Positions 1 to 64,000 of a stretch of DNA of 64,000 bases are shown here, one piece after another. The stretch lies in assembly GCA_019347945.1 (NCBI GenBank), contig JAHWKK010000007.1:62001-126000 (forward strand), read 5' to 3'. The position numbers and the translations under genes are program-made. This DNA is from Acidobacteriota bacterium (GTDB lineage: Bacteria > Acidobacteriota > Thermoanaerobaculia > Gp7-AA8 > JAHWKK01). The notes beneath the pieces were generated by a model, which saw only the letters and a list, made by a program, of their open reading frames with translations, had not been told where the DNA came from and did not search any database. Position 1 is the stretch's first letter; each line of letters opens with the position of its first letter.

Positions 1-551
1 CGTCGATTCTCGTCATTCCTTCGACGATGGCACAGATGGCGGGCGTACCGGCGCTCCAGGCGGTCGCGGACCAGATTCAGATGGGGCAGCCTCTCTACTA
101 CCTCCTCTACGTCGCCACGATCCTCTTCTTCACGTTCTTCTACACCTCGATCATCTTCAATCCGGTCGACGTCGCGGACAACATGAGGAAGTACGGTGGC
201 TACATCCCCGGATACCGCCCCGGAAAGAAGACGGCGGAGTACATCGACAAGACCCTGACCAGGATTACGACGGTCGGCGCGATTTATCTTTCGCTGGTCT
301 GCGTCATCCCGGATTTCATGATCGCGGGCTTCAACGTTGCGCAGCTTCCGCTGATCGGCGCGACGCTCGACAACAGCCTGCCGCTGCTGGTGACCGAGGG
401 GCTCAACGTTCAGTTCTACTTTGGCGGGACGTCGCTTCTGATCATCGTTGGCGTTGCGATGGACACGGTGCAGCAGATCGAGTCCCAGCTCGTGATGCGC
501 CACTATGACGGTTTCATGAAAAAGGGTCGCATACGGGGTCGGCGCGGATGA
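1..551 (+). CDS. secY: Protein translocase subunit SecY, C-terminal part (5' end outside window)
   Basis: This is the end of the channel-forming subunit of the SecYEG translocon in the cytoplasmic membrane. The open frame runs in from base 3, so only about the last 180 residues are present. They show the late SecY segments: a membrane helix followed by the cytoplasmic loop with [18 protein letters not shown], then two more hydrophobic helices and a basic C-terminus ([11 protein letters not shown]). The stop TGA overlaps the adk start (ATGA). The neighbours adk, map, infA and rpmJ are the usual distal spc operon order, which supports the call. The true start lies upstream of the window. Confidence 0.95.
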
Positions 552-1192
552 AAGTGGTTCTTCTCGGCGCGCCCGGAAGTGGGAAGGGCACCCAGGCCGA
601 GCTCCTCGAGGAGCGGCTCGGGCTTCCGCATATCTCCACCGGGGAAATGCTCCGGGACGCGGTGAGCGAGGGGACCGAGCTCGGGAAGAAGGCCGCGCCG
701 ATCATGGAGGCCGGCGGGCTCATCTCCGACGATCTGATGAACGGGATCGTGGCCGAGAGGCTCGCGAGAGACGACGTCAGCGAGGGGTTTGTCCTCGATG
801 GCTACCCGAGAACGGTGGACCAGGCGAAGAGCCTCGAGCTGATCGACGGAGGGAATGGCCCCGGAGATCTCCGGGTTATTCAGCTTTCGGTCCCCGATGA
901 CGTCATCGTCAGCCGGGTGGCCGCGCGCCTTTCCTGCCCCAAATGCGGAGCGATCTACCATCGGGAGAACTGTCCTCCGAAAGAGGAGGGGAAGTGCGAC
1001 CGGTGCGGATCAGCGCTCGTGACGAGGGCCGATGACCGGGAAGGCGCCTCGGTTCGGAAACGGCTTGACGAGTATCACCGGGCAACGGTGCCGGTGATCG
1101 AGTTTTATCGCGATAAGGGGATGTTGCACGAGATCAATGGTCTCGGCGACGTCGAATTGATCTTTGAACAGATACGCAAGTTCCTGAACTGA
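548..1192 (+). CDS. adk: Adenylate kinase, zinc-LID type
   Basis: The enzyme catalyses ATP + AMP = 2 ADP in the cytoplasm. The P-loop GAPGSGKGT is at residues 7-15 and the DGYPRT motif at about 84-89. The LID carries CPKC at 130-133 and CDRC at 150-153, a four-cysteine zinc site typical of the long bacterial form. Its 214 residues match the family. The start ATG overlaps the secY stop by four bases and the stop overlaps the map start by one, so translation of secY-adk-map is probably coupled. Confidence 0.97.
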
Positions 1193-2007
1193 TGGGTGTC
1201 ATCCTCAAGTCGAAAGACGAGATCGCCACGATGGAGAGGGCGAATCGCATCGTTCTCGAGACGCTCGACGTTCTCCGGGAGATGATTCGCCCGGGGGTGA
1301 CGACGGCGGAGCTCGACTCGGTGGCGATGAAAGAGCTCGACAGGCGCGGAGCGAAGTCGCCCTTTAAGGGGTATGCGCCGAACGGGATGCCTCCCTATCC
1401 GGGTGTGGTCTGCAGCTCGGTGGATGACGTCATCGTCCACGGGATCCCGAATGGGAAGCCGCTGGAGGAAGGACAGATTCTGGGGCTCGACTTCGGAGCG
1501 GTCCTCGACGGGTTCGTCGGCGACGGGGCGGTGACCGTCGCGGTGGGGAAGATATCGAAGGAGGCGGATCGCCTTTTGCGAGTCACCAGGGAGTGCCTCG
1601 ATATGGCGATCGACGAGATGCGGCCGGGAAGACGGATCGGAGACATCGGGGCGGCGGTGCAGGAGCATGCGGAAGCGAACGGATTTCACGTGATCAGGAG
1701 CTTCGTCGGTCATGGGATCGGACGGAGCATGCACGAGGAGCCGCAGGTTCAGAACTACGGCCGTAGAGACCGGGGTCTGGAGCTGCGGGAGGGAATGGTT
1801 CTCGCGGTGGAGCCGATGTTGTGCGAGATGGGACCGATTCTCGAAAAGAGAATCGCAATGAGTCGTAATGGAACAGTCGATGATGTTCGAACCGACCGGG
1901 ATGGCTGGACGGCGCGGACGCTCGACGGGGGTTTGGCCGCTCATTTCGAGCATTCGATCGCGATCACGGGCAACGGGCCGGTGATTCTCGGTCGCGGCGG
2001 GATTTGA
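1192..2007 (+). CDS. map: Methionine aminopeptidase, type I
   Basis: It removes the initiator methionine from new proteins and needs two metal ions. All five expected ligands can be placed: two Asp in [17 protein letters not shown], His in [12 protein letters not shown], Glu in VEPML and Glu in HFEHSIAI. At 271 residues it is slightly longer than the compact E. coli enzyme; the extra length is near the C-terminus. It starts on the last base of adk (TGATG overlap) and is followed by infA, a standard order in the spc operon. Confidence 0.96.
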
Positions 2008-2023
2008 GCGGCGCAGGGAGTTC

Positions 2024-2248
2024 ATGTCGAAGGAAGACGCAATACAGGTGATGGCGATCGTGCTCGAGACTCTGCCGAACGCGATGTTCAAGGTGGAGCT
2101 CGAGGACAACAAGGATCATGAGGTGCTGGCCCACATCTCGGGAAAGATGAGAAAGCACTTCATCCGGATTCTTCCGGGAGACAAGGTTCTCGTCGAGCTG
2201 TCGCCCTACGACCTCGGTCGGGGGCGCATCGTTTATCGGTACAAGTGA
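2024..2248 (+). CDS. infA: Translation initiation factor IF-1
   Basis: IF-1 is a small OB-fold protein that binds the A site of the 30S subunit during initiation. The 74-residue product begins [20 protein letters not shown] and contains the conserved [19 protein letters not shown] and [13 protein letters not shown] segments, which cover the whole family length. It lies 16 bases after map and 7 bases before rpmJ, so it is cotranscribed with the ribosomal genes. Confidence 0.97.
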
Positions 2249-2255
2249 GGCGGTC

Positions 2256-2369
2256 ATGAAAGTTCGAGCATCGGTCAAGAGAATGTGCACCAAGTGCAAA
2301 GTCGTCCGGCGACAGGGAGTCGTCCGGATCATTTGCGACAACCCCAAGCACAAGCAGCGGCAGGGTTAA
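2256..2369 (+). CDS. rpmJ: 50S ribosomal protein L36
   Basis: This 37-residue protein is encoded by ATG at 2256 to TAA at 2369. It reads [17 protein letters not shown] and ends NPKHKQRQG. Cys11, Cys14, Cys27 and His32 form the zinc-binding set of the C+ type of L36. It sits between infA and rpsM, the standard position. It is too short for usual ORF cut-offs but fits the family over its full length. Confidence 0.95.
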
Positions 2370-2386
2370 GGGATTTCGGAGGCAAA

Positions 2387-2770
2387 GTGGCACGAATCGC
2401 AGGAGTTGATCTGCCCATCAACAAGAGAGTCGAGATCGGGCTGACGTACATTTTCGGGATCGGAAGATCCCGTTCGAATCAGATCCTCGCGCAGGCCGAG
2501 GTGAAACCGGAGACGCGAGTCAAAGACCTCACCGAGGATGATGTCCGGAAGATCCGCAAGATCATCCAGGACGAGGGGAAGGTCGAGGGTGATCTCCGCA
2601 GAGATGTCAGCCTCGACATCAAGCGGCTGATGGAGATCAACTCCTACCGCGGGTTGAGACACCGGCGTGGACTGCCGGTCCGCGGCCAGCGAACCAGCAC
2701 CAACGCGCGCACTCGCAAAGGACCCCGCAAGGGACAGATCGCCGGTAAGAAGAAGCCGGGCAAGAAGTAA
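2387..2770 (+). CDS. rpsM: 30S ribosomal protein S13
   Basis: S13 sits in the 30S head and contacts the P-site tRNA and the 50S subunit. A GTG at 2387, preceded by GGAGG at 2378-2382, gives [19 protein letters not shown], the normal S13 N-terminus. The frame stays open upstream, but that extension overlaps rpmJ and is not real. The product is 127 residues with the [17 protein letters not shown] block and a basic tail ([17 protein letters not shown]). rpsK follows 12 bases later. Confidence 0.96.
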
Positions 2771-2782
2771 CGAGGATCCGAA

Positions 2783-3181
2783 ATGGCCAAAGCTAAAACG
2801 GCGAAGAAGACTGGAAAGCGTCGCGAGAAGAAGAACGTCCCTCACGGGCTCGCTTCGATCTCGGCGACGTTCAACAATACGATCGTGTCGATCTCCGATC
2901 AGACGGGGAATGTTCTCGCCTGGTCCAGCGCGGGACGGATCGGATTCAAGGGATCGCGCAAGGGAACGCCGTTCGCGGCTCAGGTCGCCGCTCAGAACGC
3001 GGCCGAGCTCGCAAGAGAGCATGGCGTTCGATCGGTCGACGTGACGGTCAAGGGTCCCGGCGGCGGTCGGGAATCGGCGATCCGGGCGCTCGCGGCGAGC
3101 GGTATCAACATCCGCTCGATCCGCGACATCACGCCGATCCCGCACAACGGCTGCCGGCCGCCGAAGCGGCGCCGAGTCTGA
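2783..3181 (+). CDS. rpsK: 30S ribosomal protein S11
   Basis: S11 lines the platform of the 30S subunit near the mRNA exit. The 132-residue protein has a basic N-terminal leader and then the family core: [19 protein letters not shown], the [14 protein letters not shown] loop, [14 protein letters not shown] and the final [16 protein letters not shown]. It lies between rpsM and rpsD as in the alpha operon of most bacteria. Confidence 0.97.
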
Positions 3182-3289
3182 GGTACTGAATGGTTGCCGG
3201 ATCCCACGACGGGCTCCGGCTGGATTTGAACGAGTCATCCGGATGAGATGGCGGGCGGCCTGCGAGCCGTCGGTATTACAGGAGGCGCA

Positions 3290-3916
3290 GTGGCACGTTA
3301 CACCGAGGCGGTATGCCGGCTTTGCCGGCGCGAGGGAATGAAGCTCTTTCTCAAGGGAGATCGATGCTTCAAAGACAAGTGCGCGATCGAGCGCCGGGCG
3401 TATCCGCCCGGGCAGCACGGTCGCCGGCGCTCGAAGATCCTGGGTTACGGCCTGCAGCTTCGCGAGAAGCAGAAGGTCAAGCGAATTTACGGGATCCTCG
3501 AGCGGCAGTTCCGGCTGTATTTCAGGGAAGCGGAGCGACAAAGGGGAATCACGGGCGAGAACCTTCTCCAGAGGCTCGAGCTGCGCCTCGACAACATCGT
3601 CTACTCCCTCGGATTTTCGTCATCCCGAGCGCAGGGGCGTCAGCTCGTGCGTCACGGTCACGTCACCGTGAATGGCCGTAAGGTCAACGTCCCTTCGTAT
3701 CTGGTGCGAAAGGGCGACGTGATCGAGGTCCGGGAAAAGAGCCGCAAGAACGAGCAGATTCGCCGCTCGGTCGAAACGGCTGCGGGTCGAGGTGTTCCGG
3801 CATGGCTCGAGCTCGACGCGGACAACTTCCGCGGCAAGGTGCTCGAGATCCCGACGCGTGAGGACATCAGACTGCCTGTCCAGGAGCAGCTGATCGTCGA
3901 GCTGTACTCGAAGTAA
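3290..3916 (+). CDS. rpsD: 30S ribosomal protein S4, zinc-binding form
   Basis: S4 is a primary 16S rRNA binder and in many bacteria a regulator of the alpha operon. The preferred start is GTG at 3290, preceded by AGGAGG at 3280-3285. It gives [16 protein letters not shown]; an upstream ATG at 3248 in the same frame adds 14 unlikely residues. The product is 208 residues. CRLC near the N-terminus and CFKDKC about 14 residues later form the four-cysteine zinc site. An S4 RNA-binding domain ([33 protein letters not shown]) follows. Confidence 0.96.
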
Positions 3917-3960
3917 TCGCGTCGTCTAACCAACTAGTCAAAGGCGAGGAGGCCGACTGA

Positions 3961-4956
3961 ATGCTTTGGGCTGATTTTCAAAAACCGAAAAAACTCGAAT
4001 CCGACCCGGAAACGCTGACCGGAACCTACGGTCGTTTCACCGCACAGCCGTTCGAGCGGGGCTTCGGAACAACGATTGGTAACGCGCTTCGCCGGGTGCT
4101 TCTCTCCTCGATCGAGGGGGCTGCAGTCACGGCAGTGAAGGTTGAGGGGGTCCAGCACGAGTTTTCGTCGCTGAACGGCGTGGTCGAGGACATGACCGAC
4201 GTCGTGCTCAATCTCAAACAGATTCCTTTCCGGCTCCACAGCCGGGAATCGAAGACGCTCTTTCTCGACAAGAAGGGGCCGGCGGTCGTCACCGCTGCCG
4301 ACTTCGAAGGCGACGCCGACGTCGAGATTCTCGATCCGTCGACTCACATCGCCACCCTGTCGCGCGAGGGGAAGATCGAGATGGAAGTCCGGCTGAAAAC
4401 GGGGCGCGGGTACACCGTTGCCGACCGCAACGCCGACGCCGACCTCCCGGTTGGCTACATCCCCGTCGATTCGGTCCATTCGCCGGTCCGGCGGGTCAAC
4501 TTCCACGTCGAAGGCGCCCGTGTCGGTCAGCGTACCGACTACGACCGCCTCGTGCTCGAAGTCTGGACCAACGGAACGATCACCCCCGAGGAGGCCGTTT
4601 CGAACGCGGCCCGGCTGCTGGCCGACCACCTCGGAACATTCATGACGATCGAGCTTCCGGAGGGCGAGGTGGAGCAGCCCGACGAGCTCGGTGTCGATTC
4701 GGAGATGGGAGAGCTTCTCTCCCGGACGATCGAAGACCTCGATCTTTCGGTCAGGTCTGCCAACTGTCTCAAGAATGCGAATATCCGCACACTCGGTGAT
4801 CTCGTTCAGCGGTCCGAGCGGGAAATGCTCTCGACCAAGAACTTCGGTAAGAAATCGCTCGACGAGATCCGCGACGTTCTCGACGAGCTCGGCCTCTCCT
4901 TCGGAATGAATCTGCGCAACCCGGAACGGCGTGAAGCCGTCCATGCAAACGAATAA
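3961..4956 (+). CDS. rpoA: RNA polymerase alpha subunit
   Basis: This is the assembly platform of RNA polymerase. The N-terminal domain (about residues 1-230) contains [21 protein letters not shown], the classic dimerisation segment. The C-terminal domain (about 250-315) carries [20 protein letters not shown] and [10 protein letters not shown], which bind UP-element DNA and activators. The length of 331 residues is normal. It follows rpsD and precedes rplQ as in the standard alpha operon. Confidence 0.97.
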
Positions 4957-4974
4957 GGGATCGGATCTGAACTC

Positions 4975-5625
4975 ATGAGGCATCGCCAGAGAAACCGGAA
5001 GCTCGGAAGAACCAGCTCGCACCGCTCCGCGCTTTTCCGCAATCAGCTCGCATCGATCATCCGGGAAGAGCGGATCGTCACGACTCTTCCGAAAGCGAAG
5101 GAGCTCAGGCCCATCATCGAGAAGATGGTGACGCTTGGGCGCGATGATTCGGTTCATCACCGACGCCAGGCCGCCCGCAGCATCGCGGACAAGGACCTGC
5201 TCCGGAAGCTCTTCGAGGAGATCGCACCCCGGTTCAGCGACCGTCCCGGAGGTTATACCCGGATCGTGAAGCTCGGACCGCGGCGCGGAGATGGTGCGGA
5301 GATGGCCATCCTCGAGTTCATCGACTTCGAGCTCACCCCGGGTGCCGACAAGCCGGCGCCTAAGAAGAAGACTGCCTCCGCAAAATCCTCCGACGACGAC
5401 GCCGGCGACGAGCCGGACACCGAGGAAGAGTCGACAAAGAAGAAAGCTCCGGCGAAGAAGTCCGCGAAGAAGAAAGCCACGGGCTCGAAGAAGTCGAAGT
5501 CTACCGGCTCGAAGAAGTCTTCGACGAAGAAGGACGCTGGAAAGAAATCCGCTCCGAAGAAATCCGCGCCGAAGAAGAGCGGCTCGAAGAAGACGACTAG
5601 AAAGTCCTCGAGGCGGAAAACCTGA
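4975..5625 (+). CDS. rplQ: 50S ribosomal protein L17 with a lysine-rich C-terminal tail
   Basis: Residues 1 to about 120 are a normal L17 ([20 protein letters not shown], then [23 protein letters not shown]). L17 lies at the peptide exit side of the 50S subunit. The protein then continues for about 95 residues: a short acidic stretch ([14 protein letters not shown]) followed by repeated lysine clusters such as [14 protein letters not shown], ending [10 protein letters not shown]. That tail resembles histone H1-like proteins and is not part of canonical L17. The gene is the last of the operon, with a hairpin terminator 27 bases after the stop. Confidence 0.93.
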
Positions 5626-5651
5626 GAGGCTGGACGGCTCGAGAATGATCC

Positions 5652-5686
5652 ATGAGGCCGCCTTCGGGCGGCCTCATTTCGTTTTC
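5652..5686 (+). terminator. Rho-independent terminator of the ribosomal operon
   Basis: A perfect 11-bp stem (ATGAGGCCGCC at 5652-5662, GGCGGCCTCAT at 5667-5677) closes a TTCG tetraloop and is followed by TTCGTTTTC. It lies 27 bases downstream of rplQ and fits an intrinsic terminator. Confidence 0.9.
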
Positions 5687-5758
5687 GGATCGCTGTAACC
5701 GACGGGCTGTTGCCCAAACCCGGGGGTAGAGACGATCGTGGGAAAAAGTCCGCCCCTT

Positions 5759-5889
5759 GTCATCCTGAGCCGCCGAAGGACGGCGAAGGATCTGGGGGTG
5801 GCTCGCGAATCATCGTCATGGCGGGCCGGACGAATCATTCGGGCGCCCCCCACCACAACCATACCCCTCCGGCGGCCGCTCAGGATGAC
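5759..5889. repeat. Dispersed two-armed palindromic repeat, copy 1
   Basis: This is a 131-bp non-coding element. Its ends are inverted copies: GTCATCCTGAGCCGCCG at 5759-5775 against CGGCGGCCGCTCAGGATGAC at 5870-5889. Inner arms GGGGGTGG (about 5794) and CCCCCACC (about 5848) can also pair, so the RNA or single strand could fold into one long imperfect hairpin. A related copy is at 59851-59990. Both copies lie between convergent genes. It resembles a MITE or REP-type element; no transposase for it is visible here. The rest of 5626-6027 shows no gene. Confidence 0.75.
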
Positions 5890-6027
5890 CATGTTTGGAA
5901 GCGTCGACCGTGTCCGTGGAAGCTCGTGAATCGCGGTTGAAGAGGCTGGCGCGACCTTAACCGGTTCTCTCGGGTTTTCGTTTTCAGCAACAGCCTGACC
6001 GAGACCCGACCCGGGGCATGGTCAAGC

Positions 6028-6459
6028 TCAATCGGAGATCTCGATCGTCCGCGTGCCGTCGTCGTCGATCGAGAATTCGATCACCATCGGACGGCCGGGC
6101 AATCGAAGGCTGTCCACGCGAGGCCATTCGATGAGCACCGCGCGCGCGTTCTCGGCGAGCTCCTCGATCCCCAGCTCTTCCCATTCACGCCCCGATTCCG
6201 ACAGGCGGTAGCCGTCGACGTGGATGACCGTACCTTCGGGAGAGTCGTATTCGTGAACGAGCGCGAACGACGGCGACGCGACCTGCACCGGATCACAGCC
6301 GAGCGCCGCGGCGATACCTCGCGCGAGCACCGTCTTGCCGGCCCCGAGCGGGCCCCGGAGCTCGACCACTGCGCCTGGATCAAGCGTACCGCCCAGCTCT
6401 CTCCCGAGTCTGAGAGTCTCTTCTTCCGACCGCGTCGAGATTGCGCGTCGCTGTATCAT
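6028..6459 (-). CDS. tsaE: tRNA threonylcarbamoyladenosine biosynthesis ATPase TsaE
   Basis: TsaE works with TsaB, TsaD and TsaC to make the t6A37 modification on ANN-decoding tRNAs. The 143-residue protein has the Walker A GPLGAGKT at about 40-47, the family motif SPSFALVHEY at about 63-72, and the HVDGYRL and LIEWP segments. Its start overlaps the stop of nnr by four bases (ATGA). tsaE is next to an NAD(P)HX repair gene in many bacteria. tsaD lies far away at 31468. Confidence 0.93.
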   Translation of the reverse strand: MIQRRAISTRSEEETLRLGRELGGTLDPGAVVELRGPLGAGKTVLARGIAAALGCDPVQVASPSFALVHEYDSPEGTVIHVDGYRLSESGREWEELGIEELAENARAVLIEWPRVDSLRLPGRPMVIEFSIDDDGTRTIEISD

Positions 6460-7991
6460 CGTTCTTCTTCGAGTCGGAAAGAGGCGGGGATCGCGTCGGC
6501 CAGATCGAGCGCGGTCATCCCGATCTCACCCTGTTGCTCCGCGACGAGGTCGCCCGCGAGTCCGTGGAGGTAGACGGCGGCGCACACCGCACGGAGAGGG
6601 TCCTCCGAACGGGCGAGCATCGCAGCGATCATGCCGGTCAGGACATCCCCCATCCCTCCGGTCGCCATTCCGGGATTGCCGGTCGGATTGATACCGATCG
6701 ATCCGTCCGGGCTGGCCACGACGGTCTGGTGGCCTTTCAGGACGACGATCGCGCCGGTCGCTTTCGCCGCTTCAGCCGCTGCACCGAGCCGGTCGGCGGT
6801 GATCTCCACGGTCGGTCGTCCGAGAAGTCTCGCCATTTCGCCCGGATGCGGGGTCAGCACGGTCGAGGCGCTCCGTTTGCGGAGCCGTTCGAGGTCTCCG
6901 GCGAAAACATCGAGACCGGTTGCATCGATGACCAGGGGAATGCCGATCTCCACGGCCGCTTCCCGGACCGCGCGCAGCACCGTAGGATCGGAGTCGAGCC
7001 CCGGGCCGATTGCCGCGACTGTTCGATCTTCGAATGCCCGAATGATCTCGTCCGGGGAGGCCGGATGAACGATGATCGTCATCGATTCCGCGGAGCCTTC
7101 GGCGACGAGCCGCTGCGAGGACTCGTCCGTCGCGATGGTGACGAGGCCCGCGCCCGCCCGATGAGCGCCGCGCGCCGCGAGAATTGCCGCACCCGTTTTA
7201 CCGACCGAGCCGGCGAGTATCCCGATGTGGCCCCATGTTCCCTTGTGCGATGAGGGCGGCCTGGCCGCGATCACCGGCCGAATGTAGTCGGCCGTGACGA
7301 GAAACAGCCTGGGCTGCTCGGCTTCGACCGCTTCGTCGGGGATCGAGATGTCGGCGATGACGAGCTCGCCGCAGAGCTGTGCTGCGGGATCGAGGATGTT
7401 CGCGATCTTCGGTCTGACGAAGGTCACGGTCACCTCCGCCTGCACCGCCGGGCCGTGCACCGAGGAAGAAGAGCCATTCAGCCCGCTCGGTATGTCGACG
7501 GCAATCGTCGGGATGCCGGTCGCGTTCATCAGGTCGATCACGGAGGCGTGAAGGCCTTCGGCCGGTCGATCGAGTCCGGTGCCGAACATCGCATCGACCA
7601 GGAGATCGGCCTCGGAGATCACGTCGGCGGCAGCGGCGAGATCTTCGTCGGACGAGGGCTCGAGAATCGGAATCGAGAGGGCCCGGCAGATTTCGAAATT
7701 CGTTCGCGTCTCCTGGCTCATCGAATCGGCGTTGCCGAGCCGGACGATGGAGACCGCGTAACCCCGGCTGTGAAGCTGGCGTGCGATGACGAAGCCGTCG
7801 CCGCCATTGTTGCCGCTGCCGCAGATGATCCCGACGGTCTCGACGGCGAAATCGCGGTCGATAAGATCGGTGACCGCGATGCCTGCATTTTCCATCAGGA
7901 CGATGGCCGGGATTCCGAGCTCATCGATCGCGCGGCGATCGATGGAGGCCATGGCGGCCGAGTCGAGTATTTGGAGCTTTCCTTCAGACAC
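6456..7991 (-). CDS. nnr: Bifunctional NAD(P)HX epimerase / ADP-dependent NAD(P)HX dehydratase
   Basis: This enzyme repairs hydrated NADH and NADPH. The N-terminal half (about 1-215) is the YjeF_N epimerase, with CGSGNNGGDGFVIARQL and VDAMFGTGL. The C-terminal half (about 225-505) is the carbohydrate-kinase-fold dehydratase, with HKGTWGHIGILAGS, LTPHPGEMARLLG and NPGMATGGMGDVLTG. The 511 residues match the fused form. The start is GTG at 7991, overlapping the stop of the upstream transferase gene by 8 bases. It is cotranscribed with tsaE. Confidence 0.95.
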   Translation of the reverse strand: MSEGKLQILDSAAMASIDRRAIDELGIPAIVLMENAGIAVTDLIDRDFAVETVGIICGSGNNGGDGFVIARQLHSRGYAVSIVRLGNADSMSQETRTNFEICRALSIPILEPSSDEDLAAAADVISEADLLVDAMFGTGLDRPAEGLHASVIDLMNATGIPTIAVDIPSGLNGSSSSVHGPAVQAEVTVTFVRPKIANILDPAAQLCGELVIADISIPDEAVEAEQPRLFLVTADYIRPVIAARPPSSHKGTWGHIGILAGSVGKTGAAILAARGAHRAGAGLVTIATDESSQRLVAEGSAESMTIIVHPASPDEIIRAFEDRTVAAIGPGLDSDPTVLRAVREAAVEIGIPLVIDATGLDVFAGDLERLRKRSASTVLTPHPGEMARLLGRPTVEITADRLGAAAEAAKATGAIVVLKGHQTVVASPDGSIGINPTGNPGMATGGMGDVLTGMIAAMLARSEDPLRAVCAAVYLHGLAGDLVAEQQGEIGMTALDLADAIPASFRLEEER

Positions 7992-8697
7992 GAGCCGCCA
8001 GAGCCTCGCGAAGAGTCCAGGTGTCGGGGGCGAGCGTTCTCAGCTCGTCGCCGTCGAATTCGAGCAGATCGTTCAGATGGTCGATGTCGCGGCGTTCAGG
8101 AAGAAGCGCAACCGTCTGCCCTTCGGCGCGAATGCGCCCGATCGTCGCTTCGCAAACCGAGGGCCCTCCCCACGGAATGCCTTTCAGGATGTCGAGCTTC
8201 CACGCGCCGGCGTTGCAGCCGAACAGGTAGTATCCGCCATCAGTGGCGGGGCCGATCACCCAGTCGCAGGAGTCGAGCAGTGAGAGTGCGACGGAAAGGT
8301 CGTGCGCGGTCAGGGTCGGGAGGTCGGTTCCGATGGCGACGATTTTTGCGGCACGGCGGAGATAGAAGCGCTCCGTGAAAGCTGTCGACATCCGTTCGCC
8401 GAGGTCGGTTCCTTCCTGTCGTTCGACTCTCAGAGCTCCGAAGGTCTCGGCCAGCTCGGAGCCTCGGGGCTCTCCGTCGGCGGTCCAAAGGACTTCCGCG
8501 AGCGGGTCGCCCTCCGCCATCGAGCTCAGGTTGCGGAGCAGGTCACGGATCATCGCCCGCTGGAGGTCGAGAGCAGCGTCTTCTCCTGCATCGCGGGCGA
8601 AACGACTCTTGACGCTTCCCTTACGAGGCAGGCGGCTGAAGATGAGGATCCTGGCTCTGGGACCCTCGACCGTGTCGAGTCTCGCTGCGGAGCTCAT
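7984..8697 (-). CDS. TIGR04282-family glycosyltransferase-like protein
   Basis: This 237-residue protein matches the GT-A-fold family sometimes called rSAM/selenodomain-associated transferase 1. The N-terminus ILIFSRLPRKGSVKSRF resembles the nucleotide-binding start of MobA/CofC-like enzymes. GTDLPTL at about 115 and GPATDGGYYLFG at about 150 are the family metal and substrate segments. The actual substrate is unknown; arsenosugar synthesis has been proposed for some members. It overlaps nnr by 8 bases and is probably cotranscribed with it. Confidence 0.82.
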   Translation of the reverse strand: MSSAARLDTVEGPRARILIFSRLPRKGSVKSRFARDAGEDAALDLQRAMIRDLLRNLSSMAEGDPLAEVLWTADGEPRGSELAETFGALRVERQEGTDLGERMSTAFTERFYLRRAAKIVAIGTDLPTLTAHDLSVALSLLDSCDWVIGPATDGGYYLFGCNAGAWKLDILKGIPWGGPSVCEATIGRIRAEGQTVALLPERRDIDHLNDLLEFDGDELRTLAPDTWTLREALAARV

Positions 8698-8741
8698 CGG
8701 TCCGGAGTATACGCGTTCGAGCGCGACCGATCAGTTCCGGT

Positions 8742-9299
8742 TCAGCCGGTCGCCACTTTCCGAAGCCCGCGGATGAGGGACTCGAGGTGTTCGAGGCTCC
8801 GGTAGGACCAGACGTTGTAGAGGCATTCCTGATCCGAAACGATGAGATAGGCGAGCCAGTGAGAGTCGCTTCCGTCGCGCCCATAGATGACGCGTGAGCC
8901 ATCGTCCCAGATGATCTCGTGGGGAAATTCGTACAGATCTCCGTCCCGGGAAGCGCCGGTGCCGGCGATTCCGAAGGCTCCTCTGCCGCAGTCGCTGCAT
9001 GGGCGTCCTGTCGCGGCCACGCCGGGTCCGTCGGGAAGATCCCACGCGACTCCCCACCCTCCGCCGAAGTTGGCGCGACGGATGGTGGCTTCGGCTGGGA
9101 TCATCGAGCCGTCGATCATCAGCGGAGCGCAGGATGCGCGATTGTCCGCCTTGCTCCACTCGGCGAGCAACGCGGGAGCGGAAGAGGGCGGAAGGGAGAA
9201 CCCGCTCCAGGGGGGAGGGTTGGGAGACTCTGGCTGGACGCCAGAGCTGCAGGAGAGAGTGACGAGTGCGGCAACCGTGATCAGAGCAGAGGCTCGCAT
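8742..9299 (-). CDS. Putative lipoprotein of unknown function
   Basis: I do not recognise the family. The 185-residue product starts MRASALITVAALVTLSCSSG, a short signal peptide ending at a cysteine that fits a lipoprotein signal, though Thr at -3 is unusual. A proline-rich stretch follows, then a compact domain with CSDCGRGAFG and tryptophan- and aspartate-rich segments (WDDGSRVIYGRDGSDSHW). Two pairs of cysteines could form disulfides. It is expressed on the minus strand with 44 bases between its stop and the start of the transferase gene, and is divergent from the DUF62 gene. Confidence 0.6.
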   Translation of the reverse strand: MRASALITVAALVTLSCSSGVQPESPNPPPWSGFSLPPSSAPALLAEWSKADNRASCAPLMIDGSMIPAEATIRRANFGGGWGVAWDLPDGPGVAATGRPCSDCGRGAFGIAGTGASRDGDLYEFPHEIIWDDGSRVIYGRDGSDSHWLAYLIVSDQECLYNVWSYRSLEHLESLIRGLRKVATG

Positions 9300-9346
9300 G
9301 GTACGAGCCGGGGCAAGAGCGGTGCCGGGAGGGTTACCATGAGGCG

Positions 9347-10159
9347 ATGGTGAAGCCGCTGATCGGGCTCCTGACGGATTTCGGTGTCCGGGATTCGTAT
9401 GTCGCGCAGGTGAAGCTGGTCATTGCCGGAAGGGCGGACTGTGATCTGGTCGATCTGAGTCACGAGATCGGACCTCAGGACGTGACGGGAGCGGGCATTT
9501 TTCTTCGCGAGATCCGGTCGGTCCTCGCTCGGGCGGAGATCCCGCGGCCGGTCATCATTGTCGCCATCGTCGACCCCGGCGTCGGTACGGATCGAAAGAT
9601 CGTCTGCGTGCGGAACGGGCGAGAGACGGTGCTGGCTCCGGACAACGGCATTCTTCCGATCGCCTATGGGGAAGCGCCTGAAATAGTCCGCGAAGTGAAC
9701 AACGAACGGCTCTTTCTCCGAAGCGGGAGTCGGACGTTCCACGGAAGGGACCGGTTCGCCCCGGTTGCGGCGGCGCTCGCGGCCGGCCTCGCTCTCGAGG
9801 AGCTCGGGCCTCCGCTCGACTGGTCGAGACTCGCTCGCGTCGGTTGGCAGGATCCGGTGTACGAAGCCGAGCTCGCGCGCGGCTCGATCGTATCGACGGA
9901 CCATTTCGGAAATCTGATCACTGATATCGAGGCCGATCGGATTGCCCATCTCGCGCCTTACGAGGTGACTGTCGGGGATCGTACGATCAGGATGATCCAC
10001 GCGAACTACTCCGATGCGGGGCGGTCGAACGAGCCGTTTCTCATCATCGGATCGCGCAACACCCTGGAGATATCGGTAAACCGAGGAAGTGCGGCACAGC
10101 TCCTGCAGCCGGAGCCGTTTGACGAAATAATCGTAAGATCAACCAAACGAGAGAGTTAA
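9347..10159 (+). CDS. SAM hydrolase / SAM hydroxide adenosyltransferase (DUF62)
   Basis: Members of this family hydrolyse S-adenosylmethionine to adenosine and methionine and are related to fluorinase and chlorinase. The 270-residue protein carries LLTDFGVRDSYVAQVK at the N-terminus, VDPGVGTDRK at about 84 and APDNGIL at about 104. These bind SAM and the nucleophilic water. FHGRDRFAPVAAAL and DHFGNLITDI complete the signature. Its physiological role is not established. Its TAA stop is immediately followed by the ATG of the transpeptidase gene, so the two are cotranscribed. Confidence 0.9.
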   Translation: MVKPLIGLLTDFGVRDSYVAQVKLVIAGRADCDLVDLSHEIGPQDVTGAGIFLREIRSVLARAEIPRPVIIVAIVDPGVGTDRKIVCVRNGRETVLAPDNGILPIAYGEAPEIVREVNNERLFLRSGSRTFHGRDRFAPVAAALAAGLALEELGPPLDWSRLARVGWQDPVYEAELARGSIVSTDHFGNLITDIEADRIAHLAPYEVTVGDRTIRMIHANYSDAGRSNEPFLIIGSRNTLEISVNRGSAAQLLQPEPFDEIIVRSTKRES

Positions 10160-11818
10160 ATGGCATATCGTACGACGCGACGAAGCAAGCTCACCCCGAT
10201 CCTTTTCACCCTCGTCATCCTCGCGGCGCTCGCCTGGTGGCTTGCCGGCATCCCACTATCCAACGCGAGGGACGCATGGGCCGCTGGAGATTACGCGGCG
10301 GCGAAGGCCTCGCTCGACAGGGGATCCCGCTTTCACCTGAGGCCGGCCGACTACGAACATCTCTATGCGGCGGTGCATCTCAGCGCCGGAGAGGATGCGG
10401 CTGCGAGGCCGTATCTCGAGAGCCTGGCTCAGAGAGACGCCGATTTTTTCTCTCCGATCTCGAAGTCGGAAGTCGCGGAACGTCTGGTGCGGGAGGGCCG
10501 CTATCAGGCGCTCATCGACTACGACACGATGGTCGATGAACGGCGTTCCGCGCCCGATCTGGCGATGTACCGGGCTGCGGCTCTGGCAGGAACCGGTGAG
10601 CTCGACAGCGCGCGATCGACTTTCGCAACGCTCGATGAAGGGAGTTTGCCGAAGGATCGTTACTCGACGCTTCAGCGTGCGATCGATCAGCGAGAAGAAG
10701 GGACCTATCCTCTTTTGCTCGATCGCGAGGGCGGTGTGATCGCGAGCTGGAACTCCGGAAACAACGACCTTGTGGCCGTCGACACGTCGTTTCTTCCTCT
10801 GGTGGATCGTGCGGGTGGAGCGGCATCGATCGAAGCGAATCTGGACTTCTCGACGGTCATCGGCCAGATCCAGACGACTCTCGATCCTTCCATCCAGCGA
10901 GCCGCTCGCGATGCCCTCGGCTCGCACAGAGGCTCGATTGTCGTGATCGATCCGGAGACACACGAGATTCTCGCGATGGCATCGTCGAAGGGAGATGGCG
11001 AAGAGCAGAACCTGGCGCTCGGAGCGACTTACGAAATGGCGTCGGTGATCAAGCCGCTCACGGCGGTTCAGGCGCTGCAGTCAGGTGTCGATCTCGGCGC
11101 GCTCTTCCCGATCGAATGCCAGGGATTCTCGATCATCGATGGCCGGCAGTTTTTCGACTGGGCGAGACACGGGACGGTTGCGGGCCTCGACGAAGCGATG
11201 GCGGTCTCCTGCAATGTCGCATTCGGTGCGGTGGCGCTCGAGCTCGGTGCTCCGCAGATCATCCCCTGGATGAAGTCGGTGGGATTCGGAACGAGTGTCG
11301 ACCTCGGGTTGATCCGGACCGGTCTCGGCACGCTCGTCGGCGATCCCCTCACCGACTTTCAGACGGCGAACCTCGGAATCGGGCTCGACCATTACCGGAT
11401 CAACACGATTCACCTCGCGATGATCGGAGACATGCTCGCGAATCGAGGCGTCTGGTCGCGACCGGTACTCGTTTCGAAGAGGTACTCGATTCTCGGTGAT
11501 GAGTTGGCGGCGGAACCGCCGCAGGTCGGAACACGCGTAGCCGACCCGGAAGCGGTGGAGAGAACGCTGCAGGCGATGGAAGCCGTCGTCGAGAACGATC
11601 GTGGCACGGGACGAGGGGCCAGAGTCGAGGGGCTCGACTACAGCATGAAAACAGGAACCTCCGGCTCGCGACCGTTCGATGCGCTGATCGTCGCAATCGT
11701 TCCGACGGAGAACCCGACGATGGTCGTGGCGCTGATCGCCGAGGGGGTGGGGCCTGCCGAACACGAGGGCGCGAGAATCATGCACTCCTTCCTCGAAAAG
11801 GTGCGAGGTCGGTTCTGA
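10160..11818 (+). CDS. Penicillin-binding protein, transpeptidase class, with TPR-like N-terminus
   Basis: One membrane helix (about residues 12-30) is followed by a helical, TPR-like region (about 35-180) and then a penicillin-binding transpeptidase domain. The catalytic set is visible: SVIK (SxxK, about 295), SCN (about 352) and KTGTS (about 497). The enzyme should crosslink peptidoglycan in the periplasm. At 552 residues it lacks the glycosyltransferase domain of class A PBPs and the usual PBP dimerisation domain seen in FtsI. The start abuts the stop of the DUF62 gene. The exact cell-cycle role cannot be told. Confidence 0.87.
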   Translation: MAYRTTRRSKLTPILFTLVILAALAWWLAGIPLSNARDAWAAGDYAAAKASLDRGSRFHLRPADYEHLYAAVHLSAGEDAAARPYLESLAQRDADFFSPISKSEVAERLVREGRYQALIDYDTMVDERRSAPDLAMYRAAALAGTGELDSARSTFATLDEGSLPKDRYSTLQRAIDQREEGTYPLLLDREGGVIASWNSGNNDLVAVDTSFLPLVDRAGGAASIEANLDFSTVIGQIQTTLDPSIQRAARDALGSHRGSIVVIDPETHEILAMASSKGDGEEQNLALGATYEMASVIKPLTAVQALQSGVDLGALFPIECQGFSIIDGRQFFDWARHGTVAGLDEAMAVSCNVAFGAVALELGAPQIIPWMKSVGFGTSVDLGLIRTGLGTLVGDPLTDFQTANLGIGLDHYRINTIHLAMIGDMLANRGVWSRPVLVSKRYSILGDELAAEPPQVGTRVADPEAVERTLQAMEAVVENDRGTGRGARVEGLDYSMKTGTSGSRPFDALIVAIVPTENPTMVVALIAEGVGPAEHEGARIMHSFLEKVRGRF

Positions 11819-11856
11819 GCGGTTCGAGCGCTTATACTTGAGCCTCAGGTGAGAGT

Positions 11857-12237
11857 TTGAGAGAGCGGCGCCGTCACGAGAGATACGAGACCCCATCGAT
11901 CCCCGTCCAGCTGTCGGATATCGACGCCCAGCTGGTCGACCTGAGTCTGTCGGGCGCCGCGGTAACCCACCGCTCTCCGATCCATGCTGGTGAGAGCTGC
12001 ACGCTCGTGTTTCCCAGCTACACCGGGTTCTACATTCCCTGCGAGGTCCTTCGATCGGTCGTCCAGGTCCAGGAAGGCTCGCGGGGGCGCGAATACGTTT
12101 TTCGCTCCTCGCTCACCTTCCTCGAGAGTCCTGAAGAGCAGAGCTCGGCTCTGGTCGAGTTCCTCAATCTGCAGATTCGCCGGCTCGAAGCCGCGAGGGA
12201 AGCGGCACGCGAGCGGGACGAACGGGACCACGACTGA
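11857..12237 (+). CDS. PilZ domain protein
   Basis: PilZ domains usually bind cyclic di-GMP. This 126-residue protein has RRRHERYE near the N-terminus (RxxxR) and DLSLSGAAV about 25 residues later (D/NxSxxG), the two ligand-binding motifs. The C-terminus is a charged helix rich in Arg and Glu. The start is TTG at 11857, preceded by AGGTGA. It stands 38 bases after the transpeptidase gene. Its output partner is not evident. Confidence 0.85.
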   Translation: MRERRRHERYETPSIPVQLSDIDAQLVDLSLSGAAVTHRSPIHAGESCTLVFPSYTGFYIPCEVLRSVVQVQEGSRGREYVFRSSLTFLESPEEQSSALVEFLNLQIRRLEAAREAARERDERDHD

Positions 12238-12239
12238 TC

Positions 12240-13190
12240 TCAGATCCGGCTTCCGGGAGGGGTGAGCGAGTCGTTGATCGCGATTGCCGCGATGGCTCCG
12301 TCCGAAGCGGCAGTGATGGCGAGCTTCGACCCGGGCGTCAGGTCGCCGATGGCATAAACGCCCTTCACGGAAGTCAGCCCATGCTCGTCGACCACGATGT
12401 CGATTGTCTTACTCGAGATCTCGCATCCCAGTTGTTCGGCGAGGTCTGAAGTTCGATGGCAGCCGACGGCGAAAAAGATGGCCTCGATGTCCGGTGTTGC
12501 GCCACTGTCGAGCACGACGCCGCCGACACTCCTCTCATCTTTTGGCTCAATCTTCAGAATCTTCTCCCGATTGATCTGAACACCCCTCGCCGCCAGCTTG
12601 CTCGATTGCTCCTCCGAAAAAGAAGGCTCTTCGGAGTTGGTGAAGATCGTCACGTCGTCGGACCAGATCAGAAGCCGTAGCGCTATGTGACCCGCCCCTT
12701 CGCCGCTCCCGATGACGCCGATCTTCATGTCGCTCACTTCGAAGCCGTCGCAATCGGGACAGTGATAGATCCCCCGGCCGTAGGACTCTTTCAGTCCCGG
12801 GATGTCGGGAAGCACGTCCCGGACGCCGTACGCGAGCACCACGCGGCGCGCACGGGCTTCGCAGCTGTCGGAGATGACGAGAAAACAATCGCCGTCTCTT
12901 TCAATCGATCGAACCGGAGAGTTTTCGATTACTACGCCCGCCTCACGCGCCTCTTCCCGGCCTCTGGCCAGGAGCTCGCGGGGAGGAATCGAGGCCTGTC
13001 CGAGAAAGCCGTGAATCGCGAGGGATGCGGCGTTCCGCGGCTCACCGGAGTCGAAAATCAGAACCCTTCGCCGAAACCGCCCTAGGAAGATTCCGCAGGT
13101 CAGTCCGGCCGGTCCGCCCCCGACGATCGCACAGTCCCAAACTTTGCCGTTGCCGATGTCGTTCTTTAGAGGTTCATCACCGTTTCGCAT
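12240..13190 (-). CDS. Thioredoxin-reductase-like FAD/NAD(P) oxidoreductase
   Basis: The product is a two-domain flavoprotein. The FAD-binding GGGPAGL is near the N-terminus, the redox pair CPDC lies in HCPDCDGFE, the NAD(P)-binding GSGEGAG follows, and the FAD-binding GVYAIGDLT is near the C-terminus. The length of about 316 residues from ATG 13190 fits thioredoxin reductase; an in-frame start at 13220 adds ten doubtful residues. CPDC instead of CATC marks a divergent subgroup, so the electron acceptor is uncertain. No thioredoxin gene is adjacent. Confidence 0.83.
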   Translation of the reverse strand: MRNGDEPLKNDIGNGKVWDCAIVGGGPAGLTCGIFLGRFRRRVLIFDSGEPRNAASLAIHGFLGQASIPPRELLARGREEAREAGVVIENSPVRSIERDGDCFLVISDSCEARARRVVLAYGVRDVLPDIPGLKESYGRGIYHCPDCDGFEVSDMKIGVIGSGEGAGHIALRLLIWSDDVTIFTNSEEPSFSEEQSSKLAARGVQINREKILKIEPKDERSVGGVVLDSGATPDIEAIFFAVGCHRTSDLAEQLGCEISSKTIDIVVDEHGLTSVKGVYAIGDLTPGSKLAITAASDGAIAAIAINDSLTPPGSRI

Positions 13191-13226
13191 TCGACGTGGA
13201 GTATATGGCCCCGCGAGCACGGGGTC

Positions 13227-14111
13227 TCAGCGATCTCGATTGTCGGCCGGCATCGCAATGATCGAAACGCTCGCTCCCTCGAACTGGCGTTCGTCGCCCG
13301 GACTGAGGTGGATCACGAGGCTGTAAATGCCCGGGCCCTGGTCGAGGAGGACCTTCATGCTGAACCTCCCGTTTCCGGTTCCTCCATCGTTTCTGATGAA
13401 TCGAGGCCGTTGCGGGAAGTCATAGCTTCTGATCGCGTCCGCCTGCTCGGGAGATATCGGCCGCGGAAGCGGCTCCCAGTGAACGGATATTTCGAGAAGC
13501 TCCATCCCTTTTTCGACGACGCCCTCGAGGTGCACGGGCGATCCGGCCGCGGTGATTGCCGGGATCTCGGAGGTCCAGGAGACGTACCTGCGCGCGAACG
13601 CTTCGACGAAGCGGAGCTCACCACCCGAGACGGCATAGCCGAGGCCGACGTGAGTCGCCCATGGATCGAGAATCGACCGGCGGTGCCCGTCGAAAGGAGG
13701 GATCTCGGTGACCATCTCATTGTGAGAGCGGATGAGCAAACCTTCCACCGCTGCGGTCGGGATTGTCCTCGGAGAGGACCAGGACGCGACGTTCTCCGAG
13801 ATGTAGCCGTGAACGCCCGACATCGAGTAGCGGAGGTAGGGAGGCAAGCCGTCGGTGGAAAAGTGTCCATGTGTCCGGTCGTGGATGAGGCGAGCGCAAC
13901 GCAACGAAGCGATCTCGGAGAGCTCGGTGTCGAGGGCGACCGTGGCGAGCCCGTGCCTCGAGCGGTCGCGGTTGATCCGGTCGAGAAGCCGCATCAGAAC
14001 TTCCGCGCTCGAGCTCTCCGCGCCGGCCCTTGTTTCAGTCTCCGCAGCGTTCGGTTGCGGGGATACCGAACAGAGAAGCAGCATGAGCGACCAGATCGGA
14101 ATCGACCTCAT
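13227..14111 (-). CDS. Secreted CAP/SCP-domain protein
   Basis: ATG at 14111 overlaps the stop of the upstream glycosyltransferase gene (ATGA) and gives a signal peptide (IPIWSLMLLLCSVSPQPNA). The CAP domain (about residues 35-170) shows the family marks THGHFSTDGLPPYLRY, SENVAS, IRSHNEM and HRRSILDPWATHVGLGYA. A C-terminal beta-rich region of about 110 residues has no family I recognise. CAP proteins are secreted and often cysteine-rich or wall-associated; the function of this one is unknown. An in-frame start at 14183 would overlap the neighbour and destroy the signal peptide. Confidence 0.82.
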   Translation of the reverse strand: MRSIPIWSLMLLLCSVSPQPNAAETETRAGAESSSAEVLMRLLDRINRDRSRHGLATVALDTELSEIASLRCARLIHDRTHGHFSTDGLPPYLRYSMSGVHGYISENVASWSSPRTIPTAAVEGLLIRSHNEMVTEIPPFDGHRRSILDPWATHVGLGYAVSGGELRFVEAFARRYVSWTSEIPAITAAGSPVHLEGVVEKGMELLEISVHWEPLPRPISPEQADAIRSYDFPQRPRFIRNDGGTGNGRFSMKVLLDQGPGIYSLVIHLSPGDERQFEGASVSIIAMPADNRDR

Positions 14112-15124
14112 TTCGCGTCGCCTCCCTGAAGCCTCGATCGGAAGAACTCTTCGAGGCGGTTTCCAACGTTCCGGGCCCGCCACTGTTCGGCGACTTTTCT
14201 ACCGAGGGCTGAGTGAAGCTGGCGGAGCTCGCGATTGTCGAGAAGTTCCGCGAGAGCATCTCCCATCGCGACTGCATCGTCCTCATCGACGAAGGTCGCA
14301 AAACGCTGGTCCGGGGAAAAGGATCGGTACGAAGGGATGCGCGTCAGGATGACGGGAATGCCGGTGGCCATCGCTTCTGCGGCATGAAGACCGAAGCCTT
14401 CCTCCCGGCGGGAGGGACCGAGGACGACATCGATGGTGCGGACGAGCTTCGCCATTTCCGGCGCGGAAAGCGCGGCGTGAAATTCGGCGACGTGCTCCAG
14501 CGGCTCGGCTCCCCCCGGCCGCCACGGGGAGACGCGGACCAGGTCGAAGCTGGCACCGCGGAATCGCGCGTGGAGCGCGGCGTCGTAGCCGGTATCGATT
14601 CCTTTGATGTCAATCTCGGCGGCTCCCGGCAGAAGAACTCGAAGTGGGGAGCTTTCGGGCTCTTTAGGCTGGTAGAAATCATCATCGACGATCTGACCGA
14701 TCCAGGTGACGTCCGATGTGAAGGGGGAGATCAGTGCCTCGAGATGCCTCCCCACCACGAGCTTCGGTATTGGCAACGAGTAAATTCTCTCGATCTCCTC
14801 ACGTTCGTCCTGGTAGAAGGAGAAGGAGCCCTCGTAACCCTGGCAGAGATGGACGGCGCGATCCCCGGCAAGCCGGTATGCGGGCTCGACCGTTTTCCAG
14901 AATGTCCCGACGACGAAATCGAACCCGCCCGCGTCGAGCTCGCCGAAATCGGAGACGTAGATCCAGTTTGCGGCGGACGATCTCCAGGTCAGAGGCTGAC
15001 CTTTGGTCGCGATCGACACGTGATGATTTCGGCGGATCAACTCGTCTGCGTGTGCGAGCTGAACGCGAACTCCGCCCGACAGATCGGTGTCTTCCATGAG
15101 GTAGAGGATCCGGAGAGCGGGCAT
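14108..15124 (-). CDS. Glycosyltransferase, GT4-like GT-B fold
   Basis: The 338-residue protein has the GT-B layout. The N-terminal half begins LRILYLMEDTDLSGGVRVQLAHADEL. The C-terminal half carries GPSRREEGFGLHAAEAMATGIPVI, the E-x7-E nucleotide-sugar motif of GT4 enzymes. It should add a sugar from a nucleotide or lipid donor, probably to a surface glycan; acceptor and donor are unknown. It is the first gene of a two-gene unit with the CAP-domain gene and is divergent from the H1-like gene. Confidence 0.82.
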   Translation of the reverse strand: MPALRILYLMEDTDLSGGVRVQLAHADELIRRNHHVSIATKGQPLTWRSSAANWIYVSDFGELDAGGFDFVVGTFWKTVEPAYRLAGDRAVHLCQGYEGSFSFYQDEREEIERIYSLPIPKLVVGRHLEALISPFTSDVTWIGQIVDDDFYQPKEPESSPLRVLLPGAAEIDIKGIDTGYDAALHARFRGASFDLVRVSPWRPGGAEPLEHVAEFHAALSAPEMAKLVRTIDVVLGPSRREEGFGLHAAEAMATGIPVILTRIPSYRSFSPDQRFATFVDEDDAVAMGDALAELLDNRELRQLHSALGRKVAEQWRARNVGNRLEEFFRSRLQGGDAK

Positions 15125-15190
15125 GGTCGGCGCGGACTATACAACGTCGAAACGGATCGGAGATTCGGGGCCGGCACCCATTCGGTTACG

Positions 15191-15250
15191 AATCAATTTT
15201 TCGGACATTGATTTTTCGTCTACATCTGGATTAAAAATTGTGGTATAAAT
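15191..15250 (+). promoter_or_regulatory. AT-rich upstream region of the H1-like gene with inverted repeat
   Basis: This stretch is markedly AT-rich against its GC-rich surroundings. It holds an inverted repeat, AATCAAT (15191-15197) and ATTGATT (15207-15213), nine bases apart, and a TATAAAT (15244-15250) that could serve as a -10 box for the gene at 15321. No convincing -35 is at 17 bases. Operator and promoter roles are inferred from position only. Confidence 0.45.
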
Positions 15251-15320
15251 TCCCTTGAAGAATTACGTGAAGTTTAGGGAGCGATTTTTCGAAAGATCTG
15301 GTGGGACGAAAGGAGACATC

Positions 15321-15692
15321 ATGGCAGTGAAAAAGAGAGCAGCAAAACGGAAACCGGCGAAGAGAAAAGCAGCGAAGAAACCGGCAAAGCGGAAAGCAGC
15401 GAAGCGTCCGGCGAAGAAGCGGACCGCGAAGAAGCGAACCGCGAAGAAGCGCCCGGCGAAGAAGGCTGCAAAGAAACGCAGCGCGAAGAAGCGCCCGGCG
15501 AAAAAGTCTGCGAAGAAGAAATCTGCGAAGAAGCGCCCGGCAAAGCGCAAAGCTGGGAAGAAGCGTCCGGCAAAGAAGAGGACAGCCAAAAAGTCGACGA
15601 AGAAGGCTGCCAGAAAGCCGGCTCGGAAGAAATCAAGACGAAGAACGACGAAAAAGGCAGCTCCGGCAACGCCGCCAGCTGCAACGCCGTAA
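15321..15692 (+). CDS. Histone H1-like lysine/alanine-rich DNA-binding protein
   Basis: ATG at 15321 with AGGAG five bases upstream encodes 123 residues made almost entirely of Lys, Ala, Arg and Pro. It is built from repeats of the type AKKRxAKK and ends in a short neutral tail (APATPPAATP). Such proteins resemble the C-terminal tail of eukaryotic H1 and bacterial Hc1/AlgP-like proteins, and compact DNA or RNA non-specifically. A terminator follows immediately. The tail of L17 in this window has the same composition. The degree of repetition makes length changes by slippage likely. Confidence 0.85.
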   Translation: MAVKKRAAKRKPAKRKAAKKPAKRKAAKRPAKKRTAKKRTAKKRPAKKAAKKRSAKKRPAKKSAKKKSAKKRPAKRKAGKKRPAKKRTAKKSTKKAARKPARKKSRRRTTKKAAPATPPAATP

Positions 15693-15709
15693 GCGAAAAG
15701 GCTCCCTTG

Positions 15710-15748
15710 ACGCCACCGTGGCTCAGGCCGCGGTGGCGTTTTTTTTTG
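15710..15748 (+). terminator. Rho-independent terminator of the H1-like gene
   Basis: A stem of about 9 bp (ACGCCACCG at 15710-15718, CGGTGGCGT at 15731-15739) is followed by an uninterrupted run of T. It lies 18 bases after the stop of the H1-like gene and ends 28 bases before the ppc start, so ppc must have its own start signal or depend on readthrough. Confidence 0.9.
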
Positions 15749-15776
15749 CACGAAACTTTCATAAGGTGGGAGTACC

Positions 15777-18389
15777 GTGTCCGATCCGCTCCAGGCGCTG
15801 CGCGACGATGTCCGGATGCTCGGGACCGAGCTCGGCTCGGTCATCCGCGCGTTCGAAGGAGATCGGATCTTCGATCTGGTCGAGGAAATTCGGGATCTTT
15901 CGAAACGGGTGCGGCAGGGTGACGAGTCGGAGCTCGAGACGCTCCGCTCACTCCTTCTGGGCCTGAGCGTCGAGCAATCGCGAATCATCGCCAGATGCTT
16001 TACACAGTTTCTCAACCTCTCGAATGTCGCGGAGCAACACCACCGGATTCGCCGCCGTCAGGAAAAGGAGAGAGCGGGGCTGGTTCCTCAGGGATCTCTC
16101 GCCGATGTTGCGCGGAGGCTGATCGACGGCGGCAGAACGGCATCGGAGATCCTGGAGACCTTCGATCGCATTCGGATCGAGGTCGTGCTCACCGCCCATC
16201 CGACGGAGGTCCTGCGCCGGACCATTCTGATGCTCAACCGGAAAGTCGGCGAGTTGCTGGCGGCGCTCGACTCGTCGGAACTGACTCCTCGGGCGTCAAG
16301 CAGACTCCACGATGATCTCCGGCGAACGATCGAGATCCTTTGGAAAACCGAAGAAATCCGGCACGAAAAGCCTTCGGCGATCTACGAGGCGCGCGGGGGG
16401 CTGATGATTTTCGAGCAGACCATATGGAACGCCGTTCCTGAAGTGGTCCGCCGGATGGAGGAAGATCTGGAAACGATCGGAATCCAGCAGGATCCATCGT
16501 TCTCCCCGTTCCGTTTCGGTTCGTGGGCGGGTGGAGACCGTGACGGCAACCCGAACGTCACCGTGGGTGTCACGCGGCGAACCGCGCTTCGCGCGCGCTG
16601 GCTCGCGGCGGTCCTGTACCAGAGAGAGATCTCGCAACTGCGGAGCGACCTCTCCCTGAAGGAAGCCTCCGATGAGCTCCGAGCGATGTCTGGTGAGAAC
16701 GCGGAGCCCTACCGCGAAGTCCTCCATCAGCTCGAGCAGCGGCTTCGGACGACGATCGAGCAGGTCGAGCGGGCCCTCGAGGACGAAACCTACCAGCCCG
16801 GCGATCTGGTCAGGCACGAAGAGCTCCGGCAGCCGCTGATGGCCTGCTGGCGATCGCTGATCGAAACGGGCCACGAGACGATCGCGCGGGGCGGGCTTCT
16901 CGATCTGCTGCGCCGCGCCGCCACCTTCGGAGTGACGCTCGCGAAACTCGACGTCCGTCAGGAGGCGGGCAGGCACGACCTGGCGATCGCGGCGGCGACG
17001 GGGCTTCCGTTCGACCAATGGCCGCCGAGGCAGCGGGAGGAGTGGCTGCTGGAGCAGCTGGCAGATCCGACTCCGGCCGACGTCGATCAGGATCTCGACC
17101 CGGAGTCCCTCGAAACACTCGAGACCTTCCGGATGATCGGGTCGCTGCCGGAGGAGACATTCGGCGCGTATGTCATCTCGATGGCCGCATCCCCCGCCGA
17201 CGTGCTCGCCGTCGAGTGGCTTCAGCGAAAGATCGGCCGGTCTTCGCTTCGTGTCGTTCCCCTCTTCGAGACCCTCGAAGATCTTCAAAATGCGCGCGCG
17301 ACGATGGAGCGGCTGTTCGCCATCGACTGGTACCGGGAAGTCTGCGGCTCGAGCCAGGAGATCATGCTCGGCTATTCCGATTCAGCCCGTGACGGAAGCC
17401 GTCTCGCTGCGAACTGGGCGCTTTACCAGACGCAGGAAGATCTTGCGGGGCTGGCGCGACGGGAATCGTGGAACCTGACGATCTTTCATGGACGGGGAGG
17501 AACGATCAGCCGCGGAGGCGGCCCCACCCGTGTCGCCATCCGGTCGCAGCCGCCCGAAAGTATCGACGGTCGGATGCGGGTCACCGAACAGGGGGAGATG
17601 ATTCAGGCTCGTTTCGGTCTGGAGGAAATTGCCGAGCGAACCCTCGAAGTCTATGTTTCGTCGATCCTCGAAGCGGCCCTCACCCCGCCAACCGAGGTGA
17701 GGCGGGAATGGCGGGAGCTGATGAGCAGGATCAGCGCGACTTCCGCCGATTCGTACCGCGAGATCGTTTACTCCACACCGAGCTTCGTCGATTATTTCCG
17801 GCACGCCACTCCGGAGCCCGAGCTCGGAATGCTCAACATCGGGAGCCGTCCGGCGAGGAGACGCGCGGGAGGAGGGGTCGAGAGCCTCCGTGCGATCCCC
17901 TGGGTGTTCGCGTGGACACAGACGAGACTGCTTCTTCCGGCATGGCTCGGCGCCGATGAGGCTCTCCACGAAGCGATCGAGGAGGGGCATCTGTCGACGC
18001 TGAGGGAAATGTACGAGCAGTGGCCATTCTTTCAATCGACGATCGATCTGATCGAGATGGTTCTCGCGAAGTCATCACCCTCGATCGCCGCTCGCTACGA
18101 CGCAGTTCTGGTCCCCGATGATCTCCGTGACCTCGGAGAGACGCTGCGCGAGCGGCTCGCACGAGCGGTCGCGGTCATCGGGAAGGTCACCGGAAGAGCG
18201 AACCTGCTCGACCAGAACCGTGTGCTGCAACGCTCGATCGAAGTCCGGAATCCTTACGTCGATCCGATCAACCTGATTCAGGTCGAAGTACTCCGAAGGC
18301 TCCGGGAGGAAGGGCACGCTGAAGGGTTGTTCGAGGCCTTCGTCACTACGGTCAATGGAATCGCTGCCGGAATGCGAAACACAGGCTGA
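15777..18389 (+). CDS. ppc: Phosphoenolpyruvate carboxylase
   Basis: The enzyme carboxylates PEP with bicarbonate to give oxaloacetate, refilling the TCA cycle. At 870 residues it is full length. Catalytic marks are VVLTAHPTEV (about 137), GSWAGGDRDGNP (about 248), MLGYSDSARDG (about 529) and FHGRGGTISRGGGP (about 570). The C-terminus ends MRNTG where the family has QNTG. The start is GTG at 15777 with AAGGTGGGAG upstream. icd in this window is another TCA enzyme but is not linked. Confidence 0.96.
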   Translation: MSDPLQALRDDVRMLGTELGSVIRAFEGDRIFDLVEEIRDLSKRVRQGDESELETLRSLLLGLSVEQSRIIARCFTQFLNLSNVAEQHHRIRRRQEKERAGLVPQGSLADVARRLIDGGRTASEILETFDRIRIEVVLTAHPTEVLRRTILMLNRKVGELLAALDSSELTPRASSRLHDDLRRTIEILWKTEEIRHEKPSAIYEARGGLMIFEQTIWNAVPEVVRRMEEDLETIGIQQDPSFSPFRFGSWAGGDRDGNPNVTVGVTRRTALRARWLAAVLYQREISQLRSDLSLKEASDELRAMSGENAEPYREVLHQLEQRLRTTIEQVERALEDETYQPGDLVRHEELRQPLMACWRSLIETGHETIARGGLLDLLRRAATFGVTLAKLDVRQEAGRHDLAIAAATGLPFDQWPPRQREEWLLEQLADPTPADVDQDLDPESLETLETFRMIGSLPEETFGAYVISMAASPADVLAVEWLQRKIGRSSLRVVPLFETLEDLQNARATMERLFAIDWYREVCGSSQEIMLGYSDSARDGSRLAANWALYQTQEDLAGLARRESWNLTIFHGRGGTISRGGGPTRVAIRSQPPESIDGRMRVTEQGEMIQARFGLEEIAERTLEVYVSSILEAALTPPTEVRREWRELMSRISATSADSYREIVYSTPSFVDYFRHATPEPELGMLNIGSRPARRRAGGGVESLRAIPWVFAWTQTRLLLPAWLGADEALHEAIEEGHLSTLREMYEQWPFFQSTIDLIEMVLAKSSPSIAARYDAVLVPDDLRDLGETLRERLARAVAVIGKVTGRANLLDQNRVLQRSIEVRNPYVDPINLIQVEVLRRLREEGHAEGLFEAFVTTVNGIAAGMRNTG

Positions 18390-18418
18390 GTTATCTTTGC
18401 CGTTGAACCAGCCGGCCG

Positions 18419-21172
18419 GTGCCCACAATGATCGCAACGAAGGACGGAGAACAGACGCTGCTCGTGACGTGGCCGATTCTATTCGGCTTCGTTCTGGTGC
18501 TGCTCCGGGTGATCATCCTCGCCACATTCGGAGGCCGGGGGCTCGAGTCGATCGACTTTATCGGGCTGCTGATCGGACTCGCGGGCCAGATCGCTTTCGG
18601 GTTGTTGCTGGTCCTGCCGCTCCATTTGCTTCGAGCTTCCTCCTTCCGATGGCTGATTCATCTCGGTACGCTGCTGGTCGTTTTCGTCAACGTTGCGGCG
18701 TTTCATTTCGAGGCGGTTTTCGGAAGGCTTCCGGGAGTCGATCTCCTCTATTACCTGCGTGAAGCAACGCATCTCCTTTCCTCGATTGCGGCGAATGCGC
18801 CTTTGGCGGCGGTCGCCCTCGAGGTGGGGGTGGCAACCGCGATTCTCATCCTCGACGCCGAGGCGCTATCGCGAGGAAATATCGAGGGAAAAGTCGCGTG
18901 GCGACGCCGGCTGCTGCGGGTTGCTGCCGCAATATGTGTCGTTTCGGCTGCCCTGACCGCCGTGGTTCATGCCTTCCCTTCGGTCGTGCCGTCTCGGATG
19001 TCCAGCGAGAGCCGCGTGCCGATTTTCCGAGCGATCCAGACCTGGCAGCTCCGGAGCACGGTGAAGATGGCAGGGGAGGATCTGCAGCGGGCCGACGTCC
19101 TGGCTTTTCAGCGGCTCCTCGGACATCGCGCGCCATTCGGTGGAGTCGACCAGCGCTATCCGCTCTGTGCGACGACGCCTCGGAATCCTCAGCGCACGGG
19201 AAACGATCGAAGTGCGATCCTGCTGGTTCTCGAGAGCGTCGGGCTCGAGGAGATGAAGATGGTTCATCGCGGCGAGCTCGTCATGCCCGCGCTCAACCGG
19301 ATCCGGTCGGAGTCGGTCTCCTTCGAACGATTCAAGGCATCGGGAAGCAAGAGCGTCCAGGCGATGCCGGCTCTCTTCGCGGGCGTGCCGCCCCAGCCGG
19401 CTCAACACCTTCTGTGGAGGCGGCCACTGAACAATCTCGACGGTTTTCCCCGGATCCTGAAAGGGAAAGGGTACGAAACGTCCTATTTTCACGGCGGTGA
19501 TCTGTCGTTCGAGCAGCAGCGGACATTTCTCCAGATGGTCGGCTTCGAGGAGCTCTTCGAATATGACGTATCGGCGGGGCATCCATTTCTCGGATGGGGA
19601 CACTCGGATGATGTGACCTTCGCGGAGCTCAGGCGATGGATCTCGGGGCGAAGAGAGGACGGATCGACTGCACCCTGGTTCGCGACGCTGTTCACGCTGA
19701 CGACGCATGATCCCTATATTCTCCCGCCCGAAAGGGAGCACGTCTTCGAAGGTGAAGGGGATCGGGCTCGATTCATCGAGACTCTGAGGTTTCTCGACGA
19801 GCAGCTCGGCTCGTTCTACGAGTGGTTTCTCGAGAACGAAGCTCCGCGCGGGACGCTGCTCCTGGTGACCTCGGATCACGCACCGCATCTCGAAGGAGAA
19901 CGGCACGTGGAAGATCACGAGGTCACGCGATTCGACGTTCCACTCCTGATTCATGGCGAGGGACTTCCAGCGGGACGGACGTTCGACCGGCTCGGCGCGC
20001 ATTTCGATCTTCCTGCGACGCTGCTGGGGCTGCTCGATCTTTCGCCCGGACCTTGCGACCAGGGTCTCGATCTGCTCGTCCCTTCGTCGGAGTGGCCCGA
20101 TGAGCGGATCGTCTACGCAGTGACGGGCGACAACGCCGAAGAGTTCCACGTATGGTTTTCGGATGCTGCAGTGCGGCTCGATCTGATCACGAAACGGGTA
20201 TCGGTTCAGCTCTACGGCGAGCCCGCGGCGGATGATCTCGATCGTCATTCGCGCGCTGCCGTCGGGATCTGGGAACTGGCGAGCCGCATCAGCAGTCACC
20301 TCACGCAAAGCGACGGATTTGCGCCCGCCCCCCGCGCCGCGAGGAGCGAGGTCTCCCCGATTCCCCCGGTCGCACGTCCGCGGTTCGTCGCTCACCGCGG
20401 CCAGAGCCGGGGGGAGGAACCGCCGGAGAAGCAGAACAGGATCGAGACGATCGAGCTGGCGATCGCCGACGGATTCGAATGGGTCGAGGTCGATGTGAAC
20501 CTCACGGCCGATGGCCACCTCGTGCTCGTTCACGACACCGTCATCCGTGAGGCGCCAGGCGTGATGCGAGCCGTCTCGTCGATGACGCTCGAAGAGCTTC
20601 GCGGCCTTCCGGGCTATGAGAACGTCGTCACCCTCGAACAGGTGCTTGCGGAGCTCGGAGAGAAGGTGAATTTCCTGGTTGAGGTCAAGCCGCAGGGGAG
20701 CTCGCTGCTCGAGAACGAAAAGATCGCCCTCAGAGCCTCCGCCGTCGTCGCCCGCCGCACCCCGGGAAAAGAGATCGTCATGGACAGCTTCTCACCGCTG
20801 ATTGCCAGCACGCTCGCCCGCCAGTGCCGCTGCGAAGTCGGCATCGACGCTTCGGGAGACCGGCCGATCGACTCGCGGTGGGTCGACGAGGCTTCTCGCA
20901 ACGGACTTTCGTGGCTTTACGTCGACCACAGGCGATCCTCGCCCGAGCTCATCCGGTACGCCCACGAGCAAGGTCTTCGAGTCCTGGTTTATACGGTCAA
21001 CTCACTCGCTGAGATCGAGCACTTGCGCCGGGAGTGGCCCGACGCCATCATCACGGATACGGCGGAGCTGATGAGTGCGTGGGAGACGAGGGAGGCTGTC
21101 AGTCCTTCCGACGCCGGAAGTCGAGGTATTTCTGAAGGCTCGGAAGAAGCACAGCGGCGAGTGCGATCTTGA
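18419..21172 (+). CDS. Membrane LtaS-like phosphoglycerol transferase fused to a glycerophosphodiester phosphodiesterase
   Basis: Five membrane segments lie within residues 15-185. They are followed by an alkaline-phosphatase/sulfatase-fold domain of the LtaS/OpgB type (about 260-600) with SGSKS at the nucleophile position, FHGGD, GWGHSDD, THDPY and TSDHAP. From about residue 655 to 900 a GDPD domain follows, with AHRG, WVEVDVNL, LVHD, VEVKPQG and TDTAELM. Both catalytic domains should face the periplasm. The first could transfer glycerophosphate from phosphatidylglycerol and the second could cleave glycerophosphodiesters; the combined role is unknown. The start is uncertain: GTG 18419 or ATG 18428. 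The 3' end overlaps the convergent bioY gene by 74 bases. Confidence 0.85.
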   Translation: MPTMIATKDGEQTLLVTWPILFGFVLVLLRVIILATFGGRGLESIDFIGLLIGLAGQIAFGLLLVLPLHLLRASSFRWLIHLGTLLVVFVNVAAFHFEAVFGRLPGVDLLYYLREATHLLSSIAANAPLAAVALEVGVATAILILDAEALSRGNIEGKVAWRRRLLRVAAAICVVSAALTAVVHAFPSVVPSRMSSESRVPIFRAIQTWQLRSTVKMAGEDLQRADVLAFQRLLGHRAPFGGVDQRYPLCATTPRNPQRTGNDRSAILLVLESVGLEEMKMVHRGELVMPALNRIRSESVSFERFKASGSKSVQAMPALFAGVPPQPAQHLLWRRPLNNLDGFPRILKGKGYETSYFHGGDLSFEQQRTFLQMVGFEELFEYDVSAGHPFLGWGHSDDVTFAELRRWISGRREDGSTAPWFATLFTLTTHDPYILPPEREHVFEGEGDRARFIETLRFLDEQLGSFYEWFLENEAPRGTLLLVTSDHAPHLEGERHVEDHEVTRFDVPLLIHGEGLPAGRTFDRLGAHFDLPATLLGLLDLSPGPCDQGLDLLVPSSEWPDERIVYAVTGDNAEEFHVWFSDAAVRLDLITKRVSVQLYGEPAADDLDRHSRAAVGIWELASRISSHLTQSDGFAPAPRAARSEVSPIPPVARPRFVAHRGQSRGEEPPEKQNRIETIELAIADGFEWVEVDVNLTADGHLVLVHDTVIREAPGVMRAVSSMTLEELRGLPGYENVVTLEQVLAELGEKVNFLVEVKPQGSSLLENEKIALRASAVVARRTPGKEIVMDSFSPLIASTLARQCRCEVGIDASGDRPIDSRWVDEASRNGLSWLYVDHRRSSPELIRYAHEQGLRVLVYTVNSLAEIEHLRREWPDAIITDTAELMSAWETREAVSPSDAGSRGISEGSEEAQRRVRS

Positions 21173-21698
21173 CCAGGTCTCCGGTGATGAACGGAGCGGT
21201 ACCCGCGAGAAACGCCTGTTTTGGCCCGAGCCCCATCATCGAGGCAAGCCACGACCATCCGAACAGGTGAATGATCGCGAGTCCGATGGTCATCATCGCG
21301 ACCGTTCGAAGGGGTGAGCCACTCCACCCTTTTTCCGAAAGCCGGCCCGTGACCCATGCGACGATCGGGTACGAGAGGAGATAACCTGCGGTCGGGCCGG
21401 CAACAAGCCAGAAGAGGCCGGCTTTTCCATTCGCGAACACCGGAAGACCGATGGCGCCCTCGAAAAGGTAGAGAGCTGCGGCGGCGAATCCTCGAGTCGA
21501 TCCGAGCAGCGCTCCGACCAGCAGGATCGCCATCGGCTGGAGCGTCATCGGAACGGGGGTGAACGGCAACGGAACCGCAACCTGCGCTGCCACCGCGATG
21601 ACGATCGAGGCACTGATGACGATCAGGAAGTCCCGGAACCGGGTATTTCCGGCGGTTGCGATGATCCAGGAGGGGAGGGTACGGGTCGGCTCGCTCAT
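21099..21698 (-). CDS. bioY: Biotin transporter BioY
   Basis: BioY is the substrate-binding S component of ECF-type biotin uptake. The 199-residue protein has six hydrophobic segments and the BioY marks PFTPVPMTLQPMAILLVGALLG, GAIGLPVFANGKAG and GPTAGYLLSYP. No EcfA or EcfT gene is adjacent, so it either works alone or shares an energising module. It starts 20 bases after the stop of the RND exporter gene and may be its distal operon partner. birA, which uses biotin, lies 6 kb away on the same strand. Confidence 0.93.
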   Translation of the reverse strand: MSEPTRTLPSWIIATAGNTRFRDFLIVISASIVIAVAAQVAVPLPFTPVPMTLQPMAILLVGALLGSTRGFAAAALYLFEGAIGLPVFANGKAGLFWLVAGPTAGYLLSYPIVAWVTGRLSEKGWSGSPLRTVAMMTIGLAIIHLFGWSWLASMMGLGPKQAFLAGTAPFITGDLVKIALAAVLLPSLQKYLDFRRRKD

Positions 21699-21717
21699 TT
21701 CGTCTCCACTGACCGCG

Positions 21718-24381
21718 TCATTCTACTGGTTTGGCTGCGGCCGGGCCAGTCGCGACCTCCTCCGGCCGGATAGCATGATCGACGAACATCGTCTTTTCGA
21801 CCTGTTCCGGATCGGGCTTGCGCTGGAGCACCAGGATCGCGGGCAGCAGGGTGATCGCTCCGAGCCCGCTGAGGCCGATCCCGAAGAATGATGCGTATCC
21901 GATCGAGCGAAGTCCTGGGTAATGTGAGAGCGCGAATGACCCGAATCCGATGATCGAGGTGAGCGCGGCCATCACGACGGCCTTCCCGGTGTCGCTCGCA
22001 TGAAGCGGGAACTCGTACGGATTCTCGAGATATCGCTGCACCATGTAGATCCCATAGTCGGTGCCGACTCCGACCAGCATGAGCCCGACGAAGATGTTCA
22101 TGAAATTGAAGTCGATGTCGAGCGCCGCCATCAGCCCGAGCATTCCGATGCAACCAGCCACGAATGGGACGAAGATCAGCAGAGCGCGGCGAACCGACCG
22201 GAATCCGAGCGACAGAAGAATCAGCACCATCACGAATCCGAGAAGCGTGGCGCGGAAAGCATCCGCCCTGACGATCTTCCTGAGGACGGCGCTCACGAGG
22301 TTCACGCCGGTCAGCGCTCTCTGATCGCCGCCGCGGCCGACGGCCATGAGGGATTCGGGAACCTCCCGCCCCCATACGCCGGTGGTCGGATAGATGTACG
22401 CGACCGACAGGAATCCTCCGTCGTCGATGCGCTGAATGAAGCGGCGGGAGAGTCGCTCGAGAGCGGGGTTGTCGACGTCGTCGATCGAGAGAGGTTCGGT
22501 CGGACGGAGCGCTTGGTCGAAGGAGTCGAGGAAGGGTTCCCAGACCCCCTCGCGAAAGCCGTTGGCGTCGGATGCGCTGAGGAAGGTGCGCCGGATGCGA
22601 TCCGGGTCGAACGCTCCCGTCTCATCGTTCTCGATCGTCGCGATCACCTGCTCCTGCTGGCTCCTGGGCGGGATGAACGTGGTGATCGCCTGGTAGGACC
22701 CGATCGTTCCGTCGGCGACCAGCGGATCGAGCTCCGCGGTCATCTCTGCGGTCTCCTCGAGCGTTTCCTGCAGGTTCTGGTCTCGTGTGACGAGCATCAT
22801 GAAGTCGAACGATGAGCCGAACTTCTCCGTAAGATACGTCTGCTCGAGAACTCCGCGATTGTCGCTGGCGCGAAGATTCTCGATGTTGTCGCTGAACTCG
22901 AGTCGAAAGCTCAGGATCGCCGCAATCACCAGAAAAATTGCCCAGGCGGCTACCACGAGGCGCGGCCGGGCGAGACTGAGCGCGATCAGTTTGTCCGATC
23001 CGAAGGTGTGCAGATAGAGCCTGGGAACCTTCTTCGAGCGGCCGTCCACCTGGACGATGAGCGCCGGAAGGACAAACGCGACGCAGAGAAAGAAGAAGAG
23101 AATTCCGGTTCCCGTAAGGAGACCGAGATGGGTCATTGCTCGGAAGTCCGTAACGAGAAAGCCGTAGAAAGTCGCCGCCGTCGTGATCGCGGCGATTACG
23201 ACACCAGGCAGCGTCGATCGGATCGTGTTGGTCAGAGCGATCGCCATCGGGCGGTCCGCGTTGCGCTCCTCGACGTATCTCTCGTAAAGGACGGTGATGA
23301 AGTCGATGCCGAGGCCGGCGAGCAGCGCAGCAAAGCCCGCGGCGGCCGACGAAAGGACTCCGAGTGCCAGACCGGCGAATCCGAACGTCATCACGATCGC
23401 GAGCGACATCGGGATTCCGGCATAAGCGATCGCCGATACCCGCCTGAATGCGTACGTGAAGAGCAGGAGAACGCCGAAGAAGGAGAAAAGAACGTTGGCG
23501 ATCACGTCTCCCTTGATGAGCTCCGCATCGTCGAATGCAATCGAATAGCCGCCGGTGTATGCGACGGCTGGCAGAGGAACGTCCGGCTGTTCGGCAGTGA
23601 ACCGGCCCAGCGCCCGTTCTTCGATCGCGTCTGCCTGTTCCATCATGCGTCGCGAAAAGCCCATATCCTGCGCGGGATGGTCAGGTTTGACGAGAATCAG
23701 CAGTGTCGAGTGATCGGACGAGAGGTAGTAGCCCGCGGTCGGGTCGATGTCGAAACCGCCTCCCGCCTTCTGAAATCTGTCGAGGAAGATCGGAAGGAGG
23801 TTCAGCGGATCGAGGGTGATGAGCTCCTTCATCGCGCCCGACTGAGGAGTCTGGAGGAGGGCCCGGTTGCGAGCCAGAGCAGATCTGATTGCCTCGTCGG
23901 TCAGCCGTGCGCGGACGAGCTCCAGTTCTTCCGGGCTCATCAGAAGCAACGCGTTCGGCAATACCTCACGAACGAGAGAGACGGGATCGGGAATCTCGAA
24001 CTCGACTGCTTCCACCATCGGAAGCGCCTGATACTGGCGCGCCATGTGGTCGACCAACGGTACGTAATTTTCCCATCCGGCGCCTTCCGGAAACTTCAGC
24101 ACGACGATGTGGTAGTCGATCGTACCGAGGTCGTCGAGGATCCTCCGGAACTCGTTGACCTCTTCGTTGTCGGGGATCATGTTGAGGATCTCCGGATCGA
24201 ACCTCAGATAGGATGCGGCAACGATGGCGCCCAGTCCGATGACTCCGGCGAGTACGAGAATCCTCGCGCTGTGTCGGAGGCAGAAGCTTGCTAGTCGATC
24301 GAAAACTTTGGGAATCAATTCGGTTATCCGTTCGAGAGGGCTCTGAGGAAATGAAGCGACCGTGTCCGGCCAGCCTGACAA
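21718..24381 (-). CDS. RND/MMPL-family exporter, hopanoid-transporter (HpnN) type
   Basis: The 887-residue protein has the two-fold RND layout. Helix 1 (about 40-62) precedes a large periplasmic loop. A block of five helices (about 275-435) follows, then a further helix near 470 and a second loop, then a final helix block (about 690-860). The order and length match the MMPL-like exporters that move hopanoids or other lipids to the outer membrane. No hopanoid synthesis gene is next to it, so the cargo is inferred only loosely. The true start may be an internal TTG at 24318, because the listed start overlaps the divergent lipoprotein gene. Confidence 0.82.
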   Translation of the reverse strand: MSGWPDTVASFPQSPLERITELIPKVFDRLASFCLRHSARILVLAGVIGLGAIVAASYLRFDPEILNMIPDNEEVNEFRRILDDLGTIDYHIVVLKFPEGAGWENYVPLVDHMARQYQALPMVEAVEFEIPDPVSLVREVLPNALLLMSPEELELVRARLTDEAIRSALARNRALLQTPQSGAMKELITLDPLNLLPIFLDRFQKAGGGFDIDPTAGYYLSSDHSTLLILVKPDHPAQDMGFSRRMMEQADAIEERALGRFTAEQPDVPLPAVAYTGGYSIAFDDAELIKGDVIANVLFSFFGVLLLFTYAFRRVSAIAYAGIPMSLAIVMTFGFAGLALGVLSSAAAGFAALLAGLGIDFITVLYERYVEERNADRPMAIALTNTIRSTLPGVVIAAITTAATFYGFLVTDFRAMTHLGLLTGTGILFFFLCVAFVLPALIVQVDGRSKKVPRLYLHTFGSDKLIALSLARPRLVVAAWAIFLVIAAILSFRLEFSDNIENLRASDNRGVLEQTYLTEKFGSSFDFMMLVTRDQNLQETLEETAEMTAELDPLVADGTIGSYQAITTFIPPRSQQEQVIATIENDETGAFDPDRIRRTFLSASDANGFREGVWEPFLDSFDQALRPTEPLSIDDVDNPALERLSRRFIQRIDDGGFLSVAYIYPTTGVWGREVPESLMAVGRGGDQRALTGVNLVSAVLRKIVRADAFRATLLGFVMVLILLSLGFRSVRRALLIFVPFVAGCIGMLGLMAALDIDFNFMNIFVGLMLVGVGTDYGIYMVQRYLENPYEFPLHASDTGKAVVMAALTSIIGFGSFALSHYPGLRSIGYASFFGIGLSGLGAITLLPAILVLQRKPDPEQVEKTMFVDHAIRPEEVATGPAAAKPVE

Positions 24382-24980
24382 CGAATCGTGCGGGAGGTCT
24401 CTTCCTGGGCCTTCTTCTGTTCCTTGCTGCCTGTTCGGGGGAGAGAGTCGAGCCGGAGCTTACCGCATCGATCGCCGAGCGGGTGATCATGGGATCGGTC
24501 CATGACTCCGAACCGGTCTATGCGGAAGTTCCGCGCAGGGTGAGCTGGAGTCCGCGTTCTCCCCGTGACGACTTCGACGGACTTTCCATCACGACGCTCG
24601 AAAAGATGGAGGATGCCGGGCTCGTCGTATTGACTCGAACCGGCACCTCCGAGGAAGGATCGCTCGAGGCGGAGCTCACCGGTTCCGGTCGCGAGATTCT
24701 CGGGCTCGTTCCGAGTGCGAGGGGAGAGGCGCTGCGAGGGCGCATTGCAAAGAGGGTCTTCGACGGTGTGCGCGCCTTCGAGCGCCATCCAGAGCGGCCC
24801 GATGTCGGAAGGGCCGAGCTCGTCTGGCACTATGAGGACCCGACGCCTCTTCATGCGATCTTCGACACGAAGCCAGACAAACAGATCGGCCGGCCATTCA
24901 GCTCGGTGGTTGCGATTCACCGAGAGGGGGGGATCTGGCGAGCCGAGGTCGTGGTCGGCCGGCAACCTTCAGGGCCTTAA
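24351..24980 (+). CDS. Putative lipoprotein of unknown function
   Basis: ATG at 24351, just after TGAGGA, gives a signal sequence with a good lipobox (GLFLGLLLFLAAC), so the mature protein should be anchored in a membrane. The remaining 180 residues are mostly polar. They contain WHYEDPTPLHAIFD and a C-terminal beta-like stretch (VVAIHREGGIWRAEVVVG), but I recognise no family. It reads divergently from the RND exporter with overlapping 5' ends and converges on rpiA with a 12-base overlap. Confidence 0.65.
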   Translation: MKRPCPASLTTNRAGGLFLGLLLFLAACSGERVEPELTASIAERVIMGSVHDSEPVYAEVPRRVSWSPRSPRDDFDGLSITTLEKMEDAGLVVLTRTGTSEEGSLEAELTGSGREILGLVPSARGEALRGRIAKRVFDGVRAFERHPERPDVGRAELVWHYEDPTPLHAIFDTKPDKQIGRPFSSVVAIHREGGIWRAEVVVGRQPSGP

Positions 24981-25658
24981 CATCTTCCGGATCCCGCTTT
25001 CCGACGCGATCAGGGCGTCAGTGGCTTCCTTTCCGAAGTAGCCGGTCTCGACGACCCCCGCGACGTGGCGGAGCCGGTCCGCGATTTCGCCCGCGTCCTC
25101 CGCGCCAATCCGGATGTCGAGAATGATGTGACCCTCGTCGGTGATGAAGGGATCGCCGCCGGAGCCTTTGCGCAGCGAAGGAGCGAATCCCCATAGCTCG
25201 AAGAGACTCTCGAGCCTGCCGTGTGCGAATCGTACGACCTCGACGGGCAGCACTCCTCGGCCGAGCCTTTCGACCAGCTTCGAGTCGTCCGCGATCACGA
25301 CCATGCGTTCGCTCGCCTGCGCCACGATCTTCTCGCGAAGCAGCGCACCGCCGAGTCCCTTGATGAGACGGAGCTCGGGATCGATCTCGTCGGCGCCGTC
25401 GACCGTGATCGAGAGTGACCCGAGCGACCCGAGATCTGTGCACTCGATTCCCAGACTCCTCGCGAGCGCCTCGGTTCGGTTCGAAGTCGCGGTGCAGTGA
25501 ATGTTCTCGATCTCCCCCGCCTCGATTCGCTTGGCGAGAGCCTCGACGAAGAGCTCGGCGGTGGACCCGGTTCCGAGCCCGACACGCATGCCGGACTCGA
25601 TCAGCGCGGCCGCCGCAACCGCGGCGTCCCTCTTGATCCGGGAGCGGTCAGTACCCAC
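24969..25658 (-). CDS. rpiA: Ribose-5-phosphate isomerase A
   Basis: It interconverts ribose 5-phosphate and ribulose 5-phosphate in the pentose phosphate pathway. The 229-residue protein has GLGTGSTAE, TVDGADEID and KGLGGALLREK, which hold the catalytic Asp and Lys. The start is GTG at 25658, inside the end of the ggt gene (11-base overlap). It is the last gene of the valS-birA-coaX-ggt-rpiA operon. Confidence 0.95.
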   Translation of the reverse strand: MGTDRSRIKRDAAVAAAALIESGMRVGLGTGSTAELFVEALAKRIEAGEIENIHCTATSNRTEALARSLGIECTDLGSLGSLSITVDGADEIDPELRLIKGLGGALLREKIVAQASERMVVIADDSKLVERLGRGVLPVEVVRFAHGRLESLFELWGFAPSLRKGSGGDPFITDEGHIILDIRIGAEDAGEIADRLRHVAGVVETGYFGKEATDALIASESGIRKMLRP

Positions 25659-27075
25659 CGGCGGCTCCTTCCCCTCGAGGGTCGGCCAGCGCGAGAATCG
25701 ACCCCTCTCCGGACCAGACCAGAAGATTGATCGCTTCGAACGGGTCTTCGGAGGGGAGTGCCCCCAGCCCGAGCCGGTTCAGCTCATCGACCGTTTCGAT
25801 TGGAACGAGCTCCCTTTCGTACATGAGCTGTCCGAGGTCGAGATCCCAGTGGAACCGCGGAGCCGCCACGGCTTCGGATGGCGCAACCCCCCGTACCAGA
25901 GAGAAAAGGATCGTGACCATCGTTTGAAGCCCGTGTGCGGCATCGCCGGCACCGCCGGCGACCCATGGCGCCCCTGCGTCGAGAATGATCATCGGAAGAG
26001 TCCACAGCGGCTTCGATGTGGAGTCGATCGTGCTGATCGAAAGACCGCGAAAAGGATCAATGGCCGACTCCGTTCGTCGCGCGCACACGCAGGTGACGAT
26101 ATCTCCCCTCGAATCGGTGACCACGATCGTCGACGATTCGATCAGTGCAGTGCCGGCCATAGGTGCAATCACGGAGTCGCGGCGCTCGACGCCCCGGCGA
26201 GCCTCGGCGAGGTGCTCGCTGGAGAGCAAGGTCGCGACCGGAACGCGCGAGGTCGCCTGAGGTCCGGGATTCGCCGAGGCATTGTCCCGCATCGCGGCCG
26301 CGGTCGCTTTGGCGACCAGATGAGTGAATCTGGTCGAGCGAGGATCGAGCCCGAGATCGAATCCCGCCATGATTCCGAGGGTTTCCGCGAAGACGAGACC
26401 GCCGCCCCCCGGGGGGAGAACCGACCAGACCTCGTAACTGCCGTAGTCGATCCGGATCGGCGCCTCCCAGCTCGTCGATGATTCATCGAAATCCCGCCGG
26501 GCGAGGGCGATTTTCTGTGTGGCCGACCATCCGAGGAGCCTTTCTTTCATGGCGTTTCGGCCACGGCCGGTGCGGTCTTTCGAGATGGAATCGAGCAGAC
26601 TTGCCAGCTCTTCGAGTCGCTGTTCGGATGCGATGTTCAGCGCCGGCTGCAGCAGAGTCTGCCAGTCGAGCCGGCCGAACTTCTCTTGAAGAATCGCGAG
26701 GCCGTCGAGAAAGCGCGGAACGACGACCCTGTTCGAATAGCCGGATCCCTCGGGATCGAATTGAGGATTCGAAGGCTCGCCGAGGAAGTTGAGGGCGCGA
26801 ATCAGTCCGGTGTCGCGCTCGTAATGGAGCGACACACCGCCCCCGCCGAGGTTGCAGGCCTGGCCATCGAGCGCCGCGAGAACGAATGCCGCGGCGACCG
26901 CACCGTCCGCCGCGGACCCCCCCTGCCGAAGGACCTGGAGGGCGGCGCTGGTGGCGTGACGGGAATCGGTCACCACGGCGGCGTCGGTGCTGACCACCTG
27001 CGCCGCAAAAGCGGGGGAGCTGAAGAGTGCCACGGCAGCCATCATGAAGATCGGCCGGAAACGGTGAGCTCTCAC
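25648..27075 (-). CDS. Divergent gamma-glutamyltransferase-like protein
   Basis: The 475-residue protein has a signal peptide (FMMAAVALFSSPAFAA) and the layout of Ntn-hydrolase gamma-glutamyltransferases: RQGGSAADGAVAAAFVLA at the N-terminus, a central PPGGGGLVFAE segment, and PRGEGAAGGY at the C-terminus. The processing and nucleophile site, normally TTH, appears to be SST in IESSTIVVTDSRGD (about residue 310). The protein is some 70 residues shorter than typical enzymes. It may use Ser as nucleophile or be inactive. The start is GTG at 27075, overlapping coaX by four bases. Confidence 0.78.
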   Translation of the reverse strand: MRAHRFRPIFMMAAVALFSSPAFAAQVVSTDAAVVTDSRHATSAALQVLRQGGSAADGAVAAAFVLAALDGQACNLGGGGVSLHYERDTGLIRALNFLGEPSNPQFDPEGSGYSNRVVVPRFLDGLAILQEKFGRLDWQTLLQPALNIASEQRLEELASLLDSISKDRTGRGRNAMKERLLGWSATQKIALARRDFDESSTSWEAPIRIDYGSYEVWSVLPPGGGGLVFAETLGIMAGFDLGLDPRSTRFTHLVAKATAAAMRDNASANPGPQATSRVPVATLLSSEHLAEARRGVERRDSVIAPMAGTALIESSTIVVTDSRGDIVTCVCARRTESAIDPFRGLSISTIDSTSKPLWTLPMIILDAGAPWVAGGAGDAAHGLQTMVTILFSLVRGVAPSEAVAAPRFHWDLDLGQLMYERELVPIETVDELNRLGLGALPSEDPFEAINLLVWSGEGSILALADPRGEGAAGGY

Positions 27076-27878
27076 TTCGGTGCTCCTTTTGCCGGCCGGC
27101 CACGCCTTCTGTTCGGGCCTTGATTGCGCTCCCAGATCAGTTTCAGACCCTTCAGCGTCAACTCCGGATCGACCTTCTGGATGAAGCGGCTGTCGGAGGA
27201 GAAGTCCGAAGCGACGCCGCCCGTCGCGACGATCGCCTCGACCTTCCCGATTTCGGAGACGATTCGTTCGAGAATGCCGTCGACGAGTCCGAGATAGCCG
27301 AAATACATTCCCGACTGCATGCTCGTCACGGTGCTCGTTCCGATCAGCTGGTCCGGCCGGCGGAACTCCACGCGGGGAAGTCTCGCGGCGCGGGCGAAGA
27401 GCGCTTCGAACGAAATGTTGGGACCCGGGGCGATGATCCCGCCCCGGTAATCGCCCTCCGCCGAGACGATGTCGAAAGTGGTCGCCGTTCCGAAATCGAC
27501 GGCGATCGACGGACCGCCGTACTCGTGCCAGAGAGCGACGGCATTGACGATCCTGTCCGCTCCGAGCTCGAGAGGATTCTCGGTCTTGATGGCGATACCG
27601 GTGCGGATGCCGGGCCGCACGAAGAACGCTTCGAGCCCGAAGAACTTCTGCAGCATCGATTCGATGATCCCGTCGACCGGGGGAACGACCGAACTGACGA
27701 TTGCCCCGCTGACTCCGTCGGCGAGATCGGCGAGAAGCTGCCGGGTCAGGATGCCGTACTCGTCGACGGTCCGATCGCGCACGGTCGCCAGCCGATGCGA
27801 CCGGAGCAGCTCGTCACCCCTCCATACACCGACAACGATGTTGGTGTTACCGACATCGATGACGAGGAGATCGCCCAT
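27072..27878 (-). CDS. coaX: Type III pantothenate kinase
   Basis: This enzyme phosphorylates pantothenate in the first step of coenzyme A synthesis. The 268-residue protein starts [18 protein letters not shown], with the phosphate-1 motif DVGNTN. It continues with PLELGADRIVNAVA and VDFGTATTFD (phosphate-2), GGIIAPG and ATGG. ATG at 27878 overlaps the birA stop by one base; the longer frame upstream is inside birA and is rejected. birA-coaX adjacency is common in bacteria. Confidence 0.95.
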   Translation of the reverse strand: MGDLLVIDVGNTNIVVGVWRGDELLRSHRLATVRDRTVDEYGILTRQLLADLADGVSGAIVSSVVPPVDGIIESMLQKFFGLEAFFVRPGIRTGIAIKTENPLELGADRIVNAVALWHEYGGPSIAVDFGTATTFDIVSAEGDYRGGIIAPGPNISFEALFARAARLPRVEFRRPDQLIGTSTVTSMQSGMYFGYLGLVDGILERIVSEIGKVEAIVATGGVASDFSSDSRFIQKVDPELTLKGLKLIWERNQGPNRRRGRPAKGAPK

Positions 27879-28663
27879 CACGCGGACTCCTCGTGCCCCG
27901 GCGTGCGCCACTCGATGAACTCTCCTGAGGCGACTGCCGTCCGTGTGCCGTCGATCTCGACGAGAGCGCGTCCATTGGAGTCGAGGCCTCGCCACAGACC
28001 CCTCAGGTCGGTGGAGTTTCTCCGGAATCGCACCTCGTCTCCGTCACGATGGATCGTCCGCTTCTGCCAGTTTTCGAGAGTCGAGCTGAGATCGAGCGAT
28101 CCTAGCCATCGATCGAAGTGAAGAACGAACGCTTCGAGTATCTGATCGAGGTTCGGTGTCTCACCTGTCAGTTCCTCGATCGATGTCGCGTTGAGACGAT
28201 CCTCACCGAGCGGGAGGACATTGATCCCGATACCCGCCGAAACGAGAGTCAGGTCCCCATTGACACGGCCCCGAATGAGGATTCCGGCGAGTTTCGAGCC
28301 ATCGGCGATGAGATCATTCGGCCACTTCAGTCCTGCTCCCGTAACCCCTTGCGACTCGACGAACGTCTGGGTCACGATGCCGATCTCGAGCGGGATCAGA
28401 TGTGCTTTCGATGATTCGGTGGAAAACATCAGCGTCGCCCAGACGCCCCGATTGCGGGGAGATCTCCATGTTCTGCCGTCACGCCCCTTCCCCTCAGTCT
28501 GCTCGCCGGCGAGAAGAATCGCGATCGGCGAGTCGATCTCGCCGTCGCAGCATTCTTCGGTGACCGCGGACGCGATGTCGAGCGTCGAGATCGCTCGATT
28601 CATGAAAACGATCGACTCGAAGGAACCGAGCCGCTCCCCGAGTGCATGAACGTCAATCGTCAC
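27878..28663 (-). CDS. birA: Biotin--[acetyl-CoA-carboxylase] ligase
   Basis: It makes biotinyl-AMP and attaches biotin to carboxylase carriers. The 261-residue protein has [12 protein letters not shown] (about 58), KWPNDL and KLAGIL, the catalytic segments. There is no N-terminal winged helix, so this is a class I ligase without repressor function. It overlaps valS at its 5' end by four bases and coaX at its 3' end by one. Confidence 0.93.
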
Positions 28664-31293
28664 GTCGTCAGGTTATCCCGAAGCGTCTCGAGCCGCGATT
28701 CGTAATCCGCGAGCTTCCGGCGCGACTCTTCGACGACGTGATCGGGTGCTTTCGAGATGAAGTTGTCGTCCGAGAGTCTCGCACGAGTGTTGGCGATCTC
28801 CCTCTCGAGACCTTCGATCTGCTTTTCGAGTTTCGCGATCTGCCCGGCGCTGACTTGCTTTGCCGGAAATTCGATCGATATCTCGAAGGGACCGACCGCA
28901 TCCTTCAGTCCTTCTCCGGGAAAGTGGTCGACAATCTCGACGGACTCCAGTTTTGCGAGATCGCTCAGGAGCCAGGAATGGGATTCGATGAAGGCGGCGT
29001 CCTCTCCCGCAGCCTTCACGAAAAGGCTGACGCGCTCGGCCGGCGAGAGTCCTCTTTCGACCCTCCCGTTGCGGATCAGGGTCGTGATCTGCTGGACCGC
29101 ATCGATCCAGCGTACGGCGAGACCGTCCTCGAGACTCGCGTCGTAGCGCGGATACTCGTCGACCATGATCGAGCTCTCCCGCTCGGCGAGTTTCTGCCAG
29201 ATCTCTTCGGTGATGAACGGCATGAAGGGGTGGAGGAGGCGGACCGAGCGATCGAGGACTTCAGCGAGAACCTGCTTCGCGAGCGCCTTCTTACGCTCGT
29301 CTCCTGCCTTGCCGAAGAGGACCGGTTTCGACATCTCGAGGTACCAGTCACAGAGCTCGTGCCAGAAGAAGTGATAGAGGTGATTGGCGGCCTCGTCGAA
29401 GCGGAACTGGTCGAGCGAGTCGTTGACCAGCCCGGTCGTCGTGTTGAGCCGCGCGATGATCCATCGGTCGAGGACATCGCGATTCGCGGCGTCGGGAAAG
29501 CCGGCAGCCCGCTCGGCTCCGTCCCCGAGATGCATCAGAGCAAAACGCGCGGCATTCCAGATCTTGTTCGCGAATGCCGCGTAGCCCTGCATGCGCGATC
29601 TGGCGAGCGGGATGTCCCGCCCCGTCGAGAGGATCGCAAGCGTGAACCGGACCGCATCGGCGCCGAACTCGTCCGCCACCTCGAGCGGATCGATCACGTT
29701 TCCTTTGGTTTTCGACATCTTCTGGCCGTGCTCGTCGCGCACGAGCCCGTGAAGGAAGACCTTCTCGAAGGGTCGCTCTCCCGTGAAATGAAGACCCATC
29801 ATGATCATCCGGGCTACCCAGAAGAAGAGGATGTCGAAACCGGTCACGAGAACGCTCGTCGGGTAGTAGCGCTCGAAATCGGGAGTCTTCTCGGGCCACC
29901 CCATCGTGGAAAACGGCCAGAGTCCGGAGGAAAACCAGGTGTCGAGGACGTCGGGGTCCTGGCGCAGCTCGCCGGACTTACAGCTCGGACAGCCTTCCGG
30001 CTCGTCGACAGCCACGATCATCTCGCCGCACGAGCAGTACCATGCCGGAATCCGGTGCCCCCACCAGAGCTGTCTGGAGATGCACCAGTCGTGGATGTTT
30101 TCCATCCATGCGAAGTACGTGTTCTCCCACTGCTCCGGGATGAGCTCGATCCGTTTCGTACGGACCGCCTCGATGGCGGGGCGTGCGAGCGGATCGATCT
30201 TCACGAACCACTGCGTCGATACTCGCGGTTCGGCGATCGAGTCGCATCGCGAGCAGCGGCCTACTGAGTGCGTCTGGGGCTCGACCTGGTCGAGCAGCCC
30301 CAGGCTCTCGAGCTCCTCGACGATCTTTTTCCGGGCATCGAACCGGTCGAGCCCCTCGAAGCTGCTTCCGGCAGCGGCGTTCATCTTTCCGTCCGGCGCC
30401 ATGACGTCGATCATCGGCAGACCGTTGCGGCGCCCCGCCTCGTAATCGTTTCTGTCGTGCGCCGGAGTGATCTTGACGACGCCGGTCCCGAACTCCGGGT
30501 CGACGAGGATGCTGTCCGCGATCACCGGAATCTCCCGGTCGGTCAGAGGAAGCCGAACCGTCTTTCCGATGTGTCCCGAGTAGCGTGGGTCGTCCGGATG
30601 AACGGCTACGGCCGTGTCCCCGAGCATCGTCTCGGGCCGCGTGGTCGCGACGGTCACGCGTCCCGAGCCGTCCGCCAGAGGATAGTGGATGTGCCAGAGG
30701 CTGCCGGAGGTTTCCCGGTGCTCGACCTCGAGATCCGAGATGGCGGTCATGCATCGGGGGCACCAGTTGATCATCGCGGTGTCGCGATAGATAAGGCCCT
30801 CGTCGAAGAGGCGCACGAACACGGTGCGGACGGCGCGCGAAAGGCCTTCGTCGAGTGTGAATCGCGACCGGGTCCAGTCGCACGAAACACCGAGCCGTTC
30901 GAGCTGGCTCACGATCGCGTCGCCATGCTCCTCTTTCCATTGCCACACGCGCTCGAGAAACTTTTCCCTTCCCAGATCGTGGCGTGTCTTCCCCTCGGAG
31001 GCGATCTCTCGCTCGACCACCATCTGTGTCGCAATGCCGGCGTGATCGACTCCCGGGATCCAGAGCGTGTCGAATCCCGACATCCGCTTCCAGCGCACCA
31101 GGACGTCCTGAAGCGTGTTGACCAGAGCGTGGCCGAGATGGAGACGTCCGGTCACGTTGGGGGGCGGGATGACGATGCTGAACGGCTCACCTTCTCCGTC
31201 CGGAGTGAAGAGGCCTCGCTCTTTCCAGTAGTCATACCAGCGACGCTCGAACGTCTCCGGCTCGTATCGCTTGGGCAGTTCACTCTCGGACAT
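28660..31293 (-). CDS. valS: Valyl-tRNA synthetase
   Basis: This class I synthetase charges tRNA-Val. [13 protein letters not shown] (about 43-55) holds the HIGH signature as HLGH, and KMSKTKGN (about 521) is the KMSKS loop. The editing domain lies between them, with [18 protein letters not shown]. The anticodon-binding domain and a C-terminal coiled-coil arm ([20 protein letters not shown]) complete the 877 residues. It is the first gene of the operon running to rpiA and is divergent from tsaD. Confidence 0.97.
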
Positions 31294-31467
31294 CGACTCG
31301 ACTCGGGTTTCGGGGATTCACGGCGCTCGGGGCTGGCCGTGACGCACGAGAGGCGAATTATATCGGCGGAAAAGTCGCGAGGGACAGGCCGGAATGTCCA
31401 TCGTGGTGAGCGGCGGGACGGCTCCGGCGGATTTTGCCGACGATCGAGTCGTGTTGGAGACCTCAGG

Positions 31468-32532
31468 ATGGAGACGAACGGACCCCTTCTCGGAATCGAG
31501 ACTTCATGCGACGAGACCTCGGTTGCGCTCGTGGCGCGCGACGGGAGAGTCCTCGCGAGCGAGATTGCGTCTCAGGTGGCGAAACACCGCCCCTTCGGCG
31601 GGGTCGTCCCGGAGATCGCCTCCCGGGAGCACCTGAGGACTTTGCCGGGCATGGTGGAGTATGTTCTGGAGAAAGGTTCGGCTTCGATCGAATCGATCGA
31701 GGGTGTCGCCGTGACGTCCGGCCCCGGCCTGATCGGCGCGCTTCTGGTCGGAGTCGCGGCCTCGCAGGGAATCTGCTACGGCTCTGGCAAGCCGCTGGTG
31801 GCAGTCAACCACCTGGAGGGTCATCTCTTCTCGGCGTGGCTGCGGAGGGGGGAGGCGGCGCTGGAGGTTCCCCGTACACTGACCAGTCTCGTCGTTTCGG
31901 GAGGGCACTCGTCGATCTACCGGATGGCTGACGGTCGGGTGGGGATGCTGAACCGGACCCGCGACGATGCGGCCGGCGAGGTCTTCGACAAGGTGGCGAA
32001 GTTCATCGGGCTGCCGTATCCGGGGGGCCCTCACGTCGATCGGATCGCGAAAGATGGCGATGCGAACCGGTTCAAGTTTGCGCTGCCACGATTCAAGGAT
32101 GACTCGGCGGACTTCTCTTTTTCGGGATTGAAGGCGAACGCGATCCGTCTCGCGCGCGAGCTCGATCTCGTCGATCAGGACCTTCCCCGCGAGGAACAAC
32201 ACGCGGATCTGGCCGATTTCTGCGCATCGTTTCAGAAGGCGGTGTGTGACCAGCTGATCGACCGGCTCGAGCGGATCGTCGGAGATGCGGAGCCGCACGA
32301 GATCGGCTTGACGGGAGGTGTGGCGGCGAACTCGGAGCTCCGAGCCCGCTTTACCCAATGGTGCGAGGAGAAGGGCCATGTGCCGCGTGTCGCTGAGCGC
32401 GTCTACTGTACCGACAATGGCGCGATGATCGCGTTTGCGGGGTGGCGGAAGCTCCTTCGCGGCGAAACGTCCAGTCCTCTTCGTCAGCCCGCCCGTTCCA
32501 GGTGGCAGCCGGGCGAGCCGGTAGCGGTGTAA
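31468..32532 (+). CDS. tsaD: tRNA N6-threonylcarbamoyladenosine transferase TsaD
   Basis: TsaD transfers the threonylcarbamoyl group to A37 of tRNA. From ATG 31468 (GGAG at 31456-31459) the protein has 354 residues. It begins METNGPLLGIETSCDET and has the iron-binding HLEGH, SGGHSS, GEVFDKVAKFIGLPYPGGP and GGVAANSELR. The frame stays open far upstream, but that part lies antisense to valS and is not coding. The dnaC-like gene starts 10 bases after the stop. Confidence 0.95.
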   Translation: METNGPLLGIETSCDETSVALVARDGRVLASEIASQVAKHRPFGGVVPEIASREHLRTLPGMVEYVLEKGSASIESIEGVAVTSGPGLIGALLVGVAASQGICYGSGKPLVAVNHLEGHLFSAWLRRGEAALEVPRTLTSLVVSGGHSSIYRMADGRVGMLNRTRDDAAGEVFDKVAKFIGLPYPGGPHVDRIAKDGDANRFKFALPRFKDDSADFSFSGLKANAIRLARELDLVDQDLPREEQHADLADFCASFQKAVCDQLIDRLERIVGDAEPHEIGLTGGVAANSELRARFTQWCEEKGHVPRVAERVYCTDNGAMIAFAGWRKLLRGETSSPLRQPARSRWQPGEPVAV

Positions 32533-32542
32533 GATCGATCAG

Positions 32543-33250
32543 ATGGACGTGGTCGCGGAAAAATGCACGCAGTGCGACGGCTCCGGCTGGCGCATCGTCG
32601 AAGGTACCTTCGAGTCGAAGCCGTGCACGTGTCAGAGAGCGTTGCGCCTCGGACAGCGGATGGAATCCGCATCGATTCCCAGACGATACGTCCATTGCAC
32701 GCTCGAAGGGTTCTACCCCCGCGGCAATGCCACTCTGCAGCGTGCTCTCTCGATGACTCGGGAGTTCGTCGATCTGTGGCCGAACAGCGACCGGGGCCTG
32801 CTGTTCATGGGAGGGTGCGGGACGGGAAAGACGCATCTCGCGGTCGCAGCGCTGACCGAGATCATTCGCACGGACAAGCCCGGCAAGGTCATCTTTCGCA
32901 ATTTCCAGGATTTGATTCAGGACATCATGGCGTCGTTCGAGTCCGATGACGTCCCGACCAAGTCCGAGCTGCTGGCGCCGATTCTCCAGGCCGATCTGCT
33001 GGTTCTCGACGAGCTCGGCTCGCAGAAGCCGACCAACTTCGTTCAGGACACCCTCTATTACGTGATCAATACGCGGTACAACGAGAATCTGGCGACGATC
33101 TTTACTTCCAACTATCTCGACGAGACGCAGCGCGAAGAAGCGCTCGCCGATCGCATCGGTGCCCGGCTGCGGAGCCGGCTTTGGGAGATGACGACGCCGG
33201 TGGTCGTTCAGGGAGACGATTACCGGAAGAGCCGAAGCCGGATGATATGA
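32543..33250 (+). CDS. DnaC/IstB-like AAA+ ATPase, probable helicase loader
   Basis: The 235-residue protein has an N-terminal zinc-ribbon-like cluster (CTQC at 8-11 and CTC at 28-30). An AAA+ ATPase core follows: Walker A GGCGTGKT at 90-97, Walker B LLVLDELG at about 153-160, and sensor-like IFTSNYLDE. This matches DnaC/DnaI helicase loaders rather than the IS21 IstB helper, since no transposase is nearby. dnaB lies 9 kb downstream. The stop overlaps the start of the next gene (ATGA). Confidence 0.87.
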   Translation: MDVVAEKCTQCDGSGWRIVEGTFESKPCTCQRALRLGQRMESASIPRRYVHCTLEGFYPRGNATLQRALSMTREFVDLWPNSDRGLLFMGGCGTGKTHLAVAALTEIIRTDKPGKVIFRNFQDLIQDIMASFESDDVPTKSELLAPILQADLLVLDELGSQKPTNFVQDTLYYVINTRYNENLATIFTSNYLDETQREEALADRIGARLRSRLWEMTTPVVVQGDDYRKSRSRMI

Positions 33251-34197
33251 AGGCGTTCCGTTATACGCGTCGCGGGCTGGAGAACCTGCTGGGAAACTGG
33301 CAGCTCATCCTGATCGCCAGCATCGAGTCGCTCGTGCTGTTCGCCGTGATTTTCCTTCCGGTCATCGTCTTCGGGTACGGCAAGTGGAAGGCATCCGCGA
33401 GCGTCGACGAGTTTCTCGAGTCGATTCTTCAGATGTACGTCGCGGTCTTCGAGAATCCGCTGATTCTGCTCGGGATTTTCGTGGCGGTGCTCGTCGTCGG
33501 CACGGTGGCGCTCGTCATTCACTCCATGGTGATCTCCGGAATCGTCCGGATCTATCTTGCCGGCGAGGGTCGAATGGGCTCGAGCAATGAGCTGTCGTAC
33601 GACGTCCGGCCGAGGACCTTCAGCCTGAGCGAGTGGTGGACGGCGGCGAAGGAGTATTGGTTCGAAGTCTTCCTGATTTACAACATCGTGTGGGGCTTGA
33701 GCGCGCTGATCATTCTGGTTCCGATCGTTCCGCTCCTCCTTCTCGCTTTCACCAGCTCGGGAGATGAGCGGCTGCTGGTCATCCTTCTGGCGGGTGGCGG
33801 GATCTGGCTTTTGCTGACTGTGATCGTGGCATTTTTTTCGCGCGCCTGGTCTCACCTGGCCGTCGCTCGGGCGGTTGCAGATGACCTCGGTGTCATCGCC
33901 TCTTCGAAGAGTGCTCTCGATCTCATCGTCAGGGAGCCGGCGAACACGCTCGTCCTCGTGGTCGTGATGGCGCTCATCTCGCTCGGGGCCGGCGTGGGAG
34001 GCTCGGCAGTGACCTTCAGTTCGGAAATGATGCCGGCGATTCTCGTGCTCTCGGTGATCCTGGGACTCGCCGGATGGCTGATCAATGTGGTCATCTCGTC
34101 CGCCGCGGCGCTCTGGATGGTCGCTGGATTCGTCTCCATGGCTCACGACTTCGCCTCCGCGGAGCTCGCGGCGGGTCACGGCAGGGCATTTGCCTGA
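33247..34197 (+). CDS. Multi-pass membrane protein of unknown function
   Basis: ATG at 33247 overlaps the stop of the DnaC-like gene. The 316-residue product has about six long hydrophobic segments (for example [23 protein letters not shown] and [14 protein letters not shown]) and a soluble loop with the polar stretch [22 protein letters not shown]. The pattern of paired helices resembles DUF975/YciC-like membrane proteins, but I cannot assign a family. It is translationally coupled to the loader and followed by the DnaJ-like gene after 11 bases. Confidence 0.7.
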
Positions 34198-34208
34198 CGA
34201 GGGGACCG

Positions 34209-35258
34209 ATGGCTGATCGCGATTACTACGACGTGCTCGGTGTGAAGAAGGACGCAAGTGACGAGGAGATCAAGAAGGCGTACCGGAAACTCGCCAGAAA
34301 GTTCCATCCCGACGTCAACAAGGACGACAAGACCGCCGAGGCTCGATTCAAGGAAGTGTCGGAGGCATATGCGGTTCTCGGCGACAAGGAGAAGCGTGCT
34401 CAGTACGACCGGGTCGGGAAGGAAGCGTTCGACTTCGGGAGCGGAGGAGGAGCGCAGTGGGGCGGGCCGGGCGCATGGAAGGTCGACTTCGATCTCTTCG
34501 GCGGAGGCGGAGGGGCGCGACGGACCCGCCGTACGGGACGGCGAAGCCCGGAGTCGGGCGACTTTCGCGACATCTTTTCCGACCTGTTCGGCGGTGGCGG
34601 AGCAGGGGCCGGTGGATTCGGTCAGCAGGCGCGTCGCGGCACGGACGTCGAGGCGCAGACGACCCTCGATTTCAGGGATGCCGTCGAAGGGACCACGATC
34701 GCGCTCACCATGCAGCGCCAGGCCGAATGCTCCCGCTGTGGAGGTCTCGGGCACCTGGGCGACAGCGTCTGCCCTGCCTGCGGAGGCTCCGGAGTCGTCA
34801 TGACACCCGAGACGGTCAAGGTGAAGATCCCGGCGGGGATCTCGGACGGGCAGAAAATCAGAGTGGCCGGGAAGGGCTCGCCCGGCGCCAACGGAGGGAA
34901 ACCGGGTGACCTCCTGCTTCGTGTCAACGTCCGTTCGCATCCCTTTTTCGAGAGGCGGGGCAATGACATTCACGTCGAGCTTCCGGTCACGGTCGGCGAA
35001 GCGATCCGGGGAGGAGAGATCGAAGTTCCGACGATTCACGGTCCCGTTCGCGCCAGGATTCCGGCAGGGACCGAGGCGGGACAGACCTTCCGGATCACCG
35101 GCAAAGGGGTAGCGTCCGGAAAGAATACCGGGGACCACTACTATCGCGTGCGGGTCGTGGTTCCGACCGGGCTCGACGAAAACCAGCAGAAAGCGGTGGA
35201 GACGCTCGAGCAGGCCTACGGGAATAATCCGCGGGCGAATCTCAAAGTGGAGTTGTGA
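34209..35258 (+). CDS. DnaJ-family co-chaperone with half zinc finger
   Basis: The J domain (residues 1-70) has [16 protein letters not shown] with the HPD triad that stimulates DnaK. A Gly-rich region (about 80-150) and the two DnaJ C-terminal client-binding beta domains follow. Between them only two zinc-finger repeats are present, CSRCGGLG and CPACGGSG (about 175-198), where canonical DnaJ has four. The product is 349 residues from ATG 34209. It sits between DnaJ and CbpA in design. No dnaK or grpE is adjacent. Confidence 0.9.
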
Positions 35259-35764
35259 CGGTGAAGCTGACTCTGATGACGGGGGACATCACGACGCTCG
35301 AGGTGGATGCCATCGTGAATGCGGCCAACACGTCGCTCCAGCATGGCGGGGGAGTCGCGGGCGCGATCTCGCGAGCGGGAGGTCCTGTGATCCAGAGGGA
35401 GAGCGATGCAATCGGTCGTGTGCCGACCGGTTCGGCGGAAGCGACCAGCGCCGGCAATCTTGCGGCAAAGTGGGTCATCCACGCGGTCGGGCCGGTATGG
35501 GGGGACGGCGACGAGGAGGCGAAGCTCCGCTCCGCGGTCCGGAGTGCTCTCGATGTCGCTGTGCGGCTCGGTGCCCGGACGGTCGCGTTTCCCGCGATCT
35601 CGACCGGCATTTACGGCTATCCGAAGGAGAAGGCGGCTCCCGTGATGCTGGACGAAGCAAAAAAAGTCGGCGAAAGGAGCGGCGAGATCGACGAGATCAT
35701 CTTCTGTCTTTTCGATCGCGAGACTCTTGCGATATTCGAACAGGCGATGAAGGAGCACTCATGA
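35255..35764 (+). CDS. Macro domain protein, probable ADP-ribose/O-acetyl-ADP-ribose hydrolase
   Basis: The whole 169-residue protein is one macro domain: [39 protein letters not shown] and [12 protein letters not shown] are the ADP-ribose-binding loops. Related proteins remove ADP-ribose from proteins or hydrolyse O-acetyl-ADP-ribose. GTG 35255 overlaps the dnaJ-like stop; GTG 35261 is an alternative. Its stop overlaps the start of the phosphoesterase gene (ATGA), so it is made with a chaperone and a phosphoesterase. Confidence 0.92.
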
Positions 35765-36483
35765 TCGAGCCGGGGTCCCGGGTGATCATCGGAGACTCGC
35801 ACATCGGTCTGGGGGAAGGATCGGAGAATCGGATCGTCGAGTGGCTCGACCGGCTGAAGGCTCATCGTCCGGCGGCCGTCTATCTCAACGGCGACGTCTT
35901 CAATTACTTCATCGGCGACGAGAAGTTCCGAACCTCCTCGGTGCAGGGTTTCTTCGACAAACTCCGGGAGCTCCGGGACGAAGGGATCGAAGTGCACTAC
36001 ATCGAGGGGAACCGCGATTTCTTCGTGCATGGCTCGTTCGCTGAGGACTACGTGAGCGCCGTCTGCACGCGAGCGACTTTCGAGTCGGGCGGACGGAACT
36101 ATTTTCTGATACACGGCGACATGATCAACGACCGCGACTGGCCGTACCGCTTCTGGCGGCACTTTTCCAAGAATCCGGTGATGAAACTCGCGGTCCGGCT
36201 GTGGCCGAAAGAGGCGGCGAGGCGTCTGGTCGATCGGGTGGAGAAGAAGCTCCGGACGAAAAACTTCAAGCACAAGCGCCGGTTGCCGGTGGAGCTGATG
36301 GAGGCGTATGGCCGGAAGCGCTCGAGCGAGGGCTACGACGTGGTGGTCTTCGGTCACTTTCACCACAAGCTCGAGCTCGATGCCGGAGATGCGCGCGTCG
36401 CAGTGCTTCCGGCGTGGTACGAGACCGGAGAGGCGATCGTGGTGAGCCCGTCGACGGGCGAATACGAGTTCGTCGCAATCTGA
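35761..36483 (+). CDS. Metallophosphoesterase, LpxH-like
   Basis: The 240-residue protein has the calcineurin-type metal motifs in order: DSHIG, NGDVF, EGNRDF, HGD and GHFHH. GNRDF and overall size resemble UDP-2,3-diacylglucosamine pyrophosphatase LpxH of lipid A synthesis, which would fit a diderm cell. No other lpx gene is close, so substrate is inferred. The start ATG overlaps the macro domain stop by four bases. It closes the tsaD-to-phosphoesterase run. Confidence 0.8.
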   Translation: MIEPGSRVIIGDSHIGLGEGSENRIVEWLDRLKAHRPAAVYLNGDVFNYFIGDEKFRTSSVQGFFDKLRELRDEGIEVHYIEGNRDFFVHGSFAEDYVSAVCTRATFESGGRNYFLIHGDMINDRDWPYRFWRHFSKNPVMKLAVRLWPKEAARRLVDRVEKKLRTKNFKHKRRLPVELMEAYGRKRSSEGYDVVVFGHFHHKLELDAGDARVAVLPAWYETGEAIVVSPSTGEYEFVAI

Positions 36484-36559
36484 ACTAGAGGTACCTCGCT
36501 AACGCAGGTGCTTCATGCGACAATTGTCAGGACGCCGGAATTGATCAGGAGGTTTGCCG

Positions 36560-36931
36560 ATGAGAAAAGCCCTCCCCATCCTCGCCCTCGCAGCTTTGAT
36601 AGCCAGCAACTCTCTCGCCGGTACTGCCGCTCTGACGAGCAGCTCGGAAGAGGGCTCCTTCGAGCTGACCGTAACCACGAGCGTAGACGCAGATCAGATC
36701 GCCACCTGCGTTGCGGAGCTGAAGGACGCGACGACGAACGAAATCCTCGCCGCGCCGAGCTTCACGTTGAAAGCTGACGGAACCGCCGAGGTCAGCAGCA
36801 CCAGCGAGCGCGGCGTCTTCTTCCTCAAGGTCACGACCGACACGGAGGAGAATCGCGCGGTGGCGGAAGGGACGTTTACCGTCGACGGCGAGACGGTCTT
36901 CGCTCCGAGGATCTCGTTCGCATTGCGATAA
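36560..36931 (+). CDS. Small secreted protein of unknown function
   Basis: ATG at 36560 has a strong AGGAGG at 36547-36552. The 123-residue product has a signal peptide (LPILALAALIASNSLAG) and a short domain dominated by Thr, Ser, Glu and Val that looks beta-rich. It contains two weakly similar halves (GSFELTVTTSVDAD and GVFFLKVTTDTEEN). No family is recognised. It stands alone between the phosphoesterase and the convergent toxin-antitoxin pair. Confidence 0.65.
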   Translation: MRKALPILALAALIASNSLAGTAALTSSSEEGSFELTVTTSVDADQIATCVAELKDATTNEILAAPSFTLKADGTAEVSSTSERGVFFLKVTTDTEENRAVAEGTFTVDGETVFAPRISFALR

Positions 36932-36943
36932 TTTGCGGGTCGA

Positions 36944-37261
36944 TCAGGGTGTGCGCGCAATGACCTTCGCGAGATCCTTCGGTGTCGCACCGATCGCGAA
37001 CAGAGAGCGCACGATCAGGTCAACCGTGACGCTGCTGTCAGCTGCTTCCATCTTCGCAACTCGTGGCTGGCTCGAACCGACTAACCTTGCCACCTCCGCC
37101 TGCGTGAGATTTTTCCGCTGACGACGCTTGCGAAGAGCGTCAGCCAGAGCCAGCTTCACCTCGACGAATGCTTGCTCGTCTGCGGACAATTGGAGGAAGT
37201 CTTCGGCAGAGCCGATCGTCCATTCATTCTTCTCCAGCGCGGTTCGTTTGTTCGCCTTCAT
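36944..37261 (-). CDS. higA: HigA-type antitoxin, XRE helix-turn-helix
   Basis: The 105-residue protein has a C-terminal XRE HTH: RKNLTQAEVARLVGSSQPRVAKME, with a preceding helical part. Such antitoxins bind the toxin and repress the operon. The start overlaps the toxin stop by one base (TGATG), which gives the toxin-first order of higBA and related pairs. Confidence 0.88.
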   Translation of the reverse strand: MKANKRTALEKNEWTIGSAEDFLQLSADEQAFVEVKLALADALRKRRQRKNLTQAEVARLVGSSQPRVAKMEAADSSVTVDLIVRSLFAIGATPKDLAKVIARTP

Positions 37262-37602
37262 CAGTCCTCTCCATCACGTATAGCGCGCCGAAAGCGCGCC
37301 AGACGGTCTTTGCAGGAATCAATCGCGTGCTTGGGCATCTTTTGCGTCTTCTTCTCGAACACTTCGAGAATCACGATTGCATCGGCTTCCACGGCATACA
37401 CCAACCGCCAAGCCCGTCGCTGGTCATTGAGCCGCAGCTCGTGGCACCCTCGTCCGATCCCTGGCATCGGTCGCGACTCCGGCATCCCCAGTACCTCTCC
37501 GCGCTGGAGTCGCCGAAGCAGGAAGCCCGCTTCAAGACGCGCCTGTTTCGAGAAGGGCGGGCTCTTTACCTCTCCGTGCAGCCAGACCAGTGGCTTCTCC
37601 AT
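37261..37602 (-). CDS. higB: HigB/RelE-like toxin (Gp49 family)
   Basis: The 113-residue protein has the RelE-superfamily fold marks of the Gp49/HigB group. These include a central LLRRLQRGEVLGMPESRPMPGIG, then CHELRLND, RAWRLVYAVEADAIVILEVFEKKTQKMP and a C-terminal helix with Arg-rich ends. Members cleave mRNA on the ribosome. It is first in the operon with the XRE antitoxin. Both genes look intact, unlike the damaged toxin-antitoxin genes near 52 kb. Confidence 0.87.
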   Translation of the reverse strand: MEKPLVWLHGEVKSPPFSKQARLEAGFLLRRLQRGEVLGMPESRPMPGIGRGCHELRLNDQRRAWRLVYAVEADAIVILEVFEKKTQKMPKHAIDSCKDRLARFRRAIRDGED

Positions 37603-37659
37603 CCATACCGAACATATATCAGATTCGATATATTCGCAAGGGATGCGTTCGTTCGCACA

Positions 37660-38451
37660 TCACTGCATCGGATTGTCGAGACGCTCGAACTCGACCGGAA
37701 TTCGGAACAGCCCGGGCTTCGGATCGACCCGGCCGATCGCCGTCACCGTCATCTCCGTCCGTCGCTGACGGGACGGCTGGACCTGAATCAGCGAAGATTG
37801 CGGCAGAGCGCTCTCGTCGAGAGTCGAGACGACCGTGATCGCCTGCTTGAGGGGGAACCCCGGAATCTTCGTCGTCTCCGCCTCGATCAGGAGATCGATC
37901 TCGCTGTTTCCGGTCGTCGGAGGCGCGCCGAAAAATGCGGGTGCCACGTCGCCGAATGCGAGCGTCGTGTATTTCTCGATCGTGGCCACGACGTGTTGTT
38001 CGAGGGAAAGGTCCCCGACGTTCACGGCGACGTCGTAGTTTGCCGTGATCTTGTAGTGCTCGGTCGGGTAGCCGGCGATCTGAGGTCCGCTGCCGAGATA
38101 CTCCTGCTCGATCTTCATGTTCCGCACGGTGACACCGAGCGCCTGAACGCCCTGCGCGACCTCGCCGCTGTGCCGGACAGTGTAGGACTGGCTCTCGGGG
38201 TTGACCACGGCGTATTCGGTACCGCCGTTGGTCGTGACGACATACTGGCCGACGCCGGAGCTCGATCCCTCGCGAACCTCGACGCGGCTTTTCGGACCGT
38301 CGATCGTGGCGGCCCCGATCAGAATGACCGGCTTCGCCCCCGGGGTGCTCGACGATTTCACCTGATGGAATTCGTAATGGATCCCGCCATCGGCCGACAT
38401 GGTGACCAAAGCGGCGAGCGCGGCAGCGATCAGGTAACGTGCGTTCATCAT
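37660..38451 (-). CDS. Secreted protein of unknown function (DUF4412-like)
   Basis: ATG at 38451 or 38448 gives a signal peptide (NARYLIAAALAALVTMSADG) and a mature part of about 240 residues. That part is beta-rich, with GQYVVTTNGGTEYAVVNPESQSYTV and GYPTEHYKITANYDVAV. The pattern of a substrate-like protein that records a 'value' strand followed by a YPTEHYK motif resembles DUF4412 proteins; this is a weak resemblance. The upstream in-frame extension to 38517 lacks a signal peptide and is not preferred. It is divergent from the M23 peptidase gene. Confidence 0.65.
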   Translation of the reverse strand: MMNARYLIAAALAALVTMSADGGIHYEFHQVKSSSTPGAKPVILIGAATIDGPKSRVEVREGSSSGVGQYVVTTNGGTEYAVVNPESQSYTVRHSGEVAQGVQALGVTVRNMKIEQEYLGSGPQIAGYPTEHYKITANYDVAVNVGDLSLEQHVVATIEKYTTLAFGDVAPAFFGAPPTTGNSEIDLLIEAETTKIPGFPLKQAITVVSTLDESALPQSSLIQVQPSRQRRTEMTVTAIGRVDPKPGLFRIPVEFERLDNPMQ

Positions 38452-38538
38452 TGAGGAACCTCCTCGGCTTCCAATTATAGCGCTTCCGGGATCTGTTAGA
38501 ATCTCAACAGCCGTCAAACGAACTTCGAAGGGGTGTGG

Positions 38539-39876
38539 ATGAAGCGGATTCGAAGGCGTCCAGCAGCGCCCGGGAGAAGCTCCGGGACCTCACGCAACTA
38601 TTTTGTCCTCGCGACACTTCTGATCCCGGTCGTGGTCATATTGATCGCGTTCCAGCCGGATGAGCCGCCGGTTGTAAGTTCGACCAACCCCTACGATGGA
38701 GCGCCTCCGATCCGGCTGGCGTCACTCGAAGATCTGCCGCCGCCTCCGCCGGCGCTGGAGCGAGTCATCGAGGTCGGAGAGGGCGACACGCTCGACGGCA
38801 TCCTCCGCGACGGGGGACTCGAGCCGGCGGAGATTGTTCAGATCGCGGACGGACTCACGGATATCTTCGATCCGCGCAGGCTTCGCATCGGCGAGCAGCT
38901 CCGTTTCGCTTACGATGCAGACGACCGCGTCGACGCGGTGACACTCCGGGTTCGTGGCTGGGGTGAGATCGTCGGATCGCGGGAGGGAACCAATTTCCGG
39001 GTCGAGGCAAAGGAGGCGGTCAAGTGGAGCCGGGACGTTCTCGTCGAAGCGACGATCGACACCACGCTCTATGACGCCTTGATCGCGGCGGAGGCCTCTC
39101 CGGCGCTGATCGACTCGTTGTACGAAGTTTTTCAGTGGGACATCGATTTCTTTCGACTCCAGAGAGGGGACTGGTTCCGGTTCGTCGTCGAGCGACAGTT
39201 TGCCGGAGAGGAGCCCTCCGGTTGGGGGCGGATCGACGGAGCTCTCTTTCACCACCAGGGTGTGACCTACGAAGCATTTCGAGGGGAAGGGCCGGGTGAG
39301 GTCGAGGGGTGGTACACGCGCACCGGATCCCCGGTTCGGAAGCAGTTTCTGAAAGCGCCGCTGAAAGCGCCCCGGATCACCTCGGGATATACGAAGCGGC
39401 GTTTTCATCCCGTGCTGAAGACCTGGCGGCCTCACCTTGCGATCGACTACGGGGCACCGACGGGAACCCCGGTGATGACGACGGCTTCGGGCGTCGTCAC
39501 ATTCGTCGGAAGGGGTCGCGGCGAAGGCAACTATGTGCGGGTCCGTCACAATCTGAAGACCGAGACCTACTATCTTCACCTTTCGAGATTTGCCGATGGG
39601 ATACGGAAGGGGACGAAGGTCGAGCAGGGGGACGTCATCGGTTACGTGGGCGCGACGGGGCTGGCCACGGCGCCGCATCTCGACTACCGGGTTCGTCAGG
39701 ACGGCCGCTTCATCAATCCGCTGGAGCTTCGCTCGGTGACGCCGGATCCGCTGAGTGGCAGGCAGCTCGCGACATTTCTGGCTTCAGTCGAGAAACTGCT
39801 TCCGGTACTCGACCGACCGGTCGAGCCGGGCGACGAGCTCGAAGGCACCCATCTCGCTTCCATAGCGACTCGATGA
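38539..39876 (+). CDS. M23 family peptidoglycan endopeptidase with LysM-like domain
   Basis: One N-terminal membrane helix (about 21-40) anchors the protein. A LysM/OapA-like domain (about 75-120) starts VIEVGEGDTLDGIL. The M23 metallopeptidase domain (about 275-395) has RPHLAIDYGAPTGTPV and APHLDYRV as zinc-site motifs; the family usually has HLHYE, so the second metal motif is slightly altered. It should cut peptide crosslinks in peptidoglycan. ATG 38539 is favoured by GAAGGGG upstream; GTG 38533 is possible. The stop overlaps the GHMP kinase start. Confidence 0.88.
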   Translation: MKRIRRRPAAPGRSSGTSRNYFVLATLLIPVVVILIAFQPDEPPVVSSTNPYDGAPPIRLASLEDLPPPPPALERVIEVGEGDTLDGILRDGGLEPAEIVQIADGLTDIFDPRRLRIGEQLRFAYDADDRVDAVTLRVRGWGEIVGSREGTNFRVEAKEAVKWSRDVLVEATIDTTLYDALIAAEASPALIDSLYEVFQWDIDFFRLQRGDWFRFVVERQFAGEEPSGWGRIDGALFHHQGVTYEAFRGEGPGEVEGWYTRTGSPVRKQFLKAPLKAPRITSGYTKRRFHPVLKTWRPHLAIDYGAPTGTPVMTTASGVVTFVGRGRGEGNYVRVRHNLKTETYYLHLSRFADGIRKGTKVEQGDVIGYVGATGLATAPHLDYRVRQDGRFINPLELRSVTPDPLSGRQLATFLASVEKLLPVLDRPVEPGDELEGTHLASIATR

Positions 39877-41711
39877 CTAAGTTACTGGTGCGGGCGCCGA
39901 TTCGCGCCGATCTCGCCGGGGGTACGCTCGACCTGTGGCCGCTCAGCGTTTTTCATCCGGGTGCCCGGACGATCAACGTGGCCATCTCCCGGCACGTCGA
40001 ATGTGAGGTCACGACCCTCAGCGATTCCGCGATCGAGATCGCGCTTCTGGATACCGATTACCGCCAGAAGTACGAATCGCTGACCGACGTCTCGAAGGAT
40101 CCGGCGGTCCGGCTGATTTACACGGTGCTCGAGCATTTCCGGATGACGGGGGTGAGAATCGCCACGCGGTCGGAAGCGCCGCGCGGTTCGGGTCTCGGTG
40201 CCTCGTCGGCTCTTGCGATCACGATCGCCCGGGCGCTCTCGGAAATTGCGGGAGACCCGCTCGAGGGGGAGCAGCTCATTCACACTGTGCGGGATCTCGA
40301 GACGCGCATGCTCGGAATCCCCGCAGGGATTCAGGATTACTACCCTCCGGTTTACGGCGGACTGTCCACTCTGAGGCTCGAAGCGGGCGGCGTCTCGCGC
40401 ACGGCGCTCGATTTCCCGCTCGGGGATCTCGGCCGCTCGCTCATCGTTCACTACAGCGGTGTCTCGCATTTCTCGGGAACCAACAACTGGGAGATTTACA
40501 AGCGACACATCGACGGGGATCGGGCGGTGTGGGAGGGGATGGCGCGGATCGCAGCGACGGCGCATGCAATGGATCGGGCATTCGAGAGCCACGATCTGGA
40601 GGGAGCGGGCCGGCTTCTGACCGAGGAGTGGGAGAACCGGCGGACGCTCTTCAAGGGGGTGAGCACCCCCGAGGTCGATCGGATCATCGAGACCGGCCTG
40701 AAAGCGGGCGCTTTTGGTGCGAAAGTCTGCGGAGCAGGCGGCGGCGGGTGCGTCGTGATGATCGTCGACCCCGAAAAGCGAAAGAAGGTCGTTCGGGCGC
40801 TCGGGCGCGCGCCGGGAGAGACGCTCGATTTGGTTCCGGTTCCGTATGGTGTCGAGCTGATCTCGCCCGACGATTCGCTTGCATCGCGTCCGCGGAAATC
40901 GTGGAGCATCCGGCCCGGTGGCGACCTCGTCGACGAGCTCTGGTACGCCGAGGCGGGCGAGCAGGCTGTCCGGCCATTTGCGCTGGTCGATGCCCGGGTG
41001 GTCTTCGACGAGAGCCGGAAGGGGCTGGTTCACTCGATCCTTCGCACGTGGCTCGTTCCGATCGATGAAGCGAGGGAATCGCTCGTCTGGCAGGATGCCT
41101 CAACTCTGAAGAACCGGGCGGAACTGACGTCTTCGCGAGGATCTTCGCCGGACGCGCGGACGGTCCGGGCCGCGCATCATGCGGTCGAGGAGATCGGTCC
41201 CAATGCGCACGAGATGGTCCTCGAGAGGTCCCGCCTTCCCCTTTTCTACAACCCGGAGCTCGACATATTTTCCGAGCCCGACGAGTCTCGTGACGCATTC
41301 GAAGCACGATGCCGGGAGATTGCGACCGCGGCCGCGGAGGATGAGCTGTCGCGACTCGAGGCGACCCTTCGCCTGCGGATCGATCAGGTCCGCGAGCGCT
41401 ACGACCGGGAGCGCGCCGAGGCTGAAAGTGACGGCGAAGAATCCGAGAGCCAGAAGCGGCAGGAGCCGATCCCATGGGGCCAGATCATCGTCGACATTCT
41501 CAAGGGGCGGCCAGCGACCCGTGTGAAAGGCGATCACACCGAGTCGGACGCCTGGGACAAGCTGCTCCAGCACGAACGAACATGGCGACGGGAACGCGAG
41601 CAGCTGCTCGAGGAGATCAGCAGGAAATCGAGCTCGATCGAAGAAGTCTCGCTTCAGGCGGACCCGAGTGCCACCAGAATCGAACGCGTTGCGATCGTCT
41701 GGGTCGAGTGA
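39873..41711 (+). CDS. GHMP kinase fused to a C-terminal coiled-coil domain
   Basis: Residues 1 to about 330 are a GHMP sugar kinase. They begin KLLVRAPIRADLAGGTLDLWPL, with the ATP motif PRGSGLGASSA at 103-112 and CGAGGGGCVVM at about 285. This resembles heptose-7-phosphate kinase or galactokinase-like proteins. The same frame continues without a stop for some 280 residues. A segment with LFYNPELDIFSEPDESRDAFEARC, a charged coiled coil (about 490-530) and a final WRREREQLLEEI helix follows. That tail reminds me of the C-terminal part of HerA/DUF87-type ATPases, but no ATPase core is present. It converges on dnaB. Confidence 0.75.
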   Translation: MTKLLVRAPIRADLAGGTLDLWPLSVFHPGARTINVAISRHVECEVTTLSDSAIEIALLDTDYRQKYESLTDVSKDPAVRLIYTVLEHFRMTGVRIATRSEAPRGSGLGASSALAITIARALSEIAGDPLEGEQLIHTVRDLETRMLGIPAGIQDYYPPVYGGLSTLRLEAGGVSRTALDFPLGDLGRSLIVHYSGVSHFSGTNNWEIYKRHIDGDRAVWEGMARIAATAHAMDRAFESHDLEGAGRLLTEEWENRRTLFKGVSTPEVDRIIETGLKAGAFGAKVCGAGGGGCVVMIVDPEKRKKVVRALGRAPGETLDLVPVPYGVELISPDDSLASRPRKSWSIRPGGDLVDELWYAEAGEQAVRPFALVDARVVFDESRKGLVHSILRTWLVPIDEARESLVWQDASTLKNRAELTSSRGSSPDARTVRAAHHAVEEIGPNAHEMVLERSRLPLFYNPELDIFSEPDESRDAFEARCREIATAAAEDELSRLEATLRLRIDQVRERYDRERAEAESDGEESESQKRQEPIPWGQIIVDILKGRPATRVKGDHTESDAWDKLLQHERTWRREREQLLEEISRKSSSIEEVSLQADPSATRIERVAIVWVE

Positions 41712-41729
41712 CTCCGCTCCGATTCCGGG

Positions 41730-43112
41730 CTACGCCGGAAGAGCGTGGGTGTCCGGCTCGTAGTTGAGGAACCGGGTCACGTCGTTCCGGAAGACGAGCC
41801 GGAAGTCACCGATCGGACCGTTTCGCTGCTTGCCGATGATGATCTCGGCGATCCCCTTGTCCTCGGTGTCCTTGTGGTAGACCTCGTCGCGATAGATGAA
41901 GCAGACGAGGTCGGCGTCCTGCTCGATCGATCCCGACTCGCGAAGATCCGAAAGCTGCGGCCGGTGATCGCCGGTTCGCTGCTCCGGCCGGCGGGAAAGC
42001 TGAGACAGCGAGAGGAGCGGAACGTCGAGCTCCTTGGCGATCGCCTTGAGCCCGCGCGAGATCTGCGAGATCTCCTGGGTTCTCGATTCGATCTTCCCTC
42101 GTCCCGACATCAGCTGAAGGTAATCGACCATCACGATGTCGAGTCCAACCTCCATCTTCAGCCGCCGCGCTTTCGCCCGCATCTCGAGCGTGTCGATGAT
42201 CGCCGTATCGTCGACGTAGATCGGCGAGCGTGCCAGTCGTGCCGATGCCTCGGCGAGCGACTGCCAGTTCTTCTCCGAGAGGATCCCGGCGCGGATCAGC
42301 TGGGACGAGACGCCTGCGACGGACGAAAGGAGGCGAAGTCCGATCTGCTCCTTCGACATCTCCAGCGAAAAGATTCCGACCGAATGCGTTTCGCGCGAAC
42401 CGGTTTTCGGAGGAACCGCCATCGCCTCCGCCATGTTGAGCATGAACGAGGTCTTTCCCATCGAAGGCCGAGCCGCAAGGATGATCAGATCCTGCTTCTG
42501 GAACCCGGAGGTGAACTCGTCGAAGCGGGCGTAGCCGGTCGAGATACCGGTGACGAGCCGCGTGTTCTTCGAGAGCTGCTCGATCGCCTCCATGTTGAAC
42601 CGGGTGATCTGATCGAGCCGCGCAAAGCCGCGCTCGGCACCCTCCTGCGCAATTTCGTAGAGGTCTTTCTCCGCGATGCTGAGGACGTCATTCGACTCGC
42701 CAGGTGCATCGAGGGCGGCCTTCATCACCTTGTTGCCCATCAGGATGAGCCGCCGCAGAGTCGACTTCTCCTTGACGATCCGGGCGTAACGCTCGGCGTT
42801 GGCCACGTCCGGGATTCCGTCGACGAGCGACGAGACGTACGCCGGGCCGCCAGCCTGATCGAGCTTGCCCCGGCGGAGAAGCTCCTCCTTGAGCGTGATG
42901 ATGTCGATCTCACGACTCCCGGTTGCGAGAATCGTCATCGCGCTGAAGATCACGCGATGCGCATCGCGATAAAAGTCGTTCTCGTCGATGGTTCCGATCA
43001 CTCGGTAATAGGCGTGGTTGTCGATCAGAATCGACCCGAGGACACTCCGCTCCGCCTCGGGATTCTGCGGCAGAGGTTTGTCCAGAGCTACATCGATTTG
43101 GGCAACGGACAT
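41730..43112 (-). CDS. dnaB: Replicative DNA helicase DnaB
   Basis: The ring helicase of the replication fork. From ATG 43112 the protein has 460 residues; the frame extends upstream to 43175 but those residues lack similarity. The N-terminal domain starts QNPEAERSVLGSIL. The RecA-like domain has Walker A ARPSMGKTSF, GIFSLEMSKEQ, Walker B VMVDYLQLM and SDLRESGSIEQDAD. No intein is present. A DnaC-like loader is encoded at 32543. Confidence 0.96.
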   Translation of the reverse strand: MSVAQIDVALDKPLPQNPEAERSVLGSILIDNHAYYRVIGTIDENDFYRDAHRVIFSAMTILATGSREIDIITLKEELLRRGKLDQAGGPAYVSSLVDGIPDVANAERYARIVKEKSTLRRLILMGNKVMKAALDAPGESNDVLSIAEKDLYEIAQEGAERGFARLDQITRFNMEAIEQLSKNTRLVTGISTGYARFDEFTSGFQKQDLIILAARPSMGKTSFMLNMAEAMAVPPKTGSRETHSVGIFSLEMSKEQIGLRLLSSVAGVSSQLIRAGILSEKNWQSLAEASARLARSPIYVDDTAIIDTLEMRAKARRLKMEVGLDIVMVDYLQLMSGRGKIESRTQEISQISRGLKAIAKELDVPLLSLSQLSRRPEQRTGDHRPQLSDLRESGSIEQDADLVCFIYRDEVYHKDTEDKGIAEIIIGKQRNGPIGDFRLVFRNDVTRFLNYEPDTHALPA

Positions 43113-43164
43113 CAGTGATGATCTCGAACGGGTTCGTATTCTCTTCGCACTTCGGTAGATGATC

Positions 43165-43190
43165 TCATTTTCCACAGGTTTTCAACAGAG
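43165..43190. promoter_or_regulatory. Two DnaA-box-like 9-mers upstream of dnaB
   Basis: TTTTCCACA (43168-43176) differs at one position from the DnaA consensus TTATCCACA, and TTTTCAACA (43179-43187) at two. They are 11 bases apart, on one helical face, in the divergent region between dnaB and the DUF72 gene. DnaA control is possible, not shown. Confidence 0.3.
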
Positions 43191-43305
43191 TTTCCGCAGT
43201 TCGTGATTTCATCCTGTGGCGAGGATTTTGGGGCCCGGCCCTCGCTTTCCGCAGATGTCGGGAAACCGTACGAAGACCCCTTGACGTGGAAATCTGGCTC
43301 GACCG

Positions 43306-44196
43306 ATGCTTCGACCGAGCACGGTGATTCGAGTCGGACCAGCGGGTTGGAGCTACAAGGACTGGGAGGGTCCCGTCTATCCTTCGCCCGTTCCGCGAGG
43401 GTTCGACCGGCTCGGCTGGATCGTTGACCACTTCGACACGGTCGAGGTGAATTCGACGTTCTATCGCACCCCGGCGGTGAGCGCTGCAGGGTCATGGGCC
43501 GAGCGCATCGAACCGAATCCGCGGTTCGAGATGACATTGAAGCTGCAGAGGGAGCTCACCCACGAGAAGAGCTGGAATGCCGGCGAAGCGAAGCGGTTCC
43601 GGGCGTTTCTCGGTCCCCTGGAGGAGAGTGGCCGGCTCGGAGCGGTCCTGGCCCAGTTTCCCTGGAGCTTCCGATACGGGGCCGGCGCCTGTGAGCGGTT
43701 CGAGCGGATTCGCGAGGTGCTCGACGGGCTTCCTCTGGTGGTCGAGGTCCGGCACGACAGCTTCGATACCGAAGAGTTCCGGGAGCTGCTCCGCGAGAGG
43801 TCGATCGGACTCGCCAACATCGATCAGCCTCCCCACGATCACGCGCTCGAGCCGGCGGCTCACGTGACTTCGGGGGTCGCCTACATCAGGCTCCATGGGC
43901 GAAACCGGGAGAAGTGGTTCGACCACGAGGAAGCCTGGGAGCGATACGACTATCTCTATTCCCGCAACGAACTCGACGACTGGGTCGGGAAAGCGCGATC
44001 GCTCGAGGCCGAAAAGGTTTTCGTCATCACGAACAACCATTTTCGAGGGCAGAGCGTGGCGAATGCTCTGGAGATCAGGAAATCCCTCGGCGAGGAGATC
44101 GTGATCCCTCAAACCGTGGCAGAATACTATCCGGGGCGTTTCGAGGCGCGGCCGCGCGCTGAAGATGAGCGCGGCCAGATGCTTTTCAGGTTTTGA
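43306..44196 (+). CDS. DUF72 (YecE-like) protein
   Basis: The 296-residue protein has the DUF72 TIM-barrel marks: RVGPAGWSYKDWEG at the N-terminus, VEVNSTFYRTP, LAQFPWSF, VVEVRHDSF, YIRLHGR and a final VFVITNNHFRGQSVANAL. The biochemical role of the family is not established. GTG 43321 is an alternative start. Its stop overlaps the ATG of the kinase gene by one base, so the two are cotranslated. Confidence 0.9.
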   Translation: MLRPSTVIRVGPAGWSYKDWEGPVYPSPVPRGFDRLGWIVDHFDTVEVNSTFYRTPAVSAAGSWAERIEPNPRFEMTLKLQRELTHEKSWNAGEAKRFRAFLGPLEESGRLGAVLAQFPWSFRYGAGACERFERIREVLDGLPLVVEVRHDSFDTEEFRELLRERSIGLANIDQPPHDHALEPAAHVTSGVAYIRLHGRNREKWFDHEEAWERYDYLYSRNELDDWVGKARSLEAEKVFVITNNHFRGQSVANALEIRKSLGEEIVIPQTVAEYYPGRFEARPRAEDERGQMLFRF

Positions 44197-45527
44197 TGAC
44201 GACAGGCGTGGGACAATCACCCGGAAAGATGGCTGGGGAAGCGAAAGGGCCGGACAGCAGCCATCCGCTGCTCTTCGACCACTACGAGATCGTCGAGGTT
44301 CTCGGTGAGGGAGCCATGGGAACGGTGTATCTCGCCAGGGACATCAGACTCGGACGGAGAGCCGCCCTCAAGACCCTGAAGAAGGTGGCCGAGGCTCTTG
44401 GGCCCGACGACAGCCTCTCCGAAGAGTTCATGGCCCGGTTTCGGAGGGAGGCGGAGGTCTGTGGATCGCTGATCCACCCCAACATCGTCACGCTCTATGA
44501 AGTCGGCTACTCCCACCGCGAGATTCGCTACATGGCGATGGAGTTCGTGGAGGGGGAGTCGCTGCTCACGATCCTGAAGCGCCGGTCGAAGCTCGGTGTG
44601 CTGCAGGCCGCCGGAATCGGCCTCGACATACTCCGCGGCCTTGCCTATGCGCATCAGCGCGGCATCATTCATCGCGACATCAAGCCGGCCAACATTCTGG
44701 TCACCGACGATGGAAGGGCCAAAATCGCGGATTTCGGCGTCGCCCGTACTGTGCGCGAGGGCGCCACCTATGCAACCAAGGCGGGACAGCTCCTCGGAAC
44801 GCCGTACTACATGTCACCCGAAGTCGTGGCGGGAAAGTCGGCAGACGAGCGATCGGACCTCTTCTCGGTGGGCGTGCTGCTCTACGAGATGTGGAGCGGA
44901 AAGCGGCCTTTCGAAGGCGAGTCGGTCATGGACGTTCTCTATGACGTGGTGAATCGAGAGCCTTCACCGATTACGGTCGTGGCTCCCGATATCCCGAAGT
45001 GGTGCGAGCACTTTCTCAGTCGAATGATCTCGAAATCGCCAGCGACACGATTCATTTCCGCCGCGAGCGCCGCACAGGAGCTCGAGCGTCTGATCAATCT
45101 CCATCGGGCGAACGAGGGGGAGTCGGAGCCAGTGGAGAGCTTCACCACGCCGGCGAGTCCCGAAGACACCCCGACGACGCGGCTGGGCGGACCGAAGTTC
45201 AGCTGGACCCGCCTGAGGATTCTCCACGTGCCACGCGGTCTGGCGATCGGCCTGATCGCGGTTCTGCTGTGTGCCCTCTTCCTCCTTCCCGTCGTCCTTC
45301 GAGAGGAGGACCCCGCGGGATTCCCGCTGGTGCCGGATGCCCGGAGAGAATTCGCTGAGAAGGAAGAGCTTCTGAGGAAAGCCCAGATCCTGCACGACGC
45401 CGGCGCCTACGCGCAGAGTCTCGAGGTGTACGACGAGATCCTCGACAAATATCCGAACACGCCGTCAGCGATCGAGGGGAGAAAGCAGGTTCTCGACCGC
45501 CTGTTTCCCCTCGACGACAACCGGTAG
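44196..45527 (+). CDS. Transmembrane serine/threonine protein kinase
   Basis: The N-terminal Hanks-type kinase domain (about 25-305) has GEGAMGTVYLARD, the catalytic Lys in AALKTLKK, HRDIKPANIL and DFGVAR. The activation loop ends GTPYYMSPE. A single membrane helix (about 348-368) is followed by a short external part with a TPR-like helix pair (ILHDAGAYAQSLEVYDEILDKYPNTP). Its targets are unknown. ATG 44196 overlaps the DUF72 stop; TTG 44193 and ATG 44229 are possible. selB follows 12 bases later. Confidence 0.9.
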   Translation: MTTGVGQSPGKMAGEAKGPDSSHPLLFDHYEIVEVLGEGAMGTVYLARDIRLGRRAALKTLKKVAEALGPDDSLSEEFMARFRREAEVCGSLIHPNIVTLYEVGYSHREIRYMAMEFVEGESLLTILKRRSKLGVLQAAGIGLDILRGLAYAHQRGIIHRDIKPANILVTDDGRAKIADFGVARTVREGATYATKAGQLLGTPYYMSPEVVAGKSADERSDLFSVGVLLYEMWSGKRPFEGESVMDVLYDVVNREPSPITVVAPDIPKWCEHFLSRMISKSPATRFISAASAAQELERLINLHRANEGESEPVESFTTPASPEDTPTTRLGGPKFSWTRLRILHVPRGLAIGLIAVLLCALFLLPVVLREEDPAGFPLVPDARREFAEKEELLRKAQILHDAGAYAQSLEVYDEILDKYPNTPSAIEGRKQVLDRLFPLDDNR

Positions 45528-45539
45528 GGACGCGGGCGT

Positions 45540-47411
45540 TTGAGACGAGTCGTCGTCGGAACGGCCGGCCATATCGATCACGGGAAGACGGCGCTGGTCG
45601 GGGCGCTGACCGGGATCGATACCGACAGGCTCCCCGAGGAAAAACGGCGCGGGATCACGATCGACCTCGGGTTTGCGCGTTTGCTCGCCGATGACGTGCA
45701 GTTGAGCCTGATCGACGTCCCCGGCCACGAGCGGTTCGTCCGAAACATGCTCGCCGGCGCCTCGGGGATCGATGCGGTGCTGCTCGTCGTCGCAGCGGAC
45801 GAGTCGGTGGCACCGCAGACCGTGGAGCATTTCGAGATCTGCCGGCTGCTCGGGGTGGAGCGAGGGGTCATCGCAATCACCAAGGCGGACAGGGCGACCG
45901 CGGACATGATCGAGCTCGTACAGCTCGAGCTCGCTGAGCTCGTCGCCGGCACTCCGCTCGAAAGCGCGCCGGTGATCGTGACGAGCTCGAAGGAAGGGCG
46001 CGGCATCGAACAATTGAGGGAGGAGCTCATTCGTCTGGTTCCCCCGGAGGAGGCGGAGACGGATGATCGCGTCTTCCGGCTCCCTGTGGATCGAGCCTTC
46101 ACGATCCGTGGATTCGGAACCGTCGTGACCGGTACGGTCGCGTCGGGCTCGTTTGCCGCGGGATCGAACCTCGTCGTCATGCCGGAGGCGCTTCAGTCGA
46201 GGGTCCGCCGGATCGAGATTCACGGCTCCGAGCGCGACCGCGCGGTTGCGGGGGACCGGGCCTCGCTGAATCTTCCCGACCTGGAGGTTCGCGATGTTCA
46301 ACGGGGAGTACAGCTCGTCGAGCCGGGAACGCTGCGGCCATCGCGTCTTCTGACCGTCGAGCTCGACCTCCTCCCGGCTGCGGCAGCTCTCAAAGACGGC
46401 GTCCGGGTCCGCGTTCATCATTTGACGATCGAGGCGATCGGGCGCGTGCGGTTGCGCGCGAAGAAGCGGCTCGAGCCCGGGGAGAGAGAGATCGCCCGGA
46501 TCCATCTCGACCGGCCGGTGACCGCGGTCGCAGGCGACCGGTTCGTGATCCGGACGTACTCTCCCGCACGGACCATTGGTGGGGGAGTGATCCTCGATCC
46601 GCATTTGCCGCGGGGAGGGCGGAAGTTCTCGGTCGCGGACGTTCGTCAGCTCGCGGGCGCATCGGTCGTGGAGAGAGCCGGATGGATGGCGCGAAGAATG
46701 GGAGCGCGCGGAATCACGCTCGAGGATCTCGTTGCGGTGACCGGCCTCAAGCGCGATCGCATCGGGCGGGAGCTCGCTCCGGGCGGAATGCTGATCCCGA
46801 TCGGCGACCGGTGGCTCGATCCGGGCGCCATCGACGATCTCGACGCGCGTGTCGTGAAAAGCCTCGAGGAGTTCTTCGCGTCGACTCCGCTCTCGACCGG
46901 AATGCCGCGCCGCGAGCTCGTTCAGAAGACCTTTCCCGCGGGTCTCGCCGTGGACGCCGGGGCCGCGCTTCTCGAGCGGCTCCGTCAGCGAGGACGCATC
47001 ACGATCGAGGGGGATGTCGTCGATCTGCCGGGTCGCGAGAAGCGTCCGGAGGGCGTGGAGGGATCGATCGCGGACCGGGTGGAGGCGTGCTTTTCGGATG
47101 CCGGGCTGGCCCCTCCGGGTCTGCGCGAGGTCCAGGACGAGGTGGGCCACAAGCCGAAAGTCGTTGAAGGCGTTCTCGGGTTTCTTCTGAAGGAAGGGAC
47201 GCTCGTCCGGCTCGCCGACGGTCTCTGGGTACACCGCGACGCTCTCGATTCGGCCGCCGCCAGGGTCCGGGAGCACCGGGGAGAAACGCACGACGTCGCC
47301 TGGTTCAAGGACCTGTTCGGTCTGACGCGCAAGGTCGGCATCCCGTTGCTCGAATGGTTCGACGCGAACGGGGTGACGAAGCGCGTCGGGGATCAGCGCA
47401 CGATCCTGTAG
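45540..47411 (+). CDS. selB: Selenocysteine-specific elongation factor SelB
   Basis: SelB brings Sec-tRNA to UGA codons by binding a SECIS hairpin. The GTPase domain has [11 protein letters not shown] (8-18), DVPGHERFV and TKAD. Two EF-Tu-like beta domains follow, with [22 protein letters not shown]. Then come tandem winged helices that end [32 protein letters not shown], typical of SelB. The length of 623 residues is normal. The start is TTG 45540. No selA, selD, tRNA-Sec or obvious selenoprotein lies in the window. Confidence 0.93.
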
Positions 47412-47669
47412 AGGGCATCCGGGCAGATGACCCCAGCGGTGAGGGTTGGGACGTGGAAATCGAAAAAACGAAGGCGCGACCCTTCCTTCCCCGCTTCACA
47501 GCATCCGAATCGAATGCTTCGTTCCACTTTAACTCGCGCCGCCCTCCCGGCCGGAGCCCGGCCTATGATTTAGGCGATAACCCCGTAACGCTCACGGAAA
47601 CGCGACAAGATGAGTATCAGGCTCCGCGACTGGAGGGATATCCCCGAGCCGCAGAGTGAACGCGTGCGG

Positions 47670-47697
47670 TGCGCAGGGAGGCGTCCCTGCGCACCGG
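47670..47697. terminator. Perfect 12-bp hairpin at the end of the protease gene
   Basis: GGTGCGCAGGGA (47670-47681) pairs fully with TCCCTGCGCACC (47686-47697) around a GGCG loop, 6 bases beyond the stop of the minus-strand protease gene. It lacks a T-run on either strand, so it may be a Rho-independent-like, bidirectional or RNA-protecting hairpin. The rest of 47412-47669 shows no gene. Confidence 0.5.
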
Positions 47698-47703
47698 GGG
47701 GTC

Positions 47704-48843
47704 TCAATTGAAGAGCGAATAGAGCAGCAGATTGGGAGAGCCACTCCCTGCATCAATCACCGCACCGGCCGTGGCGGCGTTCGTGATTGCCTCCGAAACG
47801 GTGGCTGGGGAGGCAGTCGGGTTGTTCTGCAGGTAGAGCGCCGCGGCGCCCACAACGTGCGGTGTCGCCATGGACGTGCCGCTGATCGTGTTGGTCTGGG
47901 TATCCGTGAGGAACCAGGCGGAAGTGATTCCGGAGCCGGGCGCGAAGATGTCCAGGCAACTTCCGGTGTTCGAGTACGAGGCACGGAAGTCTGTCTTCTC
48001 CGTGGCCCCGACGGTCATGGCGGCGGGCGTACGCGCGGGAGAGTAATTACAGGCGTCCTCGTCATCGTTGCCCGCAGCGACTCCGTAGAAGACGCCATCA
48101 TTGATCGAGTTCGTGACGGCGGAGTCGAGTGCGGAAGAGATACCGCCGCCCAGACTCATGTTCGCAACCGCGGGGGCACCTGCAGGATGATCTCCGGTCA
48201 CCCAATCGACACCGGCGATCACGTCGGAATTGAGGCCGATACCTGTACAACCGAGGACCCGGACCGGTACGATCGTGACCGATTTGGCGACTCCGTACGT
48301 CGCACCCCCCACGGTTCCGGCCACATGAGTGCCATGGCCGTTGCAGTCGTCGGTGACGAGATTCAGGCCGGCGGCATATCCGCGGATGACGCGGCCGCCG
48401 AACTCTGTGTGCGTGCTCCTCACTCCGGTGTCAATGATGTACGCCTTCACGCCAAGACCGGTGGAGTTGTAGGTGTAGGAACCGTTGAGCGGGAGGCTAC
48501 GCTGATCGATCCGGTCGAGCCCCCATGTGGCATTTGTCTGGGTTGCGACGAGCGACACTTCCATGTCATTTTCGATCCAGGCAACGTTCGGATTCTGACT
48601 CAGGGCCGTGACGGCGGCAGGTGCGAGTGTTGCGGAAAAACCCTTGATTGCGTGCTCGTAAACGTGGGAAATACGGGCCCCATGAGTTGAGGCGAGACTC
48701 TGTGCTGTGGCCCGGGTATCGACCACGTCGTCCTTCAGGACGACGATATAGCGGTCGGGAATGATCTTCCCGGCGGCCACCGGTGCGGCAACGACAGCCG
48801 TTGCCGTCAAAAGGGTCAGAATTCCGATGACGAGAGCCTTCAT
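47704..48843 (-). CDS. Secreted subtilisin-type serine protease (proteinase K-like)
   Basis: ATG at 48843 follows a strong AAGGAGGA. A signal peptide (VIGILTLLTATAVVAA) is followed by an I9 propeptide (about 28-97, RYIVVLKDDV to VAWIENDMEV) and an S8 catalytic domain. Asp138 is in YIIDTGV, His170 in NGHGTHVAG, Asn is in AAGND, and Ser324 is in SGTSMATPH. The 379-residue layout matches extracellular proteinase K/aqualysin-type enzymes without a C-terminal extension. An in-frame start at 49035 would add junk and hide the signal. Confidence 0.93.
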   Translation of the reverse strand: MKALVIGILTLLTATAVVAAPVAAGKIIPDRYIVVLKDDVVDTRATAQSLASTHGARISHVYEHAIKGFSATLAPAAVTALSQNPNVAWIENDMEVSLVATQTNATWGLDRIDQRSLPLNGSYTYNSTGLGVKAYIIDTGVRSTHTEFGGRVIRGYAAGLNLVTDDCNGHGTHVAGTVGGATYGVAKSVTIVPVRVLGCTGIGLNSDVIAGVDWVTGDHPAGAPAVANMSLGGGISSALDSAVTNSINDGVFYGVAAGNDDEDACNYSPARTPAAMTVGATEKTDFRASYSNTGSCLDIFAPGSGITSAWFLTDTQTNTISGTSMATPHVVGAAALYLQNNPTASPATVSEAITNAATAGAVIDAGSGSPNLLLYSLFN

Positions 48844-48874
48844 GAAGTCCTCCTTCAGAGATCGAAAATAAAAT

Positions 48875-48921
48875 TTGAAAGTTTGAAAGTTAGGAAAGTG
48901 TAAAAAGTGTCGAAAGTGTAA
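48875..48921 (-). repeat. Tandem 9-base repeats in the leader of the protease gene
   Basis: Read on the minus strand, ACACTTTCG, ACACTTTTT, ACACTTTCC, TAACTTTCA and AACTTTCAA follow one another about 32-78 bases upstream of the protease ATG. The stretch is T/C-rich against a GC-rich background. It may be part of the promoter or 5' leader. Confidence 0.6.
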
Positions 48922-49072
48922 CAGGAGAGCAGATGTGCCAGCAAGAGCGCCTTCAGTTCTCAATCCCGGACGGGAACCGAGGGCATTTGCCGGCCCTTGC
49001 CGAAACCCCATTGAGCAAACGCGCCCAGTCGTCATCCCGACCGAGGGATCGCAGCGAGCTCATGAGGCCCGG

Positions 49073-49180
49073 CGCTTTTCGCCTTCGGAATGGAAACTTT
49101 CGTAACATCTCTCCACCAGGAGCAGAATGCGTTTGAGCCCGGAAATACGCGAGGAACCGAAAAACGAAGGTGTGGCCCTC
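49073..49180 (+). repeat. Long repeat A, left copy
   Basis: About 108 bases here match 51777-51880 in the same orientation, sharing CGGAATGGAAACTTTCGT, TCTCT, AGAATGCGTTTGAGCCCG, AACCGA and GAAGGTGTGGCCC. It lies in the 385-base gap between the protease and the methyltransferase gene. That gap otherwise holds a TCATCCCGACCGAGGGATC stretch like other dispersed repeats, and no gene. Confidence 0.7.
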
Positions 49181-49228
49181 ACTTCCGAGGGTATGACCGT
49201 CAATTTCCCCCAATTTCCCAATTTCCGG

Positions 49229-50203
49229 TCAAGCAGAGCCGCGCTTCCGGCAAAGAAGCACGGCGTAAAGTGGTTTCGTGATTTCTCCCGACGCGACCAG
49301 CGCCTTTTCTTTTTCGATCAGGCGGCGTATCAAAGGTTCACTTTCCGGCTTCAGCAGCTCAGCGCCGTTGAGACAGCAGAAGAGCGGGTGCAGGAGATTT
49401 CCCCAGTAGGGCTTGTAGTGAACGATTTCGAAGCGTTCGCGCAAAGCGGGAATGATCCGTGACGATCGAATCATTTCCGACGGATCCTCGAAGACCACGG
49501 GCGGTTTCGCCGGACGCAGCTTGAGTCGGTCATCCAACCTGTCGAATTCTTCGCGAACGGGTTTCATGTCCTCGTCCGTCCATTCGTCGCGCGAGGGCCC
49601 CACGAACTCATCGACATAGACGAGGCCGTGAGGTTTCAGCGACTTCTCGACCTCGGCGAGCAGCCGGTCAGGATCAGAAACGTGATGCAGAGATCCGTGG
49701 AAAAAGACGATGTCGTATCGATCGGGCGGCAACACGATTGAGTTGAAATCCGCCCGGCGATATCGAATGGCCCGGGCGCCTTCCTTGCGCGCGAGCTTTC
49801 TTGCCTTTTTCAGAGAAGCAGGCGAAATGTCGAAGGCCTCCATGCGCTCACAGATCCGTTGCTTGTAAACCACGTCCCGCTCGAGCTCACCCGTGCCGCA
49901 ACCCACCGACAGCCCCAGCTTCAGAGGATGGTAAGCCCAACCGGCTTTCAATCCCTGAGTCGGATGAAGCCACGAAACGCCCGTAACCAGGCAGTTCACG
50001 TACTGGGAGATCAGCGGGTGCTGGGTCCAGTAAACAGATTCGGTCTGTTGCTGCTCATTCCAATGACGAGCCGCAATGGATTCCACGTTGTCCGCAGGCC
50101 CGAGGACTTCGCGCTTCCAGCGGCGGATGATCTCCGGGACGTACTTGCCGACCCCGCTGGCGCGTATCGCAGAGTTCAGGCCGCTGACAATCTGCTCACG
50201 CAT
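49229..50203 (-). CDS. Class I SAM-dependent methyltransferase
   Basis: The 324-residue protein has the Rossmann methyltransferase core: motif I LSVGCGTGELE at about 97-107, an acidic end of strand 2 (AFDIS), RRADFNSI and IVFFHGSLHHVSDPDRLL. A helical C-terminal part follows. This is the Methyltransf_11/25 type; the substrate is unknown and the N-terminal helical region (about 1-90) is not informative. It sits between repeat copies and the RAYT gene, so it could be accessory cargo. Confidence 0.82.
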   Translation of the reverse strand: MREQIVSGLNSAIRASGVGKYVPEIIRRWKREVLGPADNVESIAARHWNEQQQTESVYWTQHPLISQYVNCLVTGVSWLHPTQGLKAGWAYHPLKLGLSVGCGTGELERDVVYKQRICERMEAFDISPASLKKARKLARKEGARAIRYRRADFNSIVLPPDRYDIVFFHGSLHHVSDPDRLLAEVEKSLKPHGLVYVDEFVGPSRDEWTDEDMKPVREEFDRLDDRLKLRPAKPPVVFEDPSEMIRSSRIIPALRERFEIVHYKPYWGNLLHPLFCCLNGAELLKPESEPLIRRLIEKEKALVASGEITKPLYAVLLCRKRGSA

Positions 50204-50242
50204 TCCGAGTTGGCCTCACAGCCCCGCATTTTACCCTCGCGC

Positions 50243-50265
50243 GGTCGATCGAGTCGGGATCGACC
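50243..50265. repeat. 8-bp inverted repeat upstream of the methyltransferase gene
   Basis: GGTCGATC (50243-50250) and GATCGACC (50258-50265) flank seven bases, about 40-60 bases upstream of the methyltransferase start. It could be an operator or part of the repeat cluster. Confidence 0.4.
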
Positions 50266-50270
50266 GGGTC

Positions 50271-50634
50271 GCACCTTCGTTATTCGGTTCAGTCGCGCGA
50301 ATGTAACCCTCGAAGTGCTTCACGGGGAACCGAGCCGTGGCGCGGGGAGAGAGGGCCAGACCTTCGGGAGAGAGGGCCAGACCTTCGTTATTCGGTTCAG
50401 TCACGCGAATGTGACCGTCGAAGTGCTTCACAGAAACCGATCCGGTCCTAGAATCGTCGCTTGTTGCTCCTGAGAGCCCCGAGAAGGGCGTGGAGAGAGG
50501 GCCAGACCTTCGTTATTCGGGGAGAGAGGGCCAGACCTTCGTTATTCGGTTCAGTCACGCGAATGTGACCGTCGAAGTGCTTCACAGAAACCGATTCGGT
50601 CCAGAATCGTCGCTTGTTGCTCGTGAGAGCCCCC
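50271..50634 (-). repeat. Cluster of REP-like tandem repeats downstream of the RAYT gene
   Basis: Two near-identical units of about 115 bases start at 50366 and 50520 (154-base period). Each reads GGGAGAGAGGGCCAGACC, then TTCGTTATTCGGTTCAG, GTCAC-6-GTGAC, GAAGTGCTTC and GAATCGTCGCTTGTTGCTC. Shorter pieces are at 50271-50327, 50345-50365 and 50491-50519. GTCAC/GTGAC and GAAG/CTTC are small inverted repeats. On the minus strand the core AACGAAGGTCTGGCCCTC matches the GAAGGTGTGGCCC core near 49168 and 51869. No gene lies in 50204-50717. Confidence 0.75.
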
Positions 50635-50717
50635 AAAAGTGGTGTACGAGGGCCGGGCGACTCAGTGCAGCGTCGAGGATGCCCAGGTCAGGCACAGCTC
50701 GACAGTGGCGAGACGAT

Positions 50718-51722
50718 TCAGAACGGCTGTCGGATGAGAACCTCGGGCGGCGGAAGGGGTGGGGCATGCGCGCGGAGGGTCGTGATGCATGAATCGATCA
50801 GATGGGCGAGGCCAGGGATCCGGTTTCTGTCCGTTTCCACCCGGCGGACGAGCGTCGAAACGTGCCCATAGCTCCGCAGCCCGAGAAGCGCCGCGATTTC
50901 GCGGAGCCGGCTGAGCGACTCGATCCTGGCCAGATGCGCGATGACCGCCCTTCCGGGATGCCCGCGCGTCGTGCGGATCTCGTCGAGGTCCGCATCCATC
51001 ATCGCGGCCGCGGTCTCGGCCGTTTCCACGAGCTTGGGCCGGTCGACGTTGCGCTGCGGTGAGGGATGCTCGGTCGAGCGTGGCTCGGCGTCGATGAGCG
51101 TCTGCACTTTCGCGATGAACTCGGCTGATCCGAGGTAGATCTGGCCTTTGAGATGACTCCAGATCGATTCGTCGGACCCGACCTTGCGCTGCACGAACTC
51201 TCGATACGCATTCCGGGCCTCAGGCAGATCCCGATGGAAGTGGCGAACGATCGAGTCGGAGAGCCACCACGGCGCCCGCTCGAGCCCCGCACTCGCACGG
51301 TAACTCGACCACCGGTAGTCCTCGGGGCGCTCGACCATCCCGGCCCGCACGGGATTGAGAACGACGTAGCGCGCCGCCTCGAGCATCCAGGTTGCCTCGT
51401 CGACCAGATGCGCCTTGAACCGTCCCTGAAAGAGATGTCCGCATCGGTCGTACTTTCGGTTGGAATCCTGCGCGTAGCGCTGGTTGAGCCGCTGCATTCC
51501 GCGTGACAGCGTCGGCTCGGGTGTGGAGAGGAGGATGTGGTAGTGGTTGCCCATCAGGACCCAGGCGTGGATGCGCCAGTTGAAGAGCGCGACGACTCCG
51601 GCGAGGATGCCGAGAAACGACTCGCGGTCGTCATCATCGTGGAAGATCATCTCGCGGTTGTTCCCGCGCGATGTGACGTGCCACAGAGCGCCACGATGTT
51701 CGAGTCTGAGCGGTCGAGCCAT
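50718..51722 (-). CDS. REP-associated tyrosine transposase (RAYT, IS200-like Y1 HUH family)
   Basis: From ATG 51722 (MARPLRLEHRGALWHVTSRGN) the protein has 334 residues. The HUH metal motif is H60-Y-H62 in MGNHYHIL, and Tyr119 in RYVVLNPVRAG is the likely nucleophile; YRWSSY follows. The C-terminal third holds a DnaA-like or other HTH (ESLSRLREIAALLGLRSYGHVSTLVRRVE), seen in larger members of the group. The gene is single and flanked by short repeats in opposite orientation, as in REP/RAYT systems. An upstream in-frame extension to 52115 reads through repeats and is rejected. Confidence 0.87.
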   Translation of the reverse strand: MARPLRLEHRGALWHVTSRGNNREMIFHDDDDRESFLGILAGVVALFNWRIHAWVLMGNHYHILLSTPEPTLSRGMQRLNQRYAQDSNRKYDRCGHLFQGRFKAHLVDEATWMLEAARYVVLNPVRAGMVERPEDYRWSSYRASAGLERAPWWLSDSIVRHFHRDLPEARNAYREFVQRKVGSDESIWSHLKGQIYLGSAEFIAKVQTLIDAEPRSTEHPSPQRNVDRPKLVETAETAAAMMDADLDEIRTTRGHPGRAVIAHLARIESLSRLREIAALLGLRSYGHVSTLVRRVETDRNRIPGLAHLIDSCITTLRAHAPPLPPPEVLIRQPF

Positions 51723-51776
51723 GGAGAAACCATCCCTCGGTGAAAGGAAAAAAGTCCAACCGTTGACGGGAGTGGT

Positions 51777-51960
51777 TGCTTTTCTCCCTCGGAATGGAAA
51801 CTTTCGTGACGTCTCTCTACGAGGGTTAGAATGCGTTTGAGCCCGAAATGCATCTCGAACCGACAATCGAAGGTGTGGCCCCCAATTCGCCGCAATTCGC
51901 CGAAGGTGTGGCCCCCAATTCGCCCCAATTCTCAATTGAAGGTGTGGCCCCAATTCTGAC
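51777..51960 (+). repeat. Long repeat A, right copy, followed by three GAAGGTGTGGCCCC repeats
   Basis: 51777-51880 repeats 49073-49180. GAAGGTGTGGCCCC then recurs at 51869, 51902 and 51938, each followed by AATTC-containing stretches (33 and 36 bases apart). This lies 55 bases upstream of the RAYT start and reads opposite to the cluster at 50271-50634. No gene is seen in 51723-51987. Confidence 0.72.
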
Positions 51961-51987
51961 TCGGCGTGATGAGGTACGCTCGAGACG

Positions 51988-52246
51988 ATGCCCTCAGAGA
52001 GAAAACTCGTGCGGAAGATCCTTGCCGGAGCATCTGATTCGAATATCCGGTTTGATGAACTGCGTTCTCTCCTGAAGCGGCTCGGTTTCAGCGAGCGAAT
52101 TCGAGGCGGCATCACATTTTGCGAGAGATGGCGTTGCGGAGATCCTGAACCTGCAGCCGCGACGCGGAAGAGCGAAGGACTATCAGGTCAAACAGACGCG
52201 CGCCGTTCTGCTGAAGTACGGACTCGGTCGGAGAGGAACACGATGA
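51988..52246 (+). pseudogene. hicA: HicA toxin gene broken by a frameshift
   Basis: The first about 41 codons encode a HicA N-terminus (LVRKILAGASDSNIRFDELRSLLKRLGFSERIRGG). The rest of HicA continues in another frame from about 52110: FARDGVAEILNLQPRRGRAKDYQ, then VKQTRAVLLKYGLG, and a TGA at 52244-52246 that overlaps the hicB ATG. The shift lies near 52101-52122, where the catalytic GSHH/GSH motif should be. As it stands, the first frame runs on in phase through hicB. A sequencing error could also explain it. Confidence 0.75.
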
Positions 52247-52461
52247 GTGAGACTCCGAAGTACGAGATGATCATCTACTGGAGCGAGACCGACGATGCTT
52301 TCATCGTCGAGGTTCCCGAGCTGTCGGGTTGTATGGCGGATGGGGCGACGTACGAGGAGGCCGTCAGCAATGCGCAAATCGTGATCGCAGAGTGGCTCGA
52401 GACGGCTCGTGAGCTCGGACGAGACATTCCAGCTCCTCGGGGTCGTCTGATGTATGCCTAG
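52243..52461 (+). CDS. hicB: HicB-type antitoxin
   Basis: The 72-residue protein is a single HicB domain: YEMIIYWSETDDAFIVEVPELSGCMADGATYEEAVSNAQ is split across it, followed by WLETARELGRDIPAP. It lacks the extra DNA-binding domain of longer HicB proteins. The ATG at 52243 overlaps the stop of the hicA reading frame (ATGA), the normal toxin-first arrangement. The same frame is open upstream into the hicA N-terminus because of the frameshift, which could yield a 157-residue fusion. Confidence 0.85.
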   Translation: MSETPKYEMIIYWSETDDAFIVEVPELSGCMADGATYEEAVSNAQIVIAEWLETARELGRDIPAPRGRLMYA

Positions 52462-52802
52462 CGAAGCGTTCCGCAGTGAGAGTCATACCCGCCCGCGGTT
52501 AAGCGAAAACTCGCATCCGGGCCTCGAAACCGGGTGAATCTGAACAACGTCAGGCGAGCCAGAAAGTTAGGCCGAAATCGCGTCGGACCAACGCGAACAA
52601 CATCTTCAGGTGGTATCGGGCGTCGGAGGGGCGGTACACGCAAGCGGATCCATTCAGGTTGGAGGTAGGGAAACAGCCACACCGGGTCCGGGCAATCTGG
52701 TGGGAAATGGTCTCTGTGACGCTCCACCGCCAGACCCGCTTCCTCCAGGATTCGTGGAAACGCAAGTCCCAGATTGCGGTCGGTGAAGAACGTGAAGTTC
52801 AC
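52458..52802 (-). pseudogene. Remnant of a VapC45-like PIN-domain toxin
   Basis: GTG at 52802 overlaps the stop of the DUF433 gene (GTGA), as in intact pairs. The first about 43 residues (FTFFTDRNLGLAFP, EEAGLAVERHRDHFP, PDCPDPVWL) look like the start of the VapC45/DUF5615-like PIN family, with the first acidic site in TDRNLG. The remaining 70 residues do not resemble the family and appear to be out of frame or replaced. The protein is probably not functional. Confidence 0.6.
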
Positions 52803-53416
52803 GCAGAGCGCTCGAAGATGATCGCCTCTTCGACGGCTTCGGAGCTGATCTCGTAGTCAGCCGCAACCTCATCAATACTTTCACCCGCATCGATCCGATC
52901 GAGCAGTGTGCGGGTGGAAATGAAGGCGCGGCTGATTACCGGCCTACCAAAAGAGATCTCAGGATCGATCAGAATCGGCTTTGCGTCGATCTGCTCCGCA
53001 ACCATGAATGGATAGAGACGAACGGGGAGACGCAACTCGCCCCACTCGACCCGCTGCAGATGAGTGTCAAACATCCGGCGCATCGCGAGCTGTCCCGACG
53101 CGGACAGGTTGATGAGCCCTCCGTATCGATCGAGGAAAATCTCACCCCCAGCGGTGCAGAGCTCCTGGCGAAGCAGGAGATTCTCGATGGAAAGCTCCTT
53201 CTCTGCCCACGACAGCGCCTGGCGAACAGCCACTAATGGGACGCCATGTTCCGTGCGGAGCGATCGCAAAACCGGGGCTTCGATCAGATTTGCGAACGAA
53301 AGCGTCGGAGGCCGCCGACGGGCCGGTCTGAGAACCGGCTGAAACTCCGCTTTTCCCTGCGTCGTCTCGTACTGCCGACCGATGAACCACGACGAGCCAC
53401 CAGCCGGCCAGAAAGC
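52799..53416 (-). pseudogene. DUF433 (VapB45-like) antitoxin, 5' truncated
   Basis: The C-terminal DUF433 part is clear: KPILIDPEISFGRPVISR, STRTLLDRIDAGESIDEVA and YEISSEAVEEAI. Upstream the same frame holds the middle of the family (RPPTLSFANLIEAPVLRSLR, EHGVPLVAVRQAL). It ends at an in-frame TAA (53417-53419) after WFIGRQYETTQGK, so the N-terminal helix-turn-helix is missing. A TTG at 53269 could start a 156-residue fragment. It pairs with the toxin remnant next to it. Confidence 0.7.
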
Positions 53417-53480
53417 TTACATTCCCGGTTCGAGCCGGGGAAAGAGCTGCCGTATCGTCTGATAACGTTAGAGCCAGGCC

Positions 53481-54818
53481 ATGCAACGTCTTCTGAAAAG
53501 GTTCCGACGGGAAACGTCTCCGGTTCGCGAGTTTCTGAGAACCGAAGCCGCTTCAGGAGTCCTGCTCGGCGTTGCAACGATACTCGCTCTGGTGATGGCC
53601 AACAGTCCGCTCGCCGGAGCATACAGGTCCTTTCTCGACACACCGGTAATCGTGGGAATCGGGGCGATTGTCATCGACAAACCCCTGCTGCTGTGGATCA
53701 ACGACGGTCTGATGGCGATTTTCTTTCTGATCGTCGGACTCGAGATCAAACGGGAGATAAAGTACGGCGAGCTGTCGAGTGTGAAGTCGGCAACCCTCCC
53801 TCTCGCCTGTGCCGCTGGCGGAGCAATGGTTCCCGCTCTGATCTACCTCGCTTTCAATCCCTCATCGCCAGCCGCGCGTGGCTGGGCGATTCCGATGGCA
53901 ACCGACATCGCCTTCGCGGTCGGTGTTCTCGCGCTGCTCGGGACTCGGGTTCCCTCGTGGGCGAAGCTGCTGCTTCTGGCCACGGCGGTGGTTGACGACC
54001 TGATCGCGGTCATCGTCATCGCGCTCTTCTACACCAGCGAGCTGAAAACCGAGGCTCTGCTGCTGGCGACAGGCGCAGTCGGGATCCTGATCATTCTGAA
54101 TTCACTGAATGTCAGAAACCTCTGGCCATATCTTCTGGTGGGTGGGGGGCTCTGGGTTGCCGTTCTCAAATCGGGTATCCATGCGACTCTGGCGGGCGTC
54201 GTCCTCGGGTTTTTGATCCCGGCAATGGCGAAAAAACAGCGCGCGCTCACCGACAACGAAGCTGCGCTACTCCAACAGATCGGATCGCGAACGGACGAAG
54301 AAACCAATCTCCAGAAGGAGCACCGCCAGCAGAGACTCGAGCGTCTCGAAGATCTCGTCGTCGAGTCCGGCTCTCCGCTTCACCGTCTCGAGCACAAACT
54401 TCATCCTGTCGTCGCATTCTTGGTGATTCCGATTTTCGCTTTCGCGAACGCCGGCCTCACACTGGACGTGCAGACACTGACCTCCGCTCTGGCGGCTCCG
54501 ATCTCACTCGGCATCATCGTCGGGCTCTTCCTCGGCAAACAGCTCGGCGTATTCACCGTGGCGTACCTCGCGATCAGGCTCGGTCTGACTCCCCTTCGCC
54601 CGGACCGTGACACGCTGATCTGGATTTACGGCCTCTCACTCCTCGCGGGGATAGGATTCACCATGTCTCTGTTCATCGGGGGTCTCGCCTTTGACGATCC
54701 GGGACGTTTCGAGCAGGCCAAAATCGGTATCCTGGCCGGCTCGCTTCTCAGCGGTGTTTCCGGTTTTCTCCTGCTGAGAACCCGCTCGCCGCGAGCTCCG
54801 GAGACCAGCGCCGACTGA
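53481..54818 (+). CDS. nhaA: Na+/H+ antiporter NhaA
   Basis: It exports Na+ (or Li+) in exchange for protons across the cytoplasmic membrane. The 445-residue protein has about eleven to twelve membrane helices. ATAVVDDLIAVIVIALFYT carries the two essential aspartates (about 172-173), and PMATDIAFAVGVLALLG precedes it. A charged loop (about 270-300) contains a likely pH-sensing or dimer region. The ribosome site is weak. It is divergent from the DUF433 remnant. Confidence 0.95.
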   Translation: MQRLLKRFRRETSPVREFLRTEAASGVLLGVATILALVMANSPLAGAYRSFLDTPVIVGIGAIVIDKPLLLWINDGLMAIFFLIVGLEIKREIKYGELSSVKSATLPLACAAGGAMVPALIYLAFNPSSPAARGWAIPMATDIAFAVGVLALLGTRVPSWAKLLLLATAVVDDLIAVIVIALFYTSELKTEALLLATGAVGILIILNSLNVRNLWPYLLVGGGLWVAVLKSGIHATLAGVVLGFLIPAMAKKQRALTDNEAALLQQIGSRTDEETNLQKEHRQQRLERLEDLVVESGSPLHRLEHKLHPVVAFLVIPIFAFANAGLTLDVQTLTSALAAPISLGIIVGLFLGKQLGVFTVAYLAIRLGLTPLRPDRDTLIWIYGLSLLAGIGFTMSLFIGGLAFDDPGRFEQAKIGILAGSLLSGVSGFLLLRTRSPRAPETSAD

Positions 54819-54955
54819 ACCGCGTTGAGGCCGCCGGCGGGAAGCTGGGGTCAGAGCCAGACGGGCTGTTGCCGCTACCGGTGTGCAATCGGGCACTTCT
54901 CGATTTTTCCCGGCGAATCCAATAGAGTCGCCGCGAGAAAGGAGTTGCCCGACAG

Positions 54956-56197
<1,242 letters not shown>

Positions 56198-56202
56198 TGT
56201 AG

Positions 56203-57378
56203 ATGCGCAAAATCATCCACGTCGACATGGATGCGTTCTATGCATCGGTCGAACAGCGGGATGACCCTTCGTTGGCGGGGAGGCCGGTGGTGGTCGGTGC
56301 GAATGCGCCCCGGGGGGTAGTCGCCGCCGCGTCCTACGAAGCGAGGGCTTTCGGCGTCCGGTCCGCGATGCCGTCGGTTCGCGCCGCGCGACTCTGTCCG
56401 GACGCGGTGTGGATTCGACCGCGGTTCGATCGCTACCGCGAGGTCTCGTTGCAGATTCGTGAGATCTTCGAGCGTCACACAGATCTGATCGAGCCGCTCG
56501 GCCTCGACGAGGCTTACCTCGACGTGACCGTCGAAAAGACCGGAATCGCAACGGCTACCGAGACCGCGGAGGTCATCCGGCGAGAGATCCGGGAGACGAC
56601 CGGCCTCACCGCCTCCGCGGGCGTCGCGGCCAACAAGTTCCTCGCGAAGATCGCGTCGGACTGGAAAAAGCCCGACGGCCTGTTCGTGATCAAACCGCAT
56701 CAGGTCGAGCGATTTCTCGAGCACCTCGACGTCCGCAGGCTGCCGGGAGTCGGACGGAAGACCGAAGAGCGCCTGAAAAGCATGAACATTCTCGAGGTAC
56801 GTCATCTGCGCGAGCTCGACGAGGATGAGCTGACCGAACGCTTCGGAAGTTTCGGCAGGCGGCTGTGGCAACTGGCGCGCGGCATCGATGACCGCCCGGT
56901 CAATCCATCGCGCATCCGGAAGTCGATGTCGTCCGAGAACACCTACTCGCGGGACCTCACTCTCGAAGAAGTGAGGGAAACGATGAACCGGGAGATTGAC
57001 CGGGTCTGGAGCTGGGGCGAGAAGCGCGGCATGTTCGGCCGGACGATCGTGGTCAAGCTCCGGTCAGCCGACTTCACGACGCTCACCCGACAGTCGACGC
57101 GTTGCGATCCGCCGGCGACGCTCGAGGAGTTCCGGTCGCGGGCGCAGGAACTGCTCGGAGCGTTTCCCTTCGGACCGGAAACCAGGTTCCGTCTGGCGGG
57201 GGTGGGGATGAGCGGGTTCGACGAGGCGCTCGACCCCCAGGAGCCCCTTCCATTCGAGCGCCGCGAGGATCATCATCAGGTCGGAGAGGATCATGGCGAA
57301 GGACGCGGCGAGGAGTTTCATCGCGACGATCGAGAAGATCCGCGAAGGGAAGTCGCGCTGACGAAGCGCCCGGAATGA
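56203..57378 (+). CDS. dinB: DNA polymerase IV (Y family)
   Basis: The lesion-bypass polymerase. Catalytic motifs are HVDMDAFYASVEQRDD near the N-terminus and LGLDEAYLDV at about 104. A helix-hairpin-helix (RRLPGVGRKTEERL) and little-finger domain follow. QEPLPF at about 345 may be the sliding-clamp motif. It is followed by a 40-residue tail rich in Arg, Glu, Asp and His that is unusual. The total is 391 residues. The stop overlaps the start of the YfhO-like gene (ATGA). Confidence 0.94.
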   Translation: MRKIIHVDMDAFYASVEQRDDPSLAGRPVVVGANAPRGVVAAASYEARAFGVRSAMPSVRAARLCPDAVWIRPRFDRYREVSLQIREIFERHTDLIEPLGLDEAYLDVTVEKTGIATATETAEVIRREIRETTGLTASAGVAANKFLAKIASDWKKPDGLFVIKPHQVERFLEHLDVRRLPGVGRKTEERLKSMNILEVRHLRELDEDELTERFGSFGRRLWQLARGIDDRPVNPSRIRKSMSSENTYSRDLTLEEVRETMNREIDRVWSWGEKRGMFGRTIVVKLRSADFTTLTRQSTRCDPPATLEEFRSRAQELLGAFPFGPETRFRLAGVGMSGFDEALDPQEPLPFERREDHHQVGEDHGEGRGEEFHRDDREDPRREVALTKRPE

Positions 57379-59618
57379 TCACGGCTCTCGTCACCGTCGC
57401 CGGGGTGCTTGTTCCGTCGGCGCTGCTCGCATTTCTGGTTCACAGGCTTCTCGTTCCCGTTTCGCGGACGACGTTCTTCCTTGCACTCGGTATCGCGCTC
57501 GTCGCTGTGAGCCCGGGTCTGGTGCCCGACCGTGTTCCGGTGCCGCTCGATGAAGTGATGCGAGGGTACCCATTTCGCGGCGTCGTCGGTGAGGTATCGC
57601 CCCGAAACGCTTTGACGAATGACACGGTCAAGCTCTTTCTTCCGTGGTATTCGGCGGCTCGGGATCAGATGCTCGATGGCGATCTGCCGTTATGGAATCC
57701 GTGGTCGTTCGCAGGGTATCCGCTTCTGGCGAATGGTGAAGCCGCTCCGCTTTCGCCCTTTTTTCTGGCGACTCTGTTCGTGCCGCTGCCCGAGCAGATC
57801 GTAGCGATGGCCGGCGTGAAGGTGTTCGTCGCCTTTCTCTTCGGGGCGCTCTTTCTGATGCGACTCGGAGCCAGCCGGTGGGCGGCGTGGTTCGGTTCGG
57901 CAGCATTCGCACTTTCGACCTATCAGTTCGTCTACCTCTACTACAGCGCAGCGACTGTGTCGGCTCTTCTTCCGGCGGTTGCCCTCGGTTTGCTCCTCAT
58001 TCTCGAGGATCCGGGCCGCAGGTCGATCTCGTTCTTTGCCGTAACCGTGGCCGTCGCCATGTCCTCCGGACATCCGGAGAGCGTGCTCCACATGATCATC
58101 GGCGGACTGATCGTGATCGCCGCGGTGTTGATTCGGGGAGGGCTGCCGGACGTGCGGCGATCGTTTCTGCTGATCACAGGGGGAGCGATTCTCGGTCTCG
58201 CTTTCTCGGCGATCGCCTGGGTTCCGGTGGCGGAGCAGGTGGCACAAAGCCAGCGTCTCGGAGAGATTGCGAGCCATCGTGAAATGAACCAGTCGTTTTC
58301 CGGGCTTGCGGGCTGGGCGCTCATCACGCCGGACGCGTTTGGAAATCCGGCGAGAGGCACCTGGGCGTGGAAGTACAACTATCCGGGCGTTGCATCGTCC
58401 TACGTCGGCTCGATCGTTCTGTGTCTCGTTCCACTGGCGATCTTCATCCGGAACGCGGGAGCTGTTCCGAGGACGCTCGCGATCGGAGCGGTGCTCACCT
58501 GGCTCTCGGCGATGAAGTGGACCTTTGTCGGATATCTGTCAGAGATTCCTCCGCTATCACTCGTCGGAAATGACAAACTCCGCTTCGTCTCGGTGTTTCT
58601 CGCCGCGGCGGCTGCCGCGCTGATTCTCGACCGTCTTCGTGCTCTGCGTGCATTGCCGGCATTCGCTCTGGCGGCGCTCGTCTTCAACGCGGGGTGGCTC
58701 GCGATCGCGCTTCAGTACTTTCCGGATCGGCTCGGCCCGTACGCCCTGATCGGCCCCGCTGCCGTGATCGGGTTTGGGCTCGTGGCCTGGAGATGGGCGT
58801 CGTATTCGTGCGTCATCGCTTTCTTTCTGATCGTCGTCGAGCTTGCCGTTCTCAATCTCCCGTTCAACGCAACGGCGGAGACCCGCTACTACGCTCCACC
58901 GGTTCCGATGATCGACCGGTTGCACGCTCTCGCTCCGGAGGAACCTTTCAGAGTCGCCGGCCTCGACTGGACTTTTCTCCCGAACACCTCCGCGATCTAC
59001 CGGCTGGAGGACGTGAGAGGGAGTGATCCGATGGCGTGGCAGCCGTACGTCGAGTTTTTCGCTGATGCATCGGTTCCGACCGAGGGCGCCGATCTTAGGA
59101 GGATCATCGACCCGGCTCATCCGCACCTCGATCTTCTCGGTGTCCGGTTCCTTCTGGCGGACCCGGAGCAGAGTGCCGGCGAGGGATGGCGGCTGGTGTA
59201 CGAAGGGGCCGACGGCCGGCTGTACGAGAATGAGCAGTGGAAGCGGAGGTTCTTCGAGGTCGAAGAGGGCGCGGCGGCGACGGCGCGACGCCCCGCGATT
59301 CGTTCGCTCTGGACTTCACAGACGAGGCCGGGACGGTTTCGCCTGACGGTCGATGCGGAGCGCCATGCGCTCATCGGATCATCTCAGCCGGATCTACCCG
59401 GCTGGAGGGTCCGGGTCGACGGGCAGCCGGCCGGCCTCGTCGATTTGGCAGAACCGTTCGTCGCATTCCGGGTTCCAGCGGGGATGTCCCGGGTGGTCGT
59501 CGATTACCAGCCGACCTCAGTGTGGTTGAGCGCCTGGATCTCAGTGCTGAGCCTGCTGGGATGGTTTCTCTGGTTCAGAACCCGGGTCAGTCCGAGGGCG
59601 CGAAGCGACGGATCATAA
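57375..59618 (+). CDS. YfhO-like multi-pass membrane protein
   Basis: ATG at 57375 overlaps the dinB stop. The 747-residue protein has about twelve membrane helices over residues 1-490 and a soluble C-terminal region before one last helix. DEVMRGYPFRG, VKLFLPWYSAARDQMLDGDLPLWNPW and GYPLLANGE early on match the YfhO/GT-C type of glycosyltransferase-like membrane proteins. These act in cell-surface glycosylation with lipid-linked sugars. The substrate is unknown. Confidence 0.82.
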   Translation: MITALVTVAGVLVPSALLAFLVHRLLVPVSRTTFFLALGIALVAVSPGLVPDRVPVPLDEVMRGYPFRGVVGEVSPRNALTNDTVKLFLPWYSAARDQMLDGDLPLWNPWSFAGYPLLANGEAAPLSPFFLATLFVPLPEQIVAMAGVKVFVAFLFGALFLMRLGASRWAAWFGSAAFALSTYQFVYLYYSAATVSALLPAVALGLLLILEDPGRRSISFFAVTVAVAMSSGHPESVLHMIIGGLIVIAAVLIRGGLPDVRRSFLLITGGAILGLAFSAIAWVPVAEQVAQSQRLGEIASHREMNQSFSGLAGWALITPDAFGNPARGTWAWKYNYPGVASSYVGSIVLCLVPLAIFIRNAGAVPRTLAIGAVLTWLSAMKWTFVGYLSEIPPLSLVGNDKLRFVSVFLAAAAAALILDRLRALRALPAFALAALVFNAGWLAIALQYFPDRLGPYALIGPAAVIGFGLVAWRWASYSCVIAFFLIVVELAVLNLPFNATAETRYYAPPVPMIDRLHALAPEEPFRVAGLDWTFLPNTSAIYRLEDVRGSDPMAWQPYVEFFADASVPTEGADLRRIIDPAHPHLDLLGVRFLLADPEQSAGEGWRLVYEGADGRLYENEQWKRRFFEVEEGAAATARRPAIRSLWTSQTRPGRFRLTVDAERHALIGSSQPDLPGWRVRVDGQPAGLVDLAEPFVAFRVPAGMSRVVVDYQPTSVWLSAWISVLSLLGWFLWFRTRVSPRARSDGS

Positions 59619-59850
59619 ACGAATGTTTGATCTCTCGCGAAAACCCACTTCCTCGTTATCCGGAGCCATTTGAACGGCACAATGCCCCGGTGAAGCGGGA
59701 ACGAAAACCGGAGCCCGCAAAACTCCGCATCCCATACTCAAGCCGACGTCGTCCCGAGCGGGCGGTCGGGTGGGCAAGCGAGGGACCTTGTAGGGTGGGA
59801 CATCAGGCCAAGCGAAGCGCTGCAAGTGGGTCGAAGTCCAACAATTTCGT

Positions 59851-59990
59851 GGTCGTTTCATTAGAAGCCGCCGAAGGACGCCGAAGGATCTGGTGGCAGG
59901 CTCGTGAATGAATGATGCGGAGAGGCATCACGTCGATTCACGACCCACCCCCGGATTCTTCACCCGCGCTGCGCCGGGCTCAGAACGACG
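59851..59990. repeat. Dispersed two-armed palindromic repeat, copy 2
   Basis: The left arm GCCGCCGAAGGACGCCGAAGGATCTGG plus GGCTCGTGAAT (about 59867-59908) faces an inverted right arm ATTCACGA, CCCCCGGATTCTTC and GGGCTCAGAACGAC (to 59990). Read inward, the right arm lines up with the left arm of copy 1 at 5759 (TCxTyCTGAGC ... GGGGGTGGsTCGyGAATC). The stop codon of the minus-strand moeA fusion gene (TGA at 59982-59980) lies within the CTGAGC end. The region 59619-59850 shows no gene, only a CGTCCCGAGC-type stretch. Confidence 0.72.
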
Positions 59991-61920
59991 AATTGTCGTG
60001 GCTGAAGCCGAGCCCGCGGAGCCGCTCGCGTACGGCCGGATCGCCGACGGTCTCGACGAACCGGCGGACCGGCGCGCGATCGATGCGAGAGCGCGCGACG
60101 GCGAAATCGTAACGTTCGTCGCCGATCGGGATGAACCCGAGGCCGGACGATCGGGCGACCGTCTCGATACAGACGCCCCAGTCGGCCCGTCGCTGGGCGA
60201 CGGCGCTCGCCACCGCTTCATGTGATTTCGGCTCGACCCAGTACCCGGCCGGACGGGCACCCTCCAGAATGCGGTCGATGAGCGCTCGCGTACCGCTCCC
60301 CCGGTTGCGATTGATCATCACGAGCCCGGCCGAAGATCGGATTACGTTCGTCGCCTCATCGAGGCTCCGGCCTTCGAAGCGTTCATCGTCCTCGCGAAAC
60401 GCGATTCCCTGAACGCGGACGTAGCCGTGGATCAGCTCGATCGTATCGTCGACGAAGGGTGCGTTGTAGGAACCGGTCGCGGGATCCCACAGATGGATCC
60501 CCGCGAGATCGCACTCTCCGCGCTTCACCGCTTCGAGACCGGCCGAGCTTCCCGCGGCGATCGAGCGCGTGCTGAAACCGGCCCCGCGGAGCGTCGCGAG
60601 GATCTCGTCGAGCCCGCGGCACTGGCTGCCGATCACGACGAGATCGACCGGTTCGATCTCTTCCGAGAGGAGAGTGGCTTCGAGGATCTCGCCCTTCTCG
60701 ACGAGCTCCTGGTGGCGGTCGATCCGGACGAAGGCGTCCGCATGGCTGAACGTCGTGACCGAACCGGATCCCTTCCCGATCGGCCACGCGATCGGCGGCT
60801 CCTCGGGGTCGGTCGACGGCACGAGCATCACGAGAACGAACTCGGTGCGCCCCTTGTCGGAGATTATCCTGAACGGTGCACGAGCCGTAATTCTTCGTCC
60901 GGGCTTGCGGCGCCGTCCCGTCATCCGCGCGATCAGTGGTGCTACGAATTCATGGAAGGTGAAGATCGCCGAAGTGGGGAAACCGGGAAGGACGACGACG
61001 GGCTTTTCGTGATGGAGCGCGAGGCAGACCGGTTTGCCGGGCTTGAGCGCCACGCCGTGGACGACGAGGCCGGGATCGAGCTCGGCAGCGATCCGATAGG
61101 AGATGTCGCCGGCGCCCTTCGAGGTTCCGCCGGACATCAGAACGATGTCGTGATCGCAGAGCGCGCCGTGGACCATCTCTCTCAGTTGGTCTGCCTTGTC
61201 GGGACAGATTCCGAGCCGGTGCGGCTCTCCTCCCGCTTCGCGTACCGCTTCGGCGAGAATCCACGAGTTGCTGTCGATGATCCTTCCTGGTGTGAGAATC
61301 TCGTCGCTCGATGGATCGACGAGCTCGTCGCCGGTCGAGATGATGGCGACTCGTGGCTTCGCGAACACCGGAACCCGAGTGTGGCCGGTCGACGCCAGAA
61401 CGCCGATCTCGCGCGCGGTCAGCAGACGGCTTGCATGCGCGATCGTTTCTCCCTGGCTGATGTCGGTACCGGCGAACGTGACGTTCCCTCCGGGGACGAC
61501 CGCTCGGGAAACCTCGAGCTCTGCGCCCTCCCGGTTCGTGTGCTCGACCATGACGACGGCGTTCGCGCCGCGCGGAAGCGGTGCGCCCGTCGCAATCGGG
61601 AGGGCTTCCCCCTGCCGGACTTCGTGCCGCGGCAGTTGCCCCGGAGCCGAAGCCTCGATCGTGACGCGAAGTCTGCGAGGCTCGGTCTCGCTCGCTTCCC
61701 ACGTATCCTCCGATCGGACGGCGAATCCGTCGACGTTGCTCCGATCGAACGAGGTCACATTCACCGGCGAGCGGAGATCCTCCGCCAGAACCCGTCCGGA
61801 AGCCGACTCGAGCGCGACCGTCTCGGCACGAGGCGCGAGGTGGGCGGTTGCCAGGTCGTACCTCCGATGCGCTTCCTCCACATCGATGACGTCGAGAAAC
61901 TGTTCCTGATCAATGGTCAT
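59980..61920 (-). CDS. MoeA-like molybdopterin molybdotransferase fused to a periplasmic-binding-like domain
   Basis: Residues 1 to about 405 are MoeA, which inserts molybdate (or tungstate) into adenylated molybdopterin. They carry SFDRSNVDGFAVRSED, ATGAPLPRGANAVVMVE, STGDELV, MSGGTSKGAGD and LPGFPTSAIF. From about 430 to 646 a PBP-like domain (COG1910 type) follows, with VVIGSQCRGLDEIL, AAGSSAGLEAVKRGECDLAGIHL and INRNRGSGTRALID. The domain may sense molybdate or tungstate. ATG 61920 lies 11 bases inside the end of the upstream moeA gene, so the two are coupled. Confidence 0.9.
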   Translation of the reverse strand: MTIDQEQFLDVIDVEEAHRRYDLATAHLAPRAETVALESASGRVLAEDLRSPVNVTSFDRSNVDGFAVRSEDTWEASETEPRRLRVTIEASAPGQLPRHEVRQGEALPIATGAPLPRGANAVVMVEHTNREGAELEVSRAVVPGGNVTFAGTDISQGETIAHASRLLTAREIGVLASTGHTRVPVFAKPRVAIISTGDELVDPSSDEILTPGRIIDSNSWILAEAVREAGGEPHRLGICPDKADQLREMVHGALCDHDIVLMSGGTSKGAGDISYRIAAELDPGLVVHGVALKPGKPVCLALHHEKPVVVLPGFPTSAIFTFHEFVAPLIARMTGRRRKPGRRITARAPFRIISDKGRTEFVLVMLVPSTDPEEPPIAWPIGKGSGSVTTFSHADAFVRIDRHQELVEKGEILEATLLSEEIEPVDLVVIGSQCRGLDEILATLRGAGFSTRSIAAGSSAGLEAVKRGECDLAGIHLWDPATGSYNAPFVDDTIELIHGYVRVQGIAFREDDERFEGRSLDEATNVIRSSAGLVMINRNRGSGTRALIDRILEGARPAGYWVEPKSHEAVASAVAQRRADWGVCIETVARSSGLGFIPIGDERYDFAVARSRIDRAPVRRFVETVGDPAVRERLRGLGFSHDNSSF

Positions 61921-63121
61921 AGAGGTAAACCTCGATCGAGGAGCCGACGGGATGGCCTTCGCTGTCGGCGGAGACCAGCGCGAATCCGTCGGCTCGGGTC
62001 GTGGTCGAAAGGATCGATGCACCCGCCGAGGCGATCGGCTCGGCGGTGTCTCCCTCGATTTTCAATCGGACGTAGTCGACACGACCCGGTTCGGAGACGA
62101 TCTTACGCCCGAGAGTTCTGGTGACCCTCCGGTAGGGTAACCAAGAATTCCGTCCGCCCAGGCGACGAATCGTCCTCCCAGCCAATAGATCGTACGCGCA
62201 GAGGCATGAAACGGGATTTCCCGGAAGAAGGAAAACGATCCGGTTGCCGACAGTTCCGAAGCCGGTGGGCGATGCGGGACGCATTGCGATTCCGTGGACC
62301 GCGAGCTCTCCGAGCTCGGCCACGAGTTGCGGGGCATGATCTTCGGTGCCCACCGACGAGCCGCCAGAAATCAGAATCACGTCTGCATTCGAGTTGCTGA
62401 GCGCATCCCGGAGAACATCCGCGTCGTCGGGAAGGATGCGCGATTGCGACACCTCTCCACCGTCGCGTTTCGCGAGCATTTCGAGCATGACCGAATTGCT
62501 CTCCCAGATCGATCCGGGGCGTGGCGGAGATCCGATCGGAAGGAGCTCGTCCCCCGTTGCGAGAATCTCGACTCTCGGCCTCCGGATGACCTCGGCGTGG
62601 TCGAGACCGATCGAGGCGATCATCGCGATGTCCTGGGGGCGCAGGATTCTCCCGGCCGCAAGAACGCGATCCCCCTCCCGGACGTCTTCCCCTTTGCGGC
62701 CGATGTGCCGGCCGGGAGTGACCGAGTCCTGGATCCGCACGCGACCGCCGGTCTCCTCCGCGATCTCGGCGACCACGACGGCATCGGCCCCATCCGGGAT
62801 CGGTGCCCCGGTCATGATCCGGACGGCTTCACCCCGTCGTATCGCGCCCTCCCATCGCGAGCCCGGAAGCGCCTGGCCGACAACCACGAGGTCGACGCGG
62901 TTCGACGCCGTCGCACCGAAAGTCTCTTCCGCGCAGACCGCATAGCCGTCCATCGCCGAGCGGTCGAAGGAAGGAACGTCGACTGTCGAGATCAAATCCG
63001 AGGAGAGAGCGCGGCCGAATGCTTCCCGGAGTGGGACGTTTTCCGAATCGAGAGTCGCGCTGAGGGAGTCGAGGATCTCGATTGCGTCATCGAGACGCAC
63101 CCGGGACCGGAAACCTCGCAT
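61910..63121 (-). CDS. moeA: Molybdopterin molybdotransferase MoeA
   Basis: The 403-residue protein begins MRGFRSRVRLDDAIEIL at ATG 63121. It has the MoeA signatures SFDRSAMDGYAV, MTGAPIPDGADAVV, ATGDELLP, ISGGSSVGTEDHAP and LPGNPVSCL. The usual KPGKPT is changed to RPASPT. An in-frame extension to 63241 overlaps the DUF885 gene end and is not preferred. Its 3' end overlaps the second, fused moeA by 11 bases. Two paralogues may serve different metals. Confidence 0.92.
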   Translation of the reverse strand: MRGFRSRVRLDDAIEILDSLSATLDSENVPLREAFGRALSSDLISTVDVPSFDRSAMDGYAVCAEETFGATASNRVDLVVVGQALPGSRWEGAIRRGEAVRIMTGAPIPDGADAVVVAEIAEETGGRVRIQDSVTPGRHIGRKGEDVREGDRVLAAGRILRPQDIAMIASIGLDHAEVIRRPRVEILATGDELLPIGSPPRPGSIWESNSVMLEMLAKRDGGEVSQSRILPDDADVLRDALSNSNADVILISGGSSVGTEDHAPQLVAELGELAVHGIAMRPASPTGFGTVGNRIVFLLPGNPVSCLCAYDLLAGRTIRRLGGRNSWLPYRRVTRTLGRKIVSEPGRVDYVRLKIEGDTAEPIASAGASILSTTTRADGFALVSADSEGHPVGSSIEVYLYDH

Positions 63122-63173
63122 CCGGACGTCCCCGGGTCGTGGGTGCGACCGGTCTGAGGCGTCGGTCGCCGTC

Positions 63174-64000
63174 TCAGGGCTCCTTCTTCGAGGCGATCCA
63201 GTCCCTGACTCTTCGCTCGAGGATCGACAGCGGGATGGCACCAGCTCCGAGGACCGTGTCGTGGAACTCCCGGACGTCGAAGTTCTCTCCGAGCTCGGTG
63301 CTCGCGAGCTGCCGAAGCTCCTTGATCTTCAGCTCTCCGATCTTGTAGGCGAGCGCCTGACCCGGCCATACGATGTAGCGGTCGATCTCGACGACGACGT
63401 CGTGCTCGGACTTCCCTGCGTTCTCCATGAAGTATTCGATCGCCTGCTGCCGCGACCATCCCTTCGAATGCATCCCGGTGTCGACGACGAGCCGGATCGC
63501 GCGCCACATCTCGTAGGTGAGCTGACCGAACTTCGAGTAGGGATCCTCGTACATGCCGAGGTCGCTGCCGAGCGATTCCGCGTAGAGTCCCCATCCTTCG
63601 ACGAAAGCGGTGTAGCCGAATCCGTATCTGCGAAAGTTCGGGAGCTCGCCCAGTTCCTGCGCGAGAGCGATCTGAAGATGATGTCCGGGCACCGCCTCGT
63701 GCAGCGTGAGGGCTTCCATCTCCCACTTCGGTCTCGACGCTAGATCATAGGTGTTCGCGTAGAAGACCCCGGCGCGGCCCGCTTCGATCGATCCGGGGTT
63801 GTAGTACGCGGTCGTCTGGGTTTTCTCGGAGTACTCGGGGACGGGCTCCACCGTGTACGGAAGGCGTTGCAGGGTACGGAAGAGGGTCGGAAGCTCTCCA
63901 TCGATCCGTTTCGCGATGTCGCGATATGCCGTCAGCAGGTCTTCCTTCTGGTCGAAGAAGAACTGTTCGTCGGTCCGGAGAAACGTGAAGAACTCCGCGA
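63174..64000 (-). CDS. DUF885 family protein, C-terminal part (5' end outside window)
   Basis: The frame runs in from beyond base 64000; about 275 residues are present. The metal-peptidase-like helix TLHEAVPGHHLQ (HExxxGHH) is followed by YTAFVEGWGLYAESLG, both diagnostic of DUF885. The C-terminal IDRYIVWPGQALAYKIGE and an Arg/Lys end complete the family. DUF885 proteins are predicted zinc metallopeptidases, often secreted; the signal region is outside the window. The moeA start lies 53 bases downstream. Confidence 0.88.
   Translation of the reverse strand, partial: AEFFTFLRTDEQFFFDQKEDLLTAYRDIAKRIDGELPTLFRTLQRLPYTVEPVPEYSEKTQTTAYYNPGSIEAGRAGVFYANTYDLASRPKWEMEALTLHEAVPGHHLQIALAQELGELPNFRRYGFGYTAFVEGWGLYAESLGSDLGMYEDPYSKFGQLTYEMWRAIRLVVDTGMHSKGWSRQQAIEYFMENAGKSEHDVVVEIDRYIVWPGQALAYKIGELKIKELRQLASTELGENFDVREFHDTVLGAGAIPLSILERRVRDWIASKKEP

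Follow-up and report, generated by a model that had tools for sequence, protein, structure and literature searches.

E. coli OpgB (phosphoglycerol transferase I) moves phosphoglycerol from phosphatidylglycerol, and diacylglycerol accumulates in a dgk strain given arbutin (excerpt of PMC3818809). Lipoteichoic acid (LTA), which is built from phosphatidylglycerol, consists of sn-glycerol-1-phosphate, and GlpQ releases only very small amounts from it (Walter et al.; excerpt of PMC7086022). In the glycerophosphodiesterase (GDPD) family, LpgD converts lysophosphatidylglycerol to lysophosphatidate via a cyclic intermediate (excerpt of PMC10404611). The protein analyzed here carries a sulfatase-fold domain and a GDPD domain on one chain. 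With LtaS and LtaP of Gram-positives (2w5q, 4uoo, 4uop) it shares the fold, the metal Glu, the Ser/Thr and the Asp-His, and His358 is as in LtaS. VP1736 (3lxq) and the diderm proteins annotated as 'LTA synthase family protein' resemble it in the sulfatase-fold domain, in the Ser of the nucleophile column and in the GG..F motif. In contrast, VP1736-type proteins have no GDPD domain, and the fusion protein stands outside the main LtaS-like clade and lacks the T/S-x-R-x-x-E motif. The PDB lists VP1736 as an uncharacterised protein. The GPDPase_memb-GDPD proteins (PF10110 + PF03009) likewise have a GDPD domain joined to an N-terminal membrane domain, whereas in the fusion protein the membrane part is not PF10110 but belongs to an LtaS-like protein that has a catalytic domain of its own.

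The fusion gene was located on the forward strand at positions 18419..21172 of the window, the 64,000-nucleotide stretch of DNA that was analyzed (C7:80419-83169 on the contig). No internal stop was found from the GTG start at 18419, with an ATG at codon 4, to the stop codon ending at 21172, giving an intact open reading frame of 917 residues. Just 4 more codons are open upstream of the GTG (open frame of 921 residues), so the N-terminus is fixed to within a few residues. Both the Sulfatase and the GDPD domain were above their Pfam cut-offs in this single frame. This is in good agreement with the earlier note on this DNA, which had described one 917-residue protein with five membrane helices, a sulfatase-fold transferase domain and a complete-looking GDPD domain; each of these parts was recovered, as detailed below.

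Five transmembrane helices were predicted from hydropathy and loop charges at residues about 19-184 (18473..18970, forward strand). The hydropathy scan placed the segments at residues 29, 57, 88, 136 and 174 and none past residue 190, as expected for a protein anchored in the membrane by its N-terminal part. R30 and R164 in this part are invariant in a 27-row alignment. The loop charges fit an N-in orientation, and everything past residue 185, including both enzyme domains, is therefore predicted to lie outside the inner membrane, in the periplasm.

The sulfatase-fold (LtaS/OpgB/VP1736-like) domain covers residues 267-540 (19217..20038, forward strand; Pfam PF00884, 8.6e-34) and scored 117.6 bits against a cut-off of 25. 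The alignments point to Ser312 (19352..19354, forward strand) as the predicted nucleophile. This column holds Thr in LtaS and most relatives, and Ser in VP1736, some relatives and the fusion protein. All rows of the 27-row alignment have E272, H430, D486 and H487. E. coli OpgB, which has the same fold, and a Bacillota LtaS line up with the fusion protein in the metal and nucleophile columns; YejM differs. A lack of metal and nucleophile residues, which the earlier note had named as evidence against its reading, was not observed, as E272, S312, D486 and H487 are present. Most relatives have a T-x-R-x-x-E motif, which is lost in the fusion protein and reads S312-V-Q-A-M-P. The columns of LtaS W354 and R356 (S. 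aureus LtaS numbering; excerpt of PMC7576196), placed by the W-x-R spacing in the Listeria and Bacillota LtaS, are occupied by E365 and Q367.

The closest solved sequence was Vibrio VP1736 (3lxq, 1.3e-27), followed by Listeria LtaP and LtaS. The predicted model of the fusion protein (mean pLDDT 70.7) matched 3lxq with Z 27.1 (rmsd 4.6, 322 aligned), LtaP 4uop with Z 26.7 (rmsd 3.2, 286 aligned) and LtaS 2w5q with Z 25.6 (rmsd 3.1, 280 aligned). Ordinary sulfatases matched the model almost as well (6ust at Z 23.8, several at Z 22-23), and the fold therefore leaves the reaction undecided. The protein scored 46.4 bits against the LtaS equivalog NF053595, which has a curated cut-off of 970, and 30.4 and 18.4 bits against the OpgB models PRK12363 and PRK03776, with cut-offs of 572 and 574. 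Judged by its sequence, the first domain belongs to the LtaS/OpgB/YejM superfamily, with helices followed by a PF00884 domain that carries the metal Glu, a Ser/Thr nucleophile and the Asp-His. By the same kind of evidence it is no true LtaS, being far below the cut-off and having W354 and R356 replaced.

A quick-method tree was built from 96 catalytic domains, the other sulfatases of the host genome included, and in it the first domain formed a long branch of 2.51 changes per column. It was placed outside the clade (support 90) formed by 59 LtaS-like rows, and its own joining fork was poorly resolved (support 57). The best identity found for the first half was 28%. An LtaS-like first domain was detected in 66 of 398 Pseudomonadota genomes (E <= 1e-12, among the matches listed); 72 of the 398 matched the fusion protein at all under the same limits, 6 of them via GDPD only. 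In a diderm, an LtaS-like half is thus nothing unusual, and LtaS-like proteins are no Gram-positive peculiarity, as these 66 genomes and the Vibrio protein as best solved match show.

A Pro/Ala-rich interdomain linker was recognized at residues about 624-652 (20288..20374, forward strand), with pLDDT under 50 at 624-643. It leads to the GDPD domain at residues 659-882 (20393..21064, forward strand; Pfam PF03009, 1.5e-26), which scored 94.5 bits against a cut-off of 23.6 and covered positions 1-242 of the 244 in the profile. H659, R660, E690, D692, H705, E755 and K757 align with UgpQ, GlpQ and 12 relatives. With a profile match of near full length and with the catalytic His pair (H659, H705) and the metal Glu/Asp/Glu (E690, D692, E755) kept, the domain looks complete. 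It shares the TIM barrel, the His pair, the Arg and the metal residues with UgpQ, GlpQ and LpgD. Residues 651-890 were modelled with a pLDDT of 67-97 per ten-residue block, mostly above 85, and the best match of this part was 3no3 (Z 28.6, rmsd 2.3, 229 aligned). In contrast to the fusion GDPD, UgpQ of E. coli stands alone as a protein and is cytosolic; the UgpQ equivalog NF006989 gave 69.1 bits against a cut-off of 264.

The PENT motif, also different from that of UgpQ, reads PEKQNR in the fusion protein, with a 3-residue insert and a Gln (Q672) at the usual Glu column. A PENT-type motif is common and is not demanded by the Pfam cut-off. Among 80 named GDPD ORFs (the best 80 of at least 493 relatives), xENT/S was found in 61 and xEHT/S in 15 of the other 19; the Glu was also absent in two of the best 80. 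In a weakly resolved GDPD tree, which left out one empty row and the GDPDs of the Pseudomonadota sulfatase/GDPD cassettes described below, the fusion GDPD joined other long branches, within a 31-row set that includes some PF10110-GDPD proteins.

The joint between the domains was evaluated in several ways. Codons up to residue 640 have a third-position G+C of 0.70-0.76; the value rises modestly to 0.81 in the linker end and the GDPD domain and drops to 0.43 over the final 27 codons, and nothing in these values suggests that the frame is broken. Unfused LtaS-like or sulfatase-like ORFs were compared as well, and 49 of 55 stop 71-148 residues past the local match (match end at about query residue 540-570), which is about where GDPD starts in the fusion protein. 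The remaining six were one truncated ORF (37 residues past the match) and five weak matches with 409-470 more residues. A chimeric assembly, or a frameshift merging two genes, might be suspected since a second fusion was not found and the joint marks a rise in third-position G+C from about 0.72 to 0.81. Against this stand the single long open frame with the two domains in the same frame, the natural-type linker and the long contig, which flanks the gene by at least 64 kb on either side and extends to position 147,276 or beyond. An artefact is hence hardly credible, and a sequencing error at the joint, considered in the earlier note, is made improbable by the same frame, linker and contig. As far as the DNA letters can tell, the fusion is real and intact.

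In order to evaluate how rare this architecture is, as had been suggested before, whole-protein searches were carried out in five genome sets: 60 genomes of relatives (E <= 1e-3), 396 of the same phylum (1e-12), 148 of the same class (1e-16), 398 Pseudomonadota (E <= 1e-12; the phylum of an Alcanivorax genome) and 398 Bacillota (1e-10; the phylum of a Parvimonas genome). The sets of relatives, phylum and class overlap and include the host genome, and none of the relatives is of the same genus or family. In all five sets, no listed match other than the gene itself spanned both domains. Up to two candidates per genome were scored in the 396-genome and both 398-genome sets and up to six in the 148-genome set, so that a fusion in which both halves are weak might have been overlooked. 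A search for related loci with the protein gave 36 pattern matches, none of which was a relative. A GDPD-weighted alignment scan of named genomes matched at least 592 stretches, at least 493 of them relatives; the best 80 were all GDPD matches and none was fused. Partial matches were obtained in 64 plasmid and 158 phage records, none covering 80% of the query in one place. A profile search of the ORFs of 197 loci found both domains only in three overlapping copies of the gene itself. Six long-frame GDPD ORFs were also scanned and contained no LtaS fusion: GDPD stood by itself in one, with MutY-like domains in one, with an FGGY kinase in two and with PF10110 in two. No paper on an LtaS-like/GDPD fusion was found in the literature searched. 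The rarity of the fusion is supported, short of uniqueness, because few candidates were scored per genome and the survey was run without a full architecture database. In the data examined the architecture is new and has been seen once so far, while both halves are of known kinds.

The host genome (3.72 Mb, 49 contigs, 99.65% complete) belongs to the Acidobacteriota, a diderm phylum; the earlier note, too, had taken the host for a diderm. The phylum follows from RpoA, which is closest to the RpoA of two Acidobacteria MAGs (61 and 60%, with matches in 18 of 20 named genomes), and from a locus of a same-class genome whose sequence is contained without any difference in JALOLD010000001.1 (Thermoanaerobaculales bacterium isolate Prado016). 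ValS did not discriminate, with 50-54% over its full length to Acidobacteriota, Nitrospirota and Gemmatimonadota alike. A profile search of this genome found GDPD over the cut-off in one place, the fusion gene, and sulfatase-family matches in 11 places, the fusion gene included. A separate GDPD match was present in 10 of 18 genomes of the same order. No match was found in the host genome to OpgG (PF04349), the maker of the OpgB acceptor, for which the E. coli control was positive, or to a DgkA-type diacylglycerol kinase (PF01219).

Coupling of the two gene families by neighbourhood was observed in a few other genomes. In two related Pseudomonadota genomes, taken from GDPD regions that were chosen for long frames, a membrane sulfatase-fold gene is followed 33-34 bp on by a PF10110-GDPD gene, and an MscS-type channel gene is also present. 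The two sulfatases are 83% identical and read SDE, whereas the fusion protein and most relatives have SDH or GDH/ADH. The reverse order was found in a clostridial MAG (L141), where the LtaS-like gene starts 31 bp after the PF10110-GDPD gene. An LtaS-profile ORF was detected at 3 of the best 80 GDPD loci (L101, L137 and L141); L101 and L137 were not retained as LtaS-like neighbours, since at each of them one of two such ORFs was scanned and proved to be an ordinary sulfatase. Conversely, a GDPD ORF was found beside 0 of 47 LtaS-like loci (flanks mostly of about 9 kb, some of them shortened where the contig ended), showing that coupling of the two activities is not general. A DgkA-like ORF was seen near 3 of the 47 loci and also at a Methylophaga plasmid locus, which fits phosphatidylglycerol use with release of diacylglycerol in the wider family.

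We tentatively propose, as a reading that could well be right though we would not yet bet on it, that the fusion protein is a bifunctional phospholipid-headgroup enzyme of the inner membrane that faces the periplasm and whose GDPD salvages sn-glycero-3-phosphodiesters or lysolipids. Both activities, the substrates and their coupling are what we infer. From the fold and the residues, a metal ion bound by E272, D486, H487 and S312 would activate S312, which would take the sn-glycerol-1-phosphate headgroup off phosphatidylglycerol and pass it to an envelope acceptor or to water, leaving diacylglycerol. Working at the same membrane surface, the tethered GDPD barrel would hydrolyse sn-glycero-3-phosphodiesters or lysophospholipids; the free 2-hydroxyl would be the attacking group, with H659 and the metal as base and H705 as acid, roles suggested by motif analogy with LpgD His51 and His93. 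The products, glycerol-3-phosphate or lysophosphatidate, could return to lipid resynthesis. The tether would hold lipid turnover and salvage together and need not undo the product of the transferase itself. In favour of this proposal are the two domains over their Pfam cut-offs, the match of the model to solved enzymes, the kept catalytic residues, the fact that this is the sole GDPD found in the host genome while 10 of 18 same-order genomes have a separate match, the adjacent sulfatase-fold and GDPD genes in the two Pseudomonadota genomes and the clostridial MAG, and the reactions described for OpgB and LpgD. Against it stand the lack of coupling at the 47 LtaS-like loci, the lost T-x-R-x-x-E, the replaced W354 and R356, the missing OpgG and PF01219 matches, the sulfatases that match the model, the long branch of the first half and the PENT insert with its Gln. 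An OPG route is unlikely because OpgG was not found in the host genome.

The kept catalytic sets of both domains and their physical fusion would also suit a writer and an eraser on one chain, the transferase putting glycerol-phosphate on a periplasmic glycan and the GDPD taking it off. The adjacent similar genes with the MscS-type channel gene in the two Pseudomonadota genomes hint at an osmotic theme for such a pair. The OPG glucan gene opgG, however, was not found in the host genome, and cleavage by the GlpQ enzymes of B. subtilis, E. coli and S. aureus is reportedly confined to sn-glycero-3-phosphoryl esters (excerpt of PMC7086022). As LtaS-type products are sn-glycerol-1-phosphate, the GDPD should not cut the bonds made by its partner unless its specificity has changed, an argument drawn from family members that are not close. 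Remodelling or recycling of a glycerophosphate product, as put forward in the earlier note, thus keeps the synthase-type and phosphodiesterase-type domains on one chain in its favour and is weakened as far as recycling of the own product is concerned; we regard the writer and eraser as unlikely. It is very unlikely that the protein is a diderm single-chain writer and eraser whose GDPD has changed its stereospecificity, with the altered PENT as part of the change, and cuts the sn-glycerol-1-phosphate bonds of its partner.

Divergence of the first half (best identity 28%, end branch 2.51), with loss of residues that relatives keep, could instead mean that the GDPD is the working enzyme and that the LtaS-like half serves as a membrane anchor or lipid sensor, in line with the annotation of YejM/LapC; E. 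coli lapC (yejM) carries that of an LPS signal transducer. GDPDs tethered by another membrane domain, PF10110, do exist, some of them in the 31-row set of the fusion GDPD. This explanation appears rather unlikely. Despite its divergence, the first half retains E272, S312, H430, D486 and H487, a pattern that suggests selection for catalysis, and a case has been made for YejM itself as a metalloenzyme that acts as a phosphatase (excerpt of PMC7576196). The Ser in place of Thr, the unconserved LtaS substrate residues, the known OPG acceptor gene that was not found and the ordinary sulfatases matching the model at Z 22-24 would agree with a first half that acts as a phosphodiesterase, phosphatase or sulfatase on lipids or sugars and not as a transferase. 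Since the top sequence and profile matches are membrane proteins of the LtaS/OpgB/YejM type, such a hydrolase is quite doubtful.

If both domains of the proposed headgroup enzyme work, a single gene of an Acidobacteriota bacterium would connect the transfer of glycerophosphate bonds derived from phospholipids with their hydrolysis, on the periplasmic side of the membrane. It would also offer a handle on the role of diderm LtaS-like proteins and a means of testing if the sn-glycerol-1-phosphate enantiomer can be accepted by a GDPD.

The gene upstream of the fusion gene encodes phosphoenolpyruvate carboxylase (15777..18389, forward strand) and ends 29 bp before the GTG, a spacing at which co-transcription of the two is possible. 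An antisense ORF overlapping the fusion gene (18866-20533) was taken as a high-G+C shadow. Downstream, a terminator-like hairpin was detected at 21311..21325 (forward strand) by consensus match only, one of 4 such hairpins found in the region against 2.0 expected.

In the predicted model of the 917-residue fusion protein, the GDPD barrel (window positions 20339-21169; model residues 653-892) was found to match residues 8-240 of 7ww4 and 7wwc, with Z values of 27.1 and 27.5, respectively. Both structures are multidomain beta-1,3(4)-glucanases, combining a GDPD-like domain with a glycan enzyme.

Two Pseudomonadota genomes that are related to each other carry a three-gene cassette (L238:7629-14139 and L239:5696-12154, numbered within each locus), encoding an OpgB/LtaS-like membrane protein, a membrane GDPD and an MscS-type mechanosensitive channel. 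The OpgB/LtaS-like protein has SDE instead of SDH. This gene combination suggests an osmotic link. In a clostridial MAG, a gene joining the membrane domain PF10110 to GDPD is followed 31 bp on by an LtaS-like gene (L141:4885-8905).

A 1423-residue open frame with an LtaS-like domain at residues 771-1419 was detected in genome G591 of the Pseudomonadota sample (L178:191-4459). GDPD was seen in long single frames together with MutY-like HhH-GPD and NUDIX domains (L180:2671-5121) and, in two cases, with an FGGY kinase (L181:2254-4734 and L183:1-1953); each may be a true fusion or a read-through frame.

No tRNA genes were found within the 64-kb window. It contains a gene for a SelB-like selenocysteine elongation factor (45540-47411) and, at 9347-11818, a SAM hydroxide adenosyltransferase-type gene with a penicillin-binding transpeptidase gene immediately after it.

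Follow-up and report, generated by a model that had tools for sequence, protein, structure and literature searches.

The 64,000-nucleotide stretch of Acidobacteriota DNA analyzed here, referred to below as the window (positions 62001-126000 of contig C7 in genome G000, an assembly of 3.72 Mb in 49 contigs), probably carries a transposable element of about 1.37 kb, in which the gene for a RAYT-like transposase lies between two unlike ends with a common outer inverted repeat. The gene and its ends are present in many copies at unrelated sites of the same genome, and gene-less derivatives composed of the two ends also exist. RAYT-like genes flanked by long terminal inverted repeats (TIRs) have been named TIRYTs, and the corresponding units TIRtrons (Di Nocera et al. 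2013, PMC3733652); the element fits this class, members of which have been described in Acidobacteria and in other phyla.

An earlier note on this DNA had described a RAYT gene with intact HUH and tyrosine motifs, enclosed by repeats of opposite orientation, and both observations hold. The gene (50718-51722, minus strand) encodes N59-H-Y-H62 and Y119-V-V-L-N-P. The repeat units are on the minus strand to its left and on the plus strand to its right, facing outward and sharing GAAGGTSTGRCCC. The exact core GAAGGTSTGGCCC is found eight times in the window, at 49166 (plus), 50353, 50374, 50499 and 50528 (minus), and 51869, 51902 and 51938 (plus); in shuffled sequence, matches with up to one mismatch average 0.14 with a maximum of 1. 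Throughout the genome, one type of end (A) lies 5' of the gene and of fragments that come from its 5' part, and the other type (B) accompanies the 3' side of the gene and 3' gene fragments; the element limits are thus placed at approximately 50520-51889, with tandem copies of the ends outside. The features of the locus are as follows.

50520-51889, minus strand: TIRtron unit (B end, transposase gene and A end), about 1.37 kb, from alignments of A and B copies and a genome search with the element
50718-51722, minus strand: TIRYT or REP-associated tyrosine transposase gene, 334 amino acids, from Pfam, NCBIfam, PDB sequence, an AlphaFold2 model and fold comparison
51537-51548, minus strand: HUH motif NHYH, residues 59-62, from an alignment in which N59, H60 and H62 are invariant
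51366-51368, minus strand: catalytic tyrosine Y119 in YVVLNP (the class-2 Y---NP signature), from the alignment and the motif table of PMC6006769
51788-51889, plus strand: A end on the 5' side of the gene, core 51869-51881 plus outer tail, from 17 aligned copies and tail counts
51890-51960, plus strand: incomplete A-terminus copies in tandem, with cores at 51902 and 51938
50520-50630, minus strand: B end on the 3' side of the gene, core 50528-50540, from 14 aligned copies
50266-50518, minus strand: tandem array of extra B ends, including a full copy at 50374-50477
50353-50365 and 50499-50511, minus strand: partial B cores in this array
50266-50336, minus strand: degenerate B copy in this array
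49085-49178, plus strand: solo A end, core 49166-49178, from the genome search with the element and the A-end alignment

The span 49073-51960 therefore holds one full element and one solo end, the latter located beyond a methyltransferase gene; no B partner was found for this solo A end. The methyltransferase gene was considered as cargo and rejected: it does not belong to the element and is flanked by the outward-facing side of the solo A end on one side and that of the array of B ends on the other. On the other side, directly outside the A-end array, is a HicA/HicB-like pair (51988-52461), in which a HicA-like frame that looks frameshifted is followed by a HicB-like antitoxin gene at 52243-52461 (PF15919). 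A gene whose PIN match falls slightly short of the Pfam threshold adjoins a DUF433 gene (52458-53269), and the two are likely a further toxin-antitoxin pair. The window also contains a SelB selenocysteine elongation factor gene (45540-47411); no tRNA or Rfam family, and hence no selC, was found within the 64 kb.

The protein is matched by Pfam Y1_Tnp (E-value 3.4e-9) and, with 83.9 bits against a cut-off of 80, by the NCBIfam family REP_Tyr_transpos (NF047646, REP-associated tyrosine transposase); its nearest named relatives are in Thermoanaerobaculia MAGs. It has the motifs of class-2 Y1 transposases, NHYH, LFQ (F/W-Q) and YVVLNP (Y---NP), and residues N59, H60, H62, Y119, N123 and P124 are invariant in an alignment of 14 relatives. 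In an AlphaFold2 model (mean pLDDT 83), residues 1-188 resemble E. coli TnpA-REP (4er8, Z-score 17.7), and residues 229-321 are predicted to fold like DNA-binding domain IV of DnaA (3pvp, Z-score 15.4; 1j1v, Z-score 14.8). This second domain is seen by fold comparison only: Pfam gives no match when the C-terminal half of the window protein is searched alone, and it recognizes Bac_DnaA_C in 4 of the 14 aligned relatives. DnaA_C/HTH tails and the absence of REPs characterize TnpA-Y1 subclass 2.1 (group 1 of Bertels), to which most TIRYT examples belong (Quentin et al. 2018, PMC6006769).

The repeat is numerous in the genome and also occurs away from this locus. A whole-genome pattern search gives 20 occurrences of the exact core, and the degenerate core CGAAGGTSTGRCC has 62 exact matches in 3.7 Mb, compared with 2 for a reversed control pattern. 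The contexts of 61 degenerate cores resolve into two distinct repeats of about 100 nt, A (CTCGGAATGGAAACTTTCGTGACA...CTCCACGAGGAGTAGAATG...) and B (CGCTCTCACGAGCAACAAGCGACGAT...GGTCAGATTCGCGCGACTGAACCGAATAA...), which are alike only in their outer 33 nt or so, as an inverted repeat that reads inwards roughly as GGNANWGRGGGYCASACCTTCGTTWTTCGRTTC. Both terminate in (A/T)AACGAAGGTSTGRCCC, both tails resemble YC[AT]NTNCC (column counts over 46 ends), and conservation fades a few bases past the core when the 17 A ends and the 14 B ends are aligned. The GGGGWSAS motif is frequent in TIRtrons, a class with members in Acidobacteria, and is found in many but not all TIRYTs (PMC3733652). The window copy has GGGGCCAC, in which the fifth base departs from this motif, many other copies in the genome have GGGGTCAC, which fits it, and so does the GGGGTCA[GC] of relatives. 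A text search of the literature for GGGGTCAG returned nothing relevant.

One alternative is a classical REP/RAYT system (REPtron), in which a domesticated, single-copy transposase spreads short hairpin REPs while itself remaining stationary. The NCBIfam name of the protein suggests this, as do the inverted cognate repeats on both sides of the gene and the solo and paired repeats scattered over the genome; the catalytic fold, the repeats around the gene and the dispersed repeats are all shared with the REP/RAYT systems of E. coli and Pseudomonas. The ends, however, are not REPs. The GT[AG]G foot of a REP hairpin (GTAG or GTGG) is absent from A and B in all 61 contexts and in the 17 A and 14 B aligned ends, neither end folds better than its shuffles on either strand (z from -0.4 to +1.6), and covariation is almost nil in both alignments, so that an identification of the ends as REP hairpins was rejected. 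They are also about 100 nt long and unlike each other, the protein has the additional DnaA-domain-IV-like domain, and the gene is copied along with its ends (17 gene pieces, about 50 DNA pieces), whereas TnpA-REP/RAYT genes are described as usually single-copy, domesticated and without evidence of mobility (PMC8266576, PMC6006769). We consider this alternative unlikely, and TIRtrons, rather than the gammaproteobacterial REP/RAYT systems invoked in the earlier note, are the appropriate comparison. That note's proposal of a lineage-specific repeat family mobilized by the protein stands insofar as the family is genome-wide, while its members are the TIRs of an IS-like unit rather than REPs.

A DNA search with the 1383-bp element finds about 50 matching pieces in the genome, and a protein-level search finds 17 gene pieces. 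In the assembly, only the window copy is complete, and two further long copies are interrupted by contig ends. Joining contig ends to obtain a second complete copy was attempted and rejected, as there is no exact overlap and the best pair, 94% identical over 90 nt, represents two different copies. Since seven contig ends fall within element copies (contigs C1, C3, C4, C23 and C38), the assembly being broken at these repeats, there are probably more long copies than can be seen.

Spread of the gene by segmental duplication or repeated horizontal gain, rather than transposition, would be consistent with copies that are 81-100% identical at the protein level and mostly truncated. Against it, homology stops at defined outer ends, beyond which the flanks are unrelated between loci (apart from loci in a common array, additional end copies and a single match of 62 nt that two loci share), and gene-less units recur; we therefore regard it as improbable. 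The head-to-head pairing anticipated for the repeats is found in these short gene-less units, where a B end is joined to an A end within 100-230 nt (C44:1280-1507, C44:5524-5748, C4:200171-200374 and C4:198782-198885). When ungapped gene pieces are compared with the window gene, dN/dS is mostly 0.04-0.14 at dS mostly 0.2-0.37; the exceptions are a value of 0.28 in one 53-codon piece and three very short pieces with no non-synonymous difference. Most gene copies have thus evolved under strong purifying selection, indicating that most descend from genes that were functional for most of their history. The pattern is that of an autonomous element with shortened offspring, and constitutes good circumstantial evidence that the TIRYT moves together with its gene. 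We infer that the window transposase does the moving of the A and B copies.

Directly outside the ends there are often locus-specific tandem repeats, such as CTCTGTACC three times, CTCGCACC five times and a run of partial ends at C1:866-1101. Many of these stutter units have a common outer end and a variable start. Comparing 60 nt on each side of 43 innermost cores, direct repeats of at least 8 nt are found outside in 15 cases and inside in 1 (Fisher p 1.4e-4). The ends of relatives show the same tendency, as 22 of 58 have such repeats on the outside and 9 of 58 on the inside (p 0.011); with a stricter motif in relatives, which leaves 11 ends, there is no stutter signal. Tandem stutter is not wholly new, because large REP clusters reiterated in tandem together with flanking DNA were seen by Di Nocera et al. 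(PMC3733652). TnpA-REP enzymes cleave close to REPs, at a CT or CA dinucleotide (PMC8266576); the ends studied here have these dinucleotides shortly after TGRCCC.

A possible mechanism can be outlined. Working on single-stranded DNA, the HUH/Tyr domain would introduce a nick at the outer terminus of every TIR, the C-terminal domain resembling DnaA domain IV may bind DNA or target the replication fork, and strands of the element would be excised, or copied, into new sites. The stutters outside the ends might then arise by polymerase slippage or template switching at the terminus nick, although this does not fully explain them.

Related genes show a similar arrangement. For 56 of them (a set that includes a few duplicate loci and one locus with runs of N), inverted matches between upstream and downstream flanks have a median score of 15.5, versus 10 for mispaired flanks with a 95th percentile of 12. 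Many of the relatives' repeats are nearly perfect over 20-45 nt and begin (T)GGGG[TC]CA[GC], with a lineage-specific inner part, so that TIRs unrelated to GTAG REPs flank the gene in many relatives just as the A and B ends do here. Across 41 genomes, the numbers of cores and RAYTs are loosely correlated (Spearman 0.44, p 0.004; 0.40, p 0.012 without the genome of the window; -0.16 for the reversed-pattern control), while a comparison of genomes with and without a RAYT falls short of significance (p 0.09), which would be expected of an inner core that varies between lineages. Because of this difference between lineages, the occurrence of repeats without any RAYT is only loosely probed by these counts. 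Similar gene copies also exist within relatives, with identities of 86-89% in G001, 94% in G004 and 96% in G006.

The relatives G004, G006 and G009 belong to one genus. G004 has about 30 sites with a cognate TIR unit of about 95 nt, similar to the units on either side of two of its TIRYT genes; neither the unit nor, in a DNA search, a close counterpart of those two genes was found in G006 and G009. At GGGGTCAGACC, one G004 TIR disrupts the 3' end of a gene, and the same gene is intact in G006. Another unit separates two convergent genes; in G009 both genes are present, but the spacer between them is short and the unit is missing, a difference that could stem from a loss in G009 instead of a gain in G004. 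For whole gene-bearing G004 TIRtrons there is no clean empty site, and the one readable boundary is that of the TIR in the gene intact in G006; for locus L119, no co-linear site was found in G004 or G009.

Two further features of the G004 units are recorded here. They often run on into locus-specific complementary flanks (for example, GAGTGGAAG / CTTCCAC and GGTATG / CATACC), as if the unit had inserted into, or created, an inverted repeat; the loci examined were L134:807-906, 1973-2071, 2252-2352, 8387-8486 and 9554-9653, L186, L187 and L188. In addition, a TIR unit is situated inside a TIRYT reading frame, after the residues REFVEG and without a stop (L158:1146-2690; L134:9201-9300), similar to what has been reported for REPs inserted within genes of subclass 2.4.

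That the TIRs are moved by another transposase, with the TIRYT gene as a passenger, is very improbable. The genome does have other Y1 genes, for example on C8 and C5, one of which could act instead, but the gene of each TIRYT lineage is bounded on either side by a matching TIR specific to that lineage, the G004 unit is missing from the two congeners in which a DNA search found no close counterparts of its genes, and the gene copies were under purifying selection.

Placed among known systems, the element shares with TIRtrons a class-2 Y1 transposase with NHYH and Y---NP and a DnaA_C-like C-terminus, a gene between TIRs that begin GGGG..CA., and TIR families found as singles, dimers and clusters. 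It differs in that one element, including its gene, is present in many copies, compared with an average of 1.9 copies per genome, at 49% identity, in subclass 2.1 (PMC6006769), in having ends of about 100 nt that are unlike each other, with only the outer part in common, in the GGGGCCAC of the window copy where GGGGWSAS would stand, and in a strong tail stutter. The IS200/IS605 family (IS608, ISDra2) has in common with it the HUH/Y1 fold, several gene-bearing copies and a presumed single-stranded DNA route. Membership in that family was rejected, however: a 334-residue protein with Y119---N123-P124 and a second, C-terminal domain contrasts with a core-only protein with Y---Q, the ends are terminal inverted repeats rather than subterminal hairpins, and there is no TnpB. 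Bacterial MITEs and REPINs are likewise short, gene-less, bounded by two inverted ends and cognate to a transposase gene; the B+A pairs of 100-230 nt differ from them in their unlike arms, and the palindromic G004 units of about 95 nt are closer to REPINs.

This kind of element is already known, if little-studied; what is unusual here is the copy number. In the literature searched, the name TIRYT is used in two papers only, and no report of a TIRYT moving was found. The finding is of value because it provides evidence for the spread of a TIRYT along with its gene, something described as unseen for TnpA-REP (PMC8266576). More broadly, it is conceivable, at somewhat less than even chances, that TIRYTs are an autonomous rather than domesticated branch of Y1 transposable elements, moving with their own gene, reaching replication forks through the DnaA-IV-like tail and leaving terminus stutters as a signature. 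G000 provides a TIRtron that has many copies, well-defined ends, gene-less derivatives and a protein shaped by selection, and G004, G006 and G009 provide insertion differences within one genus; together, they make the question of whether relatives of RAYTs are still transposons directly testable.
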